A DNA stretch of 64,000 bases from Propionivibrio sp. (GTDB lineage Bacteria; Pseudomonadota; Gammaproteobacteria; Burkholderiales; Rhodocyclaceae), in NCBI GenBank assembly GCA_016705685.1, contig JADJLB010000001.1, positions 806,001-870,000 of the forward strand, read 5' to 3'. The notes under the pieces are model-generated. The model ran no database searches. It was not told where the DNA came from and worked only from the letters and a program-made list of their open reading frames with translations. Shown here one piece after another: positions 1 to 64,000 of the stretch. Every line of letters starts with the position of its first letter. The stretch's first letter is position 1. The position numbers and the translations under genes were made by a program.

Positions 1-393
1 GTTAACACCATCATGATGAGCGGCAAGAAGTCGGTTGCCGAGCGCATCGTTTATGGTGCCTTCGACCTGATCGTTGCCAAGGGTGGCAAGGATCCGATCG
101 AAGTTTTCGGCCTTGCCATGAATAACGTCAAACCGCTGGTTGAGGTCAAAAGCCGTCGCGTTGGTGGTGCCAATTACCAGGTGCCGGTTGAAGTTCGCCC
201 AAGCCGACGCATGGCGTTGGCCATGCGCTGGATGCGCGAAGCGGCGCGCAAGCGATCAGAGAAATCGATGGGCCAACGGCTGGCTGCCGAATTGCTGGAA
301 GCGGCCGAAAACCGTGGAAGCGCTGTCAAGAAGCGTGACGAAGTGCACCGTATGGCAGATGCCAACAAGGCCTTCGCGCACTTCCGTTTCTAA
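1..393 (+). CDS. rpsG: 30S ribosomal protein S7, 5' end missing
   Basis: S7 binds the 3' major domain of 16S rRNA and starts assembly of the 30S head. The reading frame is open from base 1 ([10 protein letters not shown]), which matches S7 from roughly residue 27 of about 156, so the N-terminus lies outside the window and the internal ATG at 13 is not the start. Conserved S7 features are visible: [11 protein letters not shown] near the middle and the basic C-terminus ending AFAHFRF. It precedes fusA by 59 bases, the usual str-operon order (rpsL-rpsG-fusA-tuf). Confidence 0.97.
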
Positions 394-452
394 TTTACAG
401 TTTTTACGTCGCAGCCCGTCTGTAGACGATCGTTCTTTATTAGTGAAGGTTT

Positions 453-2552
453 ATGACTGTGGCACGCAAAACTCCTATCGACCGCTATCGCAATATCGGT
501 ATTAGCGCGCACATTGACGCCGGCAAGACGACGGTAACTGAGCGCATCCTGTTCTATACCGGTGTGAATCACAAGATTGGTGAAGTGCATGACGGTGCTG
601 CCACCATGGACTGGATGGAGCAGGAGCAGGAGCGTGGTATTACCATCACCTCGGCCGCGACGACCTGTTTCTGGAAGGGTATGGATTTTATCCGCCCCGA
701 GCATCGCATCAACATCATCGACACGCCGGGCCACGTTGACTTCACTATTGAAGTTGAGCGCTCGATGCGGGTTCTGGATGGCGCCTGCATGGTTTATTGC
801 GCCGTCGGCGGCGTCCAGCCGCAGTCGGAAACCGTTTGGCGCCAGGCCAACAAGTACAAGGTGCCTCGCCTCGCCTTCGTAAATAAGATGGATCGACAGG
901 GCGCCGATTTCTTCAAGGTTGTCGATCAGATGGGGACCCGCCTCAAGGCCAACCCCGTCCCGATTGTCATACCGATTGGCAAGGAAGATTATTTTCAGGG
1001 CGTTGTGGACCTGATCAAGATGAAGGCCATTTACTGGGACGACGCATCCCAGGGCATGAAGTTTGATTATCGCGACATTCCGGCCGAACTACAGGCTCAG
1101 GCGGATGAGTGGCGCAGCAAGATGGTCGAGGTGGCGGCCGAATCATCCGAAGAACTAATGAATCAGTATCTTGAATCCGGCGACCTGACCGAGGCCCAAG
1201 TCATTAGGGGTTTGCGTGATCGCACGATTGCTTGCGAAATCCAGCCGATGTTGTGCGGCACGGCATTCAAGAACAAAGGTGTGCAGCGCATGCTCGACGC
1301 CGTGATCGATCTGCTGCCTTCGCCGGTCGATATTCCACCTGTGACCGGTGAAGACGAAAAAGGCTTGCCAATTACGCGTGATGCGGATGATGGCGCCAAA
1401 TTCTCGGCATTGGCCTTCAAGTTGATGACGGACCCGTACGTAGGGCAGTTGACGTTTATCCGGGTTTATTCAGGTGTGTTGAAGTCCGGAGATACCATTT
1501 ACAACCCGATCAAGGGGCGCAAGGAACGCATCGGCCGTGTGCTGCAGATGCACGCCAACAATCGCGAAGAAATCAAGGAGGTCCTGGCGGGCGACATTGC
1601 CGCTTGCGTCGGCCTGAAGGAAGTAACAACCGGTGAAACGCTCTGCGATCCGACCGCCGTCATCACTCTCGAACGCATGGTCTTCCCGGAACCGGTCATC
1701 CACATTGCTGTCGAGCCGAAAACCAAGGCTGACCAGGAAAAAATGGGTATCGCACTGAGCCGTCTGGCTCAGGAAGACCCGTCGTTCCGCGTGCGCACGG
1801 ACGAAGAAACCGGTCAAACCATCATTTCTGGCATGGGCGAACTTCACCTTGAAATCATCGTTGACCGCATGAAGCGGGAATTTAACGTCGAAGCCAACGT
1901 CGGAGCGCCGCAAGTGGCCTACCGCGAGTGCATCAAGAAGGCGGTTGAACAAGAAGGAAAATTCGTAAAGCAGTCCGGCGGTCGCGGCCAGTTTGGTCAC
2001 GTCTGGCTCAAGATCGAGCCCAATGAGACGGGCAAGGGGTACGAGTTCGTCGATGCCATCAAGGGTGGAACCGTGCCGCGCGAGTACATTCCGGCTGTGG
2101 ACAAGGGTCTGCAGGATTCGATCAAGAGCGGCGTGCTGGCAGGCTATCCGGTGGTGGATGTCAAGTTTACGTTGTTCGACGGATCCTATCATGACGTCGA
2201 CTCGAACGAAAATGCATTCCGCATGGCCGCGTCAATGGCTTTTAAGGAAGGCATGAGGAAGGCCGCGCCATCGCTGCTCGAGCCGATGATGGCGGTGGAA
2301 GTCGAGACTCCCGAGGAGTACATGGGCAACATCATGGGCGATCTTTCAAGCCGGCGTGGTGTGGTGCAGGGGATGGAAGACCTTCCGGGGGCCATCAAGG
2401 CCATCAAGGCCGAAGTGCCGCTGGCCGAGATGTTCGGCTACTCGACGACCGTTCGTTCCTTGTCGCAGGGACGAGCAACCTATTCAATGGAATTCAAGCA
2501 CTATGCCGAGGCGCCAAAGAATGTCGCCGAAGCGGTGATCAACAAGAAGTGA
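453..2552 (+). CDS. fusA: Elongation factor G
   Basis: EF-G is the GTPase that drives translocation of tRNA and mRNA on the ribosome and, with RRF, ribosome recycling. The 699-residue product has the normal length. The P-loop AHIDAGKTT lies near residues 18-26, the switch II motif DTPGHVDF near 90, and the NKMDR specificity motif near 143. Domains II to V follow without interruption. The ATG at 453 follows a GAAGG-like ribosome-binding site. It sits between rpsG and tuf and is probably co-transcribed with them. No odd features. Confidence 0.98.
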
Positions 2553-2577
2553 TTTTTGGTTTTAGAGGATACTTGAT

Positions 2578-3769
<1,192 letters not shown>

Positions 3770-3823
3770 TTTTTACTTCAGGGACGGGGCAAATGCCCTG
3801 CCCATCGCTCTTTGGAAACCAAT

Positions 3824-4135
3824 ATGCAAAACCAGAAAATCCGAATTCGTCTGAAAGCCTTTGACTATCGTCTTATTGACCAATCGGCTCAGGAAATCGT
3901 TGAAACCGCCAAGCGTACGGGCGCCGTTGTTCGCGGCCCGGTGCCGTTGCCGACCCGGATTGAGCATTTTGACGTCCTACGTTCGCCGCACGTCAATAAG
4001 AGTTCGCGCGATCAGTTCGAAATTCGTACGCATCTGCGCCTGATGGATATCATCGATCCCACCGATAAAACTGTCGATGCGCTGATGAAGTTGGATCTTC
4101 CGGCGGGAGTGGACGTCGAAATTAAGTTGCAGTAA
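3824..4135 (+). CDS. rpsJ: 30S ribosomal protein S10
   Basis: S10 is part of the 30S head and, with NusB, of transcription antitermination complexes. The start chosen is the ATG at 3824 ([15 protein letters not shown]), giving 103 residues, the family length. An in-frame TTG at 3812 would add four residues but has no support. A GGAAA ribosome-binding site precedes the ATG. Conserved segments include GPVPLPTR and RTHLRLMDI. The gene is first in the S10 block, and a probable promoter for rplC overlaps its 3' end. Confidence 0.98.
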
Positions 4136-4156
4136 CGGCTATTTAGCGGCTATAAT
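4127..4156 (+). promoter_or_regulatory. Candidate sigma-70 promoter for rplC and the S10 block
   Basis: A -35-like TTGCAG at 4127-4132 and a perfect -10 TATAAT at 4151-4156 are separated by 18 bases. The -10 is flanked by GC-rich arms (GCGGC before, CGCCGCC after). It overlaps the last codons of rpsJ and would give a leader of about 85 bases before rplC. This is by inspection only. Confidence 0.55.
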
Positions 4157-4172
4157 CGCCGCCTTTCGTTTG

Positions 4173-4198
4173 GTGGCGACATTCAGTCACCACTTTTT
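4173..4198 (+). terminator. Hairpin plus T-run in the rplC leader, attenuator candidate
   Basis: GTGGCGAC at 4173-4180 pairs with GTCACCAC at 4186-4193 (seven of eight pairs, five-base loop) and is followed at once by five T residues. It lies between the candidate promoter and the rplC start. It could act as an attenuator, comparable in logic to L4-mediated control of the E. coli S10 operon, but no L4-binding site has been shown here. Confidence 0.4.
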
Positions 4199-4246
4199 GT
4201 TTGAAGCGCTCGCCGGCCAATCGTAGCTGGCTAGAGGAGAATAACC

Positions 4247-4891
4247 ATGAGTCTAGGCCTTGTTGGGCGCAAGGTCGGCATGACGCGCATCTTTACCGAC
4301 GACGGTGCTTCCGTTCCGGTAACCGTGCTTGATGTGTCGAACAATCGCGTTGCCCAGATCAAAACACCTCAGAGTGACGGGTATGCCGCTGTCCAGGTGG
4401 CATTTGGCAAACGCCGCCCCTCGCGTGTCAGCAAGCCGTTGGCGGGTCATCATGCCAAGGCGGGTGTCGAGGCCGGTAACGTGCTGAAGGAATTCACGGT
4501 ATCCGCCGAAGACCTCGCTACGCTTAAACCCGGCGATCAGATCAGTGTGTCGATTTTCACTGTCGGCCAGAAGGTGGACGTCACCGGTCACACAATCGGC
4601 AAGGGTTACGCCGGTGCTATCAAGCGTCACCACTTCAAATCACAACGCGCCTCGCATGGCAATTCGGTTTCGCATAACGCGCCGGGCTCCATCGGTATGA
4701 ACCAGGATCCTGGTCGCGTCTTTCCGGGTAAGCGCATGTCGGGCCATCTGGGTGACGAGAAGCGAACTCAGCAGAACCTGCTGGTGATTCGTATTGATGT
4801 CGAACGTCAACTATTGCTGGTCAAAGGCGCGGTTCCAGGGTCCAAGGGCTCGGATTTGATCGTGCGTCCAGCAGTCAAGGCGGGTGCCTAA
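4247..4891 (+). CDS. rplC: 50S ribosomal protein L3
   Basis: L3 is an early-assembly 50S protein whose extended loop approaches the peptidyl-transferase centre. The 214-residue product has normal length, with the N-terminal [11 protein letters not shown] signature and the central GPGSIG / [13 protein letters not shown] region, including the glutamine (MNQDPGRV) that PrmB methylates in E. coli. The ATG at 4247 has a strong AGAGGAGA ribosome-binding site. Its stop codon overlaps the rplD start by one base (TAATG), implying translational coupling. Confidence 0.98.
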
Positions 4892-5511
4892 TGGAACTTA
4901 AGCTGATCAATGAACAAGGCCAGGAAGCTAGCCGCTTGCAGGCGTCCGATGTGCTGTTCGGCCGGGAATATAACGAGCCGCTGATACATCAGATCGTCGT
5001 TGCCTATCAGGCGAATGCCCGCAGCGGCAATCGCGCGCAAAAGGACCGCGAGCAGGTCAAGCATTCGACGGCGAAACCTTTCCGTCAAAAAGGCACGGGT
5101 CGAGCCCGCGCCGGTATGACCTCTTCGCCCTTGTGGCGCGGTGGTGGTCGAATCTTCCCGAATTCGCCCGAGGAGAATTTTAGCCAGAAGTTGAACAAGA
5201 AGATGTACCGGGCTGGCATGGCGTCAATTTTTTCCCAGCTCGTTCGCGAAGATCGTCTGGCGGTGGTCGAGACGATTGCCGTCGAGGCACCGAAGACCAA
5301 GCTCTTTGCTCAGAAGATCAAGGGCATGGGTTACGATTCGGTGCTTGTCCTCGTGGATAGTCATGATGAGAACGTTTTTCTGGCCTCGCGTAATCTGCCA
5401 AACGTTTTGGTTCTTGAAGTCAACGAGGCCGATCCGGTCTCGCTGATCCGCTTCCCTAAGGTTCTGATGACCAAGAGCGCGCTCGCCAAGTTTGAGGAGA
5501 TCTTGGGATGA
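4891..5511 (+). CDS. rplD: 50S ribosomal protein L4
   Basis: L4 lines the peptide exit tunnel and, in enterobacteria, autoregulates the S10 operon. The 206-residue product is full length, with the conserved [14 protein letters not shown] loop and GGGRIFPN that reach into the tunnel. It is coupled to rplC by a one-base overlap, and its last codons overlap rplW by four bases (ATGA). An L4-type feedback target, if present, would be expected in the leader upstream of rplC or rpsJ. Confidence 0.98.
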
Positions 5512-5810
5512 ACCAACAACGATTGATGCAAGTCTTGCTTGCCCCGCAAATTTCCGAAAAGGCCACCTATGTGGCGGACAAGAATAATCAAGTGGTATTC
5601 CGCGTGATTTCGGATGCGACCAAGCCTGAAGTAAAAGCGGCGGTCGAGTTGCTTTTCAAGGTTTCCGTTGAGTCGGTGCAGATCGCCAATGTCAAGGGCA
5701 AACAAAAAAAGTTCGGGCGCTTCATGGGTAGTCGCAAGGGTTGGAAAAAGGCGTATGTCAGAGTGACGTCCGGACAGGAAATTAATTTCGTCGATGGGGG
5801 GGGCGCTTAA
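5508..5810 (+). CDS. rplW: 50S ribosomal protein L23
   Basis: L23 sits at the tunnel exit and docks trigger factor and SRP. The 100-residue protein has the expected [11 protein letters not shown] start and the conserved [18 protein letters not shown] segment. It overlaps rplD by four bases and its stop shares a base with the rplB start (TTAATGG), so rplC-rplD-rplW-rplB form a tightly coupled unit. Confidence 0.98.
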
Positions 5811-6637
5811 TGGCACTCGTCAAAGTCAAACCGACTTCGCCCGGCCGTCGCGCCGTTGTCAAGGTGGTTAATCCCAACCTGCATAAAGGCAGGCCTTTCG
5901 CGGCCCTCGTCGAGGCGCAGTCAAAGAATGCCGGCCGGAATAACAACGGCCACATTACGACGCGGCATCAGGGTGGTGGTCACAAGCAGCACTATCGCCT
6001 CGTCGACTTCAAGCGCAACAAGGACGGTATTCCGGCCAAGGTGGAGCGCCTTGAATACGACCCAAATCGTACAGCCAATATTGCCTTGCTTTGCTATGCC
6101 GATGGTCATCGCAGCTATGTCATTGCGACCAAGGGCATGGTGGTCGGGCAGCAGGTTGTGAGCGGCTCCGAGGCGCCGATCAAGTCGGGAAATACACTGC
6201 CAATTCGCAACATTCCGGTGGGCACAACGATTCACTGCATCGAGATGGTCCCTGGAAAAGGCGCCCAATTGGCTCGTTCCGCCGGCACTTCGGCGCAGCT
6301 GCTGGCGCGTGAAGGGGTGTATGCCCAAGTGCGTTTGCGTTCCGGAGAAATCCGCCGGGTCCACGTCGAATGTCGTGCCACGATCGGTGAAGTAGGTAAC
6401 GAAGAGCATAGCTTGCGCTCGATCGGCAAAGCCGGTGCCAATCGCTGGCGAGGTATTCGTCCTACGGTTCGCGGCGTGGTCATGAACCCAGTCGATCACC
6501 CGCACGGTGGTGGTGAAGGCAAAACGGCAGCAGGTATGCACCCGGTCAGCCCGTGGGGTACCAAAACCAAGGGATATCGTACTCGCAGGAACAAACGCAC
6601 GACTTCGATGATCGTGCAGCGCCGTCACAAACGCTAA
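5810..6637 (+). CDS. rplB: 50S ribosomal protein L2
   Basis: L2 is one of the largest and most conserved 50S proteins, needed for subunit association and peptidyl transfer. At 275 residues it has normal length. Conserved features include [18 protein letters not shown] near residue 45, the central beta-barrel, and the C-terminal [12 protein letters not shown] loop containing the conserved histidine near residue 230. It is followed after 13 bases by rpsS. Confidence 0.98.
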
Positions 6638-6650
6638 GGGATAGAGAACT

Positions 6651-6926
6651 ATGGGACGTTCCGTAAAAAAGGGCCCGTTTGTCGATGCCCATCTGATCAA
6701 GAAAATCGGCGCTGTTCGTGCGACCAGCGACAAGCGCCCGATCAAGACCTGGTCGCGTCGCTCGACGGTGCTGCCAGACTTTGTCGGTTTGACCATTGCC
6801 GTGCATAACGGCAAGCAGCACATCCCGGTGTATGTCACCGAAAACATGGTCGGCCACAAGCTTGGCGAGTTTTCATTGACGCGCACCTTCAAGGGTCACA
6901 CCGCCGGTAAGAAGGCGAAGAAGTAA
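6651..6926 (+). CDS. rpsS: 30S ribosomal protein S19
   Basis: S19 forms a head complex with S13 near the A and P sites. The 91-residue protein begins [15 protein letters not shown] and contains the conserved [13 protein letters not shown] and [16 protein letters not shown] segments. The ribosome-binding site AGGGATAGAG precedes the ATG. It is in the standard position between rplB and rplV. Confidence 0.98.
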
Positions 6927-6936
6927 AGGAATGGAT

Positions 6937-7266
6937 ATGGAAACTCGTGCTATTTTGCGCGGCGTTCGTCTGTCGGACCAAAAAGGGCGACTGGTGGCCG
7001 ACCAGATCCGCGGTATGCCCGTCGAAAAGGCACTCAGCGTCTTGACCTTTAGTCCGAAGAAGGGCGCTGTGATCATCAAGAAGGTTTTGGAGTCGGCGAT
7101 AGCCAATGCCGAGCACAACGATGGTGCCGACATTGACGAGCTCAAGGTGAAATCCATTTATGTCGAAAAGGGCGCGGTGCTGAAGCGGTTTACGGCACGA
7201 GCGAAGGGGCGTGGTAATCGGATCGTCAAGCCGACTTGCCATATATTCCTGACCGTCGGAAATTAA
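6937..7266 (+). CDS. rplV: 50S ribosomal protein L22
   Basis: L22 contacts all 23S domains and contributes a hairpin to the exit tunnel; changes in it can give macrolide resistance. The start chosen is the ATG at 6937 because AAAGGA (6925-6930) directly abuts the in-frame ATG at 6931 and leaves no spacing for it, while 6937 has six bases. The product is 109 residues, beginning [19 protein letters not shown] and carrying the tunnel-loop region [14 protein letters not shown] near the C-terminus. Confidence 0.97.
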
Positions 7267-7275
7267 GGAACAACA

Positions 7276-8139
7276 ATGGGACAGAAGATTCATCCGACTG
7301 GTTTTCGCCTTGCAGTGACTCGTGACTGGTCATCGCGCTGGTACGCCAATAGCAAGAATTTCGCCGGGATGTTGAATGAAGACATCAAGGTCCGTGATTT
7401 CCTCAAGAAAAAACTGAAGCATGCTTCGGTAGGCCGTGTGTTGATCGAACGCCCGGCCAAGAACGCCAGAGTTACGGTTTTTTCGGCCCGACCGGGTGTG
7501 GTCATCGGAAAAAAGGGTGAAGAAATCGATCACCTTCGTTCATCGCTGCAGAAGATCATGGGCGTACCGGTGCATGTCAGCATCGAAGAAATCCGCAAGC
7601 CGGAACTTGACGCGCAACTGATCGCCGATTCGATCACCCAGCAACTTGAAAAGCGGATTATGTTCCGTCGCGCCATGAAGCGTGCCATGCAGAACGCCAT
7701 GCGTCTTGGCGCGCAGGGCATCAAAATCATGAGTTCGGGCCGGTTGAACGGTGCTGAAATCGCTCGCCGAGAGTGGTATCGCGAAGGAAGAGTCCCTTTG
7801 CATACGCTGCGCGCGGATATTGATTACGCAACATCCGAAGCCTTGACAACCTACGGCATCATCGGCGTCAAGGTTTGGGTTTTCAAAGGTGAAATTCTTA
7901 ACCGTAACGAACAAGCCGTCGCCGCGTCTGATACACCTGAAACCGATGAGCAGGCGCGCAGACCGCGCCGTGCGGCTAGGCCTGCGGCGCCTGATGGAAG
8001 CGAGAAGCCCAGAAGCCGAACCGTAAAGGCCGCTGTTGCCCCGTCCGAGGCGGTAACTACCGAAGCGGCCGCTCCTGAAGCAAAAGGGCCGGCAAAACGT
8101 GTAAGAAAGGCAGGAACGACTGATGCTTCAACCAGCTAA
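7276..8139 (+). CDS. rpsC: 30S ribosomal protein S3 with a long C-terminal tail
   Basis: S3 forms part of the mRNA entry channel and its helicase function. The first ~215 residues are a standard S3: [13 protein letters not shown] start, KH domain with [11 protein letters not shown] near residue 75, and the conserved [21 protein letters not shown]. Residues ~216-287 are a low-complexity tail rich in Ala, Pro, Arg and Glu with no counterpart in the 233-residue E. coli protein. Similar tails occur in other beta- and alphaproteobacterial S3 proteins. The 3' end overlaps rplP by 17 bases. Confidence 0.97.
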
Positions 8140-8536
8140 AAGGAAGTACCGCAAAGAGCAAAAGGGGCGGAATACCGGCCTTGCTACGCGTGGAGCCAAG
8201 GTGAGCTTCGGTGAATTCGGGCTTAAGGCAACGGGCCGCGGTCGGCTGACGGCACGTCAGATTGAGGCGGCGCGACGCGCCATGACTCGTCATATCAAGC
8301 GTGGTGGTCGAATCTGGATTCGCATCTTCCCTGACAAACCGATATCGAAAAAACCGGCTGAAGTGCGGATGGGGAACGGTAAAGGCAACCCCGAATACTA
8401 CGTGGCGGAAATTCAGCCGGGCAAGGTGCTTTACGAGATGGATGGCGTCAACGAGGCGTTGGCGCGTGAAGCTTTTGCGCTCGCCGCGGCCAAGCTTCCT
8501 ATTTCGACAGCTTTCGTTACGCGAATGGTGGGTTGA
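8123..8536 (+). CDS. rplP: 50S ribosomal protein L16
   Basis: L16 lies near the A-site tRNA elbow of the 50S subunit. The 137-residue product has the canonical [16 protein letters not shown] start and the [21 protein letters not shown] core. The start lies inside the tail-encoding end of rpsC; a GGAACG-containing purine stretch in that overlap could serve as the ribosome-binding site. Four bases separate it from rpmC. Confidence 0.98.
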
Positions 8537-8540
8537 GATT

Positions 8541-8735
8541 ATGAAAGTTAATGAACTCAGGACAAAGAGTGTCGACGAACTTAATAAGGAACTGCTGGAT
8601 CTACTGAAGGCGCAATTTGGCCTGCGCATGCAGATTGCGACCCAGCAATTATCCAATAATAGCCAGATTGGCAAAGTCCGTCGGGACATAGCACGCGTGC
8701 GCACGCTTCTTCGTGAAAAGGCGGTAACACAATGA
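8541..8735 (+). CDS. rpmC: 50S ribosomal protein L29
   Basis: L29 is a small two-helix protein beside L23 at the tunnel exit. It has 64 residues, starting [18 protein letters not shown] and including the conserved [17 protein letters not shown] helix. Its TGA overlaps the rpsQ ATG (ATGA at 8732-8735). Confidence 0.97.
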
Positions 8736-8995
8736 GTGAAATCAAGAGCAAGCGCACGCAGGTTGGTCGTGTTGTCAGCGACAAGATGGACAAGACGGTT
8801 ACCGTACTCATCGAGCGTCGAGTCAAGCATCCAATGTATGACAAAATTATTGTTCGCTCGAGCAAATACCACGCGCATAACGAAAACAACGAAGTTAAGG
8901 CGGGTGACTTGGTTGAAATTCAGGAGTGCCGTCCGATCGCCAAGACCAAGGCCTGGGTAGTCACCAAGCTATTGGAAAGGGCAGTTGCAATTTAA
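8732..8995 (+). CDS. rpsQ: 30S ribosomal protein S17
   Basis: S17 is a primary 16S-binding OB-fold protein of the 30S body. The 87-residue product includes [23 protein letters not shown] and the conserved [15 protein letters not shown] motif. It is coupled to rpmC by a four-base overlap. It closes the S10 block; a 125-base gap with a promoter-like sequence follows before rplN. Confidence 0.98.
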
Positions 8996-8997
8996 AC

Positions 8998-9025
8998 TTG
9001 CTTTTTCATAAACAAAGTCTACAAT
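8998..9025 (+). promoter_or_regulatory. Candidate promoter at the S10/spc boundary, upstream of rplN
   Basis: TTGCTT at 8998-9003 and TACAAT at 9020-9025 are separated by 16 bases. They lie in the longest gap inside this ribosomal block (8996-9120), exactly where E. coli places its spc-operon promoter. The leader to the rplN ATG would be about 90 bases, ending with a GGAGAG ribosome-binding site. Confidence 0.55.
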
Positions 9026-9120
9026 GGTGCCCTTCCGCGCTGGGCGATAGTTCTTGCTTGGCGTTTCTCCCGTACGGGTTCCAAGACTGACCGCAGCAGC
9101 GGGATAAGTTGGAGAGATAG

Positions 9121-9489
9121 ATGATTCAGATGCAAACAGTTCTGGACGTCGCCGACAATACCGGCGCCCGTTCAGTGATGTGTATCAAGGTGCTGGGCGG
9201 CTCGAAGCGCCGCTATGCCGGCGTCGGCGATATCATCAAAGTGAGTATCAAGGATGCCGCTCCTCGCGGCCGCGTCAAGAAGGGCGACGTGTACAGCGCC
9301 GTGGTGGTTCGTACCGCCAAGGGAGTGCGTCGTCCGGATGGGTCGCTGGTCAAATTCGACAACAATGCGGCGGTCCTCCTGAACAACAAATTGGAGCCGA
9401 TTGGCACCCGTATCTTTGGGCCGGTAACGCGCGAACTGCGCGGCGAACGGTTCATGAAGATCGTGTCACTGGCACCGGAAGTGCTGTAA
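9121..9489 (+). CDS. rplN: 50S ribosomal protein L14
   Basis: L14 forms intersubunit bridges and binds the silencing factor RsfS. The 122-residue product starts [27 protein letters not shown], the L14 signature, and ends [11 protein letters not shown]. It follows a probable promoter and is the first gene of the spc block. A GGAGAGAT ribosome-binding site is present. Confidence 0.98.
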
Positions 9490-9498
9490 GAGGCGGTT

Positions 9499-9816
9499 AT
9501 GGAAAAGATTCGTAAAGGCGATGAAGTCGTCGTTATAGCCGGCAAGGACAAGGGTAGGCGCGGAACGGTTCTTCTCCGCGTCGACCTGGAACACGTCGTG
9601 GTTGAAGGCGTAAATCGCGCCAAGAAGCATGTCAAGCCCAATCCGGTAAAGGGCGAGGTCGGCGGTGTTGTGGACAAGAACATGCCGCTGCACATATCGA
9701 ATGTTTCGCTTTTTAATCCGGCAACCCAGAAGCCGGATCGTGTCGGCTTCAAGCAGCTAGAGGACGGCACGAAAGTGCGTATCTTCCGATCTAACGGCGA
9801 AGTGGTTGGGGTATAA
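9499..9816 (+). CDS. rplX: 50S ribosomal protein L24
   Basis: L24 starts folding of 23S domain I and sits by the tunnel exit. At 105 residues it has the KOW motif ([20 protein letters not shown]) at residues 6-25 and the conserved [13 protein letters not shown] segment. It follows rplN by nine bases and precedes rplE by nine. Confidence 0.98.
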
Positions 9817-9825
9817 GGAGCGATC

Positions 9826-10365
9826 ATGGCGCGATTGTTGGATTATTACAAAAGTACGGTGGTGCAGGAGCTGACCAAGAAGTTTGGCTACAAGTCGAAT
9901 ATGGAAGTTCCGCGCATTACCAAGATTACACTCAACATGGGCGTGGGTGAAGCGGTTGCCGACAAGAAGGTTCTTGAGCATGCCGTGGGCGACATGACCA
10001 AGATTTCAGGTCAGAAGCCGGTGGTGACCAAGTCGCGCAAGTCCATTGCTGGTTTCAAAATCCGCGACGGCTATCCGATCGGCTGTATGGTCACGTTGCG
10101 CGGCCCGCGTATGTTTGAGTTTCTTGATCGGCTCGTGACGATCGCCTTGCCTCGTGTCCGCGATTTCCGCGGCGTTTCGGGGAAAGGATTTGATGGCCGT
10201 GGAAACTACAACATGGGCGTCAAGGAACAGATCATCTTTCCGGAAATCGAGTACGACAAGATTGACGCGCTGCGTGGTATGAACATCAGTGTTACTACCA
10301 CCGCCAAGACTGACGAAGAGGCGCGTGCGTTGCTCGGCGCGTTTAAATTCCCGTTCAAGAACTGA
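9826..10365 (+). CDS. rplE: 50S ribosomal protein L5
   Basis: L5 carries 5S rRNA into the central protuberance and contacts the P-site tRNA and S13. The 179-residue product has normal length with [15 protein letters not shown] near residue 28 and [20 protein letters not shown] near residue 110. The ATG at 9826 follows AAGGAGCG. In E. coli, S8 represses the spc operon at a site near the rplE start; no equivalent structure was identified here. Confidence 0.98.
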
Positions 10366-10372
10366 GGCGAAA

Positions 10373-10678
10373 ATGGCGAAACTTGCATTAATCAACCGTG
10401 AAGAAAAGCGGCGTAAAACGGTGGCGAAATATGCCGCCAGGCGTGCTGAGCTTCAGGTTATCGTGAACAGCGCAACTCTTTCGGACGAAGAGCGTTTCGA
10501 GGCTCGCCTGAAATTGCAGGCGCTCCCGCGAAATTCCAGCCCGGTGCGTTTAAGGAACCGCTGCAAGCTAACGGGTCGTCCGCGCGGCGTGTATCGCAAG
10601 TTCGGTTTGGGCCGCAGTAAATTGCGTGATTTCGTCATGCGCGGCGAGGTCCCTGGTATGACCAAGGCTAGCTGGTAA
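10373..10678 (+). CDS. rpsN: 30S ribosomal protein S14, zinc-free 101-residue type
   Basis: S14 is a late-assembly protein of the 30S head. The start is the ATG at 10373 ([21 protein letters not shown]), not the earlier in-frame codon at 10289 that lies inside rplE. The 101-residue long form lacks the CXXC zinc pairs of the short form. The C-terminal [19 protein letters not shown] and ASW ending are conserved. Confidence 0.98.
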
Positions 10679-10693
10679 GCAGGAGAGAGCGAT

Positions 10694-11089
10694 ATGAGTA
10701 TGAGCGATCCGATCAGCGATATGCTGACCCGCATCCGCAATGCCCAGATGGCGAGCAAGGCGACTGTCGCCATGCCGTCTTCGAAGGTAAAAGTGGCCAT
10801 TGCCAAAGTGCTGAAGGATGAGGGGTATGTCGAGGACTTTGCCGTGCGTGAAGACGACGGCAAACCGACCCTCGAAATCTCGCTGAAGTATTACGCCGGA
10901 CGTCCGGTCATCGAGCGCATTGATCGTGTATCGAGGCCTGGACTGCGCGTTTATAAAGGCGCTGCCGCCATTCCGCGCGTTATGAATGGCTTGGGTGTTG
11001 CCATTGTTTCCACCCCTAAGGGTGTAATGACCGATCGTAAAGCACGCGCCACCAATACCGGCGGCGAAGTGCTGTGTATCGTCGCGTAA
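10694..11089 (+). CDS. rpsH: 30S ribosomal protein S8
   Basis: S8 binds the central domain of 16S rRNA and is the translational repressor of the spc operon in E. coli. The 131-residue product contains the [15 protein letters not shown] signature and the C-terminal [19 protein letters not shown]. Either ATG 10694 or ATG 10700 could start it; 10694 has the better-spaced AGGAGAG site. Confidence 0.98.
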
Positions 11090-11098
11090 GAGGTAAGT

Positions 11099-11632
11099 AT
11101 GTCTCGCGTTGCTAAGAATCCGATCGTACTTCCTCAAGGTGTCGATGTGACCCTGAGCGCAGAAGTGATTTCCGTCAAGGGGCCACTGGGGGCGATGAAA
11201 TGCGCAGCAAATCCGGCCGTCATCGTCGAGAAGGTTGACGGCACACTGGTCTGCAAGATGGTAGAAGGTGTTGCGAACACAGATGCGCTGTCCGGCACTA
11301 TACGTGCCGTTGTGGCCAATATGGTGACTGGTGTCAGTAAAGGCTTCGAGCGCAAGCTCAACCTCGTGGGTGTTGGCTATCGCGCCCAGGCGCAAGGCGA
11401 CACGCTTAACCTGACGCTGGGGTTTTCGCACCCGGTTGTTCATAAGATGCCTGCCGGAGTGAAATGCGAGACACCGACCCAGACCGAAATCCTGATCAAG
11501 GGGGTGGACAAGCAGCAAGTTGGCCAGGTTGCCGCTGAAATCCGCGCTTATCGCAAGCCTGAGCCTTATAAGGGCAAGGGTGTGCGTTACTCCGACGAAG
11601 TGATTGTCCTCAAGGAAACAAAGAAGAAGTAA
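11099..11632 (+). CDS. rplF: 50S ribosomal protein L6
   Basis: L6 sits at the base of the L7/L12 stalk near the sarcin-ricin loop. It has the normal length of 177 residues, two tandem alpha/beta L6 domains, and the C-terminal signature [16 protein letters not shown]. It is spaced ten bases on each side from rpsH and rplR. Confidence 0.98.
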
Positions 11633-11642
11633 GGGTGCATAA

Positions 11643-11999
11643 ATGATTGATAAGAACCAGGCGCGGTTGCGCCGGGCCCGCAAAACCCGGGCCAAAATTG
11701 CTGAACTTAAATCATTGCGTTTGTCGGTTCATCGTACGAACAGTCACGTTTATGCGCAGGTGTTTTCTCCCTGTGGTTCAAAAGTATTGGTGGCGGCCTC
11801 CTCGCTTGAGCCTGAAGTACGCAAGGATTTGAGTAATGGCAGCAATAAGAATGCCGCGGCCGTAATCGGAAAACTGATTGCCGAACGCGCCAAGGAAGCT
11901 GGAATAGAGCAGGTGACTTTTGATCGGGGCGGCTTCCAGTATCACGGGCGCGTCAAGGCATTGGCTGAAGCCGCGCGTGAAGCCGGCCTCAAGTTCTGA
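11643..11999 (+). CDS. rplR: 50S ribosomal protein L18
   Basis: L18 binds 5S rRNA with L5 in the central protuberance. The 118-residue product has a basic N-terminus ([15 protein letters not shown]) and conserved [17 protein letters not shown] and [25 protein letters not shown] ends. Confidence 0.98.
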
Positions 12000-12025
12000 G
12001 CAGCCTGGAATAATTGGAGTAAGCA

Positions 12026-12550
12026 ATGGCAAAACCACAAGGCAGGAAACCGCAGCAGGCTGAGAAGCCCGATGATGGCATGCGCGAGAAGATGATCTCG
12101 ATCAATCGCGTCACCAAGGTCGTGAAGGGTGGTCGGATCCTTGGTTTCGCCGCGCTAACGGTGGTTGGCGATGGCGATGGCCGGATTGGCATGGGCAAGG
12201 GCAAGTCGCGAGAAGTGCCGGTTGCCGTTCAAAAGGCGATGGAAGAAGCGCGGCGTCGAATGGTCAAGGTCAGTCTCAAGAGTGGCACCTTGCACCATAC
12301 TGTTGTTGGCCGTCACGGCGCTTCGGTCGTCATGATGCAGCCCGCGCCGGAAGGCACCGGCGTTATCGCTGGCGGCGCCATGCGCGCGGTTTTCGATGTC
12401 ATGGGCATGACGAACGTTGTCGCCAAGGCTCATGGTTCGACCAATCCGTACAACATTGTGCGCGCCACGATCAACGGTTTGCAGGCGATGAGCACACCAT
12501 CGGAAATCGCAGCCAAGCGCGGCAAACTGGTCGAAGAAATTCAGGGGTAA
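12026..12550 (+). CDS. rpsE: 30S ribosomal protein S5
   Basis: S5 lies at the mRNA entry site and affects decoding fidelity; spectinomycin-resistance changes map to its N-terminal loop. The 174-residue product carries the double-stranded RNA-binding-like segment [20 protein letters not shown] near residue 34 and the conserved [16 protein letters not shown]-terminal segment. A TTGGAGTAAG ribosome-binding site precedes the ATG. Confidence 0.98.
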
Positions 12551-12553
12551 ACC

Positions 12554-12736
12554 ATGGCTGAAAAGAAAGTCAAGATTACGCTGGTCAAGAGCCTGATCGG
12601 CACCAAGCAGTCGCACCGGGCAACGGTTCGCGGCCTGGGTTTGCGTCGTCTGAACAGCAGTTCCGAATTGCAGGATACGCCGGCAGTTCGAGGAATGATC
12701 AACAAGGTTTCTTACCTCCTGAAATGTGAGAGCTAA
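12554..12736 (+). CDS. rpmD: 50S ribosomal protein L30
   Basis: L30 is a small 50S protein absent from some lineages. It has 60 residues with the conserved [29 protein letters not shown] region. It lies three bases after rpsE and its TAA overlaps nothing; rplO begins one base later. Confidence 0.97.
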
Positions 12737-12737
12737 G

Positions 12738-13172
12738 ATGAAACTCAACGTGATTCAACCCGCCGAAGGATCCAATCGCGCCAGACGCCGTGTGGGTCGA
12801 GGTATCGGCTCGGGTCTCGGCAAAACGGCTGGGCGTGGCCATAAAGGTCAAAAATCCCGCGCCGGCGGCTTCCACAAAGTTGGCTTTGAAGGCGGCCAGA
12901 TGCCCCTGCAGCGGCGTTTGCCGAAGCGGGGTTTCGTTTCGCTGACCAATACGCGGAATGAAGAAATCCGATTGTCGGAAATCAATAAGTTGCCTGTTGA
13001 TGAAATTGACCTGCTCACGCTGATGCGCGCTAATTTGGTGTCGCAACACGCGCTGTCGGCCAAGGTCATTCTCTCGGGCGAGATTTCCCGCAAGGTCACC
13101 CTCAAGGGTGTAAGTGCCACCAAGGGTGCCAAGGCGGCGATCGAAGCGGCCGGCGGCAGTGTTGCTGAATAG
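12738..13172 (+). CDS. rplO: 50S ribosomal protein L15
   Basis: L15 is a late-assembly 50S protein. The start is taken as ATG 12738 ([22 protein letters not shown]), with GAGAG before it; an in-frame GTG at 12726 would overlap rpmD and is not needed. The 144-residue product has the glycine-rich N-terminus [20 protein letters not shown] and ends in the usual [12 protein letters not shown]. Confidence 0.98.
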
Positions 13173-13194
13173 CGAGTTATGACGGTGACGATTC

Positions 13195-14520
13195 TTGGCA
13201 ACTAATCAAGCTCAGTCCGGTAAGAGTGGGAAGTACGGCGATTTAAAGCGCCGGCTGCTCTTCCTGCTCGGCGCATTGATTGTCTATCGTATCGGAACGC
13301 ATATTCCAGTCCCTGGCATTGATCCACAAGTGCTGAGCGATTTGTTCAGCAAGCAACAAAGCGGCATCCTCGGCATGTTCAACATGTTTTCGGGTGGCGC
13401 CCTGAAGCGCTTTACGATTTTCGCCCTGGGGATAATGCCGTATATCTCGTCATCGATCATCATGCAATTGATGACGCATGCCAGCCCGCAACTTGAAGCA
13501 CTAAAAAAAGAGGGTGAAGCCGGTCGTCGTAAGATTACGCAATACACCCGGTATGGCACGGTCTTGCTCGCGCTATTTCAGGGCATAGGTATCGCCATTG
13601 CCGTCGAGTCGCAGCCCGGCTTGGTGCCTGAACCGGGCATGATGTTTCGTTTTGTGACGGTGACGACCCTATTGACCGGTACGATGTTCCTGATGTGGCT
13701 GGGTGAGCAGATCACCGAACGCGGCCTCGGCAACGGCATTTCGATCATCATTTTTGCCGGTATCGCGGCAGGGTTGCCGAACGCTGTTGCCGGATTGCTG
13801 GAGTTGGTGCGTACCGGCGCGATGCATCCCCTTTCGGCGCTGCTGATCACCTTCTTGGTTGGTTTGGTTACCGCGTTTGTCGTTTTCGTTGAACGCGGCC
13901 AGCGTAAGATTCTAGTCAATTATGCGAAGCGTCAAGTGGGCAACAAGATTTATGGGGGGCAGAGTTCGCATTTGCCGCTCAAGCTGAATATGTCTGGGGT
14001 GATCCCGCCAATCTTTGCTTCGTCAATCATCCTCTTCCCGGCGACAATTGCCGGATGGTTCAGCGCCAGCGAGTCCATGCGCTGGCTCAAGGATATTTCC
14101 AACGCGCTTTCTCCGGGTCAGCCGGTCTATGTGATGTTTTACGCGGCGGCAATCATCTTTTTCTGTTTCTTCTATACGGCGCTGGTGTTCAATTCGAAGG
14201 AGACAGCGGACAACCTCAAGAAAAGCGGGGCGTTCGTTCCGGGCATCCGGCCAGGAGAGCAGACGGCCCGCTATATTGACAAGATATTGATGCGCTTGAC
14301 TCTGGTTGGCGCAGGGTACATCACCATCGTTTGCCTGTTGCCGGAGTTCCTGATTCTCAAGTGGAACGTGCCTTTCTACTTTGGGGGAACATCTTTGTTG
14401 ATTATTGTGGTTGTGACGATGGACTTCATGACTCAGGTTCAGGCCTATGCCATGTCGCATCAGTACGAGGGGCTGTTGAAGAAAGCAAACTTCAAAGGTT
14501 CCGGTTTCATGGCCAAATAG
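13195..14520 (+). CDS. secY: Preprotein translocase subunit SecY
   Basis: SecY is the pore of the Sec translocon in the inner membrane and works with SecE, SecG and SecA. The 441-residue protein has ten hydrophobic helices. Conserved segments include [20 protein letters not shown]-like sequence near residue 63 and [13 protein letters not shown] in a cytoplasmic loop. The only in-frame initiation codon upstream of the conserved [13 protein letters not shown] region is TTG at 13195, and an in-frame TGA lies nine bases before it. The context GACGGTGACGATTC is a weak ribosome-binding site. It follows rplO as in the standard spc operon. Confidence 0.97.
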
Positions 14521-14522
14521 GG

Positions 14523-14741
14523 ATGGCAAAGGAAGATTTAATCGAAATGCAGGGCGAGGTTGTAGAGAACCTCCCCAATGCAACGTTCAGGGTAATGCTC
14601 GAAAATGGCCATGTCGTGCTTGGCTTTATCTCCGGAAAAATGCGTATGCACTATATCCGCATACTGCCCGGGGACAAGGTTACGGTTCAACTGACACCTT
14701 ACGATCTGAGCCGAGCGCGTATCGTTTTCCGCGCCAAGTGA
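14523..14741 (+). CDS. infA: Translation initiation factor IF-1
   Basis: IF-1 occupies the A site of the 30S subunit during initiation. The 72-residue OB-fold protein begins [20 protein letters not shown] and ends [13 protein letters not shown], matching the family along its length. It starts two bases after the secY stop, so it is probably translationally coupled. Location between secY and rpmJ is usual for betaproteobacteria. Confidence 0.97.
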
Positions 14742-14812
14742 AAGTCTCTACGCAGTAATGTAATTTGGCAGGAGGCTGGGTAAGACCCGATGCCAATAAT
14801 CAGGAGTTAAAG

Positions 14813-14926
14813 ATGAAAGTTCTGGCATCTGTGAAGCGTATTTGCCGCAACTGCAAAATCATTCGGCGCCATGGCATCGTGCGTGTGATCTGTAAGGATC
14901 CGCGTCACAAGCAGCGTCAAGGCTGA
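14813..14926 (+). CDS. rpmJ: 50S ribosomal protein L36
   Basis: L36 is the smallest 50S protein. The 37-residue product reads [15 protein letters not shown] followed by a basic core and [11 protein letters not shown]. Cysteines 11, 14 and 27 with histidine 32 form the zinc-binding pattern, so this is the zinc-containing type. CAGGAG at seven to twelve bases upstream is a good ribosome-binding site. In E. coli an L36 gene follows secY in the same way. Confidence 0.97.
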
Positions 14927-15002
14927 TCGTTGGGACTCGTTGAAATGAGCCACCTGGCGGTTGAAGAGTTAACTGTAATTTTCGCACATTTGGGGTGAAC
15001 CG

Positions 15003-15365
15003 ATGGCCCGCATTGCAGGGGTAAATATACCCAACCACCAGCATGCCGAGATCGCGCTTACGGCGATATACGGTATTGGAAGAAGCCGCGCACAAAAGAT
15101 TTGTGATGCCGTAGGCGTAGCGCGTTCCACGAAGATGAAAGACCTGACGGAAGCTGAAATGGATCGTTTGCGCGATTGCGTCGCCAAGTTTGTTGTCGAG
15201 GGCGATCTGCGTCGTGAAGTAACGATAAGCATCAAGCGTCTGATGGATCTTGGCTGCTATCGGGGCCTACGTCATCGCAAGGGGCTGCCTTGTCGTGGCC
15301 AGCGTACGCGCACCAACGCACGGACGCGTAAAGGCCCGCGCAAAGCCATCGCCGGCAAGAAATAA
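15003..15365 (+). CDS. rpsM: 30S ribosomal protein S13
   Basis: S13 contacts the P-site tRNA and forms bridges to L5 and L31. The 120-residue product begins [26 protein letters not shown] and contains the C-terminal [22 protein letters not shown] tail. It opens the alpha operon section rpsM-rpsK-rpsD-rpoA-rplQ. Confidence 0.98.
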
Positions 15366-15377
15366 GAGGATCTGATC

Positions 15378-15767
15378 ATGGCCAAGACCGTTGCGAAAGT
15401 TCGCAAGAAAGTCAAGAAGAATGTTGCCGAAGGCATTGCGCACATTCATGCTTCGTTTAACAACACGATCATTACGATTACTGATCGACAGGGTAATGCC
15501 TTGTCGTGGGCGACATCGGGCGGAGCCGGTTTCAAAGGCTCGCGCAAGAGCACCCCGTTTGCCGCACAGGTTGCTGCCGAATCTGCGGGCAAGATGGCCA
15601 TCGAGTGTGGCGTGAAGAATATCGAGGTCCGCATCAAAGGGCCTGGCCCGGGTCGTGAGTCGTCGGTTCGTGCGTTGAATGCTCTGGGAATCAAAATCAC
15701 CTCGATTACCGACGTGACGCCGATTCCGCACAATGGTTGCCGCCCACCCAAAAAGCGTCGGATATAA
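15378..15767 (+). CDS. rpsK: 30S ribosomal protein S11
   Basis: S11 lies on the 30S platform near the E site and the Shine-Dalgarno helix. The 129-residue protein has [21 protein letters not shown] near residue 20 and the conserved C-terminal [16 protein letters not shown]. It is 12 bases after rpsM and 12 before rpsD. Confidence 0.98.
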
Positions 15768-15779
15768 GGAGAAGGAAAA

Positions 15780-16409
15780 GTGGCTCGTAATCTCGATCCG
15801 AAGTGCCGTCAGTGTCGTCGCGAAGGTGAAAAACTGTTTCTCAAAGGTGAGAAGTGCTTTACCGACAAATGTGCCATCGAGCGTCGTTCGTATGCTCCGG
15901 GCCAGCATGGGCAGAAATCCGGGCAACGCCTGTCCGATTACGGCGTACATCTGCGCGAAAAGCAGAAGATACGTCGCATCTATGGCGTTCTCGAAGGCCA
16001 GTTCCGCAGGGTTTATAAGGAAGCCGATCGCCGCAAGGGCGTTACCGGCGAAAATCTGCTGCAGTTACTTGAATCGCGTCTCGACACCGTTACGTATCGC
16101 ATGGGTTTTGCAGCCTCGCGTGCCGAGTCCCGCCAGGTCGTCAAGCACAACGGCATATTGGTTAACGGACGACGCGTGAATATTCCGTCTTACCTGGTTC
16201 GCCCAGGCGACGTGGTTGAAGTCGCGGAAAAAGCTAAAGGGCAGTTGCGCGTCAAGGCAGCGCTTGTTGCCGCTGAGTCGCGTGGCTTCCCCGAATGGGT
16301 TGAAGTGGATGTCAAGGAAGCAAAGGGCACCTACAAGGCTCGTCCTGAGCGTAGCGAATTGTCGTCGACGATCAACGAAAGTCTCGTGATTGAACTTTAT
16401 TCGAAGTAA
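15780..16409 (+). CDS. rpsD: 30S ribosomal protein S4
   Basis: S4 starts 16S assembly and, in E. coli, represses the alpha operon. The 209-residue product starts at GTG 15780 directly after AAGGAGAAGGAAAA, reading [23 protein letters not shown]. It keeps a four-cysteine N-terminal cluster (CRQC near residue 10, later C near 26 and 31) and the S4 RNA-binding domain ([15 protein letters not shown]) around residue 100. Confidence 0.98.
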
Positions 16410-16448
16410 TCGAGGCTCCGCTTGACTGAATCAGGCAAAGGACAAGAC

Positions 16449-17423
16449 ATGCATAGCAGTGGACTATTGAAACCGCGCATCATTGATGTACAGAGTTTGT
16501 CACCGGTACACGCCAAGGTCGTGATGGAGCCGTTCGAGCGAGGCTTCGGTCATACGCTGGGCAACGCGTTGCGGCGCATCCTTCTTTCGTCAATGCCGGG
16601 CTTTGCCGCCACCGAGGTGAGTATCGACGGCGTTCTTCACGAGTACTCATCGATCGACGGCGTACAAGAAGACGTAGTTGATATTCTCTTGAACCTCAAA
16701 GGGGTCGTTTTCAAGTTGCATAACCGCGATGAGGTGGTGCTGCAACTGAGCAAAGAAGGTGAAGGTGTTGTTCGTGCTGCGGATATCGTGGTTTCCCACG
16801 ATGTCGAGATCATCAACCCCGACCACGTGATTGCCCATCTCTCGGCCGGTGGAAAATTAGCCATGGAATTAAAGGTGGAGCGCGCGCGCGGCTATCTTCC
16901 AGGCAATCTTCGCCAGCTTGCAGATGGCAGCAAGAGTATCGGCAAGCTTGTTCTTGACGCATCGTTCAGTCCGGTACGACGCGTCAGTTATTTCGTCGAA
17001 AGTGCCCGTGTCGAGCAGAGAACTGATCTGGACAAGCTGGTCATGGAGATCGAAACCAACGGTGTAATCGAGCCCGAGGAAGCGATACGTACGGCGGCGC
17101 GCATTCTGATGGAGCAGCTTTCGGTTTTCGCCGATCTCGAAGGCACCGCGTTACCGATCGAACACCAGAAGACGGTACAGGTTGACCCGTTGCTGTTGCG
17201 CCCGGTTGACGATCTCGAATTGACCGTTCGTTCGGCGAATTGTTTGAAAGCCGAAAATATTTACTACATTGGCGATTTGATTCAGCGAACCGAAAACGAA
17301 TTGCTTAAGACCCCCAATCTTGGGCGGAAATCGCTCAACGAAATCAAGGAAGTGCTGGCTGCGCGCGGCCTGACTCTCGGTATGAAACTTGAGAACTGGC
17401 CACCGGTCGGGCTTGATAAATAA
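16449..17423 (+). CDS. rpoA: RNA polymerase subunit alpha
   Basis: The alpha dimer is the platform for beta and beta-prime, and its C-terminal domain binds UP elements and activators. The start is ATG 16449 with AAAGGA six bases upstream; an upstream in-frame TTG at 16422 would add nine residues unlike the family. The 324-residue product has the N-terminal dimerisation domain ([23 protein letters not shown]) and, after a linker, the C-terminal domain with the [35 protein letters not shown]-type helices around residues 260-300. Confidence 0.98.
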
Positions 17424-17454
17424 GCCATCCGGACAAGAATAGGAAGGAATTGAA

Positions 17455-17847
17455 ATGCGTCACCGTTTGGGTCTTCGAAAACTGAATCGAACCAGCTCGC
17501 ACCGTTTGGCGATGCTGCGCAACATGACCGTCTCACTGCTTCGTCACGAAACGATCAGAACGACCTTGCCGAAAGCCAAGGAATTGCGTCGTGTGATTGA
17601 GCCGATCATTACTCTTGGCAAGAAACCGAGTCTCGCCAACCGCCGCCTGGCATTTGATCGGCTGCGCGATCGCGAAATCGTCGTCAAGCTGTTCGATGAA
17701 CTTGGACCACGCTATGCCGTTCGTAACGGGGGCTATCTGCGCATACTAAAATGCGGGTTTCGCGTCGGCGACAATGCGCCAATGGCATTTGTTGAACTCT
17801 TGGACCAACCGGCAGGATCCGCTGTCGAGCAGGCAGAAGCGGCATAA
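17455..17847 (+). CDS. rplQ: 50S ribosomal protein L17
   Basis: L17 lies at the base of the 50S subunit near the tunnel exit. The 130-residue product begins [24 protein letters not shown], the family signature, and has the usual ~120-residue core with a short Ala/Glu tail. A GGAAGGAATTG ribosome-binding site is present. It is the last gene of the ribosomal supercluster. Confidence 0.98.
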
Positions 17848-17873
17848 GCGTCCGCCGGTCGTGCACGATGCGC

Positions 17874-17901
17874 AAAAGCCAGGAGATTCCTGGCTTTTTT
17901 T
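17874..17901 (+). terminator. Intrinsic terminator closing the ribosomal supercluster
   Basis: GCCAGGA (17878-17884) and TCCTGGC (17888-17894) form a perfect seven-pair stem with a GAT loop, followed by seven T residues. Four A residues precede the stem, so it may also serve the convergent minus-strand ABC transporter gene that stops at 17923. Confidence 0.9.
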
Positions 17902-17922
17902 CTGGGATCTTGTGAATTGCAT

Positions 17923-19764
17923 TTAGGCGACATTCACCGTTTCGCTTGTCCCCGCATTCTCGGCCTCTTCCTGCTGCTGAAGCAGCCACATCTGCGCATA
18001 GCGGCCCTGCGCTTCGAGCAAGGACCAGTGCGAGCCGCGCTCGACGATGCGCCCCCCCGCCATGACCAGAATCTCGTCGGCGTTCATGATGGTTGACAGC
18101 CGGTGAGCGATGATCAGCGTGGTGCGCCCGCGTGCGGCATGGTCCAGACTGGCCTGAATGGCTTTCTCGGTCTTCGAATCGAGCGCTGAAGTCGCTTCGT
18201 CGAAGATGAGCAGCGGTGGATTCTTCAATAGCGCACGCGCGATGGCGACTCGCTGTTTTTCACCGCCGGAAAGCTTGAGACCACGTTCGCCGACACGGGT
18301 GTCAAAACCATCGGGCAGGAGATTGATGAAGGCCGTCAGCTGTGCCGCCTGTGCCGCAGCCAGCACGTCTTCGCGAGACGCATCCGGCCGCCCGTACTGG
18401 ATGTTGTAGTAAATGCTGTCGTTGAACAGCACCGTGTCCTGGGGAACGATGGCGATCATGGCCCGCAGACTGGCCTGGGTCAATTGCCGCACATCGATCC
18501 CGTTGACGCAGATGCGACCTGCGCTGACATCGTAAAAGCGATAAAGCAAACGGGCCAACGTTGATTTCCCCGACCCGGATTCGCCGACCACGGCGACTGT
18601 TTGTCCCGACGGAACTTCGAGGTTAACGTCGAACAGAATCCTGCGCTTCGGATCGTAGGAAAATTCAACCGACTCAAAGCGCACATTGACGGATTCCGCA
18701 TTTAGAACCATGGCATCCGGAGCGTCGGCAATTTCCCGATGGACCGCCAGCAGCTCGAACATGCGCTCGATGTCGGCCAGCGACTGGCGGATTTCCCGAT
18801 ATACCACCCCGAGAAAATTCAAAGGCATATAGAGCTGAATCAGAAAGGCGTTAACCAGGACCAGGTCGCCGATGGTCATCCGCCCGTCAACCACACCGGC
18901 CGCCGCACGCCACATCATGGCCGTCACGCCGGCAGCGATAATGATCTGCTGGCCGAGATTGAGCCAGGAAAGTGAAACCTGGCTTCGGGTCGCCGCGTCT
19001 TCCCACTGGTTCATGCGTTCGTCGTAGAGTCGGGCTTCGTAGTCCTCGTTATTGAAGTATTTGACCGTCTCGTAATTGAGCAGACTGTCGATGGCACGCG
19101 AGTTGGCTGCCGAGTCAGCGTCGTTAACGCGACGACGGAGCCCGATGCGCCAGTTGCTCATCTTGATGGTGAACCCGATATAGGCCGTCAGCGATAACAA
19201 GGTGATGAGAACGAACCCCCCGTCGTATTTGACAAAAAGGATACTTAACACCAGGCTCATTTCGACCAGTGTCGGGAGAATCGAGTACAGCGTGTAGCTG
19301 ATCAGGCTTGAAATGGAACGACTACCGCGTTCGATGTCGCGTGATACCCCACCCGTTTGACGCTCCAGATGAAAACGCAGCGACAGGGCGTGCAGGTGGC
19401 GGAATACTTCCAGCGCAATGCGGCGTACCGCCTGCTGGGTTACGCGCGCAAAAAGGATTTCACGAAGTTCGGTAAACAGCGAGGTTGAAAAGCGTAGCGC
19501 GCCATAGAGCGCCAGCATCAGCGCGGGGAGCAACAGGACCGGCTGTGGAGGCGTCAGCCCGTCGATCATTTCCTTGAATACGAGGGGAACGGCAACATTG
19601 GCCAGTTTGGCGCTGAACAGGCAGGACAAGGCGAGCAGAACCCGCCATTTGTATTGCCACAGATAGGGGGCCAGGCTGTGCAGGGTGCGCCACAGGTGGG
19701 AGTCGCCTGCGGCTCGGTTGGACGCCGGCCAGTGATCGGAGGTATTGCGGGAAGAGCGGCGCAT
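17923..19764 (-). CDS. Atm1-type ABC exporter (fused permease and ATPase)
   Basis: This half-transporter has an N-terminal six-helix exporter domain (about residues 30-330) and a C-terminal ATPase. Walker A (GESGSGKST), the LSGGEKQRVAIARALL signature, Walker B (LLIFDEATSALD) and the switch histidine (IIAHRLSTI) are all intact. The permease contains NYETVKYFNNE, the hallmark of the Atm1/ABCB7/HMT1 group, which exports glutathione-linked sulfur, iron-sulfur precursors or metal conjugates. The start is ATG 19764; the longer frame to a TTG at 19845 is unsupported. The product is 613 residues. It converges on rplQ and is divergent from the thioesterase gene. The exact substrate cannot be read from sequence. 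Confidence 0.88.
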   Translation of the reverse strand: MRRSSRNTSDHWPASNRAAGDSHLWRTLHSLAPYLWQYKWRVLLALSCLFSAKLANVAVPLVFKEMIDGLTPPQPVLLLPALMLALYGALRFSTSLFTELREILFARVTQQAVRRIALEVFRHLHALSLRFHLERQTGGVSRDIERGSRSISSLISYTLYSILPTLVEMSLVLSILFVKYDGGFVLITLLSLTAYIGFTIKMSNWRIGLRRRVNDADSAANSRAIDSLLNYETVKYFNNEDYEARLYDERMNQWEDAATRSQVSLSWLNLGQQIIIAAGVTAMMWRAAAGVVDGRMTIGDLVLVNAFLIQLYMPLNFLGVVYREIRQSLADIERMFELLAVHREIADAPDAMVLNAESVNVRFESVEFSYDPKRRILFDVNLEVPSGQTVAVVGESGSGKSTLARLLYRFYDVSAGRICVNGIDVRQLTQASLRAMIAIVPQDTVLFNDSIYYNIQYGRPDASREDVLAAAQAAQLTAFINLLPDGFDTRVGERGLKLSGGEKQRVAIARALLKNPPLLIFDEATSALDSKTEKAIQASLDHAARGRTTLIIAHRLSTIMNADEILVMAGGRIVERGSHWSLLEAQGRYAQMWLLQQQEEAENAGTSETVNVA

Positions 19765-19945
19765 AGTGGTTGATCTGTCTGATGGGTAGTGCCGAGTATG
19801 CCGCTTTGCCCAGTGACTACTCAATACAAAAATGTCTCGTCCCAACCGACGTTGCTACGGGCGACCCAGTATTCATCCTGTATTCCCTGCGCCTGCCAAG
19901 GCAAGCGGGGATCAACTCACGTTTGTGGAGTTTTGAATACCGCGT

Positions 19946-19974
19946 TTGATTTGCCGGCAGTCGGTTGCTATCTT
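19946..19974 (+). promoter_or_regulatory. Candidate promoter for the acyl-CoA thioesterase gene
   Basis: TTGATT at 19946-19951 and TATCTT at 19969-19974 are spaced by 17 bases, about 70 bases before the start codon at 20043. Seen by eye only. Confidence 0.4.
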
Positions 19975-20042
19975 GTGGCTTCGGCGGGTGTCGGAGAAAC
20001 CGTCTCAATCGGGCAGATCGCCCAACTGCGCAAGGAGTCGTC

Positions 20043-20450
20043 ATGTCTGAACAGATCAACGAACCGGTGGTCTTGCCGTATGGTTCGCCCGCGTTACGCG
20101 TGATGCCCATGCCGGCCGACGCCAATCAGTACGGCGACATTTTCGGCGGCTGGATCATGTCGCAGGTCGATATTGCCGGTGCCACGGTGGCTATGCGCCG
20201 TGCCCGTGGCCGAGTCGCGACGGTATCGGTTAACTCCTTTGTGTTCAAACAGCCGGTTTCGGTGGGTGACATCGTCAGTTTTTTCGCTGAGGTGATCGAA
20301 ACCGGCAAAACTTCGATAAAGGTCAACGTCGTGGTTTTTGCCGAACGCAATCCGGTGCAGCCGATGACGGTCAAGGTAACCGAAGCGACACTTACCTATG
20401 TTGCAATAAACCAACAGGGAGGCAAGCGTGTGCTGGCCGGCAGCGAATAA
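20043..20450 (+). CDS. Acyl-CoA thioesterase, YciA-like hot-dog protein
   Basis: Enzymes of this family hydrolyse acyl-CoA to free acid and CoA in the cytosol. The start is ATG 20043, after AAGGAG. The 135-residue product has the single hot-dog domain with the family motif DANQYGDIFGGWIMSQVDIA (residues 21-40, including the catalytic aspartate in the helix) and NSFVFKQPVSVGDIVSFF near residue 65. Length and motif fit YciA/acyl-CoA hydrolase. It precedes fadL and a 3-hydroxyacyl-CoA dehydrogenase, consistent with acyl-CoA handling. Confidence 0.88.
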   Translation: MSEQINEPVVLPYGSPALRVMPMPADANQYGDIFGGWIMSQVDIAGATVAMRRARGRVATVSVNSFVFKQPVSVGDIVSFFAEVIETGKTSIKVNVVVFAERNPVQPMTVKVTEATLTYVAINQQGGKRVLAGSE

Positions 20451-20531
20451 AAAAGGTTTAATGCAGAAGTCGCTTTAGAATTACAATTGCTGTTCGCACG
20501 TTATGATAATTACATGCCAAGAGGGTTTCAG

Positions 20532-21752
20532 ATGGTGCAAGAAAATTCTAAAAGGTTGATCCCGGCGCTGTTGCTGCTGGCTTGCTCGGGAGTGGCAAGC
20601 GCTTCCGGTTTCCAGTCGTTCGAACAAAATGCGAGCGGTATCGGCAACGCCTATTCCGGCTCGGCGGCGGTCGCCGATAACGCCAGCACTATCTTCTTCA
20701 ACCCTGCGGGGATGACGCAACTGCAGGCGCACGAAATTTCCGGCGGCCTCACGGCGGTCGATTCGAGCGTTCGCTTCAACGACAAGGGATCGTCTGTCGG
20801 CGCATTGGCGGGCACAGGCGATGGTGGCGATGCGGGCAATTGGCTGCTCGTTCCGAACGGCTACCTCTCGTGGGCGCTGAACAAAGACTGGTATGTCGGC
20901 ATCGGCATCGGCAGACCGTTTGGCGTGAAGAACGAATACAACGATCCGTGGCTTGGTGCAGCGCAGGCCACGCTGTTTGAAATCAAGACGGTCAATATCA
21001 ACCCTTCAGTGGCCTATCGCGTGAACGACAAGGTCTCGCTCGGGTTCGGTCTCAACTGGCAGCGCGCCGAACTTGACTACCGGCATCATCAGTCCACGGC
21101 GAGCACCGCACCCTGGAAGCTGACGCTGGATGACGACTCCTGGGGTTGGAATGCCGGGGCGCTGTTCACGATTTCCCCATCGACCAAGGTCGGCGTGTCC
21201 TACCGTTCGGCCATCAAGTACGATTTGACGGGGAAGATCGCTTCGACAACGCCCGGCAATGCCAAGGCCAGCCTCAAGCTTCCGGGCACCTTCATCCTGA
21301 GCGTATCCCAGAAACTCAGCGACAAATGGGAAATGCTGGGCGACGCGTCCTGGACGGGCTGGAATTCGATTTCAAATGTCAATATCCTGCGCAGTTCGGG
21401 CGCCCTCGAACAAAGCCTGAATACCGACTTCCGCAATACGTGGCGAGTTGCCTTGGGCGCCAACTACAAATTCAACGATGCCTGGAAATTGAAATACGGC
21501 GTCGCTTACGACCAGACACCGGTGCAGAGGGCGGCGAATCGCCAGGCATTCCTTCCGGATAACGACCGCTTCTGGCTGTCCATCGGCGCTCAGTGGGCGC
21601 CGTCCAAGACCTCGGCGCTGGATCTTGGCCTGTCCTACATTATCGTCAAGGACAGCCGAATCAATAACAGTCAGGCGACGTTTGGCCGGGTCACCGGCGA
21701 TTATGAAGCCAACAACTGGCTGTTGGGCGCTCAGTACTCCTTGTCGTTTTAA
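20532..21752 (+). CDS. fadL: Outer-membrane transport porin, FadL/OmpP1 family
   Basis: FadL-type 14-strand barrels carry long-chain fatty acids or other hydrophobic compounds across the outer membrane. The start is ATG 20532 because AGAGGG lies six bases upstream; in-frame codons at 20487 and 20514 are less likely. The 406-residue precursor has a signal peptide (to about ASA, residues 22-24), then GFQSFEQNASGIGNAYSGSAA, the typical plug-domain start, NPAGMTQL, and a C-terminal aromatic (LSF) for BAM recognition. A strong terminator follows. The substrate is inferred from its beta-oxidation neighbours. Confidence 0.9.
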   Translation: MVQENSKRLIPALLLLACSGVASASGFQSFEQNASGIGNAYSGSAAVADNASTIFFNPAGMTQLQAHEISGGLTAVDSSVRFNDKGSSVGALAGTGDGGDAGNWLLVPNGYLSWALNKDWYVGIGIGRPFGVKNEYNDPWLGAAQATLFEIKTVNINPSVAYRVNDKVSLGFGLNWQRAELDYRHHQSTASTAPWKLTLDDDSWGWNAGALFTISPSTKVGVSYRSAIKYDLTGKIASTTPGNAKASLKLPGTFILSVSQKLSDKWEMLGDASWTGWNSISNVNILRSSGALEQSLNTDFRNTWRVALGANYKFNDAWKLKYGVAYDQTPVQRAANRQAFLPDNDRFWLSIGAQWAPSKTSALDLGLSYIIVKDSRINNSQATFGRVTGDYEANNWLLGAQYSLSF

Positions 21753-21771
21753 ACCCGGTTCATCCGCCCCG

Positions 21772-21798
21772 AAACGCCCCGTATTCCGGGGCGTTTTT
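21772..21798 (+). terminator. Intrinsic terminator after fadL
   Basis: AACGCCCCG (21773-21781) pairs with CGGGGCGTT (21787-21795) around a TATTC loop, and the T-run extends to 21798. It separates fadL from the following dehydrogenase gene, which should therefore have its own promoter. Confidence 0.88.
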
Positions 21799-21917
21799 AA
21801 TTTCAGTGTTCGTTTGACTGCGGATTTTGGCTACCATGCATTCGTTTCCCTCAATACGCGGGGAGTTGTACCGCTCCTCGTGATGCCATGGCAGACAAAC
21901 GCCTCAAGGAGGTGCTC

Positions 21918-24337
21918 TTGAGCAACTTTATTGTTCGCAAAGTGGCGGTACTCGGAGCCGGGGTAATGGGCACGCAGATTGCCGCGCATCTGGCCAATGC
22001 CGAAATACCGGTTGTTCTATTCGATCTGCCGGCCAAGGAAGGCGACCCGAATGGTCTTGTTAAGGCCGCGCTGGCAACGATCAGCCGGCTCGAACCATCG
22101 CCGATCGCCACAGTGGATCGCACGGACTACATCGATATCGCCAACTACGCGCAGCATCTTGATCAACTCAGGTCGTGCGATCTGGTCATCGAGGCCATCA
22201 CCGAGAAGGCCGCGTGCAAAGCCGATCTGTACCGCGCGGTCGCGCCGTTCATCTCATCGCAGGCCGTCGTCGCGTCGAACACGTCCGGCTTGTCGATCGC
22301 CCTTCTCGCTGAAGGATTGCCTGACGCCTTGCGCGAACGATTCTGTGGAATGCATTTCTTCAACCCGCCGCGCTACATGCCGCTTGTCGAACTGACCTCA
22401 TGCGAACGCACGTCACCGGCGCTGCTTGACCAGTTGGAATCCTGGCTCGTTTCCCGTCTCGGCAAGAGCGTAGTCCGCGCGCTTGATACGCCCAACTTCG
22501 TTGCAAACCGCGTCGGCCTCTTTTCGATGCTGGTTGCCATGCATCACGCCGAGCGTTTCGGACTCGGCTTCGATGTCGTCGATATGCTGACCGGGCCGCT
22601 GATCGGTCGTCCGAAAAGCGCAAGCTTTCGAACCGCCGATGTCGTGGGTCTGGATACGCTGACGAACGTGATCGCGGCGATGCGCAGCGCATTTGATCGT
22701 GACGCCCCGGATCCCTGGTCGAGGTATTACACCGCGCCGTCATGGTTGTCGGCTTTGATTTCACAAGGCGCGCTGGGGCAGAAAGCCGGCTTTGGTGTCT
22801 ACAGGAAGAAAGGAAAGCAAATCCAGGTTTTCGATTTGATAACTCAGGCCTATCGGGACTGCCGTGATTCATCGGACGAAATCGATCCCGAAGTAATGTC
22901 CATCCTGAAGAACAGGAACGCGGCCGAGAAGTTTGGCCAACTGCGCACCTGCAGCCATCCGCAGGCCAAGTTCCTCTGGGCTATCTTCCGGGATTTGTTC
23001 CACTACGTTGCTTTCCACCTGGCCGATATTGCCGACAACGCCCGCGATATCGATCTGGCCATGCGCTGGGGTTACGGCTGGGCGCAGGGGCCGTTCGAGA
23101 CCTGGCAGTCGGCAGGCTGGAAGAACACCGCCGATGCAATTCAGGCGGATATCGATGCCGGCACGGCGATGAGCATGACGGCACTTCCGGCATGGGTTTC
23201 TTCGCGAGTCGGACAGGGTGGCGTTCATTGTGGCGAAGGTTCCTACTCGGCGACGCCCAGGGACGATCAAGCCACCGTCGACTTTGCCGGTTTACCGGCG
23301 GCAGCTTTCCCCGATCTAGTGCTTGGCGAGGAAGCCAATAGCGGTGTGATAAGCGGCACGACACTATGGGAAAACGAAGGTGTGTGCCTGTGGACGCTAC
23401 CGCAAGTTGATAGCGACATTGCCATCGTCAGCCTGACGTCGAAGAATCACACGCTGGGCCATGACGTGCTTCTGGGCATGCAGGAAGCCGTAGCTCGGGC
23501 CGAGGCAGGCTACAAAGGCTTGGTCATCTGGCACGAGGCGCCGTTTGCCTACGGGGCAAATCTCAAGGAGGTGGCCGGCCTGATCGGTGCGGGCCAGTTC
23601 GACCGGATCGAGAGTTATATCGCCGAGTTCCAGAAGACCACAATGGTCCTCAAGTATGCCGGGGTGCCCGTCGTTGCCGCCGTGCAAGGCATGGCGCTGG
23701 GCGGCGGTTGCGAATTTCTGATGCATTGTGCAAAGCGAGTGGTCGCGCTGGAAAGCCGCATCGGTCTGGTCGAGGCTGCAGTCGGCCTGATTCCGGCCGG
23801 TGGCGGTTGCAAGGAATTCGCCATACGCGCCTGGCAGAATTCGGCCAGAACCGGCAGCAAGGAACCCGTGGATTTCATCCTGCCCGCATTCACATCAATT
23901 ATCACGTCCAGGGTTTCCGGGAGCGGGATGCAGGCGAGTCGAACTGGGTTTCGTGCTTGATTCCGGACCCGATCGTATTCAATGCCAACGAACTGCTTTA
24001 CGCCGCCATGCGCGCGGCGCGCGGTGTGGCCGAGGCCGGCTACTATCCCAAGCGTTCTCCGCGCAACGTCAAGGTTGCCGGGCGTGCCGGAATCACCACG
24101 TGTGAAGCGATGTTCGCCGAAATGAGTCAAGGCGGCAGGTTCTCCGAGCACGATTGCTTTGTCGCCAGATGTGCTGCGACGGCGCTGTGCGGCGGCGACA
24201 TCGAGGCCGGTTCACTGGTCGACGAGCAATGGCTGCTGACGGTTGAGCTCAATGTCTTCCTCGAACTGGTCAAGAACCAGAAAAGCCAGCAACGCATCCA
24301 GCATTTGCTCGATACCGGCAAGCCGCTCAGAAACTGA
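21918..24337 (+). pseudogene. 3-hydroxyacyl-CoA dehydrogenase / enoyl-CoA hydratase (FadN-like), two frameshifts
   Basis: A beta-oxidation enzyme with an N-terminal NAD-dependent dehydrogenase (GAGVMG near residue 13, GMHFFNPPRYMPLVEL near 140) and a C-terminal crotonase domain (MALGGGCEF, GLIPAGGGCKE). The start is TTG 21918, five bases after AAGGAGG; homologues begin MS.FIVRKVAVLGAG. The first frame ends at a TGA at 23958. The conserved ELGFV continues in the next frame from 23941, and DPIVFNANELLYAAM in the third frame from about 23963 to the stop at 24337. Each step fits one inserted base (near 23937-23940 and 23957-23963). Removing both gives 805 residues, the family length. It may be a real lesion or a sequencing error; it follows fadL. 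Confidence 0.85.
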
Positions 24338-24501
24338 AGGCAAACACCCAAACGCAGGATCATCGGGATCAACGCCGTGATACGTGTAACCCAGCGAGCA
24401 TCAATCTCTGGTATATAGAGACCGTCCGCATCGATGCCTGAAAGCAGGAACGAGACGCGCGCTGGAAAATGATTTATGGTCGAACCCAAACATGAACAAG
24501 A

Positions 24502-25795
24502 ATGATCAAGACGATGCCTGCGGCCAAGAAAATGCCCGATCCCAAAGATCAATTCATTGATGTTGCCGATTTGCGTGTCGGTCTTTTTGTTTTCATCGAC
24601 CTGGGGTGGATGTCACATCCCTTCCCTTTGAACAGTTTCAAGATTCACTCGCCGGAGCAAATAGCCACCATCCGTACCCTGGGTATCGAGCGTATTCGCT
24701 ACTCGCCTGAAAAGAGTGATCCGGAACCTGTAGCGGTTGAAGAAATTGAAGGCACCGCCCGCGCCTGTTTCGCCTCAGGAGGCGGAACAGGAACGACGCC
24801 AGTTGTTGCTGGGCGAGCAAAATGCCAGCCTGAAAGTTTGCGAGCGTCAATATTCGCAAGCCGCCAAGAGTTACAAGCAGTTGCTGGAGCAGGCGAAGGC
24901 CCAGCCTGATAAGTCGTACGCCCAGTCGCAGGTGCTGGTCGACGAGGCAATTCGCCAACTACAGGGGCTGGAGGAGAGCAGCATTCGATTGTTGTCGGAA
25001 CAGGCTGGCGATCGCGCCTCCTTGCATTCGATCAATGTACTGGTGCTCTCACTGTTGCTCGGCAAGGCTTGCGGGCTGGCTGAAGCCGACTTGCAGGCGC
25101 TCGGTATCGGCGCGCTCCTGCACGATATCGGCAAGCAGGAATTGCCCAACCGCCTGCGCTGGGACGACGAGCAGTTCTCCAGCGCCGAAAAGAAACTCTA
25201 TCAGGAACATGTGCGACACGGGATCGCGCTGGGAATAAAGATGGAACTGCCCAGCGCAGCCCTTCAGTGCATTGCCCAGCATCATGAAGCCGCCAACGGG
25301 AACGGCTACCCGATGCGGCTATCGGGCGAACGAATTTCGCCGCTGGCGCGTATCCTGACGCTGACCAACCAATACGACAATCTGTGCAACCCCGGCAACC
25401 CGGCGGCGGCGCAAACACCCCACGAGGCCTTATCGACCATCTTCACCCGATTGAAGGGCCGTTTCGATGCGCAGACGATGAGCGTCTTCATTCGCATGAT
25501 GGGTGTCTATCCACCCGGATCGGCGGTACAACTGACTGATGACCGCTATGCGATGGTTGTTTCGGTCAATTCCTCCCGCCCGCTGAAACCGCGCCTGATT
25601 ATTTACAACCCGCATATTCCCAAGGCGGAAGCGCTGGTCGTCGATCTCGAACAGCAGGCGGATCTGGGGGTCAAGCGAAGTATCAAACCGATACAATTGC
25701 CCCGCCAGGCGCTGGATTATCTGTCGCCCCGGCAACATATCTGCTACTTCTTTGAGCGGGCGAGCAGCCTCGCCGGGGGGAATGACACGTCATGA
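24502..25795 (+). pseudogene. DUF3391 / HD-GYP cyclic-di-GMP phosphodiesterase, one frameshift
   Basis: HD-GYP proteins hydrolyse cyclic-di-GMP. The first frame (from 24502) encodes the DUF3391 N-terminus, FIDVADLRVGLFVFIDLGWM, through SPEKSDPEPV. The second frame, open across 24737-25795, carries a coiled segment and the HD domain: LLHDIGK, then QHHEAANGNGYP, both motifs intact. The switch lies in 24718-24760 and fits one extra base; repaired length is about 430 residues. The stop overlaps the following GGDEF-EAL start (ATGA), so the two are co-translated if intact. The region 24338-24501 upstream holds no gene that I can recognise. Confidence 0.82.
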
Positions 25796-28224
25796 ATGTC
25801 GAGCGCTGGCAATCCTTGCTGGAAGGGATGATTGATGCCGTCTGGCTGGTCGATCCACTGACCTTGCACATCGTCGCCGCCAATCGGGCGGCCACATCGA
25901 TGCTCAATAGGGAGCCTGGAGATCTGATTGGTAGAGTGGTAACCGAACTGGCGGCCACACCGGAAGACCAGTTCTTCTGGAAAGACGTTGCCGCCGGACT
26001 CACCGATCATATCCTCTCCGAGACCCTCATATTACTCAAGGATGGCAGCACGGTTCCGGTAGAACGCCGGGTCAGCCGGGTCAAACTGTCGACAGAAATC
26101 GTGGTTTACCAGGTCGCCATCTCCAATAGGGCAGAGCAACGCCGGGTTGAACAGGAGCTGGAGAACCTGCTTGCCGAGTTGCGGGCGACGCTTGATTCCA
26201 CCGCTGACGGTATTCTGGTGACCGATACGGATGGTGGGGTGCGTGGCTACAACCAGCGCTTTGCCGAACTTTGGGATATGCCGAATGAACTGATGATACG
26301 CAAGGACGATGCGGCGACGCATGCCTGGATGACCCAGAATGTTCTCAACAGCGCCGAATACGAGAGCCGCATCAGAACGATAGCCAACTCCGCATTGACC
26401 GAAACCAGAGATGTGGTGGCCTTGCGCAGCGGGCGCATTCTGGAGCGCGTTTCCATGCCCCAGCTGGCACGAGGCCGGCCCACGGGCAGGGTCTATTCCT
26501 TCCGCGACATCACCCAGCAACTGGCCAATGAATCCAGACTGCAGCTCGCGGCCGAAGTGTTCGAATCCAGCCTCGATGCGATTTGCGTTGCCGATCCGCA
26601 GGGCGTTATCGCCGCAGCCAACCCCAGCTTTGAACGTTTGTACGGGCTCCCTGTTGAGCAGATCAAGGGCCGAGAGCTCTGGAAGATGATTCGCTCAACG
26701 CAATACGCGCTCAGCGGACAGGATTTTCTCAAAGCGCTCGCGCATTCCAACGCCTGGGAAGGCGAGGCAAGCTTCCTTCCTCAGAGTGGCGACGAAGTAC
26801 CCATTCTGGCTTCACTGGTGCGCGTCGTGTCCCAGGGAAAGGAGATTTTGCACTACATCGCTTTTCTCAAAGATACCACCGAGAAACTGGCCGCCTTGCA
26901 GCGCATCGAGGAACTTGCTTTTAGCGACCCCTTGACCAGCTTGCCGAATCGGGCATTGCTGCATGAGCGCATCGATTTTTCGCTCGAATTGTGTGAAAGG
27001 GAACACAAGAAATGTGCCATTGTTTTCATCGATCTTGATCACTTCAAGAAGATCAACGATTCGATGGGCCATATTTTTGGCGACCAGGTACTGGTTGAAG
27101 TGGCCAAACGCCTCAGGTCCTGTCTCCGCCAGTCGGATACTGCCGCCCGAACCGGCGGCGACGAATTCGTTCTGCTTCTCCACGACACCGATGCGCTGGG
27201 CGCCGAAGCGATGGTGAATCGGGTATTGCAACGGGTGTGCGAACCCGTCGTATTGGGCGATTTGACCTTGACCATAACGGGCAGTATCGGCATTGCCGTT
27301 TATCCCTTCGATGGGACGACCCGGGATGAGCTGATCAAGAATGCCGATACGGCCATGTATCAGGTCAAGGAAAGAGGCCGCTTTAACTTCCGTTTCTATC
27401 AACGGCAGATGAACGTCGATTCGCTGTCACACATCAAGCTTGATTCGGCGATGCGTGCGGCCCTTGCTCAAGGCGACTTTCTGTTGCGCTACCAGCCGCA
27501 GATCGACCTCGAGTCGGGCCGAATCATCGGTGCGGAAGCGTTGCTCCGCTGGCACAGCAAGGAACTTGGCGATATCTCTCCAGGGCAATTCATTCCCGTT
27601 GCCGAAGAAACCGGCTTTATCATTGCGCTCGGACAATGGGTGCTCACCGAAGCGGTCGCCCAGGCGGCGCGCTGGCAAGCGGCAGGAATTGGTCTGGTCG
27701 TGGCCATCAACGTCTCGGCCTTGCAGTTTCAGAGTTCCTCCTTCATTGACAGCGTTGCCGCGGCGCTCAGCCAGGCAGGGCTGGAGCCTTGCCGGCTGGA
27801 ACTTGAACTGACCGAATCGATCCTGATTCATGACATCAACGAAACGTTGGCCAGATTGCAGGCCCTGGCGCAGCTGGGAATCAGCCTGTCCATCGATGAC
27901 TTTGGGACAGGCTATTCCAGCCTGACCTACCTGAAACGTTTTCCGGTCCAGAAACTGAAGATCGATCGCTCCTTCGTCAACGGTCTGCCGGATGACGAAA
28001 GCGATCTGGCGATCGCCCGCGCCATCATTCAACTGGGCCTGGCTCTGCGCCTCAGGGTGATCGCTGAAGGCGTGGAAACCGAGCGGCAAAAGGATTGCCT
28101 GCAAGATCTGGGTTGCCATGAGTATCAGGGCTATTTCTTCGCGGCGGCGCTCGACAGCCGGGATTTGGAAGCCATGCTGACCGAAGAAGACAAAGATCTC
28201 CAAAGTGGCCCAGGGAAGGTGTGA
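25792..28224 (+). CDS. PAS-PAS-PAS-GGDEF-EAL cyclic-di-GMP signalling protein
   Basis: An 810-residue soluble signalling protein. Three PAS-like sensor regions occupy roughly residues 5-115, 130-245 and 255-370 (for example DAVWLVDPLTLHIVAANRAA and DAICVADPQGVIAAANPSF). The diguanylate cyclase domain has an intact TGGDEF near residue 460, and the phosphodiesterase domain has GAEALLRW, DDFGTGYSSL and KIDRSFV intact, so both activities are possible. No membrane segment is seen. It overlaps the DUF3391/HD-GYP gene by four bases, so synthesis, breakdown and a second phosphodiesterase are encoded together. The signal sensed is unknown. Confidence 0.93.
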   Translation: MNVERWQSLLEGMIDAVWLVDPLTLHIVAANRAATSMLNREPGDLIGRVVTELAATPEDQFFWKDVAAGLTDHILSETLILLKDGSTVPVERRVSRVKLSTEIVVYQVAISNRAEQRRVEQELENLLAELRATLDSTADGILVTDTDGGVRGYNQRFAELWDMPNELMIRKDDAATHAWMTQNVLNSAEYESRIRTIANSALTETRDVVALRSGRILERVSMPQLARGRPTGRVYSFRDITQQLANESRLQLAAEVFESSLDAICVADPQGVIAAANPSFERLYGLPVEQIKGRELWKMIRSTQYALSGQDFLKALAHSNAWEGEASFLPQSGDEVPILASLVRVVSQGKEILHYIAFLKDTTEKLAALQRIEELAFSDPLTSLPNRALLHERIDFSLELCEREHKKCAIVFIDLDHFKKINDSMGHIFGDQVLVEVAKRLRSCLRQSDTAARTGGDEFVLLLHDTDALGAEAMVNRVLQRVCEPVVLGDLTLTITGSIGIAVYPFDGTTRDELIKNADTAMYQVKERGRFNFRFYQRQMNVDSLSHIKLDSAMRAALAQGDFLLRYQPQIDLESGRIIGAEALLRWHSKELGDISPGQFIPVAEETGFIIALGQWVLTEAVAQAARWQAAGIGLVVAINVSALQFQSSSFIDSVAAALSQAGLEPCRLELELTESILIHDINETLARLQALAQLGISLSIDDFGTGYSSLTYLKRFPVQKLKIDRSFVNGLPDDESDLAIARAIIQLGLALRLRVIAEGVETERQKDCLQDLGCHEYQGYFFAAALDSRDLEAMLTEEDKDLQSGPGKV

Positions 28225-28227
28225 AGC

Positions 28228-28256
28228 TTGGCCTCTCGGAGTGTCTGGCATAATAC
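28228..28256 (+). promoter_or_regulatory. Candidate promoter for the DUF2802-SPOR pair
   Basis: TTGGCC at 28228-28233 and TAATAC at 28251-28256 have an ideal 17-base spacer. The next start codon is 29 bases beyond, at 28285. Confidence 0.5.
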
Positions 28257-28284
28257 CGCTCTGTGACAATGGCTTAGACGACCG

Positions 28285-28863
28285 ATGGATTTTGATGTTC
28301 TGGCAATCTTTGGCTGGCGCGAAGCGCTCGTCGCGGTGATCGCGATACTGGCGCTGTATGTCTTTGTCGTTTTTTTGCGCATCCGTCGCTTGAAGCGCGC
28401 GAATCAGGGCAGCGCGATCCCCGATCCGCTGGTGGCCAGGGCCGCCGTTGCCGCCTACACCGAAGTGCTTGAAACAGAGGCGAAGGAGGTGCCTGATTCC
28501 CCCGATACATCGCCAGCTGTTCCCGTGCCTCTGGCCGAACCTTCCGAAGCCGCCTTCCCGTGGAACGAACCTCCTCCGGAAATTCCAGGGCAGAAATTGA
28601 TCGAAGCGCTTGAGCGAGAGATCGCGCAGTTGCGCGATGAAATGGGGAGCCTCCATGCCGAAGTTCAGGCGTTGCGCGAGGAACAGCAGCGCGAATTGAC
28701 CCAGTCGCAGGCGATACAGCACGTTTCGCCGCTGTACAGCGATGCCATGCAGCTGGCGATTCAGGGGCAGGATGCAACAGGCATTTCGCAACATTGTGGC
28801 ATTTCTCGCGCCGAGGCCGAGCTGGTGGTAGCCTTGGTGCGTAATCGCGAAAATCTGGGTTAA
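28285..28863 (+). CDS. DUF2802 membrane-anchored protein
   Basis: The function is unknown. The 192-residue protein has one N-terminal transmembrane helix (about residues 12-33, REALVAVIAILALYVFVVFL), a proline-rich linker, a coiled coil (about 105-145, EREIAQLRDEMGSLHAEVQAL) and a C-terminal DUF2802 region (YSDAMQLAIQGQDATGISQHCGISRAEAELV) resembling a small helix-turn-helix. It precedes the SPOR protein by 25 bases and follows a candidate promoter. In other betaproteobacteria DUF2802 proteins occur near flagellar or cyclic-di-GMP genes; whether that link holds here is inference. Confidence 0.75.
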   Translation: MDFDVLAIFGWREALVAVIAILALYVFVVFLRIRRLKRANQGSAIPDPLVARAAVAAYTEVLETEAKEVPDSPDTSPAVPVPLAEPSEAAFPWNEPPPEIPGQKLIEALEREIAQLRDEMGSLHAEVQALREEQQRELTQSQAIQHVSPLYSDAMQLAIQGQDATGISQHCGISRAEAELVVALVRNRENLG

Positions 28864-28888
28864 AGACAATAACGGGCGAGGAGAAAAC

Positions 28889-29680
28889 ATGGTTAGCAGC
28901 CAGACCGGCACCGGCGGGGCGCCAGACGATCTGTCCGATATAAAACGCAAACTGGCCTGGCGAATGGGAATTGCCGGGCTGATGATCGTCGGTCTACTCG
29001 TCGGTTTGGCCTTGTTTGACCACTTCAGCGTGGAGCGCGAAACAGAATCGTTGGCACCGCAATACACCCAACCCGTGCCGGTACCCAAGAAACTGACTAC
29101 GCAGCCGTTGAAACCTGCGGAGCCACCAGCCGAACCGGCCAACGACACGGCGAAGGATCAGAAGACTGCGGCCACCCCCGAATCCAGCGCGGCGCCCGCG
29201 GAAAAGGAAGCCACGCCGGAAAAGGCGGCTCCCGCGCCTGAGCCGCCACCCCCGCCGGTGGTGACGGCGCAACCGGTTTTGCCGCGCGCCTCTTCGCCGC
29301 GGGGTCCCGTGCCGGCCCCGGCAAGCCAGTCGGCGCCACATGCGGCGGGCAAATCCGCCGAGCCCAGGACGGTTCCTGCAGTTGCAGCACCCGCTCGCGA
29401 GGAACCCGTCGTCGCGGCGGAACCCGCGCCGATCAAGCCTCAACCCGCAGCGCCACGACTGTTCTCCGGTTATGCCTTGCAAGCCGGCGTGTTTTCCGAC
29501 CCGCGCCGGGCTGAAGAGCTGCACGCCAAACTCACGCTCGAAGGCATTCCATCGTCGATTGAAGCGCGGGTGCAGGTCGGCCCATTCAAAACCCAGGCAG
29601 AAGCCGAAGCGGCGCGCGCCAGGATGAAGGAACTGGGGATCGATTCGGTGATGCTGGTGCCCAAAGGCGTCAAGCGCTAG
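28889..29680 (+). CDS. SPOR-domain membrane protein
   Basis: The 263-residue protein has a short cytoplasmic N-terminus, one transmembrane helix (about residues 32-50, MGIAGLMIVGLLVGLALF), a long Pro/Ala/Glu linker, and a C-terminal SPOR domain (about 195-260, GYALQAGVFSDPRRAEELHAKL to KELGIDSVMLVPKG). SPOR domains bind denuded septal peptidoglycan, so a cell-division or envelope role is likely. A GGCGAGGAGA ribosome-binding site precedes the ATG. Its 3' end overlaps the convergent TPR gene by 11 bases. Confidence 0.85.
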   Translation: MVSSQTGTGGAPDDLSDIKRKLAWRMGIAGLMIVGLLVGLALFDHFSVERETESLAPQYTQPVPVPKKLTTQPLKPAEPPAEPANDTAKDQKTAATPESSAAPAEKEATPEKAAPAPEPPPPPVVTAQPVLPRASSPRGPVPAPASQSAPHAAGKSAEPRTVPAVAAPAREEPVVAAEPAPIKPQPAAPRLFSGYALQAGVFSDPRRAEELHAKLTLEGIPSSIEARVQVGPFKTQAEAEAARARMKELGIDSVMLVPKGVKR

Positions 29681-30023
29681 GGAATTGTAAACCGCCGTCG
29701 TCAGCTTGCTTGTTCAGCCGCCGGGCGAAAACAGCCATCTCCTTGGCGGCCTGAATATCACCCTTTTCATTGGCGATCTGGATTCCCTGCGCGTAGGCAG
29801 CCAGCGCCTCAGCCGTTTGCCCGCTGTCCGCCAGCGCCTTGCCCAATAGCTTCCAGGCGGCCGAGTATTTTTCGTCGCGCTTGACGGCCTCGCGAAAACA
29901 GTCCGCCGCCTGATCGGGGTGACCGGCTTTGAGCCATTCGTTGCCCAGCGAGTAACGGAGCAAGGCGCCGTCACGCGGCCCGCCGAGCAATTTTTCAAGA
30001 CTGGCGATGATTGCTGTCGTCAT
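29670..30023 (-). CDS. Small TPR protein
   Basis: The 117-residue protein consists mainly of two to three tetratricopeptide-like repeats (LLRYSLGNEWLKAGHPDQAADCFREAV and AAWKLLGKALADSGQTAEALAAYAQGIQIA), a scaffold for protein contacts. No signal peptide is seen, so it is probably cytoplasmic. It converges with the SPOR gene and marks the left edge of the accessory patch. The partner is unknown. Confidence 0.8.
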   Translation of the reverse strand: MTTAIIASLEKLLGGPRDGALLRYSLGNEWLKAGHPDQAADCFREAVKRDEKYSAAWKLLGKALADSGQTAEALAAYAQGIQIANEKGDIQAAKEMAVFARRLNKQADDGGLQFPSA

Positions 30024-30204
30024 TGAGATCTTCCTGATTCAGACCTGGTTGTCCGGAATTCTGAAATCACTGGCACTTTGCTTTGCTGTTGGGACGAACG
30101 CCATATTAAGGCGATGCCTCAAGAGTTGCTCTGAGAATACCGACGTAAGCATAAGAAAGGTGGAATGTCACTTGGAAAATCCACGACTACAACCTTTGAG
30201 GTAG

Positions 30205-30261
30205 CCGGCCGCAGGAGCGGTGCAGCTGCGGAGGGACCCTGCAAGCGCAGCTTGCAGCCGG
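30205..30261. repeat. Nested inverted repeats, REP-like palindromic region
   Basis: An outer pair (CCGGCCGCA at 30205-30213 with TGCAGCCGG at 30253-30261, eight of nine matches) encloses a perfect inner stem CTGCAAGC / GCTTGCAG (30239-30246 and 30250-30257). There is no T-run, so it is not an intrinsic terminator. I saw no second copy in the window. The rest of 30024-30360 holds no gene I can recognise. Confidence 0.4.
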
Positions 30262-30359
30262 ACTGTGTTCGCTGAGATGTTTTGGCCACCGTGGCGATTC
30301 TTGAAGGTTGTACATAGCCATGCCGATGCGACGCCTGAACCTGTACCTGTACCATAAGA

Positions 30360-30785
30360 GTGGAGCGGCTCTAACTGGCGGAACATGGCCTTGGCCTCTA
30401 GCTGCGCACCATTCGGTCCGCAACTCAGCGAGTGTCGTTGCAATCTCGACCATAGAATTGATCGACTTGTCGGCATGTTCAGTTGATAGTAGCCACTTCG
30501 CAATGGAAGCGCGACGAGCCCGAATGTTGGGAATTCCAAGGGCATTCGGTTCACCCGCTTCGAGTACTTGGCTCCACCCGAAGATTATCGGGTTGTGCGC
30601 AACTTGGTTTCGAAGGTGCGCAAGCTTCAATGCTTCGTTCCAACCCCTTAGCGATTGATTTGATTTCGAACTCTCGCTCAGCAAGTTGCACAAACCAATG
30701 GATAGATTCCAACTCAATTGCCGAAAAGTTCACGAGCAACTTCCCGACTCGTTCGACCCACCGCTGCGTGCTTAAAGCGACTCAT
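30360..30785 (-). pseudogene. Decayed gene, possible HEPN-like protein
   Basis: Three minus-strand frames link into one plausible protein. ATG 30785 reads MSRFKHAAVGRTSREVARELFG and stops. The next frame continues AIELESIHWFVQLAEREFEIKS, and the third runs LRGWNEALKLAHLRNQVAHNP and on to about 30390. LRNQVAHN resembles the RNxxxH motif of HEPN proteins, a group that includes many toxin RNases. Each switch fits a single inserted base. The assignment rests on one motif, so it could be another family. The left end is approximate. It lies between the TPR gene and a toxin-antitoxin pair, in lower-GC DNA. Confidence 0.35.
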
Positions 30786-30875
30786 CGCATTCGAGAGCCT
30801 GACGTTTGAAATCAGGGGTGAGCCAGCTTGCTGGCGATCCCCTGGATTGAAGTGTTCGGCACCCTTAGGGACGAG

Positions 30876-31223
30876 TCATGCGGCTTGCAATAAGAACTCA
30901 ACTTTGACCGCCTCAAAGGGAAAGACAATACCTCCTCCTTCTGCACGATCAAGTACGCCAGCCTTTAACAAGGCTGTCACATCGCCATGCACGGCTTTGA
31001 CATCACGATCAACCCGCCGCGCTGCTTCGCGGATGGAGATAGGGCCTGCACCGCACAGTGCTTTGAGTAACTCCCACCTCTTGGCCGTCAATAATTTCCA
31101 CAGCAGCTCAGGTGTCGCAAAGCTGATGTGTGCAGATTTCTGAGATTTCCCGGTCTCCCAACCGTGCAAAAAGTCACCCATCGATTCGCCGGGGGGGCGT
31201 ACATCAAGCGTTACGGTTTTCAT
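30876..31223 (-). CDS. TumA-like antitoxin, winged-helix DNA-binding protein
   Basis: The 115-residue product (from ATG 31223) has an N-terminal segment (GESMGDFLHGWETGKSQ) and a C-terminal MarR/winged-helix-like region (LLTAKRWELLKALCGAGPISIREAARRVDRDVKAVHGDVTALLKAGVL), typical of antitoxins paired with TumE-type toxins. Its start overlaps the 3' end of the toxin reading frame, a common toxin-first TA arrangement. It would repress its own operon, probably at the palindrome at 31497-31520. An in-frame upstream start at 31256 is less likely because it would extend further into the toxin frame. Confidence 0.72.
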   Translation of the reverse strand: MKTVTLDVRPPGESMGDFLHGWETGKSQKSAHISFATPELLWKLLTAKRWELLKALCGAGPISIREAARRVDRDVKAVHGDVTALLKAGVLDRAEGGGIVFPFEAVKVEFLLQAA

Positions 31224-31499
31224 TGTTCCACCTCGCAATATCACGTTGGAAGTCATTGATCAGCTGCTCAGGAGTAGTGAAGCGATACACGCTTTCCTTC
31301 CCTTGAAATGCTTGTGATCGCCCTTTCCCTCTTCGTTGTCGTAACGAAGAACGCACACGCTATCGACAACGTAGGCCAGCCTGTACTTGAACTGATGTGT
31401 TGAATCGGCCAGAGGCTTCGGTACTTGCCAAAGCGCCAACTCGGCAAAAGCTGTTTCAGAGTAGGAGATACGGGTACGAACAAGCTGAGTTGCTTTCAT
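31204..31499 (-). pseudogene. TumE-like toxin (DUF6516), one frameshift
   Basis: The first frame from ATG 31499 reads [20 protein letters not shown] through the family core YDNEEGKGDHKHF. It then departs into a short wrong-frame tail. The neighbouring frame restores the expected ending: ESVYRFTTPEQLINDFQRDI with stop at 31204-31206. One missing base near 31292-31304 explains the switch (AAGGG-AAGG for a likely AAGGGCAAGG). Repaired length would be about 98 residues. TumE-type proteins are the toxin half of TumE/TumA pairs; the biochemical target is not evident here. A sequencing error cannot be excluded. Confidence 0.65.
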
Positions 31500-31535
31500 G
31501 TTGGAGATACTGCCAACATGTGCGGATGTTGTCAA
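31497..31535 (-). promoter_or_regulatory. Promoter and palindromic operator of the TumE/TumA pair
   Basis: A perfect inverted repeat, CATGTTGG (31497-31504) and CCAACATG (31513-31520), spans the toxin start codon. A consensus -35 TTGACA lies on the minus strand at 31530-31535, and 17 bases on is a weak -10 (CAGTAT, 31507-31512) inside the palindrome. Transcription would begin near the ATG, giving a leaderless or nearly leaderless mRNA. GGAGATAC also occurs at 31464-31471 and 31503-31510. Confidence 0.5.
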
Positions 31536-31851
31536 TGCTCCCAACGGCTACTGGTTTGTAGAGGGTGCCGAACAGTCATTCACACGTGGAAACGTCCAGG
31601 TTGTTGCCAATTATTCAGACACAGTAGAAATGCCTTTAAAGTGTTGTATGACATGGAGATTGTCCTACGCGAGTCTCTTTATCAATCAACAATCATACGG
31701 ACAGGTTGGGTTAGCCACTGCGTCGCCCAAGCAGTCAGCAATCACAATTCCGGGTTGCCAAGGCGTCGATCGCAACGAACGCCGATGTCCGTGCGTGTTG
31801 TGGTTCAATGGCGATTTTCAGGCTTTCAATTTCTTCGATCGGGACAGCATC
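31536..31851. other. Non-coding or unrecognised accessory DNA
   Basis: This 316-base stretch is less GC-rich than its flanks. A plus-strand frame runs through it into ridA, but its translation matches no family I know, and ridA has a good start of its own at 31852. I see no RNA gene, repeat or clear promoter. It may be remnant sequence of the accessory patch. Confidence 0.4.
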
Positions 31852-32244
31852 ATGAACAAATCAATTATCTCCACGCCCAAAGCCCCTGCTGCGATTGGAA
31901 CGTATTCGCAGGCCGTGCAGGTGGGCGATACGGTTTACCTTTCGGGCCAGATCGGCCTCGATCCGGTGAGCATGCAGCTGGTCGACGGCATCGACGCCCA
32001 GATTGTTCGCGTGTTTGACAACCTGAAAGCCGTGGTTGAAGCGGCCGGTGGTTCGCTGGCCGATGTCGTCAAGCTCAACATCTATCTCACCGACCTGGGG
32101 CATTTTGCCAAGGTCAATGAAACGATGGCCCGCTATTTTTCCGAGCCCTTTCCGGCGCGTGCGGCGGTGGGCGTGGCGGCGCTGCCGCGCGGCGCTTTGG
32201 TCGAAACCGACGGGGTGATGGTGTTGTCGGACGCATCACGCTAA
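31852..32244 (+). CDS. ridA: RidA family enamine/imine deaminase
   Basis: RidA hydrolyses reactive enamines and imines such as 2-aminoacrylate, protecting PLP enzymes. The start is ATG 31852 ([23 protein letters not shown]), giving 130 residues; the upstream extension of the frame is foreign. Conserved features are [36 protein letters not shown], and the substrate-binding [18 protein letters not shown] near the C-terminus, with the conserved arginine and glutamate. It lies three bases before recG. Confidence 0.94.
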
Positions 32245-32247
32245 TCG

Positions 32248-34356
32248 ATGGCTATTGCCGACGAGATCAGGGCGCCGCAAGCCCTTCAGGCCCGGCTGCG
32301 CAAGCTCGGTCTGATTCGCGGCGACGATCTTGTTGTGCATTTGCCCTTGCGCTACGAGGACGAGACGCATGTCACGCCGATTGCCAGCGCGCCCGCCGGC
32401 GAGCCGGTGCTGGTCGAAGCGAGTGTGCTCGATGTTTCGGTGCAGTTTCGGCCACGCCGCCAACTGGTTGTGCGCGTTGCCGATGCCAGCGGCGAGCTCG
32501 TTTTGCGCTTCCTCAACTTCTACGGCAGCCAGACCCGGCAGCTCGAAGCGTTGCGTGACCAGGGGCCTGATCAGGCTCAACTCAGCGGCCGTCGGCTGCG
32601 CCTTTTCGGCGAGATTCGCCCAGGCTTTCTTGGCGCGGAAATGGTGCACCCACGCTACCGGGTGGTCGCCGCGGATGAGCCCTTGCCGCAGTCGCTTACT
32701 CCCGTTTATCCGACCACGGCCGGCGTTTCGCAGGCAGCCCTGCGCAAGCTGATTCTGCCGGCGCTGTCCAGTGCCGACCTGAGCGAGCTGCTCGATGCGC
32801 GCTGGTGCCAGCAGCAGGCCATGCCGACCTTCGCCGAAGCGGTACATCTGCTGCACGCACCTCTCCCCGGTGTTCCGGAAGCCGCGTTGCAGATGCACAC
32901 CCACCCCGCCTGGCGGCGTATCAAGTTCGACGAAGTGCTGGCGCAGCAGCTCTCTTTGCGTCGCGCCTATCGTGCCCGCCGACTAAAGGGCGCACCGCTG
33001 CTCAAGGGCTCCGGCCAGCTTGCGCGGCGCCTGCTCGCCACGCTCCCTTTTCGCCTGACCGGTGCCCAGCGGCGGGTCCATGACGAGATCGCCGGCGAGC
33101 TGGCCCAGCCCTATCCGATGCAACGGCTGCTGCAGGGCGACGTGGGCAGCGGCAAAACCATCGTCGCCGCGCTGGCGGCATGCCAGGCCATCGAAGCCGG
33201 TTATCAGGCGGCGTTCATGGCGCCGACTGAAATCCTGGCCGAGCAGCATTACCTCAAGCTGCGTAGCTGGCTTGAACCACTCGGCATTGAAGTCGTCTGG
33301 CTGACCGGCCGGCAGAAGAAGGCACTCAGGCAAGCCATGCAGGCGCGTGTGGCAGGCGGCGCGCCAGGCAGCGCGCAACTGATCGTCGGCACCCATGCGC
33401 TGATTCAGGAGAGCGTGGATTTCGCCCGGCTCGGGCTGGTGATCATCGACGAGCAACACCGCTTCGGCGTTGCGCAACGGCTCGAATTGCGCAAGAAGGG
33501 CGAGAAGAGTGAGAACGGTGAGAAGAATTCCATGCCGCCACATCAGTTGATGATGTCGGCGACGCCGATCCCGCGCACGCTGGCCATGAGCTATTACGCC
33601 GACCTCGACGTTTCGGTGCTCGACGAGCTGCCGCCGGGGCGCCGGCCGATCAAGACCAAACTCGTTTCCGATTCCCGCCGCGACGAAGTGATCGCCCGCG
33701 TGCGCGGCGTGGTGGGTTCCGGCCGGCAGGCCTACTGGGTTTGCCCGCTGATCGAGGAATCGGAAAAGCTGCAACTGCAAACCGCGCTCGACACGCACGC
33801 TGCGCTCAGCGAAGAACTCGACGATCTGCGCATCGGGCTGGTGCATGGCCGCCTCAAGTCCGATGAAAAAGCTGCAACGATGGCTGCTTTCGCTGCGGGT
33901 GAAATCGACGTGCTGGTGGCCACCACGGTCATCGAGGTCGGCGTCGATGTGCCCAACGCCTGCCTGATGGTCATCGAACATGCCGAACGTTTCGGCCTGT
34001 CGCAACTGCACCAGTTGCGCGGGCGCGTCGGGCGCGGTGCGCATGAGTCGGTATGCGTCCTGCTCTATCAGCAGCCGCTTTCCGAAACCGCCAGGGCGCG
34101 ACTGAAAATCATCTTCGAAAACGACGACGGCTTCGAGATCGCCCGCCACGACCTGCACCTGCGCGGCCCCGGCGAGTTTGTCGGCAGCCGCCAGTCGGGC
34201 GTGCCGCTGCTGCGCTACGCCGATCTCGAAGTCGATACCGATCTCGTCGAGCTGGCCCGCGAGATGGCCGAGCGCCTGCTGCGCGATGCGCCCGATCTCG
34301 CACAACGGCATTTGCAGCGCTGGCTCGGCAGCCGGGAAGAACTGTTGAAGGCGTAG
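32248..34356 (+). CDS. recG: ATP-dependent DNA helicase RecG
   Basis: RecG remodels stalled replication forks and branch-migrates Holliday junctions. The 702-residue protein has the N-terminal wedge/OB region (about 1-200) and two helicase lobes: GDVGSGKTIVA (Walker A), FMAPTEILAEQH, IIDEQHRFG (DEQH box), MSATPIPRTLAM, VLVATTVIEVGVDVPNA and QLRGRVGRG. Between the DEQH box and SATPIP there is a short polar insertion (EKSENGEKNS, around 33502-33531) built from an imperfect DNA repeat. ridA-recG are probably co-transcribed. Confidence 0.96.
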   Translation: MAIADEIRAPQALQARLRKLGLIRGDDLVVHLPLRYEDETHVTPIASAPAGEPVLVEASVLDVSVQFRPRRQLVVRVADASGELVLRFLNFYGSQTRQLEALRDQGPDQAQLSGRRLRLFGEIRPGFLGAEMVHPRYRVVAADEPLPQSLTPVYPTTAGVSQAALRKLILPALSSADLSELLDARWCQQQAMPTFAEAVHLLHAPLPGVPEAALQMHTHPAWRRIKFDEVLAQQLSLRRAYRARRLKGAPLLKGSGQLARRLLATLPFRLTGAQRRVHDEIAGELAQPYPMQRLLQGDVGSGKTIVAALAACQAIEAGYQAAFMAPTEILAEQHYLKLRSWLEPLGIEVVWLTGRQKKALRQAMQARVAGGAPGSAQLIVGTHALIQESVDFARLGLVIIDEQHRFGVAQRLELRKKGEKSENGEKNSMPPHQLMMSATPIPRTLAMSYYADLDVSVLDELPPGRRPIKTKLVSDSRRDEVIARVRGVVGSGRQAYWVCPLIEESEKLQLQTALDTHAALSEELDDLRIGLVHGRLKSDEKAATMAAFAAGEIDVLVATTVIEVGVDVPNACLMVIEHAERFGLSQLHQLRGRVGRGAHESVCVLLYQQPLSETARARLKIIFENDDGFEIARHDLHLRGPGEFVGSRQSGVPLLRYADLEVDTDLVELAREMAERLLRDAPDLAQRHLQRWLGSREELLKA

Positions 34357-34450
34357 CTCCAGGGCTCGTGCCCTACTTCCGCAATCCATCCGGCAATACG
34401 GCATTGCGGCATTGCGGTAAAATCGCCCTTTTCTTGTGCAGGGACGCGCC

Positions 34451-35095
34451 GTGGACGGCATCACCATTGCCCTTTCGAAGGGTCGTATTTTTGAAGAGAC
34501 GCTGCCGCTGCTGGCGGCGGCCGGCATCGAGCCGCTGGAAAATCCCGAGACCTCGCGCAAGCTGATCATCCCGACGACGCGCGACGACGTGCGTGTGGTG
34601 ATCGTGCGCGCGACGGATGCGCCGACCTATGTGCAATACGGCGCGGCAGACATCGGCGTGGCCGGCAAGGACGTGCTGCTTGAACACGGCGGCGACGGCT
34701 TGTACCAGCCGCTCGACCTGAAGATTGCCAAGTGCCGGATGATGGTGGCGATACCTGCGGGCTTCGACTACGAATACGCCGTGCGGCAGGGCGCTCGCCT
34801 CAAGGTGGCGACCAAGTACATCAACATCGCCCGCGAGCATTTTGCCGCCAAGGGCGTGCATGTCGATCTGATCAAGCTCTACGGTTCGATGGAACTGGCG
34901 CCGCTGGCCGGGCTGGCCGACGCCATCGTTGATCTGGTGTCGACCGGCAGCACACTCAAAGCCAACAATCTGGTGGCGGTCGAACACATCGTCGATATTT
35001 CGTCGCGATTGATCGTCAATCAGGCCGCGCTAAAGCTCAAGCGCGAGCGCATCGACCCCATCCTGGACGCCATCGCGCGCGTTGTCGGGCGATGA
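34451..35095 (+). CDS. hisG: ATP phosphoribosyltransferase, short form
   Basis: HisG makes phosphoribosyl-ATP from ATP and PRPP, the first and committed step of histidine synthesis. GTG 34451 is preferred over GTG 34436 because GGGA lies six bases upstream. The 214-residue product is the HisS-type short form ([26 protein letters not shown]-like [22 protein letters not shown]), which needs the regulatory partner HisZ, not present in this window. It overlaps hisD by four bases (ATGA). Confidence 0.96.
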
Positions 35096-36420
35096 TCGCC
35101 ATCAAGCGCTTTTCGACCAGCGACGCGGATTTCAAGCCGCGGCTCAATGCGTTGCTGGCCTTTGAAAGCGCGCAGGACGAAGCGGTTGACCTTGCCGTGG
35201 CCGACATTCTGGCCGAGGTCAAAGCACGCGGCGATGAAGCCGTAATCGAATACACCCGGCGCTTCGACCGGCTCGACGTTGCATCGATGGCCGAGCTGGA
35301 GCTTTCGGGTGACGCTTTGCAGAGCGCTCTGGCCGGCTTGCCCAGCGAGCAGCGCGATGCGCTTGAAGTGGCCGCCCACCGCGTACGCAACTATCACGAG
35401 CGGCAGGTTCTGCACAGCTGGCAATACGTGGAAGACGACGGCGAGGCGGATGGCGATGGATGCGGCACGCTGCTCGGGCAAAAGGTCACCCCGCTCGACC
35501 GCGTCGGCCTCTACGTGCCCGGTGGCAAGGCCTCGTATCCCTCGTCGGTGCTGATGAATGCGATTCCGGCCAAAGTGGCGGGGGTCAAGGAACTGATCAT
35601 GGTCGTGCCGACGCCGGGCGGCGAACGCAATCCGCTGGTGCTGGCGGCGGCGGCGCTGGCCGGGATCGACCGGGTGTTCTGTATCGGTGGCGCGCAGGCC
35701 GTTGGCGCGCTGGCTTACGGGACACAGAGCGTGCCGGCGGTGGACAAGATCGTCGGTCCCGGCAATGCGTATGTCGCCGCGGCCAAGCGCCGCGTATTCG
35801 GCGTTGTTGGCATCGACATGGTCGCCGGACCGTCGGAGATACTGATCATCTGCGACGGCAAGACCGATCCCGACTGGGTGGCGATGGACCTCTTTTCGCA
35901 GGCCGAGCACGACGAGCTGGCGCAATCGATCCTGCTGTGCCCCGACGCGGCGTATATCGGGCGCGTCGCCGAGTCGATCGAGAAACTGCTGCCGACCATG
36001 CCGCGCAAAGACGTTATTCGTGCATCGCTGGAAAATCGCGGCGCGCTGATCCAGGTGCGCGATCTCGATGAAGCCTGCACCATCGCCAATCGTATTGCAC
36101 CGGAACACCTTGAGCTATCGCTGGCCGATGCCGACGACTGGGTGGCAAAGATTCATCATGCGGGCGCCATTTTCATCGGGCCCTACGCGTCCGAGTCGCT
36201 CGGCGATTACTGCGCCGGGCCGAACCATGTCCTGCCAACCTCGGGCAGCGCGCGCTTCTCGTCGCCGCTCGGGGTCTATGATTTCCAGAAGCGGACCAGC
36301 CTGATCCGCGTGTCGCAGGCCGGAGCGAAGACGCTCGGGCGCATTGCCTCGACGCTGGCCCGGGGCGAGGGTTTGCCGGCACACGCCCGCTCCGCCGAGT
36401 ACCGCATCGAGTCCGAGTAA
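35092..36420 (+). CDS. hisD: Histidinol dehydrogenase
   Basis: HisD oxidises histidinol to histidine in two NAD-dependent steps with zinc. The 442-residue product has [54 protein letters not shown] (zinc-binding) and PEHLEL motifs. An acidic patch ([12 protein letters not shown], near residues 111-122) slightly lengthens a surface loop. The gene follows hisG directly, but hisC, which normally comes next, is elsewhere and inverted; six bases separate hisD from a convergent reductase gene. Confidence 0.97.
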
Positions 36421-36426
36421 GATCGG

Positions 36427-37746
36427 CTAACGCAGTTCGAAGGCTTCCTGGTGAAAGCGCAGGCGGCCATTCCAGGACGCCTTGAGACCGCGCTTGAGCG
36501 CGTCGGCGAATCCGCTGGGGCCGCAGAACCAGACTTCGGTTTTGTTCCGTTGCCCGCCGGCCAGCTTGAGCGAACCGGCCGTCAACAGGTCGCCATGCTT
36601 TGCGCTGTGTACTTGGAGCCGGATTCCGGGCAGCGCAGCGCAGAGCGCCTTCAGGCGACCGACGAATGGATCCTTTTCGCGATCTTGCGTGCAGTAGTGG
36701 AAGTCGGCATCGCGAGCATCGGCCGGGCGCGCCTGCAGCGATTCCAGCCAGGCCAGAAACGGCGTTACGCCGATCCCGCCAGCCACCCAGATCTGGTGGC
36801 TGTCCGGGTTGTGGCGCTCCAATTGGAAGCGGCCGTAAGGCCCCTCGATTTTGACTTTCTGGCCGGTTCGTACACGTTGGGCGAGATTCTGCGTGAAATT
36901 GCCGAGCGCCTTGATGTAGAAGGTGATTGTCCGGTTGCCGCGGTCGGCGCTGGCGATGGTGAAGGGGTGCGCGCCTTCGACCCAGTCGAAGGTGACGAAG
37001 GCGAATTGGCCAGCACGATGGTTATTCCATTGTTCTTCGAGATGGCAGGTCAACTCGGTCACGTCGCCTTCACGCTTGACCGCGAGCACCGAGCCATTGA
37101 CCTGGCGGCGACGACCGATCAAGCCGGCGAGCACGACAATGCTGGAAACCACGCCGATCGAAAGCACCGCGGCCAGCAGCAGACCGACCGGTTGCGACCA
37201 GTAGGCGGGCGGCGCCAGCAGCGATGCGTGCAAGGCCAGCATCAGGTAGAGCACCGGCATGATGCGATGCAGATGACGCCAGATGTGATAGGGGAAGCGC
37301 CGCCACAGGGTGATGACGAGCATCGCCAGGGCGATGTACAAGGCCGGTTCGCCCATGTCGGCGGCGAGTTCGCGCAGCACTTCGAGCATTCCGGAATATT
37401 TGATCTTCGGCAAGCGGCCTGCTGTGCCGATGAGCGACTTGATCAATCCGCCCGATTGCTTGATCAGCCAGTGACTCGCACCGAAGCCGATGGCCAGGAT
37501 GCCCACCCATTTGTGCAGGCGGTAAACGCGGTCCAGCCCGCCGAGCGGTTTTTCCAGCCAGGCCGGTCGAGTGGCGAGCAGCATGGCGAGCGACATGAAG
37601 GTAATCGACAACAGGCCGGTCAGATACATGCCTTCCTGGCGCGAGACCCACAGCAGCGCGCTGTTGGCCGGGAAGGTCGTCGAGACCAGGTCGAGATACC
37701 AGGCGGAACCAACAATGGCCAAGAGGCCGATGATAATGGTTTTCAT
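36427..37746 (-). CDS. Ferric-reductase-like transmembrane flavocytochrome
   Basis: The 439-residue inner-membrane protein has about six N-terminal helices with haem-b ligand histidines (RLHKWVGILAIGFGASHWL; WRHLHRIMPVLYLMLALHASLL), followed by an FAD-binding beta-barrel (HPFTIASA, near residue 265) and an NAD(P)-binding domain (VAGGIGVTPFLAWL, WFCGPSGF). This is the ferric reductase/NOX-like fold that moves electrons from NAD(P)H via FAD across the membrane. It starts five bases after the dihaem cytochrome stop, so it likely passes electrons to the periplasmic cytochromes encoded with it. The acceptor is unknown. Confidence 0.88.
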   Translation of the reverse strand: MKTIIIGLLAIVGSAWYLDLVSTTFPANSALLWVSRQEGMYLTGLLSITFMSLAMLLATRPAWLEKPLGGLDRVYRLHKWVGILAIGFGASHWLIKQSGGLIKSLIGTAGRLPKIKYSGMLEVLRELAADMGEPALYIALAMLVITLWRRFPYHIWRHLHRIMPVLYLMLALHASLLAPPAYWSQPVGLLLAAVLSIGVVSSIVVLAGLIGRRRQVNGSVLAVKREGDVTELTCHLEEQWNNHRAGQFAFVTFDWVEGAHPFTIASADRGNRTITFYIKALGNFTQNLAQRVRTGQKVKIEGPYGRFQLERHNPDSHQIWVAGGIGVTPFLAWLESLQARPADARDADFHYCTQDREKDPFVGRLKALCAALPGIRLQVHSAKHGDLLTAGSLKLAGGQRNKTEVWFCGPSGFADALKRGLKASWNGRLRFHQEAFELR

Positions 37747-37751
37747 ATTTG

Positions 37752-38243
37752 CTATTCGTCATAATAGCCGCGTTCGGCGTCGGCATGACAGGCCAGACAG
37801 TTGGCCTTGGTACGGACGTTGTTACGCAGCCATCCTTTGGAAGAAATCTCGCGATGCTCACGCACCCACTTCGGCAGCTCGGTAATGCGCAAGGGAGGGT
37901 TCTGCACGGACACGCCGCGCATCAGCTTGCTGCCGTAACGCTGCCCACCGGTGTCGGCGGCATTCTCACTGAGATAGCGGGTGATGTGTTCGGCGGTGGC
38001 TGGAGAGACGCTGGCATCGGTGCCAAAGTGCTTGTCCAGCTCGCCCATCATGCGCTTCCACGAACTTGCCGGCAGCATCGACGGGGGGAAGGCGAGGTGG
38101 CAACTGCCGCACTCCTCGCGCACGACGGGGTCGGAAACCGGGGCGAAGTAGTGTCCGCCGCCGGCCTGCGCCCGGGCGAGAAAAATTCCCGAGAAAATCA
38201 TCGCGACCAGACTCAGGGCAATGGGTCGGTAAGGGATATGCAT
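37752..38243 (-). CDS. Dihaem cytochrome c (DHC family)
   Basis: The 163-residue precursor has a signal peptide (about residues 1-27, cleaved after AQA) and two c-type haem motifs, CGSCH near residue 45 and CLACH near the C-terminus, with the spacing and FPPSMLPASSWKRMM segment typical of DHC. In other bacteria DHC is encoded beside SHP/DUF1924 cytochromes and a membrane cytochrome b or reductase, as here. AAGGAAA precedes the ATG. It is periplasmic and probably relays electrons between the flavocytochrome and the DUF1924 protein. Confidence 0.9.
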   Translation of the reverse strand: MHIPYRPIALSLVAMIFSGIFLARAQAGGGHYFAPVSDPVVREECGSCHLAFPPSMLPASSWKRMMGELDKHFGTDASVSPATAEHITRYLSENAADTGGQRYGSKLMRGVSVQNPPLRITELPKWVREHREISSKGWLRNNVRTKANCLACHADAERGYYDE

Positions 38244-38262
38244 GGCAGCTTTCCTTGTGAAG

Positions 38263-38679
38263 TCACTGATGGATCATGTAGCTCAGCCAGTCGCCCTTTT
38301 CGAGCGCGGTGCATTCGCGGCCCAGAACGTCGTTGCAATTGCGCTTGAACCATTTCTCGACCTTGGCTGGGTCGGTGTAGCGGGCAGGCGTGAGCGATAC
38401 GGCGAGCGCTTCGATGGCTTTGCCGGCTGGCGTGCGACCGGTGCCGCGCGGGCTGTCCGAATGGCAACTGGTGCAGCTTGGCGTTTCTGCCTTGCCGCCG
38501 GCAAACTTCGTGAAATGCAGCTTTTCGCCACGCACGGCAGAAAAGCCTGAAAATGCCGGTGATGCAGCCTTGGCAGAAAGGGCATACTGGGCCACAAGGT
38601 CATCGCGGGATGCGGCGGAACTGCCGAGCGGCAACAAAAGCGCGGCCAGCAGCAGCGTTGCAGAGGTATTGGTTGGCAA
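38263..38679 (-). CDS. DUF1924 (SHP-like) monohaem cytochrome c
   Basis: The start is TTG 38679, just after AGGAGA, giving a 138-residue precursor with a clean signal peptide (TLLLAALLLPLGSSAA). One haem motif, CTSCH, lies near residue 73, and two further cysteines (RNCNDVLGREC) could form a disulfide. This matches the sphaeroides haem protein/DUF1924 group, in which the sixth haem ligand is exchangeable, allowing small-molecule binding. It is first in a three-gene minus-strand operon and divergent from the PepSY gene. Confidence 0.85.
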   Translation of the reverse strand: MPTNTSATLLLAALLLPLGSSAASRDDLVAQYALSAKAASPAFSGFSAVRGEKLHFTKFAGGKAETPSCTSCHSDSPRGTGRTPAGKAIEALAVSLTPARYTDPAKVEKWFKRNCNDVLGRECTALEKGDWLSYMIHQ

Positions 38680-38727
38680 GCGTTTCTCCTGTTCGTTGAT
38701 GTCTTGGGTGCACTTTGCCGGAGCGTG

Positions 38728-38768
38728 TCTGAACACAAGCTGAATCGGCCATTCATCCGCCGTTCAGA
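38728..38768. promoter_or_regulatory. Symmetric four-half-site operator between divergent operons
   Basis: TCTGAAC (38728-38734), CTGAAT (38740-38745), ATTCAT (38751-38756) and GTTCAGA (38762-38768) form an almost perfect 41-base dyad. TGAA and TTCA cores repeat at 11-base steps, the signature of tandem OmpR/PhoB-type regulator binding. It sits in the 135-base gap between the DUF1924 and PepSY starts, so the adjacent response regulator may control both directions. The sites were found by eye. Confidence 0.6.
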
Positions 38769-38814
38769 TCTATCGGGGTACAAATGCGATAGGTGTGCTT
38801 TTTCGGGAGGGGCG

Positions 38815-39153
38815 ATGCGATCGGGAGGGACGGGCAAAGGCTGGCGGGCTATCGGTCTATTACTTGCCTTTGCTCTGGCGCTGCCCGGTCACGCCGACGA
38901 TCTGCGCGACCATGATCGCGCGCGCCGGGCGCTTGAAGCCGGCGAGATACTGCCGCTGAAAACCGTGCTGGAGAAGATTGCTCGCGATACGCCGGGGCAG
39001 GTATTGGAGGTCGAGCTTGAGCGCAAGGGTGAGCGTTGGGTGTATGAGATCAAGCTGTTGCGTGCGGGCGGTTCGCTGGTCAAGTTCAGGGTGGACGCGC
39101 GTGACGGGGCGATCATTCCGCGCCAGGAACAAGGCGCAACAAGCGATCGCTGA
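38815..39153 (+). CDS. PepSY-domain periplasmic protein
   Basis: The 112-residue precursor (ATG 38815, after GGGAGG) has a signal peptide (RAIGLLLAFALALPGHA) and one PepSY-like domain (RRALEAGEILPLKTVLEKIARDTPGQVLEVELERKGERWVYEIKLL). Such small PepSY proteins are often encoded before a response regulator and kinase and are thought to modulate periplasmic sensing or protease activity. Fifteen bases separate it from the regulator gene. Confidence 0.85.
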   Translation: MRSGGTGKGWRAIGLLLAFALALPGHADDLRDHDRARRALEAGEILPLKTVLEKIARDTPGQVLEVELERKGERWVYEIKLLRAGGSLVKFRVDARDGAIIPRQEQGATSDR

Positions 39154-39168
39154 TCGGGAGAAAAAGGG

Positions 39169-39830
<662 letters not shown>

Positions 39831-39834
<4 letters not shown>

Positions 39835-41252
39835 CGGGCTTTGGCCAGGAACATCCATCGTCGGCGCTACGCGGTTCGTTGCGCCTCCGCCTGTTGATCG
39901 GCACCCTGGCCTGGATCGCGGTTTCGATCATCGTCGCCGGGTGGGCGTTGGATGGCTTGTTCAGAAACCACATTGCCCGGCAGTTTCATGCCGAACTCAA
40001 TACCCATCTCGATCAGCTCGCAGCGCATCTGGCGGTTGACCAAACGGGGCAGGTATCGCTATCGGCCGCGCAAAGCGATCCGCGTTTCAACAAGCCTTAT
40101 TCGGGGAGGTACTGGCAGGTCGACCGCCTTGGCGTGTCGACGGGCGAATCCGTGGGTGTTTTACGTTCCAGATCGCTGTGGGACGATGTGCTCAGGGTGC
40201 CGCCCGATACGCTGACCGATGGCCAAATACATTGGCATCGCATCCCCGGTCCCGGTCCCGGCAAGACGATGCTCGGTTTGGTCGAGCGCGTGGTCACGCT
40301 TGCTGACGTCGCGGATCCGGCAGGCCAGGCCTACCGGTTGGTCGTCGCTGCCGATGAGCATCAGATGGCCGAGTCGATAGAGCACTTCAACCAAATGCTT
40401 TGGCTGGCGCTGGGGCTGCTGGGCGGCGGGCTGACGCTGTCTGCCGTCATTCAAGTGCGGACCGCGCTGGCGCCGCTGCGGCGTTTGCACGGTGCCCTGG
40501 CAGACGTACGCAATGGTGGAACACCTCGGCTGGAAGGCCATTTTCCACTGGAGGTCCAGCCGCTGGTCGAGGAATTCAACAGCGTGCTGGCGCAGAACGC
40601 CGAGGTGGTGGCACGGGCCAGAACCCAGGCGGGGAATCTGGCGCATGCGCTGAAGACGCCGTTGAGCGTCATCGCCAACGCCGCGAACGCTCAGCAGGGC
40701 GACATGGCGAAACAGGTTTCAGAGCAGGTCGAGGTTGCGAGAAAGCAGATTGACTACCATCTGAGCCGGTCCAGACTGGCCGCTTCGGTGCGTGTTCCCG
40801 GCACACGGACACCCGTCTCACCCGTGCTCGACGGGCTGATCAGGGTCATGCGGCGTATTTATGCCGAGCGGAATCTCGAGTTGGTCCTTGCCACACATCC
40901 TGAGCCCCCGGTTTTTCGCGGGGAGGAACAGGATTTGCAGGAAATGCTGGGCAATCTGCTCGACAACGCGTGCAAATGGGCGACACGGCGTATCGAAATA
41001 GCGCTGTCGGAGGTCGGCGACGAACTCCTGATCACTCTGGATGATGACGGTTGTGGCCTTTCCGCCGCGCAACAACAAAGGGTCCTGATTCGCGGCGAAC
41101 GCGTGGATGAGCAGCTGCCCGGTTCCGGCCTCGGCCTGGCGATCAGCAACGATCTGGCGCATCTCTACGGCGGCCGGGTCGAGCTGGCCGATTCACCGCT
41201 GGGAGGGTTGCGCGTGACGCTCGTCTTGCCTGCGGCGGCAACTACCCCATGA
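39831..41252 (+). CDS. Sensor histidine kinase partner
   Basis: The 473-residue membrane kinase has a first helix (LLIGTLAWIAVSIIVAGWAL, about residues 20-40), a periplasmic sensor of about 140 residues, a second helix (about 185-205), a HAMP-like segment, phospho-acceptor histidine near residue 272 (NLAHALKTPLSVI) and an ATP-binding domain (NLLDNACKWA, DDDGCG, GSGLGLAIS). The architecture matches QseC/PhoQ-like kinases. It is co-translated with the regulator. The signal is unknown; redox or metal sensing is suggested only by the neighbours. Confidence 0.94.
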
Positions 41253-41275
41253 CGTTGAACTGAACCGGGATTCCA

Positions 41276-43261
41276 CTACCAGCTTGTAAAGAAACCCACC
41301 CCGACCAGGGTCAGCAAGATCAGGCCGATCACGATCAAGGTAAAACCGAGAATCTTCGATGCGGTGGTCGCCGATGGCGACGGTGCATCGACCAGATGCT
41401 TCTCCAGTTCGCCGGAGGCCAGCAGGCGCTGATACTCCAGCGGATGCTCATGGCGGTATTCTTCGAGCGAGACGGTGCCGGTGAACATCACGATATCCAG
41501 TGGGAATTTGTCCGGACGGAAGTGGTTGTTGAAGAAATGCACCGTAAACAGGAAGACCACCGCCAGGAACGCTTCTTCGCTGTGGAATATCGCTGCCACA
41601 TTGAAGACCCAGCCCGGTAGATATTGAGCCGCCAGTTGAGGAAGCCACATGATCAGGCCGCTGACGCCGATGATGGTCACCCCCCAGAAGGGCGCCCAGT
41701 AGTCAAACTTCTCCCAGTAGGTCCAGCGGTCGAAAATCGGGCGTGGCCCTTTGCCGAGGAACCACTTGAACATGGCGACGATGTCTTTCAGATCCTGCCA
41801 ACCGGGAACCAGCGAGTTCGGGCCAAAAGTCTTGAAGTTTTTCCAGTCGCGCGCGAGTTTGATCCCGATGTAGAACAGGTGCCAGAAGAAAACGCCGCCG
41901 AAGATTACCGCATTGATGCGGTGGATGATGCCCGCCGTGTGCGGCCCGCCCAACAGGATCATCAGTGGCTCCGCCCAGGGTGCTGCGGGGAAGAACAATG
42001 GAATGCCGGTCAGCGTGAGCAGCATCAGGCTCAGCGCGAAAGTGATGTGCGCGATGCGCCAGGTGCGGCTGAAACGCTTGAAGTGTTTGCCGTGCAATTT
42101 GGGCGGCAGCTCGTCCAGGGTGGCGGTGTTGATGTGCGCCTGCCCCCGGCGTTGCCGGCGTTCCTTGAATTCACGGTAGAACCACAGGAGCGTATGCAGC
42201 CAGAAAAAACCGAAGGTGCCTAGCAGAAGCTGGGTCATGATCTGATTGGCAATCCAGATCTCGGGGTAACGCTTGAAATCGCCCGCATGACCGTGCGGTT
42301 GAAAGCTGGAGAATCCCGGCGGTGCGTCTGGCAAATCCTTCTTGCCGTTGTGACACGTGCGGCAGGTCTTCATGACGTTGTTGGGGTGCACCTTGGATGC
42401 CGGGTTCTTGACATCGAGGATGCCATGGCTGCCATGGCAGTCGTAGCACTTGGCCGTGTAGGCATGGCCCAGGGTGTTGATCTTGCCGTGGTAGGTGTCT
42501 TTATAGGTCTTGTAATTTTTCTCATGACAACTGCCGCACTTCGCGGTAATGGCCAGTTTGATGGGGTTCGCCGAGGTGTTGCCGATGCCGTGCGTGGTGT
42601 GGCAGTCGGAGCAGACGGCGGACTTCAGGTTGTGTTTCTCTGAAATCTGCTTCCCATGCACCGAGTCGTTGAACTCATCCAGTTCGTCGCTGTGGCACTT
42701 TTCGCCGCATACCTGGGGAACCGTGAGATGCCATTCGGTGCGTTGAGCTGTTCCGCGCGCCGGCACGTTGAAGCCGTGTGTATCGTGACAGTCGGTGCAG
42801 GTGGCATTGACGCGATTCGGGTCTTCCTTGTTCGCACGGGCGTGAAAGGAACTCTTGTACGCGAGAATATTTTCAACGACGACACCCAGCCTCGGCTTGC
42901 CCTTCGCCGTGTCCTCTCTTCTTGCCGCCTGCCAGAGTGTTTCATGGCACTGGGCACAGTCGGGGGGTGCGACGCCGGAGACCCGCTGATGCCCGGCCTT
43001 GCTGTCGACGATGTCCGTATGACAACTCACGCAGGTCAAGGCCGCATGCACGCTCTTCTTGAACCTGGCTGAACTGACGGCGCGCAGTTCATGTGTCCCG
43101 CCGGCTGCTCCCGGCATTTCCAACTTGCTTTTCCCGCTGTTGTGGCAGCTCAGGCAGGTGGCGTCGTCAAGTTTGGTCGCCATCGCCGGCATGGCGATCA
43201 GGAAACCGCTCAGGAACATGGCGCCGAAGAGTGCACGCATTAAGGCGGATGCAATTTGCAT
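41276..43261 (-). CDS. CbcL-like fusion: nonahaem cytochrome c domain with cytochrome b membrane domain
   Basis: A 661-residue protein from ATG 43261 (in-frame GTG at 43270 is the alternative). A signal peptide is followed by eight CXXCH motifs (CLSCH, CVSCH, CAQCH, CTDCH, CSDCH, CGSCH, CYDCH, CRTCH) plus one CX3CH (CGEKCH), between residues ~36 and 320. The C-terminal half has about five membrane helices with histidines typical of FdnI/HydC dihaem cytochrome b (RIAHITFALSLMLLTLTG, GIIHRINAVIFGGVFFWH, IFHSEEAFLAVVFLFTVHFF). Domain order and haem number match CbcL of Geobacter, an inner-membrane quinol dehydrogenase for extracellular electron transfer. It likely exchanges electrons between quinones and the small cytochromes encoded upstream. 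Confidence 0.85.
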   Translation of the reverse strand: MQIASALMRALFGAMFLSGFLIAMPAMATKLDDATCLSCHNSGKSKLEMPGAAGGTHELRAVSSARFKKSVHAALTCVSCHTDIVDSKAGHQRVSGVAPPDCAQCHETLWQAARREDTAKGKPRLGVVVENILAYKSSFHARANKEDPNRVNATCTDCHDTHGFNVPARGTAQRTEWHLTVPQVCGEKCHSDELDEFNDSVHGKQISEKHNLKSAVCSDCHTTHGIGNTSANPIKLAITAKCGSCHEKNYKTYKDTYHGKINTLGHAYTAKCYDCHGSHGILDVKNPASKVHPNNVMKTCRTCHNGKKDLPDAPPGFSSFQPHGHAGDFKRYPEIWIANQIMTQLLLGTFGFFWLHTLLWFYREFKERRQRRGQAHINTATLDELPPKLHGKHFKRFSRTWRIAHITFALSLMLLTLTGIPLFFPAAPWAEPLMILLGGPHTAGIIHRINAVIFGGVFFWHLFYIGIKLARDWKNFKTFGPNSLVPGWQDLKDIVAMFKWFLGKGPRPIFDRWTYWEKFDYWAPFWGVTIIGVSGLIMWLPQLAAQYLPGWVFNVAAIFHSEEAFLAVVFLFTVHFFNNHFRPDKFPLDIVMFTGTVSLEEYRHEHPLEYQRLLASGELEKHLVDAPSPSATTASKILGFTLIVIGLILLTLVGVGFFTSW

Positions 43262-43285
43262 ATTCCTCACTGCTCCCGACAGTCG

Positions 43286-43312
43286 AAAAAAGGGGCCGGT
43301 TTGACCGGCCCC
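43286..43312 (-). terminator. Intrinsic terminator between the monohaem cytochrome and CbcL-like genes
   Basis: On the minus strand GGGGCCGG and CCGGCCCC form a perfect eight-pair stem around TCAAA, followed by six T residues. It lies inside a same-strand gene set, so it could limit read-through into the CbcL-like gene. Confidence 0.82.
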
Positions 43313-43372
43313 ATACGACCTGAACTAAATCTCACACTGGCTAAAAAGTGGCATTCTCCAGAGTCACGCAAC

Positions 43373-43711
43373 TTAGCGTGAAAGGATCCAGTCGATCAGG
43401 TTTTTCAGCTCTTTCGGGTCTTTGGTGTCGATGATCTTGTGATCTTCTTCGGTGCCGTCTTCAAGTTTGACTTTCGGACCGGTCGTCAGGTTCTTCATGA
43501 TCTTGTCTTCGGCATCGGCTTTGCCCTTGAACTTGGCGGCGATTTTCTTGTACGACGGGCCTTTCTTGGTCTTATCAACCGCGTGGCACTTGAAGCAGTC
43601 ATTGCGCTTACCGATTGCCTTGGCGGCTTCCTCATCCACTGCGGCAAAGGCGGAGCCGGCCAGCCCCAGTGTCAGCAGGCCGGGGATCAGCAGGTTCTTT
43701 ATCACATTCAT
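43373..43711 (-). CDS. Monohaem class I cytochrome c
   Basis: The 112-residue precursor (ATG 43711) has a signal peptide cleaved after SAFA and one haem motif, CFKCH, near residue 39, with KGPSYKKIAAKFKGKADAEDKIMKNL downstream, typical of cytochrome c551-like carriers. A distal methionine is not obvious, and the usual axial segment is replaced by VKLEDGTEEDHKIID, so the sixth ligand is uncertain. The annotated frame could extend to 43768, but that adds a hydrophilic stretch before the signal peptide. It lies between the EBDH-like and CbcL-like genes and is probably the soluble shuttle between them. Confidence 0.87.
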   Translation of the reverse strand: MNVIKNLLIPGLLTLGLAGSAFAAVDEEAAKAIGKRNDCFKCHAVDKTKKGPSYKKIAAKFKGKADAEDKIMKNLTTGPKVKLEDGTEEDHKIIDTKDPKELKNLIDWILSR

Positions 43712-43740
43712 GGCGCCCTCATCAGTCAAAAGTTTTTCTG

Positions 43741-43770
43741 CTGTGGACCGGCCTGGCGACCGGTCCACAG
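43741..43770. repeat. Perfect 11-bp hairpin between cytochrome genes
   Basis: CTGTGGACCGG (43741-43751) and CCGGTCCACAG (43760-43770) form a perfect stem with an eight-base loop, between the EBDH-like stop (43786) and the cytochrome c start. No T-run follows, so it is more likely an mRNA processing or stability element than a terminator. Confidence 0.75.
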
Positions 43771-43785
43771 TGAAACACGGTCTGG

Positions 43786-45117
43786 TTATGGAAGTTTGAC
43801 TGCGTTGATGTCAACCTTGGTGCCCTTCGCTGCACCAAGACCAAGCGTCTTGACAAACGAAACGTGGTGGCCGCGCGTGGTGATATTGTCGTCGTGAGCG
43901 GCAAACCCGACGTTATAAACTCCCCCGGCTTTTAACGCCTTGTCGTCGCTATTGGTCAAGCCGAGCGGGCGAATCATGACGACCGTCCATATGCCGTCCT
44001 TCCAACTGGCGATGGCGTTGTTGTCTGCCGCCGAACCTTTGGCATCTTCGCGGCTGACGATGTAATCGGGGATCATGTCGCCTTCTTTCCAGCCGGCATT
44101 CGGATCGAACGGCACGGCATTCTGCTCGCGAATCAGGAAGTGATCTCCCTTGTGCAATTGCTCGGCGGTGATTGATTTGTAGCCGACCTTTTTGGCATCC
44201 CACATGAATTTCGGCGCATGCGTTGCTTTGTCGGCATTGCCGCTGAACATGTCATTGCCAGCGTCGCCGAGACGCCACTCAAGCACATAGCCATCGTCGG
44301 CCATGCCGACCGGGTTGCTGCGATGCGCGCGCCACTGGATGAGGTCAACAAAACCGCCTGCCGCCTTGATTTTGGCGATGTCCTCCACGCTCTTTCCGGT
44401 TTTCCAGTCCAGGGGGTCAGTCCGGGTTTCCGGGAGATACTTGCGTACATCGCTCTTCTTGATCGCCGTCAACAAGGTATTGGCAGCGACCTCTTCCTTG
44501 GTGAACAGCTTGGGCATATCGCGTTGACCGTCGTGACAGGAGAGCCAGCAGCCCTGTTGGGCAAATCCGGGAACCTTGCCGTCGTCGATCATGACCGACA
44601 TGCGGTCCTCATAGATGCCGATCATGTGGCCATCCTGAACGATCTTGTCGAGTTTGGGGTAGCCCCAGACTTTCCACTCATGGCCATCGAAGCGCAGGTA
44701 CTGGTGTTCTGTTCCAGGATAAGCGTTATCGGTTTTCCATTGAAAGCGCAGGTAAGCATTCTTGGTGTCGTAGGCCGCTTGCACCTTGAGATCCTTGTAG
44801 CCCGACTTGCCCTTGACCGGCATGGGTTCCAGCGGACCCGCTTGCACCAGCTTGTTGCCCAAATCCTTCTCGGCGCCTTCTTCGTCATGGCATGAGGCAC
44901 AGGCATCGCCACGCTTGACCTCTTTCGCCGCATTCTTGTGCGCATCGCTACGCACCCATTCGTAGGAGGATTGCCCCGGGTAGAACAAAGGGACACTGGT
45001 CGCCGGAATCTTGGACCAGTTGATCTTGGCCGGATCGGCCGCCGTTGCGGTTCCGGCGGTGATTGCCCCAATGATTCCTATCGCGGCAATTTGAACGAAC
45101 AATGCGGTTGTCTTCAT
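43786..45117 (-). CDS. Ethylbenzene-dehydrogenase-gamma-like c-type cytochrome
   Basis: The 443-residue precursor starts at ATG 45117, four bases after GGGGGAA, with a signal peptide cleaved after GTATA. It has a CASCH haem motif near residue 74 and a CX3CH motif (CWLSCH) near residue 190. The C-terminal 250 residues resemble the haem-binding DMSO reductase/EBDH gamma subunit fold (FDGHEWKVWGYP, GYVLEWRLGDAGNDMF, WTVVMIRPLG). In ethylbenzene dehydrogenase this fold carries electrons from a molybdenum enzyme, but no molybdopterin subunit is encoded nearby. The role here is inferred: periplasmic electron transfer to or from the adjacent cytochromes. Confidence 0.82.
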   Translation of the reverse strand: MKTTALFVQIAAIGIIGAITAGTATAADPAKINWSKIPATSVPLFYPGQSSYEWVRSDAHKNAAKEVKRGDACASCHDEEGAEKDLGNKLVQAGPLEPMPVKGKSGYKDLKVQAAYDTKNAYLRFQWKTDNAYPGTEHQYLRFDGHEWKVWGYPKLDKIVQDGHMIGIYEDRMSVMIDDGKVPGFAQQGCWLSCHDGQRDMPKLFTKEEVAANTLLTAIKKSDVRKYLPETRTDPLDWKTGKSVEDIAKIKAAGGFVDLIQWRAHRSNPVGMADDGYVLEWRLGDAGNDMFSGNADKATHAPKFMWDAKKVGYKSITAEQLHKGDHFLIREQNAVPFDPNAGWKEGDMIPDYIVSREDAKGSAADNNAIASWKDGIWTVVMIRPLGLTNSDDKALKAGGVYNVGFAAHDDNITTRGHHVSFVKTLGLGAAKGTKVDINAVKLP

Positions 45118-45196
45118 GTCATTCCCCCGTTCTTCTTTCGTATGAATCATTGAGTTAGCACATTGCTGCAACGAGCCTTCGACTAGCCTTGCGAAG

Positions 45197-45233
45197 GTGA
45201 CTGATTATCATTGCATTTCGGCAGGATTGGCAA
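45197..45233 (-). promoter_or_regulatory. Candidate promoter with Fur-like box for the cytochrome set
   Basis: On the minus strand TTGCCA (45228-45233) and GATAAT (45204-45209) are 18 bases apart, about 80 bases before the EBDH-like start. The -10 lies in TGATTATCATT (plus strand 45202-45212), which matches the Fur-box consensus at 13 of 19 positions by my count across 45197-45215. Iron control is a hypothesis. Confidence 0.4.
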
Positions 45234-45283
45234 CAGAAGAATTGATGAAAAGGACGGGCGCAAGCCCTCACGCTACGGCGCGA

Positions 45284-46369
45284 TCAGCCGAGGACTTGGC
45301 GCAGCGCATCGACCAGCGCCTGGCATTGCGCTGCGGTGCCGATCGAGATGCGCAGGTGCTGGTCGATACGCGGCAACTTGAAGTGGCGGACGATGACTTG
45401 GCGCTGGCGCAATTCCGCGGCCAGTCGCGCCGCGTCGTGTTGTGGATGGCGCGCGAAGATGAAGTTGGCCGCCGAGGGCAGCACCTCGAAGCCCAGGCTG
45501 ACAAGGGCAGCGGTCAACAAGGCACGACTGTGCATGACCGCTTGCCGCGTTTTCTCGTGGTGATCCTTATCCTCCATCGCCGCGCTCGCGCCGACGATGG
45601 CCAGGCGATCGAGCGGATACGAGTTGAAGCTGTTCTTGACCCGTTCCAGCGCCTCGATCAGGGAAGCGTCACCCACGGCGTAGCCGACGCGAAGCCCGGC
45701 CAGCGAATGCGATTTGGACAGCGTACGGATCACCAGCAGGTTCGGATAGCGGTTGACCAGCGCAATGGCCGTGGGGATCGCCGGCGCGCTGAAATCGATG
45801 TACGCTTCGTCGATAATGACCACCGATTGCAGGTTGGCGGCCGCCAACCGTTCGATGTCAGTCAGCGGGAGAAGGTGGCCCGTCGGCGCGTTGGGGTTGG
45901 CGATGACGATGCCGCCGTTGCCCGGCCGGTAATCGTCAATGCCGATTTCGAAATCGGCGTTAAGCGGGATGGCGATGTGCTCAACCCCGTAAAGACCGCA
46001 ATACACCGGATAGAAACTGTAGGAGATGTCGGGTAGCAGGATGGGCGCATCGTGCTTGAGCAGCGCCATGAAGGCGTGCGCCAGCACTTCGTCGGAACCG
46101 TTGCCGACAAAAACCTGGTTCGGCGCGAGCGCATATTCGGCAAAGTGGGTGACGACGGCGTCCTTGAATCGATCGGCGTTAGGGTCCGGGTAGAGACGCA
46201 AGTTGGCCCCGTCGCTTCCCAGTTCTTCGCGCATCGCCGCGATCACGCGCGCCGACGGCGGATAGGGGTTTTCGTTGGTGTTCAGCTTGACCAGCCCGGG
46301 CAGTTTGGGCTGTTCGCCCGGAACATAGGGCGACAGGCGGTGAACAAGGGGGCTCCAGTAGGGGTTCAT
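45284..46369 (-). CDS. hisC: Histidinol-phosphate aminotransferase
   Basis: HisC transfers an amino group from glutamate to imidazole-acetol phosphate with PLP. The 361-residue class I/II aminotransferase has [44 protein letters not shown] and the PLP-lysine region [16 protein letters not shown]. It lies on the minus strand between plus-strand hisD and hisB, the only his gene reversed. It is followed by the cytochrome genes in the same direction. Confidence 0.96.
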
Positions 46370-46509
46370 GAACGGCTCGCAAGGTCGAAGGCAGCGGAAG
46401 CCTTAAATGGTATCATGCGACACTGGTCGCCTGATCCGGCCGGAGCGCGCTTCGGCGGTTCGGTCCGGCGGTCAGAGTATTTGTTTTGTCCCTTCACTAC
46501 GGTGCCTTC

Positions 46510-47097
46510 ATGCGGCAAGCTGAAATCAGCAGAAACACCCTGGAAACCCGGATCACGGTTCGTCTGAATCTTGACGGCAGCGGACAGAGTCGCCTGGCGA
46601 CCGGTGTCCCCTTCCTCGATCACATGCTCGACCAGATTGCACGTCACGGGATGCTGGATCTTGAGGTCGAGGCGCAGGGCGATTTGCACATTGATGCACA
46701 TCACACCGTTGAGGACATCGGCATCACGATGGGGCAGGCTCTCGCCGTGGCGTGGGGTGACAAGAAAGGATTGCGACGTTATGGACACGCTTACGTGCCC
46801 CTGGACGAAGCGTTGTCGCGCGTGGTGATCGACCTTTCCGGGCGTCCGGGGCTGGTATTCAACGTCGAATTCAAGCGGGCGATGGTCGGCGCTTTTGACG
46901 TCGATTTGACGCACGAGTTTTTCCAGGGACTGGTCAATCACGCCCTGATGACCATCCATGTCGACAACTTGCGCGGCGATAATGCGCACCATCAAGCCGA
47001 AACGGTATTCAAGGCGTTCGGTCGCGCCTTGCGCATGGCGGTAGAAGCCGATCCGCAGGCAGCGGGCAGCATCCCTTCAACCAAGGGTAGCCTTTGA
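46510..47097 (+). CDS. hisB: Imidazoleglycerol-phosphate dehydratase
   Basis: HisB dehydrates imidazoleglycerol phosphate, a manganese-dependent step. The start is ATG 46510 ([21 protein letters not shown]), 195 residues, rather than the TTG at 46486. The two metal-binding repeats are visible: [13 protein letters not shown] plus [13 protein letters not shown], and [16 protein letters not shown] plus [18 protein letters not shown]. It is the monofunctional form without a phosphatase domain. Its stop shares a base with the hisH start. Confidence 0.97.
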
Positions 47098-47747
47098 TGG
47101 CATCAGCGGCAGGCAGTATCGCAGTGATCGACTACGGCATGGGCAATCTGCGCTCGGTGTGGCAGGCACTGGTCCATGTGGCCGATGGTCGTGAAGTCGT
47201 CGTTACCGCCGATCCGGCGGTGGTGGCGGCCGCCGAGCGCGTGGTCTTCCCCGGCCAGGGCGCCATGCCCGACTGCATGCGTGAACTCGAGGCGCGCGGT
47301 TTGCGGCCGGCGGTTCTCGAATCGGCCCGGAGCAAACCGTTTCTGGGCATTTGCATCGGCTTGCAAATGCTTTTTGAACACAGCGACGAGGGCGATGTGC
47401 CAGGCCTTGGCATATTTGCCGGACAGGTACGCCGCTTTCCAGTCGATGGAATGGTAAACGCGGCGGGCGACAAGCTGAAGGTGCCGCACATGGGCTGGAA
47501 CGAAGTGCGGCAAGTCAGACCACACGCGCTGTGGGACGGCATTGCCGATGGTGCGCGCTTTTATTTCGTCCATAGCTATTGCGTTGTTCCCGACGATGAT
47601 GATTGCATTACCGGGGTGACGGACTACGGTATCCCCTTTACCAGTGTGGTGGCTCGGGATAATATCTTCGCCATTCAATGTCACCCGGAGAAGAGCGCCA
47701 AAGCGGGACTCGCCCTGTTGTCCAATTTCATCCACTGGAAGCCCTAA
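47097..47747 (+). CDS. hisH: Imidazole glycerol phosphate synthase, glutaminase subunit
   Basis: HisH supplies ammonia from glutamine to HisF. The 216-residue class I glutaminase has the triad regions FLGICIGLQMLF (cysteine), and QCHPEKS (histidine and glutamate), plus DYGMGNLRSV at the N-terminus and PHMGWNEV in the interface. It overlaps hisB by one base (TGATG), so translation is coupled. Confidence 0.97.
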   Translation: MASAAGSIAVIDYGMGNLRSVWQALVHVADGREVVVTADPAVVAAAERVVFPGQGAMPDCMRELEARGLRPAVLESARSKPFLGICIGLQMLFEHSDEGDVPGLGIFAGQVRRFPVDGMVNAAGDKLKVPHMGWNEVRQVRPHALWDGIADGARFYFVHSYCVVPDDDDCITGVTDYGIPFTSVVARDNIFAIQCHPEKSAKAGLALLSNFIHWKP

Positions 47748-47813
47748 CGGCAGTTCTCGGCATCAAATCTCTTCGACCCCTCATACCAACTACTTTGCTT
47801 AGCACTTTTCAAC

Positions 47814-48557
47814 ATGTTGATCATTCCCGCAATTGACTTGAAAGACGGTCAGTGTGTCCGTCTCAAACAGGGGCACATGGACGATGCCACGGTTTTCGCC
47901 AATACCCCCGGCGAGCAGGCCGCGCTCTGGCTGGAGCAGGGCGCACGCCGCTTGCACGTTGTCGATCTAAACGGCGCCTTTGCCGGCAAGCCCAAGAACG
48001 AAAGCGCGATCAGGGAAATCGTCAAGGCCATTGGCGACGAAATCCCGATCCAGCTCGGCGGCGGCATTCGCGATCTCGATACGATCGAGCGTTGCCTCGA
48101 CGATGGCGTCAGCTACGTCATCATCGGGACGGCAGCGGTGAAGAATCCGGGGTTCCTGCACAACGCCTGCAGCGCTTTTCCGGGGCAAATCATCGTCGGA
48201 CTCGACGCCAGGGAGGGCAAGGTGGCGGTCGACGGCTGGTCCAAGCTGACCGGCCACGACGTGATCGACCTGGCGAAAAAATGTGAAGACTATGGCGTCG
48301 AGGGCATCATTTATACCGATATCGGTCGGGATGGCATGCTTACGGGAATCAACATCGAGTCGACGGTCAAGCTGGCGCAGTCGCTGATGATTCCCGTGAT
48401 CGCCAGCGGCGGTCTGTCGAGCATGGAGGACATCAGAAGACTCTGCGCGGTCGAGCACGAAGGCATTTTTGCGACGATCGCCGGCCGCGCCATCTATGAC
48501 GGCTCGCTTGATTTTGCCGAGGCGCAGGCCGAAGCCGACCGCTCGACGCAATTCTGA
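47814..48557 (+). CDS. hisA: ProFAR isomerase
   Basis: HisA converts ProFAR to PRFAR, the fourth step of histidine synthesis. The 247-residue (beta-alpha)8 barrel has [20 protein letters not shown] with catalytic aspartate 8, and the two phosphate-binding loops [11 protein letters not shown] and [13 protein letters not shown]. It is separated from hisH by 66 bases, a short gap without a clear promoter. Confidence 0.97.
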
Positions 48558-48593
48558 CGTTACACGCATCCTTCAACCGTAAGGGAATCCGTT

Positions 48594-49355
48594 TTGGGTC
48601 TCGCTAAACGTATCATTCCCTGTCTTGACGTAACCGCCGGTCGCGTGGTCAAAGGGACCAACTTCATCGACCTGCGCGACGCCGGCGACCCCGTGGAGGT
48701 GGCGCGCCGCTATGACGATCAAGGGGCCGATGAAGTCACTTTTCTCGACATCACGGCATCGTCCGACCAGCGCGACATCATTCTGCACATTGTCGAGGCT
48801 TGCGCAGCGCAGGTCTTCATTCCGCTGACCGTTGGTGGCGGTGTGCGCACGGTGGCTGACGTACGTCGTTTGCTCAATGCCGGGGCCGACAAGGTCAGTA
48901 TGAACACCGCAGCAGTTGAAAATCCCGACCTCATCGCCGAGGCGTCGGACAAGGTGGGCAACCAGTGCATTGTCGTCGCCATCGACGCCAAGCAAGTGGC
49001 GCCGGGCCAATGGGAAGTGTTTACCCACGGCGGGCGGAAGAAGACTGGCCTGGATGCGGTCGACTGGGCGCGCCGCGTACAAGCGCTCGGCGCCGGAGAA
49101 ATTCTGCTGACCAGCATGGATCGCGACGGTACGAAAAATGGCTTCGACTTGGCATTGACCCGCGCCGTGTGCGATGCCGTCGATATCCCCTTGATCGCCA
49201 GCGGCGGAGTTGGCAACCTTCAGCACCTGGCCGACGGCGTGACGCTGGGCCATGCCGATGCGGTGCTGGCGGCAAGCATCTTCCACTTTGGCGAGTATTC
49301 GGTGCATCAGGCCAAGGCGTTCATGCACGAGCGCGGCATCGAGGTGCGCCTGTGA
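48594..49355 (+). CDS. hisF: Imidazole glycerol phosphate synthase, cyclase subunit
   Basis: HisF makes imidazoleglycerol phosphate and AICAR from PRFAR with HisH-derived ammonia. The 253-residue barrel starts at TTG 48594 after AAGGGA, reading [21 protein letters not shown] with catalytic aspartate 12. [35 protein letters not shown] (second catalytic aspartate) and [11 protein letters not shown] are all present. Its end overlaps the hisI GTG. Confidence 0.97.
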
Positions 49356-49756
49356 GTGATCTTGACGCCAGTCTCGACTGGCTCGACGCCCTCACGTGGG
49401 ACAAGGACGGGTTGATTACAAGCATCGCGCAGGACGCGGCGAGCGGACGCGTGCTGATGTGTGCCTGGATGAACCGGGACGCACTGCGGGAAACGGTTGC
49501 CGGCGGTAACGCGGTATACTGGTCGAGGTCGCGCCAAAGGTTATGGCGCAAGGGCGAGGAATCGGGGCATGGTCAGAAAGTGATCTCCATTCGCGCCGAT
49601 TGCGATGGCGATGTGTTGTTGCTTTCTATCGATCAGGTGGGCGGCATCGCCTGTCACACCGGGCGGGAAAGCTGCTTCTTTCTTGAACTGCAAGGCCAGC
49701 GATGGGTGCCAGTCGATCCGGTATTGAAAGACCCTAAGGAAATTTACAAAAAATGA
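49352..49756 (+). CDS. hisI: Phosphoribosyl-AMP cyclohydrolase
   Basis: HisI opens the purine ring of PR-AMP. The start is GTG 49352, overlapping the hisF stop (GTGA). The 134-residue product has the zinc and magnesium-binding motifs [21 protein letters not shown] and CHTGRESCF. It is the stand-alone form, with HisE encoded separately just after and overlapping by four bases. Confidence 0.96.
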
Positions 49757-50076
49757 CTACACACGACATACTCTATCGGCTATCGGAGACGTTGGCGACG
49801 CGACGGCACGCCGATCCGGACAAATCCTACACTGCCCAACTGTTTGCCGGCGGCCCGGATGCCGTCCTGAAAAAGATTGGCGAGGAAAGTGCCGAGTTGA
49901 TCATTGCCGCCAAAGACGGCAAGCGCCTGAATATCGTCAGGGAGTCGACCGACCTGATTTTCCATGTCTTGGTGCTGCTTGCCAGTTTTGACATGAGCAT
50001 CGAGGATGTGGCCCAGGAATTTCGCCGTCGCGAAGGCATTTCCGGGATCGACGAAAAAAAGTCACGGACCCGCTAG
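49753..50076 (+). CDS. hisE: Phosphoribosyl-ATP pyrophosphatase
   Basis: HisE removes pyrophosphate from PR-ATP, the second step. The 107-residue alpha-helical protein of the MazG-like superfamily has [17 protein letters not shown] and [13 protein letters not shown], the metal-binding acidic helices. It overlaps hisI by four bases and is followed after three bases by a HIT gene. Confidence 0.96.
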
Positions 50077-50079
50077 ATC

Positions 50080-50430
50080 ATGGAAAGCTGCCTGTTCTGC
50101 AAGATTGCGCACGGCGAAATCCCGTCGCGAAAAGTGTATGAAGACGAGGATGTCTTCGCATTTCACGATATCAAACCAGCGCGCCCGGTGCATATTTTGG
50201 TCATACCCCGGCGGCACATTACCTCGCTGGCGACGGCGACCGAGGCCGACACCCACGTCCTGGGCCGGATACTCGCGGTGGCCAACCAGTTGGCTATCGA
50301 GAATGGCAGTCCGGACGGGTTTCGTGTGATCATCAACACGGGCCGCATCGGGCATCAGGAAGTGCAGCACTTGCATGCACATATCGTTGGCGGGCCGGAC
50401 CCGGTCGGGCCGATGCTCAAACGCGTATAA
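50080..50430 (+). CDS. HIT family (HinT-like) purine nucleoside phosphoramidase
   Basis: HinT-type enzymes hydrolyse adenosine 5'-phosphoramidates such as AMP-lysine. The 116-residue protein begins MESCLFCKIAHGEIPS with a conserved CxxC, and has the HIT triad HLHAHIVGG near residue 100. Placement after hisE and before tatA is common in betaproteobacteria and implies co-transcription. Confidence 0.92.
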   Translation: MESCLFCKIAHGEIPSRKVYEDEDVFAFHDIKPARPVHILVIPRRHITSLATATEADTHVLGRILAVANQLAIENGSPDGFRVIINTGRIGHQEVQHLHAHIVGGPDPVGPMLKRV

Positions 50431-50442
50431 AGGAGGTGGATC

Positions 50443-50676
50443 ATGGGCAGCTTCAGTATCTGGCACTGGCTTATCGTTCTGGTCATCGTCATGCTGGTGT
50501 TCGGCACCAAGAAACTTCGCAATATTGGCGAGGATCTCGGCGGTGCGGTGAAGGGATTCAAGGAGGGCATGAAGGATGCGTCGGCAGAGAAGAAGCCGGC
50601 TGATGCGACTCCACCGCAACAAGTGGTTGATGGACAGATCATCGAAGGCGAGGTGAAGGAAAAGGTCAAGTCGTAA
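50443..50676 (+). CDS. tatA: Twin-arginine translocase subunit TatA
   Basis: TatA polymerises to form the pathway for folded Tat substrates. The 77-residue protein has one N-terminal helix ([23 protein letters not shown], residues 7-29), then the amphipathic helix with FGTKK and a charged tail. AAGGAGG precedes the ATG. No twin-arginine precursor was noted among nearby genes. Confidence 0.95.
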
Positions 50677-50766
50677 GAGTCGTAAGACCTGGCCGCGATC
50701 GCTTTCCTTGCCCTGCACTCAAGAAGCGGCATACTCCACACCATCCAACCGAGGTTCCCAGGCTAA

Positions 50767-51102
50767 ATGTTTGACGTTGCATTTTCCGAACTCCTGGTCA
50801 TCGGCGTCGTCGCGCTGGTGGTCATCGGCCCCGAGCGCCTGCCAAAAGTAGCGCGGACGGCCGGGCATCTGCTCGGACGCATGCAGCGTTATGTCAATGA
50901 CGTCAAATCGGACATCAGTCGGGAAATGAAACTCGAAGAGCTGAAAAAGCTGCGCACCGAAGTTCAGGATTCGGCGCGCAGTCTTGAGCAGAGCGTCAGC
51001 AGCGAGATGAAGGCGCTGGAACAGTCCGTCGACCAGACGGCGCAATCGGTTGCGCAGGAAGTTTTGCCCACGGGTCCAGCCAGCCCGGAAAAAAAAGCAT
51101 GA
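50767..51102 (+). CDS. tatB: Sec-independent translocase subunit TatB
   Basis: TatB forms the substrate-receptor complex with TatC. The 111-residue protein has MFDVAFSELLVIGVVALVVIGPERLPKV with the TatB hallmark glutamate in SELL and GPERLP hinge, followed by a long amphipathic region and a charged tail. It lies 90 bases after tatA and 7 before tatC. Confidence 0.94.
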   Translation: MFDVAFSELLVIGVVALVVIGPERLPKVARTAGHLLGRMQRYVNDVKSDISREMKLEELKKLRTEVQDSARSLEQSVSSEMKALEQSVDQTAQSVAQEVLPTGPASPEKKA

Positions 51103-51109
51103 ATGACGA

Positions 51110-51868
51110 ATGAATCCGTCGGAAGACTCCTTTCTGTCGCATCTTTTCGAGCTTCGCGATCGCCTGATCCGGGTCTTGCTTTCCGTCGGTATCGTCTTCG
51201 TCTGCCTTTTCCCCTGGGCCAAGGAATTGTACGCGCTGCTCGCACAGCCGTTGCTGGCCGCGCTGCCGCAGGGCGGTCAGATGATTGCCACCGACGTGGT
51301 CGGCGTCTTTTTGGTGCCCATGAAAGTGGCGCTGATGGTGGCTTTCCTCATTGCCCTGCCTTACGTCCTCTATCAAATCTGGGCCTTCGTCGCGCCCGGA
51401 CTGTATTCCCACGAAAAACGCCTGGCACTGCCTTTGGTCGCAGCCAGCGTCGTGCTGTTCTTCGTTGGAATGTCATTTGCGTATTTCCTGGTGTTCCCGA
51501 CGGTCTTCGGCTTCATGGCCCGAGTCGCGCCGGAGGGCGTCGCCTGGATGACGGATATCGAAAAGTACCTGTCTTTCGTAATGACCACGTTCATCGCTTT
51601 TGGCGTCACCTTCGAAGTCCCGATTGTGGTCATTGTTCTCGTCCGGATGCGTGTCGTCACGCTGTCCACGCTCAGGGAATGGCGACCTTACGTCATTGTC
51701 GGCGCTTTCGTGATCGCGGCCATCTTTACGCCGCCGGACGTGGTTTCGCAGCTCTTGCTGGCCATTCCGCTCTGTCTGCTGTTTGAGCTGGGGATGCTGC
51801 TGGCGCGTTTCATCGATCAGCCGGACGTCGATCCGTCAGCGTCGGCGCCCGGCCCGGATCAGGGCTGA
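51110..51868 (+). CDS. tatC: Sec-independent translocase subunit TatC
   Basis: TatC recognises twin-arginine signal peptides. The 252-residue protein begins MNPSEDSFLSHLFELRDRLIRVLLSVG, the signature including SHLxELRxRL, and has six predicted membrane helices with the conserved FxKFxxPG-like region LYQIWAFVAPGLYSHEKR. It ends one base before the convergent protease gene stop. Confidence 0.95.
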   Translation: MNPSEDSFLSHLFELRDRLIRVLLSVGIVFVCLFPWAKELYALLAQPLLAALPQGGQMIATDVVGVFLVPMKVALMVAFLIALPYVLYQIWAFVAPGLYSHEKRLALPLVAASVVLFFVGMSFAYFLVFPTVFGFMARVAPEGVAWMTDIEKYLSFVMTTFIAFGVTFEVPIVVIVLVRMRVVTLSTLREWRPYVIVGAFVIAAIFTPPDVVSQLLLAIPLCLLFELGMLLARFIDQPDVDPSASAPGPDQG

Positions 51869-51869
51869 C

Positions 51870-53045
51870 CTAATTGACCTCGCCCCGCAGTTGCGGGCGT
51901 TTCCCGATACGGATCGAAGTTTCCAATTGCGTTTTCTGACGGCGCAGTTTGAACGGAACAATAGCGCCCGGCTTCTGGCTGGCGATCAGGTCGAGCATGA
52001 CTTGTGGGTCCTTGACCGGTTTGCCATCCACCAAGAGCAGAACATCCCCCGGTTTGATTCCGCCCGCATCAGCCGGACTGCCGCGTTGAACGCCGGCGAT
52101 CAAGGCGCCCTCGACATCGGCCAGGCCGAAGGATTCGGCGAGTTCCGGGGTGATCTGCTGCGCTTCGACACCGATCCAGCCGCGCGTCACGGTGCCGGTC
52201 TGGATGATCTCCTCCATGACGTTTTTTGCGGTTGAGATGGGAATGGCAAAACCGATTCCCAGCGAACCGCCGGAGCGCGAATAAATCGCCGAATTGATGC
52301 CAACCAGATTGCCCCGGCTATCGATCAAAGCGCCTCCCGAGTTGCCGGGGTTGATGGCCGCGTCCGTCTGGATGAAATTTTCAAAGGTGTTGATGCCCAG
52401 ATGCGAGCGGCCAAGCGCCGAGACGATCCCCATGGTCACCGTCTGGCCGACGCCGAAGGGATTGCCGATGGCCAGAACCACATCGCCCACGCCCACGTTC
52501 TCCATCTGGCCCAGCGTAATGGATGGCAATTTGAGTTCGGTTTTATTTTCGGGAATGAGCTGTAGCACAGCCAGATCGGTCTCGGGGTCGCCGCCGACCA
52601 AACGGGCATTCAGACTCCGCCCATCGTTGAGAGCGACTTCGATCTGGTCCGCGCCATCGACCACATGGAAATTGGTGAGAATATATCCGCTCGGGCTGAC
52701 AATCACACCCGAGCCCAGACCGGACTTGGTTTGACCTTCGATTTCCGGGCGTTCGCCAAAGAAATGGCGAAACACCGGGTCGTCAATCAGCGGATGACGA
52801 GGGATTTTGATCTTCTGCGAGGTGAAAATATACACTACGGCTGGCAGGGCCTTCTTTGCCGCTTCGCGGTAGGAGCCGACCCCGGTGGACGGTTCGTCCC
52901 CGCGGGAGGATTCGGTCAAGGCGACGACGCTGGGACCGTTATTGGCCGTCCTGCCCAACCATTCGGGCTTGAGCGTGCTGACGACAAAAAGTACGGCAAG
53001 ACTTACCGTGACGGTTTGTGTGAAAATCAGCCAGAGTCTGCGCAT
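51870..53045 (-). CDS. HtrA/DegS-type periplasmic serine protease
   Basis: The 391-residue protein has an N-terminal membrane anchor (LWLIFTQTVTVSLAVLFVV, about residues 4-22), a trypsin-like domain with catalytic His (LTNFHVVDGA), Asp (TDLAVLQL) and Ser (NPGNSGGALID), and one C-terminal PDZ domain (GALIAGVQRGSPADAGGIKPGD). One PDZ domain plus a membrane anchor favours DegS/HhoB rather than DegP. Such proteases degrade or signal misfolded envelope proteins. It is divergent from the Nif3-like gene. Confidence 0.93.
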   Translation of the reverse strand: MRRLWLIFTQTVTVSLAVLFVVSTLKPEWLGRTANNGPSVVALTESSRGDEPSTGVGSYREAAKKALPAVVYIFTSQKIKIPRHPLIDDPVFRHFFGERPEIEGQTKSGLGSGVIVSPSGYILTNFHVVDGADQIEVALNDGRSLNARLVGGDPETDLAVLQLIPENKTELKLPSITLGQMENVGVGDVVLAIGNPFGVGQTVTMGIVSALGRSHLGINTFENFIQTDAAINPGNSGGALIDSRGNLVGINSAIYSRSGGSLGIGFAIPISTAKNVMEEIIQTGTVTRGWIGVEAQQITPELAESFGLADVEGALIAGVQRGSPADAGGIKPGDVLLLVDGKPVKDPQVMLDLIASQKPGAIVPFKLRRQKTQLETSIRIGKRPQLRGEVN

Positions 53046-53073
53046 GGAAATTTGGGTGAGAGGGAAATGACGG

Positions 53074-53829
53074 ATGAAACGTGAAGCATTAACGCGTTAC
53101 CTTGACGATCAGCTGGATTCGACGCGTTTCAGGGATTATTGCCCAAACGGCCTGCAAGTGGAAGGTCGCGCCGAAGTGCGGCACATTGTCGCCGGCGTAA
53201 CCGCCAGTCTGGCGCTGGTCAATGCGGCGATTGCGCGCGGTGCCGATACCTTGCTCGTGCATCACGGCTGGTTCTGGCGTGGCGAAGAGGGGCGCGTGAC
53301 CGGCTTTCGCAAAGCACGCCTGCAAGCCCTGCTCAAGCATGACATCAACCTGATCGCTTATCATCTGCCACTGGATGGGCACGTCGAGTTCGGCAACAAC
53401 GCGCAACTCGCCCGACGTCTGGGGTGGTCTGTCGAAGGCCGTTTCGGCGAACAGGACATTGGCTGGTTCGGACGCCTGCCCCAACCGACGACGCTGGCGG
53501 AACTGGCGACGTCCGTGGCGGCCGGTCTGGGCCGTGCGCCGCAGGTCATCGCGGCCGAGGCTGGCGCTGAACAGTCACTGGATCGAATTGCCTGGTGTTC
53601 GGGGGGGGCACAAAACCTTTTTGAACTGGCCATTGCCCAGGGCGTTGAGGTGTATCTCTCGGGAGAAATTTCCGAACAGAATGTCCATCTGGCGCGTGAA
53701 TCGGGCGTACCCTATATCGCTGCCGGACACCATGCCACCGAACGTTTTGGCGTGCAGGCGCTGGCTGCGCATCTGACAGAGCGCTTCGGTCTGACGTGCG
53801 AGTTCGTCGATATCGACAATCCGGTTTGA
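53074..53829 (+). CDS. Nif3-like dinuclear metal-centre protein
   Basis: This 251-residue protein belongs to the Nif3/YbgI (GTP cyclohydrolase I type 2-like) family, whose members form hexamers with two metals per subunit; the physiological role is unclear. Metal ligands are visible in LLVHHGWFW near residue 67, LDGH near residue 102, and [10 protein letters not shown] near the C-terminus. In betaproteobacteria it commonly sits next to a DegQ-like protease gene, as here. AAATG overlaps none; the FAH-like gene follows after 18 bases. Confidence 0.9.
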
Positions 53830-53847
53830 ATGCTTTCAGGAGCCCAT

Positions 53848-54531
53848 ATGAGCTACGTATTTCCCCCTGCTGCACTCGTGGTTTTGCCCGTTGTGGGCCG
53901 TGCCGATGTCTTTCCGGTGCGTCGCGTCTACTGCGTCGGACGCAATTACGCGGCGCATGCCGCCGAAATGGGTGCCGACAGCCGCGAGCCGCCGTTTTTT
54001 TTCAGCAAACCGGCGGATGCGCTGGTTCCCGGTGGCGGGGATGTCGCGTATCCACCGCTGACGAGCGATCTCCAGCACGAGGTTGAGTTGGTCGTCGCGC
54101 TGGGGAAAGGCGGTTCCGACATACCGCTGGATCAAGCGCTGGGTTGTGTTTTCGGTTATGCCGTTGGCTTCGATCTGACGCGGCGCGATCTGCAGACGAG
54201 GGCCAAAGACAAAGGGCATCCTTGGGACATGGGCAAAGGATTCGATCAGGGCGGGCCGATCGGTGCACTTCACCCCGTGGGCGAGGTGGGCCATCCGGAA
54301 AAAGGGGCCATCTGGCTCAAGGTCAATGGTGACCGAAGGCAGCACGGCGACTTGTCGCAAATGACCTGGAATGTGGCCGAAGTGATCGCCAATCTATCGA
54401 CGTATATCCGCCTGGCGCCGGGCGATCTGATCTTTACCGGGACCCCGTCCGGCGTATCGACGGTGGTGCGCGGCGATGTCCTCGAAGGAGGGGTCGAGGG
54501 CTTGGGCGAGTTGAGGATTACGCTGGTGTAA
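53848..54531 (+). CDS. Fumarylacetoacetate hydrolase family protein (acylpyruvase-like)
   Basis: The 227-residue protein (ATG 53848, after CAGGAG) has the FAH fold with metal-binding acidic residues HEVELVV near residue 75 and DLTRRDLQ near 112, lysine in MGKGFDQ, and the substrate loop TGTPSGVS. RVYCVGRNYAAHAAEMG at the start resembles FAHD1-type acylpyruvate hydrolase/oxaloacetate decarboxylase. The true substrate is uncertain. Confidence 0.87.
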   Translation: MSYVFPPAALVVLPVVGRADVFPVRRVYCVGRNYAAHAAEMGADSREPPFFFSKPADALVPGGGDVAYPPLTSDLQHEVELVVALGKGGSDIPLDQALGCVFGYAVGFDLTRRDLQTRAKDKGHPWDMGKGFDQGGPIGALHPVGEVGHPEKGAIWLKVNGDRRQHGDLSQMTWNVAEVIANLSTYIRLAPGDLIFTGTPSGVSTVVRGDVLEGGVEGLGELRITLV

Positions 54532-54539
54532 GGCCGCGC

Positions 54540-55808
54540 TTATTGCTGCGTCAGCAACTGCCGATAGTGGTCTTTGACCAACTGCCTGAGCGACGCATGC
54601 AGATCGGCCTCGCTGGATAAGCCGAACTGGCGGTAGAGATCGGCGGCAATCGTTTGAAAAATTGCCACCAGTTGTGGGTCGAAGTGACCGCCGGCTTCAC
54701 TTGAAAGCCGCTCCAAGGCTTCATCCACAGGCCAGGCGTCCTTGTAGGGGCGCCGGGAAGTCAACGCATCGAATACATCGACTATGGCGAAAATACGGGC
54801 GGCCAGGGGAATCTCCTCGCCGCGAAGCCCTTTCAGGTATCCGCTCCCATCATACTTTTCGTGATGGTATTTGATGACATCGTGCGCGGCGTGCAGCCAT
54901 TCGGACGTCTGAATGATGCCAATGCCCAGTTGAACGTGGGTGTGCATGACCGCCAGTTCTTCGTTGTTCAATGCCGTTGGTTTGAGCAGGATGTTGTCCC
55001 GGATGCCGATTTTTCCGACGTCGTGCAAAAATGCGCCAAGGATCAGCGCGCGCATATCCACCTTGTCCGTGCCGAGCGCCTCCCCCAGCCGGATGGCATA
55101 AAGCGTGACGCGGTAGTTGTGGCTTCCCGTGTTCGAGTCGCGCTTGGCAATGGCGGCGCCAAGGACGGTGACGATTTCCAGATTGCCTTTGATGACCTGG
55201 TCGGAAAAGCGGATGACTCGACGGCTGAGTGAAATGATGACCGGATAGAGCAGCAGCGTCGTGCACAGAACGCAGAGCAGAGAGATGAGCAGCAGGCGAT
55301 AAAAATCGCGATTGAGCCGTGCAATTTCCTCGGCCGGGATCACGAATACCCCCTCGAAATAGCCGGCCTTGCTTCCACCGGTACTGTGCAGAGGAACCTG
55401 GATTTGCACCAGCGTTTCGCCGTCGATGGCGAGCTTCTGGTAGTGATGGGTACCATTCCTCGGAAACGTGAGCGTCGATTGGGCCAACACCGACCGGATG
55501 TGGGCGAACGCCGGATTGGCTATATCGAAGAGCAGCTTGTTTTCGTAATCGTAGCCTTTCATCAGCACGAAGTATTTCGTGGCAAATTCCAGCGCTTTGT
55601 GCCGCAAGGATTCCAATTGGTCCGGCGTCATGCCTTTGGTGTCGATGCCTTCCGGGGAAAACCGCTGCGCTTCGGCCGAAGCGAAGGCAATGACGGCGTC
55701 GTCAATGCGCTTCGATTCGACAAGGTAAATCGTCGCTCCGGTGAAGAGCGAAACGATCAGCCAGGCCAGCACGAGGCGTGTGACGACAATGCGGTTGATA
55801 TCGAGCAT
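54540..55808 (-). CDS. Membrane HD-GYP protein with a GYL variant motif
   Basis: The 422-residue protein starts at ATG 55808 and has an N-terminal helix (VVTRLVLAWLIVSLFTGATIYLV), a periplasmic sensor of about 150 residues, a second helix (about 172-195), then a C-terminal HD-GYP domain. HDVGKIGI and HVQLGI are intact and HHEKYDGSGYLKGLRGEEIP is present, but the canonical GYP reads GYL. Cyclic-di-GMP phosphodiesterase activity is expected but the substitution may alter it. It converges with the FAH-like gene. Confidence 0.88.
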   Translation of the reverse strand: MLDINRIVVTRLVLAWLIVSLFTGATIYLVESKRIDDAVIAFASAEAQRFSPEGIDTKGMTPDQLESLRHKALEFATKYFVLMKGYDYENKLLFDIANPAFAHIRSVLAQSTLTFPRNGTHHYQKLAIDGETLVQIQVPLHSTGGSKAGYFEGVFVIPAEEIARLNRDFYRLLLISLLCVLCTTLLLYPVIISLSRRVIRFSDQVIKGNLEIVTVLGAAIAKRDSNTGSHNYRVTLYAIRLGEALGTDKVDMRALILGAFLHDVGKIGIRDNILLKPTALNNEELAVMHTHVQLGIGIIQTSEWLHAAHDVIKYHHEKYDGSGYLKGLRGEEIPLAARIFAIVDVFDALTSRRPYKDAWPVDEALERLSSEAGGHFDPQLVAIFQTIAADLYRQFGLSSEADLHASLRQLVKDHYRQLLTQQ

Positions 55809-55989
55809 GAAGGTTCCAGGTATTGAGGCGCATTGGCGATTGCCCGGCCCCATTTTCGTCGGCTATATTGCCACGAAAGGCGGCACAAGATATCGCCTCG
55901 TTGCCGGAATCTGTCATTGCGTAGAAAGCTTTCCGTGCCTGGCGCAAATGCGATAGCCTGTCCGACCCGCATTGCCTGCTTCCGTGCCC

Positions 55990-57324
55990 ATGTTTGTTCA
56001 TCAATCCCGACTGATCCTGCGGCACGCCGCGCCGATGCTGGTTGCCCAGCTGGCGTCAATGGGCATGATGGTGATCGATACGGTTCTGCTCGGGCATTAC
56101 GGAACCGAGGATCTCGCGGCGGTGGCCGTTGGCGGCGGAATCTATATCGCCGTGATTTTCGCCTTTTCCGGCATCCTCCAGGCGGTATCGCCGATGGTGG
56201 CGCAACTCAAGGGCGCCGGGCGAGAGGGCGAGATCGCCGGGGTCCTCCAGCAAGCTTTCTGGCTGGCTCTGTTACTGGCTATTCCCGGCGTGCTGTTTCT
56301 AAATCACCCGGACGCGTTGCTGGCGTTGTCGGATATCGAGCCGCGGGTTGAAGCCAAGGCGCGGGGCTATCTGGCCATGCTCGCCTGGGGAATGCCGGCG
56401 GCATTGCTGTATCGCACCTTCTACGCGTTTTGCAACGCCCTTGGCCGCCCGCGCCCGCTGATGCTGATCGCGCTGGGCAGCACGCTGTTGCATGGCGCAC
56501 TGGCGGGGGTGCTGGTCACCGGAGCCTTTGGCGGCAGCGGACTGGGTGCGCTCGGCTGCGGTATCTCGAATGCCGCAGTCGGTTGGTTCGCTTTGCTTTG
56601 CAGCGCCGCCTACCTGGTCTTTGGCCAACCCCTGGTGCAGTACCGCCTGCTTCACGCGTGGCAAAAACCGCGTATTGGAATCCAGCGCGAGCTGTTGCAG
56701 ATCGGGCTGCCAATGGGCTTTTCCAGCTTCGTCGAAATCTCGTCCTTCACGCTGATCGCACTTTTCGTCGCGCAGCTGGGCGCGACAGTGGTCGCCGGGC
56801 ATCGGGTCGTGGCCAATCTGGCAGCCATCTGCTACATGCTGCCGCTGGCCCTATCCATCGCCACACTGGCCCAGGTGGGGCTGGCGGCGGGGGCACGCGA
56901 TTGGCGCCGCGCAGAAGTGTCGCTCGCTACCGGTCTGCTGCTCGCCGGTAGCTTGTCCCTGGCGCTTGGTCTGGTCTTATGGTGCTTGGCCCGACCGCTG
57001 GCCGAAGCATACACCAGCGACCCGGCTGTACAGCGCGTTGCCCTGTCACTGATAGCCTATGTGGCTGTCTATCAGGTCTTCGACGCGCTGCAGACCGTGG
57101 CCGCCTATACGCTGCGCGGCTACAAGGTCACCTTCCTGCCAATGCTGGTGCACATCGTTTGCTTCTGGGGGGTCGGATTATTCGGTGGGTGGATTCTGGC
57201 TTTCAGAATCGCCAGCCCGATGGGTGTTGCCGGCTTCTGGGCGGCCTCGCTGGCCAGTCTGGTGTTGGCCGCGTTGCTGCTGGGCGCCGTGTTGTGGCGG
57301 GCCGTGCATATGCTGCGTGACTAA
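55990..57324 (+). CDS. MATE family multidrug efflux protein
   Basis: MATE antiporters export cationic drugs using sodium or proton gradients. The start is taken as ATG 55990 (444 residues); a TTG at 55972 is possible. About twelve membrane helices are predicted, with AAPMLVAQLASMGMMVIDTVLLGHYG at the start and a second repeat beginning IGLPMGFSSFVEIS. This two-bundle arrangement fits NorM-type MATE proteins. No neighbouring repressor was seen; the ribosome-binding site is poor. Confidence 0.9.
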   Translation: MFVHQSRLILRHAAPMLVAQLASMGMMVIDTVLLGHYGTEDLAAVAVGGGIYIAVIFAFSGILQAVSPMVAQLKGAGREGEIAGVLQQAFWLALLLAIPGVLFLNHPDALLALSDIEPRVEAKARGYLAMLAWGMPAALLYRTFYAFCNALGRPRPLMLIALGSTLLHGALAGVLVTGAFGGSGLGALGCGISNAAVGWFALLCSAAYLVFGQPLVQYRLLHAWQKPRIGIQRELLQIGLPMGFSSFVEISSFTLIALFVAQLGATVVAGHRVVANLAAICYMLPLALSIATLAQVGLAAGARDWRRAEVSLATGLLLAGSLSLALGLVLWCLARPLAEAYTSDPAVQRVALSLIAYVAVYQVFDALQTVAAYTLRGYKVTFLPMLVHIVCFWGVGLFGGWILAFRIASPMGVAGFWAASLASLVLAALLLGAVLWRAVHMLRD

Positions 57325-57380
57325 CACGTAGGCAGCGGCTAGTTCCGGCGCCAGGCAGGGAATCGGTACCGATCCGTCGA

Positions 57381-59153
57381 TCAGATACCCAGCCAGCCAC
57401 GCCGTAAAACGTTGGCGCGCGCGGCGACGGCCAAGCTGGCGCTGCTGTTCAAGGGCGGGTCGAGGCGGACGCTGAATTCCATGAGTTGGTCGCGCCGGAA
57501 AGCGTGCACCTTGACGACGCCGCCGGCCTGGCGGCGGGCCAGCTGCTTTTCGATGGAGGCCGAGGTGACGCGCAAGCCGTCGATGGCAAGCAGGATATCG
57601 CCGGCGGACAGACCGGCCAGCTGCGCCGCCTCCTGATCGTAGACCGTCGCCAGCTTGAGTTCATTGCCCTCATTGACGGTTTTGACGCCCAGTGAAGGTG
57701 TTTCCCCTGCGGCCCATTCCAGTTTCAGTCCGAAAACGGCCAGAAGTCTTGTCAGCGGCAAGTCGTCGGTGCCGAGAACGGCTTTGGCGAAGAAACGTTT
57801 CAGATTGAGCCCGGAGCATTCTTCGGCAATCAAGCGGATATCCTCCTCACCAACGCCCATGCCGGGTATCCCGTGGCGCTGCCAGAGGGTGCGCATGACG
57901 TCGTCAAGCGATACGGCGCCATCGGTTTTGCTGCGCAGCGTGAGGTCAAGCGCGAGTGCGACCAGCGCGCCCTTGGCGTAGTAGCTGACAACGGCATTGG
58001 GCGTGTTTTCGTCCGGTCGATAGAACTTGCTCCAGGCGTCGAAACTCGATTCGGCCAGACTCTGGCGTCGGCGTCCGGGGTCGCGCTGAACCTTGCCGAT
58101 CGTCTTGGCCAGGAGTTCAAGCCAGTCCTTGAGTTCGATGACGCCGCTACGCAACAGGGCCAGATCGTCGTAATACGACGTGATGCCTTCAAAGGCCCAA
58201 AGCAAGGTCGTGTAGTTTTCCCGGTTCAGGTCGTAGGTCGTGAATGCCGCCGGTTTGATGCGTTTGACATTCCAGGTGTGGAAATATTCGTGGCTGCACA
58301 GGCCAAGCAGGGTGCGATAGCCTTCGCTGACGCCCTTCATGCCGGGCCAGGGCAGGTCGTAACGCGAACACAGCAGGGCCGTTGAGGCGCGGTGTTCGAG
58401 GCCGCCGTAGGCATCGCCGACGACGGTGATCAGAAAAACGTAGCGCGACATCGGCACCGGTTCGCCGAAGAAACGGATCTGCCATTCGCAGACACGCTTG
58501 AGGTCGCGGCAAAGGCGATCCATGTCGCAGTCGTGCTGGCCGGTCAGAGCAATTTCGTGCGCGATTCCGCACGCCACAAAACGGGCGAGGTCGAAGTGTC
58601 CCATTTCAACCGGATGATCGATCAGCTCGTCGTAATTGGCGGCGCGGTATAGGCCAAACGCATGCGACCGGGCGCAACGCTTTTCGCCGCGCGCCGGTTC
58701 GAGTGCCGTAGCGACGCGCCAATCCTTGAAGGCTTCGCCCGGCGGTGGCTGGATGTCGACAAGACAGGGCGACTCCTCCTGGCCGAGGACGCGCAGGAAG
58801 ACGCTGCTGCCGTTAAAAAAGGCATGCGTTTCGTCGAGATGCGCACCGCGAACCGACAGGTCCCAGGCGTAGATTTCACAGACGACCGTGAGCGTCTCGC
58901 CGGACGGCAGCGCCAATGCCTGCCAGGTATGCTTGTCCCGTTTCGTCAGCCGTACCTGTTTGCCGCCGGATTCGGCGCGGATGGCCACAACGTGCCGGGC
59001 AAAGTCGCGTATCAGGTAGCTGCCGGGAATCCACGCCGGCAGCGCAAAGCACTGGCCGGCCGGATCGGGCGCCGCAACGCGGCAGCGCACTTCAAAGGTG
59101 TGTGCCTGAATGCTCAGGGGCGTGATGGCATAGTGGATCGGTGGGGCGTTCAT
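57381..59153 (-). CDS. M61 family metallopeptidase with C-terminal PDZ domain
   Basis: M61 peptidases are glycyl-aminopeptidase-like zinc enzymes. The 590-residue protein starts at ATG 59153 (MNAPPIHYAITPLSI). The zinc site is HEYFHTWN near residue 280 with the downstream glutamate in FEGITSYYDDL about 60 residues later. A PDZ domain follows near the C-terminus (AAQLAGLSAGDILLAIDGLRV). No signal peptide is obvious, suggesting a cytoplasmic enzyme. Substrates are unknown. Confidence 0.9.
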   Translation of the reverse strand: MNAPPIHYAITPLSIQAHTFEVRCRVAAPDPAGQCFALPAWIPGSYLIRDFARHVVAIRAESGGKQVRLTKRDKHTWQALALPSGETLTVVCEIYAWDLSVRGAHLDETHAFFNGSSVFLRVLGQEESPCLVDIQPPPGEAFKDWRVATALEPARGEKRCARSHAFGLYRAANYDELIDHPVEMGHFDLARFVACGIAHEIALTGQHDCDMDRLCRDLKRVCEWQIRFFGEPVPMSRYVFLITVVGDAYGGLEHRASTALLCSRYDLPWPGMKGVSEGYRTLLGLCSHEYFHTWNVKRIKPAAFTTYDLNRENYTTLLWAFEGITSYYDDLALLRSGVIELKDWLELLAKTIGKVQRDPGRRRQSLAESSFDAWSKFYRPDENTPNAVVSYYAKGALVALALDLTLRSKTDGAVSLDDVMRTLWQRHGIPGMGVGEEDIRLIAEECSGLNLKRFFAKAVLGTDDLPLTRLLAVFGLKLEWAAGETPSLGVKTVNEGNELKLATVYDQEAAQLAGLSAGDILLAIDGLRVTSASIEKQLARRQAGGVVKVHAFRRDQLMEFSVRLDPPLNSSASLAVAARANVLRRGWLGI

Positions 59154-59193
59154 GCTTGGATGTGTGGGGAGGGTCACCGGCGGATTGTACTGT

Positions 59194-59325
59194 CTATTCC
59201 GTCTCACACCAGCTATGGAAGCCGGAATTGCGGATCACGTTTGGACGCTGGAAGAGATTGTTTGTCTCGTAAAGACGGAAGCTTCGAAAAGACGTGGCCC
59301 GTACAAAAAGAAAGATTCAAACTGA
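59194..59325 (+). mobile_element. Transposase C-terminal remnant
   Basis: Without a usable start, this frame reads F-R-L-T-P-A-M-E-A-G then IADHVWTLEEIV and ends RRGPYKKKDSN with a stop at 59323-59325. The TPAMxAGIxDHVW segment and the basic KRGPYKKK tail are recurrent at the C-terminus of IS transposases. Upstream coding sequence is absent; M61 gene regulatory DNA begins there. No terminal inverted repeat or target duplication was found. I cannot name the IS family with confidence. Confidence 0.55.
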
Positions 59326-59384
59326 GCCACTACCCAGAATCTTGACAATTGGCGTAGCTTTCAGTGTTCGTTCACAATACCGCC

Positions 59385-59990
59385 ATGCCAAGCGACGCAT
59401 TGAAGGCGAAGATTCTGGAGACCAGTGTGGCCTATACGGGGTTTTTTGAGCTCCGTCGCCTTACGGTTGTGCATGACCTCTTCAACGGTGGTACCACCGG
59501 TCCATTAGTGCGGGAAGTCCTGCATCGAAGCGACGTGGCGGCCGCTCTGCTCTACGACCAAGCCGCGGATAAAGTCGTGTTTGTCGAACAGTATCGTGCC
59601 GGGGCACACGTTGCAGGCGTAGAACCTTGGCTGATCGATATTGTCGCTGGCCGAATCGAGCCTGGACAGACACCGCTGGACACGATAACGCGTGAAATCG
59701 TTGAAGAATCCGGGTCGGCGCCTACGTCAATTCAACTGATAGGTACTTATCTAACTGCTCCTCATTTGTCGAGCGAAAAGGTGCATATCTTTCTTGCCAC
59801 GGTGGATGCCGCATGCGTTGCTGGATTTCATGGTTTGGCGCATGAGGGCGAGGATATTCGCCCGCACGTGATGGACCGCGCCGCGGCACTTTGCATGCTT
59901 CAAACGAAACCGCTCTCCCTTTGGGCAGGTCTGGCTCTCGGTTGGCTTGGCAACCGGAATCTACCAAGCCGAGATGGGCGTAGTTCGTAA
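59385..59990 (+). CDS. NUDIX hydrolase, ADP-ribose pyrophosphatase-like
   Basis: The 201-residue protein (ATG 59385) resembles NudF: the QYRAGAHVAGVEPWLIDIVAGRIEPG segment and Nudix box GRIEPGQTPLDTITREIVEESG. The usual glutamate at box position 7 is glutamine, while REIVEE is intact. Such enzymes hydrolyse ADP-ribose to AMP and ribose 5-phosphate. A consensus TTGACA lies at 59342-59347 but no good -10 follows at the right distance. An upstream in-frame GTG at 59364 is less likely. Confidence 0.86.
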   Translation: MPSDALKAKILETSVAYTGFFELRRLTVVHDLFNGGTTGPLVREVLHRSDVAAALLYDQAADKVVFVEQYRAGAHVAGVEPWLIDIVAGRIEPGQTPLDTITREIVEESGSAPTSIQLIGTYLTAPHLSSEKVHIFLATVDAACVAGFHGLAHEGEDIRPHVMDRAAALCMLQTKPLSLWAGLALGWLGNRNLPSRDGRSS

Positions 59991-60015
59991 ATTGAACTGG
60001 CATGAATATGTAGGG

Positions 60016-60050
60016 TTAGACACGTTTATCCGTCGGCATGACGTGTTTAA
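60016..60050. repeat. Inverted repeat downstream of toxin remnant
   Basis: TTAGACACGT (60016-60025) and ACGTGTTTAA (60041-60050) match at nine of ten positions with a 15-base loop. It lies between the NUDIX stop and the minus-strand toxin remnant. It could be a weak convergent terminator. Confidence 0.3.
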
Positions 60051-60075
60051 AGCGTCTATGAATTACCTTAATTAT

Positions 60076-60288
60076 TCAGTGGTAGTCATCGTCGCGCTGC
60101 TACCTGACCGCCAGAATAGTGACGGTTTCTTCGCGGCCGATTTCGTGCAGAGCGACGTAGCCGTTCGCGCCAAACGAAATGATCACCTCGCGAAGAAAGG
60201 GGTTGCTCGGAATCGTTTTGCGAAATCTGAAAGGCGCTGTTCTTTTTGCGCCAATGGATGCGCGGTTTGATTCGCTATATTCCGGATG
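60076..60288 (-). pseudogene. RelE/ParE-type toxin remnant
   Basis: The minus-strand frame directly after the lipoprotein stop reads RKTIPSNPFLREVIISFGAN, then GYVALHEIGREETVTILAVR, an in-frame TAG (60100-60102), then QRDDDYH and a TGA (60076-60078). This is the C-terminal half of the RelE/ParE toxin family, whose usual ending is AVRHQREDDYH, with a premature stop in place of one codon. No start or N-terminal half is present, so it is inactive as seen. The 59991-60075 stretch holds nothing else recognisable. Confidence 0.6.
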
Positions 60289-60558
60289 TTATTTAAGATT
60301 CCGGGCCGACAGGAGCAGTACTTTGCCGGCTACAAAATTGATATTGATGCCATGTTGGTCGTCACCCCAGACACAACTGCGTATCCCGAGCGCTTCGTCG
60401 CAACGCGCGGGTTCTCCGATAATCCGCTTGACTTCGTCGTAGGATTGCCCAGTCTGGAGTTTATTGTAGTTCTCGATGTTGAGCGCGCTTCCGCAGGCAC
60501 TGAGCAATGCGCTGAGCATGACTGGAATAACGATGTGGTACCAAGTGCGGGAAATCAT
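60289..60558 (-). CDS. Small outer-membrane lipoprotein, SmpA/OmlA or DUF3862-like
   Basis: The 89-residue precursor starts at ATG 60558, after AAGGAGG, with a lipobox LLSAC at about residue 20 of the signal peptide. The mature part (YNKLQTGQSYDEVKRIIGEPARC, then a C-terminal beta segment) resembles the SmpA/OmlA fold, related to BamE-like proteins, and DUF3862. It begins 21 bases after the dnaE stop and is probably co-transcribed with it. Function unknown. Confidence 0.75.
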   Translation of the reverse strand: MISRTWYHIVIPVMLSALLSACGSALNIENYNKLQTGQSYDEVKRIIGEPARCDEALGIRSCVWGDDQHGININFVAGKVLLLSARNLK

Positions 60559-60579
60559 CTTAGCCTCCTTTATGGGCAT

Positions 60580-63500
60580 TTATCGTGACGAAGAACTGTA
60601 TTCGACATTGACATTATCGTTGCTTAGCCAGTTTTTCAATGCCGACAGCAAATCGTCTTCAAGGCGCACCCGATTGTCATCACCCAGCGACAATTCGCAT
60701 TTCGCGTCTGCATTGCGGTAGTCCAGGCGCACCGGGCACGTCCCGGGGGTATATGGCGCCAACAGGGCATGCAGGCGCTGCACCGCAATCTTTGCGTGCG
60801 GGCTACTCGCCTGACCATTGAGCGATAGACGCAGATGCTTGGCAAAGCGACCACGCGCCTCGGCCAGAGTCATCAGTCGATCCGCGATGACGCGAACCTT
60901 GCCCTCGCCGGCGAAGTCATCCCGCTGTACCTTGCCTTCAACGATCAGGACTTCGTCATCCTTTATCTTGACGCGCTGGGCTTCGAAAATTTCATTGAAT
61001 ATGGAAACTTCCAGTGCGGATGTGCCGTCGTCAAGATGAACAAAAGCCATTTTTCCGCGGGAGGTCATCTTGGTGCGTATGCCGACCACGAGTCCGGCGA
61101 GCAGTTGAGGTTCTTTCGCGGCCTTTAGTGCGGCCAATGGTTTGCGTACGAAGTGCGCCACTTCGGACTGGTAGGCGTGAAAAGGGTGTCCCGAGAAGAA
61201 GAAGCCGAGCGCAAGTTTCTCTTCGCCGAGTTTCTTCCGCTCCTGCCAAGGTGGGGCGTCAATGTACTGTGGCCCGTGTGCCGTGTGGCTGGCGCTGTCG
61301 AATGCGTCGAACAGGCTGACCTGCATGGCATGGCGTTCGGCTTGTTCGGCGGCATCCAGTGCAACGCCCACCGAAGCCATCAGGCGTGCCCGGTGATCGT
61401 CAAGCGAATCGAAAGCGCCGGCGCGAATCAACGCTTCAACGGTGCGCCGATTGACCAGGCGTTTGTCGACACGCTGACAGAAATCGAAGAGATCCTTGAA
61501 ATCTCCCGAACTCTGGCGAGCCTTGAGTATCGAGTTGACCGCCAGTTCCCCGGTGCCTTTGATCGCCCCAAGGCCATAGCGGATGGTGTGTCGATCGACG
61601 GGAATGAAGCGGTATTCCGAGGCGTTGATGTCCGGTCCGAGCACGGTCAGCTTGTTGGCGAGGGCATCGTCGTAAAAAATCTTTACCGTATCGGTATTGT
61701 CCATGTCCGATGACAAGGTGGCCGCAATGAATGCCGAACAGTGATGCGCCTTGAGCCAGGCCGTGTGATAGGTGACAACGGCATAAGCTGCCGTGTGCGA
61801 CTTGTTGAAGCCATATTCGGCGAACTTCGTCATCAGGTCGAAGAGTTGTTCGGCGAGCGCCGGGTCGTAGCCCTTCTTCTTGGCGCCCTCGGCAATCGTG
61901 CCGCGATGCTCCGCCATCTTGTCGGCATCCTTCTTGCCCATGGCGCGGCGCAGCAAGTCGGCGCCACCGAGCGTATAACCGCCGATGATCTGCGAGATCT
62001 GCATCACCTGCTCTTGATACACGATGACGCCGTAGGTCGGCGACAGGCAGGCGGTCAGATCGGGGTGGAAGTAGTCGATCTTCTGCTGGCCCTTTTTGCG
62101 CAGGATAAAATCGTCGACCATGCCCGAGCCGAGCGGGCCGGGGCGGTACAGTGCGAGGACGGCGATGATGTCTTCGAAACGGTCGGGCGCCAGCTTCTTG
62201 AGCAGCTTCTTCATGCCCTCCGATTCGACCTGGAAAATTGCCGTGGTGTTGGCGTCCTTGAGAATCTGGAATGCCTGCGGGTCATCAAAGGTCAGTGCTT
62301 CCAGGTCAGGGCGTGTACCAGAAAGCTTTTCGACGTAATCGACGGCAAGCTTGATGATGGTCAGGTTGCGCAGACCCAGAAAGTCGAACTTGACCAATCC
62401 GACTTTCTCGACATCGTCCTTGTCAAACTGCGAGACTACCGAGCTGCCGCCATCGGCCGAATACAGCGGGCAGAAATCGGTGAGCTTGCCAGGCGCGATG
62501 AGTACCCCGCCGGCGTGCATGCCGACGTTCCGCGTCAGGTCTTCGAGACGCGAAGCGAGATCGAAAAGATCGCGCACTTCTTCGCCATCTTCGATCTTGG
62601 CCTTGAGCTGCGGTTCGGCCGCGATTGCCTTGGCCAGCGACAAGGGTTTGTTCTGCTCCACCGGAATCAGCTTCGACAGCTGATCGCAAAAGTTGTACGG
62701 CAGATCGAGCACGCGTCCGACATCGCGAATTACCGCTTTCGACGACATGGTGCCGAAGGTAGCGATCTGCGCCACTGCCGCCACGCCGTATTTTTCGCGA
62801 ACGTATTCGATGACGCGCCAGCGTTTGTCCTGGCAGAAGTCGATATCGAAGTCGGGCATGGAGACCCGTTCCGGATTCAGGAAGCGCTCAAACAGAAGTG
62901 CGTAACGCAGCGGGTCGAGATCGGTAATGCCCAATGCGTAGGCGACCAGCGAGCCGGCTCCCGAACCTCGTCCGGGTCCGACCGGTACGTCGTTGTTTTT
63001 TGCCCAGTTGATGAAATCCGCGACGATCAGGAAGTAGCCCGGATAACCCATCTGAACGATCGTGTCCGTCTCGATCTTGAGCCGCGCATCGTAGGCCGGG
63101 CGCTGTTTCGCCCGTTCATCGGGATCGGGGTAGAGTTGCCGCAGACGATGTTCAAGCCCCGTCGCCGCCTCCTGACATAGATAATCGTCGAGCGTGATGT
63201 CTTTCGGGGTCGGGAAATCCGGCAGATAGTTTGTGCCGAGCGTGATCTGCAGGTTGCATCGCTTGGCAATTTCAACCGAGTTGGCCAAGGCTTCAGGCAG
63301 ATCGGAAAAGAGCGCGGCCATTTCTTCCGTTGATTTGAAGTATTGCTCTTCGGTATAGAGTTTCGGACGTCGCGTATCGCCCAGCATGTACCCTTCGGCA
63401 ATGCAGACGCGCGCCTCGTGCGCCTTGTAATCGTCGCGTTCAAGAAACTGGATCGGATGGGTCGCCACCAAGGGCAGTTCCAACTCGACCGCCAGATTGA

Positions 63501-64000
63501 CCGTCGCGGCAATCAATGCTTCCTGCGGCGCTTGCCCCCGCGGATGCACGCGCTGCACCTCGAGATAGAAAGCGCCCGCGAAGAGGCTTGCCCAGCGACG
63601 GGCCCGGCTGGCGGCTTGTTCCCAATTGCGCTGTAACAGGGCTTCGCCGACGTCGCCACTGGCCGCACCGGAGAGCGCGATCAACCCATCCACGCCGACT
63701 TCACGCAACATCGGGGTGCTCATTTCGGCGCGACCGCGGATACGCGGAGCCATGTAGGCGCGCGACATCAGTTCGCAGAGTTGCAGATATCCTTGCCGAT
63801 TGCGGCAAAGCAGGAGCAGCCGGTAGGGCCGGTCGGGGTCGGTCGGGTTGGTGAGAAATACATCTGCGCCAAGCACAGGTTTGATTCCCCGGCCACGCGC
63901 TGAAGAATAGAACTTGACCAGACCAAAGAAGTTGGCAAGATCGGTGAGCGCCAGCGCCGGCATGCCATCGGCGGCGGCATGCGCCACCGCATCGTCGAGA
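60580..64000 (-). CDS. dnaE: DNA polymerase III alpha subunit, 5' end missing
   Basis: DnaE is the replicative polymerase. The frame stays open to the window edge, so roughly the first 25 residues lie outside; the ATG at 63987 is not the start. The N-terminal PHP region, polymerase active site (SMPDFDIDFCQ with its aspartates), the fingers, and a C-terminal OB domain (LLAGLVVGIRTKMTSRGKMAFVHLDDG) are present. About 1,140 residues are visible, in line with the ~1,160 of the family. A lipoprotein gene follows on the same strand. Confidence 0.97.
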   Translation of the reverse strand, partial: LDDAVAHAAADGMPALALTDLANFFGLVKFYSSARGRGIKPVLGADVFLTNPTDPDRPYRLLLLCRNRQGYLQLCELMSRAYMAPRIRGRAEMSTPMLREVGVDGLIALSGAASGDVGEALLQRNWEQAASRARRWASLFAGAFYLEVQRVHPRGQAPQEALIAATVNLAVELELPLVATHPIQFLERDDYKAHEARVCIAEGYMLGDTRRPKLYTEEQYFKSTEEMAALFSDLPEALANSVEIAKRCNLQITLGTNYLPDFPTPKDITLDDYLCQEAATGLEHRLRQLYPDPDERAKQRPAYDARLKIETDTIVQMGYPGYFLIVADFINWAKNNDVPVGPGRGSGAGSLVAYALGITDLDPLRYALLFERFLNPERVSMPDFDIDFCQDKRWRVIEYVREKYGVAAVAQIATFGTMSSKAVIRDVGRVLDLPYNFCDQLSKLIPVEQNKPLSLAKAIAAEPQLKAKIEDGEEVRDLFDLASRLEDLTRNVGMHAGGVLIAPGKLTDFCPLYSADGGSSVVSQFDKDDVEKVGLVKFDFLGLRNLTIIKLAVDYVEKLSGTRPDLEALTFDDPQAFQILKDANTTAIFQVESEGMKKLLKKLAPDRFEDIIAVLALYRPGPLGSGMVDDFILRKKGQQKIDYFHPDLTACLSPTYGVIVYQEQVMQISQIIGGYTLGGADLLRRAMGKKDADKMAEHRGTIAEGAKKKGYDPALAEQLFDLMTKFAEYGFNKSHTAAYAVVTYHTAWLKAHHCSAFIAATLSSDMDNTDTVKIFYDDALANKLTVLGPDINASEYRFIPVDRHTIRYGLGAIKGTGELAVNSILKARQSSGDFKDLFDFCQRVDKRLVNRRTVEALIRAGAFDSLDDHRARLMASVGVALDAAEQAERHAMQVSLFDAFDSASHTAHGPQYIDAPPWQERKKLGEEKLALGFFFSGHPFHAYQSEVAHFVRKPLAALKAAKEPQLLAGLVVGIRTKMTSRGKMAFVHLDDGTSALEVSIFNEIFEAQRVKIKDDEVLIVEGKVQRDDFAGEGKVRVIADRLMTLAEARGRFAKHLRLSLNGQASSPHAKIAVQRLHALLAPYTPGTCPVRLDYRNADAKCELSLGDDNRVRLEDDLLSALKNWLSNDNVNVEYSSSSR

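Follow-up and report, generated by a model that had tools for sequence, protein, structure and literature searches.

What does a set of three neighbouring cytochrome genes do when no catalytic subunit is encoded beside it? The question is raised by a cluster in the window, the whole 64,000-nt stretch of Propionivibrio sp. DNA analysed here, for which an earlier sequence-only reading had described three same-strand genes: an EBDH-gamma-like c-type cytochrome, a monohaem cytochrome c, and a fusion of a nonahaem periplasmic domain with a cytochrome b membrane domain. Three genes of these kinds were indeed found, all on the minus strand, with gaps of 74 and 102 bases between them. They lie in a stretch within a histidine gene region, bordered by two genes that, from their translations, are presumably hisD-like and a hisC-like aminotransferase. 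The features are:

35092..36420, plus strand: hisD-like gene bordering the stretch on one side (translated sequence)
41276..43270, minus strand: CbcL/MtoC/MtrH-type fusion, 664 aa (nine c-haem sites plus a six-helix cytochrome b domain)
43292..43312, minus strand: hairpin of 9 pairs, G+C-rich, with TTTTTT after it, in the gap that separates the MtoD-like gene from the fusion gene
43373..43711, minus strand: MtoD-like monohaem cytochrome c, 112 aa (PDB 4XXL, E 8.3e-34; one CX2CH)
43786..45117, minus strand: EB_dh-fold dihaem c-type cytochrome, 443 aa (PF09459, E 1.1e-64; two covalent-haem motifs)
45204..45233, minus strand: candidate sigma-70-like promoter ahead of the EB_dh gene, on weak evidence (motif scan)
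45284..46369, minus strand: hisC-like aminotransferase bordering the stretch on the other side, immediately upstream of EB_dh (translated sequence)

Neither the Rfam scan nor the tRNA scan gave a match in the window. Three terminator-like sites were detected in the region, against 4.9 expected in shuffles; the hairpin at 43292..43312 has the most pairs of the three and is a possible terminator or mRNA 3′-end, in which case the fusion could be transcribed apart from the other two genes. In two congeners a hairpin folds at the same place, without the T run, and the scans there did not call it a terminator. Upstream of the EB_dh gene, one sigma-70-like promoter match was seen against 1.6 expected, and none in the three relatives scanned. 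The hexamer GATAAT occurs upstream of EB_dh in the window and in L128 only, among 11 upstream regions.

The fusion starts at a GTG, and multihaem Pfam families match across its N-terminal half. Of its nine haem motifs, site 5 is a CX3CH and the other eight are CX2CH. In an alignment of 81 of the 86 long rows, with those of loci L123 and up left out, site 1 was retained in 80 rows and the other eight in all 81, as were nine further histidines; site 5 was CX3CH in 53 rows (the window and 52 others) and CX2CH in 28. Nine conserved sites make ‘nonahaem’ the correct term. In the structural model (pLDDT 66, pTM 0.60) the C-terminal half contains six long helices. Residues 399–579 matched Ni_hydr_CYTB with 23.7 bits, below the cut-off of 30.1, and residues 398–615 showed similarity to formate dehydrogenase gamma (TIGR01583, E 4e-7), also below cut-off. 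The sole Foldseek match of the model below 1e-3 was 1kqf_C (FdnI; E 3.2e-4). FdnI was also found with the single sequence against the PDB (E 0.005); a 24-row profile searched at E 0.01 did not find it, returning only an unrelated designed protein. Residues H408, H450, H563 and H578, present in all 81 rows, align with FdnI H18, H57, H155 and H169, which we take to be the haem ligands of FdnI. The nine sites and the FdnI-like six-helix half thus agree with the fusion architecture described earlier.

The likeness to Geobacter CbcL that had been proposed stands as regards architecture; the nearer named relatives appear to be MtoC/MtrH, and MtoD for the neighbouring gene, of betaproteobacterial iron oxidisers and reducers. 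MtoC/MtrH are about 35% identical to Geobacter CbcL, according to Zhong et al. (2018; PMC6295460). Judged by its sequence, the fusion is a member of the CbcL/MtoC/MtrH family. The label ‘quinol oxidase’ presumes a direction of electron flow; electrons may run either way.

The monohaem cytochrome c (ORF 43768–43373, likely ATG at 43711) contains a PF00034 domain (E 9e-7) and one CX2CH motif, as its name in the earlier description implied. The match to 4XXL identifies it, at the sequence level, as a close relative of MtoD. A single further histidine, conserved in all 71 rows, aligns with a histidine of 4XXL, reported in PMC4412085 to be MtoD with His/His ligation; bis-His ligation is likewise expected for the window’s protein.

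The third protein (ORF 45171–43786; an ATG at 45117 opens a signal-peptide-like N-terminus) was assigned by Pfam profile search to PF09459, the fold family of EBDH-gamma. It carries the covalent-haem motifs C73-x2-C76-H77 (CX2CH) and C190-x3-C194-H195 (CX3CH). Both motifs, together with His60, His408 and His417, are each missing from at most one row in an alignment of 18 (the window included, one locus entered twice) and were invariant in the seven rows of a second alignment. The TIGR03477 score was 40.9 bits, far below the cut-off of 169.85, and an EB_dh profile matched EBDH-gamma (2IVF_C) weakly (E 0.03). The AlphaFold model built from seven sequences had a pLDDT of 31.6, so that fold and ligands rest on sequence. 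The protein is predicted to be a c-type dihaem member of the family, not the usual EBDH-gamma; the two conserved motifs speak against a non-covalent haem b. The ‘EBDH-gamma-like partner’ is supported as regards fold family, but the haem-b accessory role of EBDH-gamma should not be transferred to it.

That accessory role would nevertheless place the protein with a type II molybdenum enzyme encoded elsewhere, of which it would be an orphan subunit. The PF09459 fold would agree with this, as would a 42%-identical homologue in G269 (L147), which lies near NrfC/NrfD-type genes and near a sequence that matches a Mo enzyme. A search for an EBDH-type Mo enzyme lacking its gamma subunit found none: the genome of the window (97% complete, 17 contigs) has two PF00384 matches, both on contig C10 (the window is on C1), namely a NarG accompanied by NarH and a NasA/FdhA-like protein, neither of EBDH type. 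With one Mo-enzyme query at E 1e-10, matches were found at 8 of 80 fusion loci (of at least 575 confirmed) and at none of the six EB_dh-positive ones among them. Together with the low TIGR03477 score, these results make the orphan-subunit explanation very improbable. The earlier statement that no catalytic subunit is encoded here can be extended to EBDH-type Mo enzymes genome-wide, and a Mo subunit that always completes the cluster, which had been named as grounds for rejecting the proposal, was not what the loci showed. The suggestion of an electron chain whose terminal partner is elsewhere is likewise supported.

The trio genes recur together across families; the other ground for rejection, that the three never co-occur in relatives, did not apply. 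Among 399 genomes of the order, seven had EB_dh, 21 the fusion and five both (Fisher p 4.9e-6; p 6.6e-5 without the window genome). The two genes were less than 3 kb apart in four of these five genomes and on different contigs in G780. Around the 80 fusion loci (of at least 575 confirmed), an MtoD-like gene was present at at least 59 (38 to 81% identity), MtoA- or MtoB-like genes at at least 27 and EB_dh at at least six. These counts are lower bounds because loci are cut by contig ends, and the 27 include two weak MtoA-only matches (L100 and L106; 31–34% over about 210 aa). EB_dh clusters with MtoAB in G140, Sulfuricaulis (L111) and Herbaspirillum (L073); in G140 the order is EB_dh-MtoA-MtoB, with the fusion divergent and MtoD alongside.

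Haem chains of this kind often use an outer-membrane wire. MtoAB encoded elsewhere in the window genome was considered and rejected: MtrB/PioB (PF11854) gave 0 matches there, and the decahaem DmsE/MtoA model (TIGR03508) matched the fusion and, weakly, one other protein, neither above cut-off. The MtrC-type domain gave only weak matches inside the fusion, and Porin_O_P (PF07396), not known to detect Cyc2, gave none in the genome. Of 13 examined genomes with both EB_dh and the fusion, seven had MtrB/PioB and six, the window’s among them, did not; the other five (G009, G013, G642, G647 and G802) contain all three genes, four being 98–99% complete and the fifth unrated. The trio might be the inner part of ordinary extracellular electron transfer, with a non-MtrB conduit (Cyc2, PCC-type, Uet or other) elsewhere in the genome and the EB_dh protein an extra periplasmic relay. 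The MtoA- and MtoB-like neighbours and the seven MtrB-positive genomes favour this, and in an assembly of this completeness and contig number a conduit could be missed. The searches of the window genome, and the five further MtrB-free trio genomes, argue against it, and we regard it as rather unlikely.

Two Sulfuricella-type loci differ at one shared site. In Sulfuricella sp. T08 (L119), the site between a gene of 1072 aa and the ccm genes carries fusion-MtoD-MtoA-MtoB; in its relative G642 (L184), the same site carries EB_dh-fusion-MtoD, no MtoA or MtoB match, and what is left, at the 3′ end, of a second fusion gene and a second MtoD gene. This natural swap makes the idea of EB_dh in place of MtoAB directly testable. 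On a fusion tree of 88 rows, 12 of them EB_dh-linked, the link requires at least nine changes, all nine forced by starred branches; the tree was made by a quick method with SH-aLRT only, copies L123 and L125 were left out and four rows added, EB_dh may lie beyond the contig ends of cut loci, and for one of the linked rows, L188 (G780), the EB_dh gene is on a different contig. The link appears to have been repeatedly gained or lost, the tree being compatible with either. Sole vertical inheritance of one fixed trio is disfavoured by the nine changes.

EB_dh also occurs without the fusion. Within the genus, the fusion gave no match in three (G012, G017 and G023) of six genomes that have a long EB_dh. 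The genus count of three fusion genomes disregards two weak partial matches, one in G007 (E 4e-5, over 64 residues where a contig ends) and one in G022 (E 1.5e-6); the count of six disregards EB_dh matches that are shorter or have E values of 1e-38 or weaker. At E 1e-60, 7 of 369 genomes in the class sample had EB_dh; among the six besides the window’s, the fusion lies beside it in G140 only. In the other five, EB_dh is 40–57% identical with no fusion beside it: at L146 it adjoins a NapC/NirT cytochrome, nothing obvious lies next to it at L145 and L149, L148 is a 3.1-kb contig, and L147 is the locus mentioned above. Two of the seven EB_dh genomes of the order, G665 (70% complete) and G785 (EB_dh 38% identical), lack the fusion. 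EB_dh is therefore not tied to MtoC alone.

The trio probably forms a chain of haem proteins along which electrons move between the cell membrane and the space beyond. Our preferred reading, to which we give even chances, is that it forms a quinone-linked branch of the Mto kind, in which the dihaem EB_dh cytochrome replaces or accompanies the outer-membrane conduit MtoAB. In the fusion, a membrane domain of MtoC/CbcL type would exchange electrons with the quinone pool via two b haems, and the nonahaem periplasmic domain would receive electrons from it or supply them to it. The MtoD-like cytochrome would shuttle them, and the EB_dh cytochrome, as outlet of the module, would dock to a further redox partner. 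This could be MtoAB where encoded and, where MtrB is lacking, some other periplasmic or outer-membrane partner. The path, its order and the place of EB_dh as outlet are inferred. Alternatively, EB_dh may be a catalytic or sensing haem protein for a small soluble periplasmic molecule, fed or drained by MtoC-MtoD. Complete trios in MtrB-free genomes, the lack of an EBDH-type Mo enzyme in the window genome and the unusual CX3CH second haem site with its strongly conserved surroundings are compatible with such a function; the searches showed no likeness to an active site, the only matches being PF09459 and the weak one to EBDH-gamma, and we think it improbable. Within the Mto-branch reading, a bolder and more tentative version, which we put below even chances, is that dihaem EB_dh is a second, interchangeable outlet for MtoC-MtoD in bacteria without an MtrAB-type conduit, making the system a periplasmic or differently wired relative of Mto.

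MtoC/CbcL and MtoD are taken to indicate iron oxidation and extracellular electron transfer. They can mislead if the MtoC-MtoD pair works with EB_dh in place of MtoAB, and some Rhodocyclaceae, Sulfuricella-type and other bacteria would then have a quinone-linked redox branch that is not yet described. If EB_dh is an interchangeable outlet, this relative of the Mto pathway would escape lists of marker genes for extracellular electron transfer. No report of EB_dh with MtoC/MtoD was found in the open-licence PMC papers searched; one may be in print elsewhere.

Among known systems, EBDH-gamma (2IVF chain C) and the haem b subunits of type II DMSO reductases share the PF09459 fold with the EB_dh protein. 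EBDH-gamma has 214 aa, whereas the EB_dh protein has 443 aa and two covalent-haem motifs, with no EBDH-type Mo partner found in the genome. Archaeal FoxC has been likened to EBDH-gamma in a passage of PMC10654088, which also mentions MtoD. The CbcL/MtoC/MtrH family (Geobacter CbcL, Dechloromonas and Gallionella MtoC, Rhodoferax MtrH) combines, like the fusion, a nonahaem N-terminal half with a six-helix HydC/FdnI-like b half, and has an MtoD-like neighbour as in the window; many relatives also have MtoA/MtoB-like neighbours. The window differs in its EB_dh partner gene, in the lack of an MtrB/MtoB match in its genome and in the CX3CH of haem site 5, the last being common to the 52 other rows. 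According to PMC8805035 (presumably Baker et al. 2022), mtrCAB clusters of betaproteobacteria include mtoC and mtoD. Compared with the MtoABCD pathway of iron oxidation or extracellular electron uptake, MtoB and decahaem MtoA were not found in the window genome and an EB_dh cytochrome is present, while adjacent equivalents of MtoC and MtoD are common to both; the MtoD-like protein is, like MtoD of Sideroxydans lithotrophicus (4XXL), monohaem and by sequence of the same family.

The three genes of the trio lie on one strand of the window, and the surrounding features are arranged as follows:

45284-46369: hisC-like gene, on one flank of the trio
45117-43786, minus strand: EB_dh-fold protein, transcribed first
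43711-43373, minus strand: monohaem cytochrome c, transcribed second
43270-41276, minus strand: fusion of a multihaem domain and a cytochrome b domain (664 residues), transcribed third
38704-41252, plus strand: PepSY protein, OmpR-type response regulator and PhoQ/QseC-like kinase
36427-38736, minus strand: second haem cluster (DUF1924 cytochrome, DHC dihaem cytochrome and ferric-reductase-like FAD protein)
35092-36420: hisD-like gene, on the other flank, past the second haem cluster

The two outermost genes are taken here to be hisC and hisD. A genome-wide search of the window genome (3.46 Mb in 17 contigs, 97% complete) found a single copy of the fusion and a single match to the EB_dh family PF09459. 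Between the MtoD-like monohaem cytochrome gene and the fusion lies a strong hairpin followed by a T run (43312-43292); two congeners have a hairpin there too, but without the T run. This is a hint that the membrane protein is perhaps made in an amount different from that of the soluble carriers. The placement of the trio varies within the genus, since a hisC-like gene comes before it in both the window genome and G013 (locus L128), while in G009 (L043) it lies elsewhere, with a CusA-like efflux set on one flank and a transposase-like fragment on the other.

In an 81-row alignment, haem site 1 of the fusion was conserved in 80 rows and each of the other eight sites in all 81. Site 5 (residues 188-193) is CX3CH in the window protein; across the family, 53 rows have CX3CH there and 28 have CX2CH, the remaining sites being CX2CH in every row that keeps them. 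All nine sites look real from this alignment, and haem counts restricted to CX2CH would give eight for family members with a CX3CH site 5. Nine more histidines in the N-terminal half (75, 94, 143, 165, 205, 227, 261, 282 and 326) are invariant (81/81 rows), which would fit nine bis-His haems. The C-terminal half resembled Escherichia coli FdnI in a single-sequence comparison (E 0.005); FdnI was absent at E 0.01 from the matches of a 24-row fusion profile. In a model of the fusion (pLDDT 66), the Foldseek match of this half was 1kqf_C, an FdnI chain (E 3.2e-4). Residues H408, H450, H563 and H578 line up with FdnI H18, H57, H155 and H169. The window fusion has the architecture that Zhong et al. 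2018 (PMC6295460) give for CbcL/MtoC/MtrH, a multihaem domain followed by an FdnI-like cytochrome b half.

The top solved relative of the monohaem protein was 4XXL (E 8.3e-34). According to PMC4412085, this is the MtoD protein from Sideroxydans lithotrophicus, which has one bis-His haem c and a potential of +155 mV. The only further histidine of the window protein is conserved in 71/71 rows. The EB_dh protein matched PF09459 at 1e-64, and its CX2CH and CX3CH covalent-haem motifs and three more histidines are conserved in all, or all but one, of 18 rows; its sequence marks it as a dihaem c-type cytochrome of the EB_dh fold. It shares this fold family with the gamma subunit of ethylbenzene dehydrogenase (EBDH), but differs in its two covalent-haem motifs and in scoring far below the cut-off of the curated EBDH-gamma type model. 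A seven-row profile matched the EBDH-gamma structure 2IVF_C at only E 0.03.

Among 399 genomes of the order, EB_dh (E up to 1e-50) was found in seven and the fusion (E up to 1e-100) in 21, with both in five (Fisher p 4.9e-6; 6.6e-5 without the window genome). In the 28 genomes of the genus, the window's included, the fusion was present in three, not counting weak partial matches in two others, and a long EB_dh in six, including those three. In the class sample, EB_dh was found in 7/369 genomes at E 1e-60, and the fusion adjoined it in the window genome and otherwise only in G140. All three genes lie on one strand in the window, G009 (L043), G013 (L128, where a contig end cuts the fusion), L065, L120, G642 (L184) and G647 (L185).

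A contig scan confirmed at least 575 fusion relatives, of which 80 loci were retained; named carriers among these 80 include Rhodoferax, Ramlibacter, Polaromonas, Aromatoleum, Herbaspirillum, Sulfuritalea, Gallionella and Sulfuricella. The 80 loci included 59 with an MtoD-like gene, 27 with an MtoA- or MtoB-like gene, six with EB_dh and eight with a molybdenum enzyme similar to that of G028. Since these neighbours vary, the fusion is a hub whose partners change. On a fusion tree of 88 rows, 12 of them linked to EB_dh, the link requires nine changes, a number reached or bettered in 9/500 shuffles (mean 11.5). Five of the eight molybdenum enzymes were 79-82% identical to the G028 protein and three 26-28%. 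The G028 enzyme and its five close relatives are probably Arx/Arr-like because the top curated match of the G028 protein was ArrA, though below its cut-off (1017 of 1600 bits). At L124 (G028), L055, L093, L101, L103 and L104, the fusion and MtoD-like genes adjoin an ArrA/ArxA-like molybdenum enzyme, an Fe-S subunit and a TorD-like protein; all except L104 also have a phosphonate-type binding protein, a kinase and an NtrC-type regulator. An arsenic-type oxidoreductase may be another client of MtoC-MtoD.

The MtoAB conduit was also sought. MtrB/PioB had no match in the window genome, nor in nine of 17 further genomes (G009, G012, G013, G017, G023, G642, G647, G028 and G802); it was matched in the other eight (G721, G780, G140, G048 and G798-G801). 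Thirteen of the genomes covered carry both EB_dh and the fusion, six without MtrB/PioB (G000, which is the window genome, G009, G013, G642, G647 and G802) and seven with it (G721, G780, G140 and G798-G801). Models of decahaem MtoA-type and of MtrC-type proteins matched only the fusion and, weakly, one other sequence of the window genome, where Porin_O_P found nothing.

In Sulfuricella sp. T08 (L119) and its relative G642 (L184), the site is bordered by a 1072-aa gene and, at the opposite end, by ccm genes whose proteins are 85-99% identical. T08 has the order fusion-MtoD-MtoA-MtoB and G642 the order EB_dh-fusion-MtoD, with no MtoA or MtoB match in the 20 kb covered in G642. Where T08 keeps MtoA-MtoB, G642 has 3' remnants of a second fusion gene (its C-terminal end, L184 6189-6377, with 93% identity to the T08 gene across 109 bases) and of an MtoD gene, the latter short. 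The adjoining regulators are dissimilar (26-36% identity). This swap of MtoAB and EB_dh is a single locus pair, compatible with more than one sequence of events.

The DUF1924 cytochrome of the second haem cluster had 1dw0, presumably SHP, as its top solved relative (E 1.6e-25), and the DHC cytochrome matched 2fw5 (E 1.6e-31). At L120, a 62% relative of the FAD protein lies upstream of an EB_dh-MtoD-fusion set. The PepSY/regulator/kinase genes point away from the DUF1924 gene and towards the fusion gene, with which they converge; their target may be the DUF1924/DHC cluster, not the trio.

The best-supported reading of the trio is a quinone-linked MtoC-MtoD module in which the dihaem EB_dh cytochrome would be an alternative or extra partner to MtoAB; electrons would pass through the trio, in a direction that is likewise conjectural. 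Against this reading, EB_dh also occurs without the fusion, and its distant homologues adjoin other genes. The MtoC-MtoD pair itself is already known, since PMC8805035 describes mtoC and mtoD alongside mtrCAB in Betaproteobacteria; within the literature searched, what is new is the EB_dh partner.
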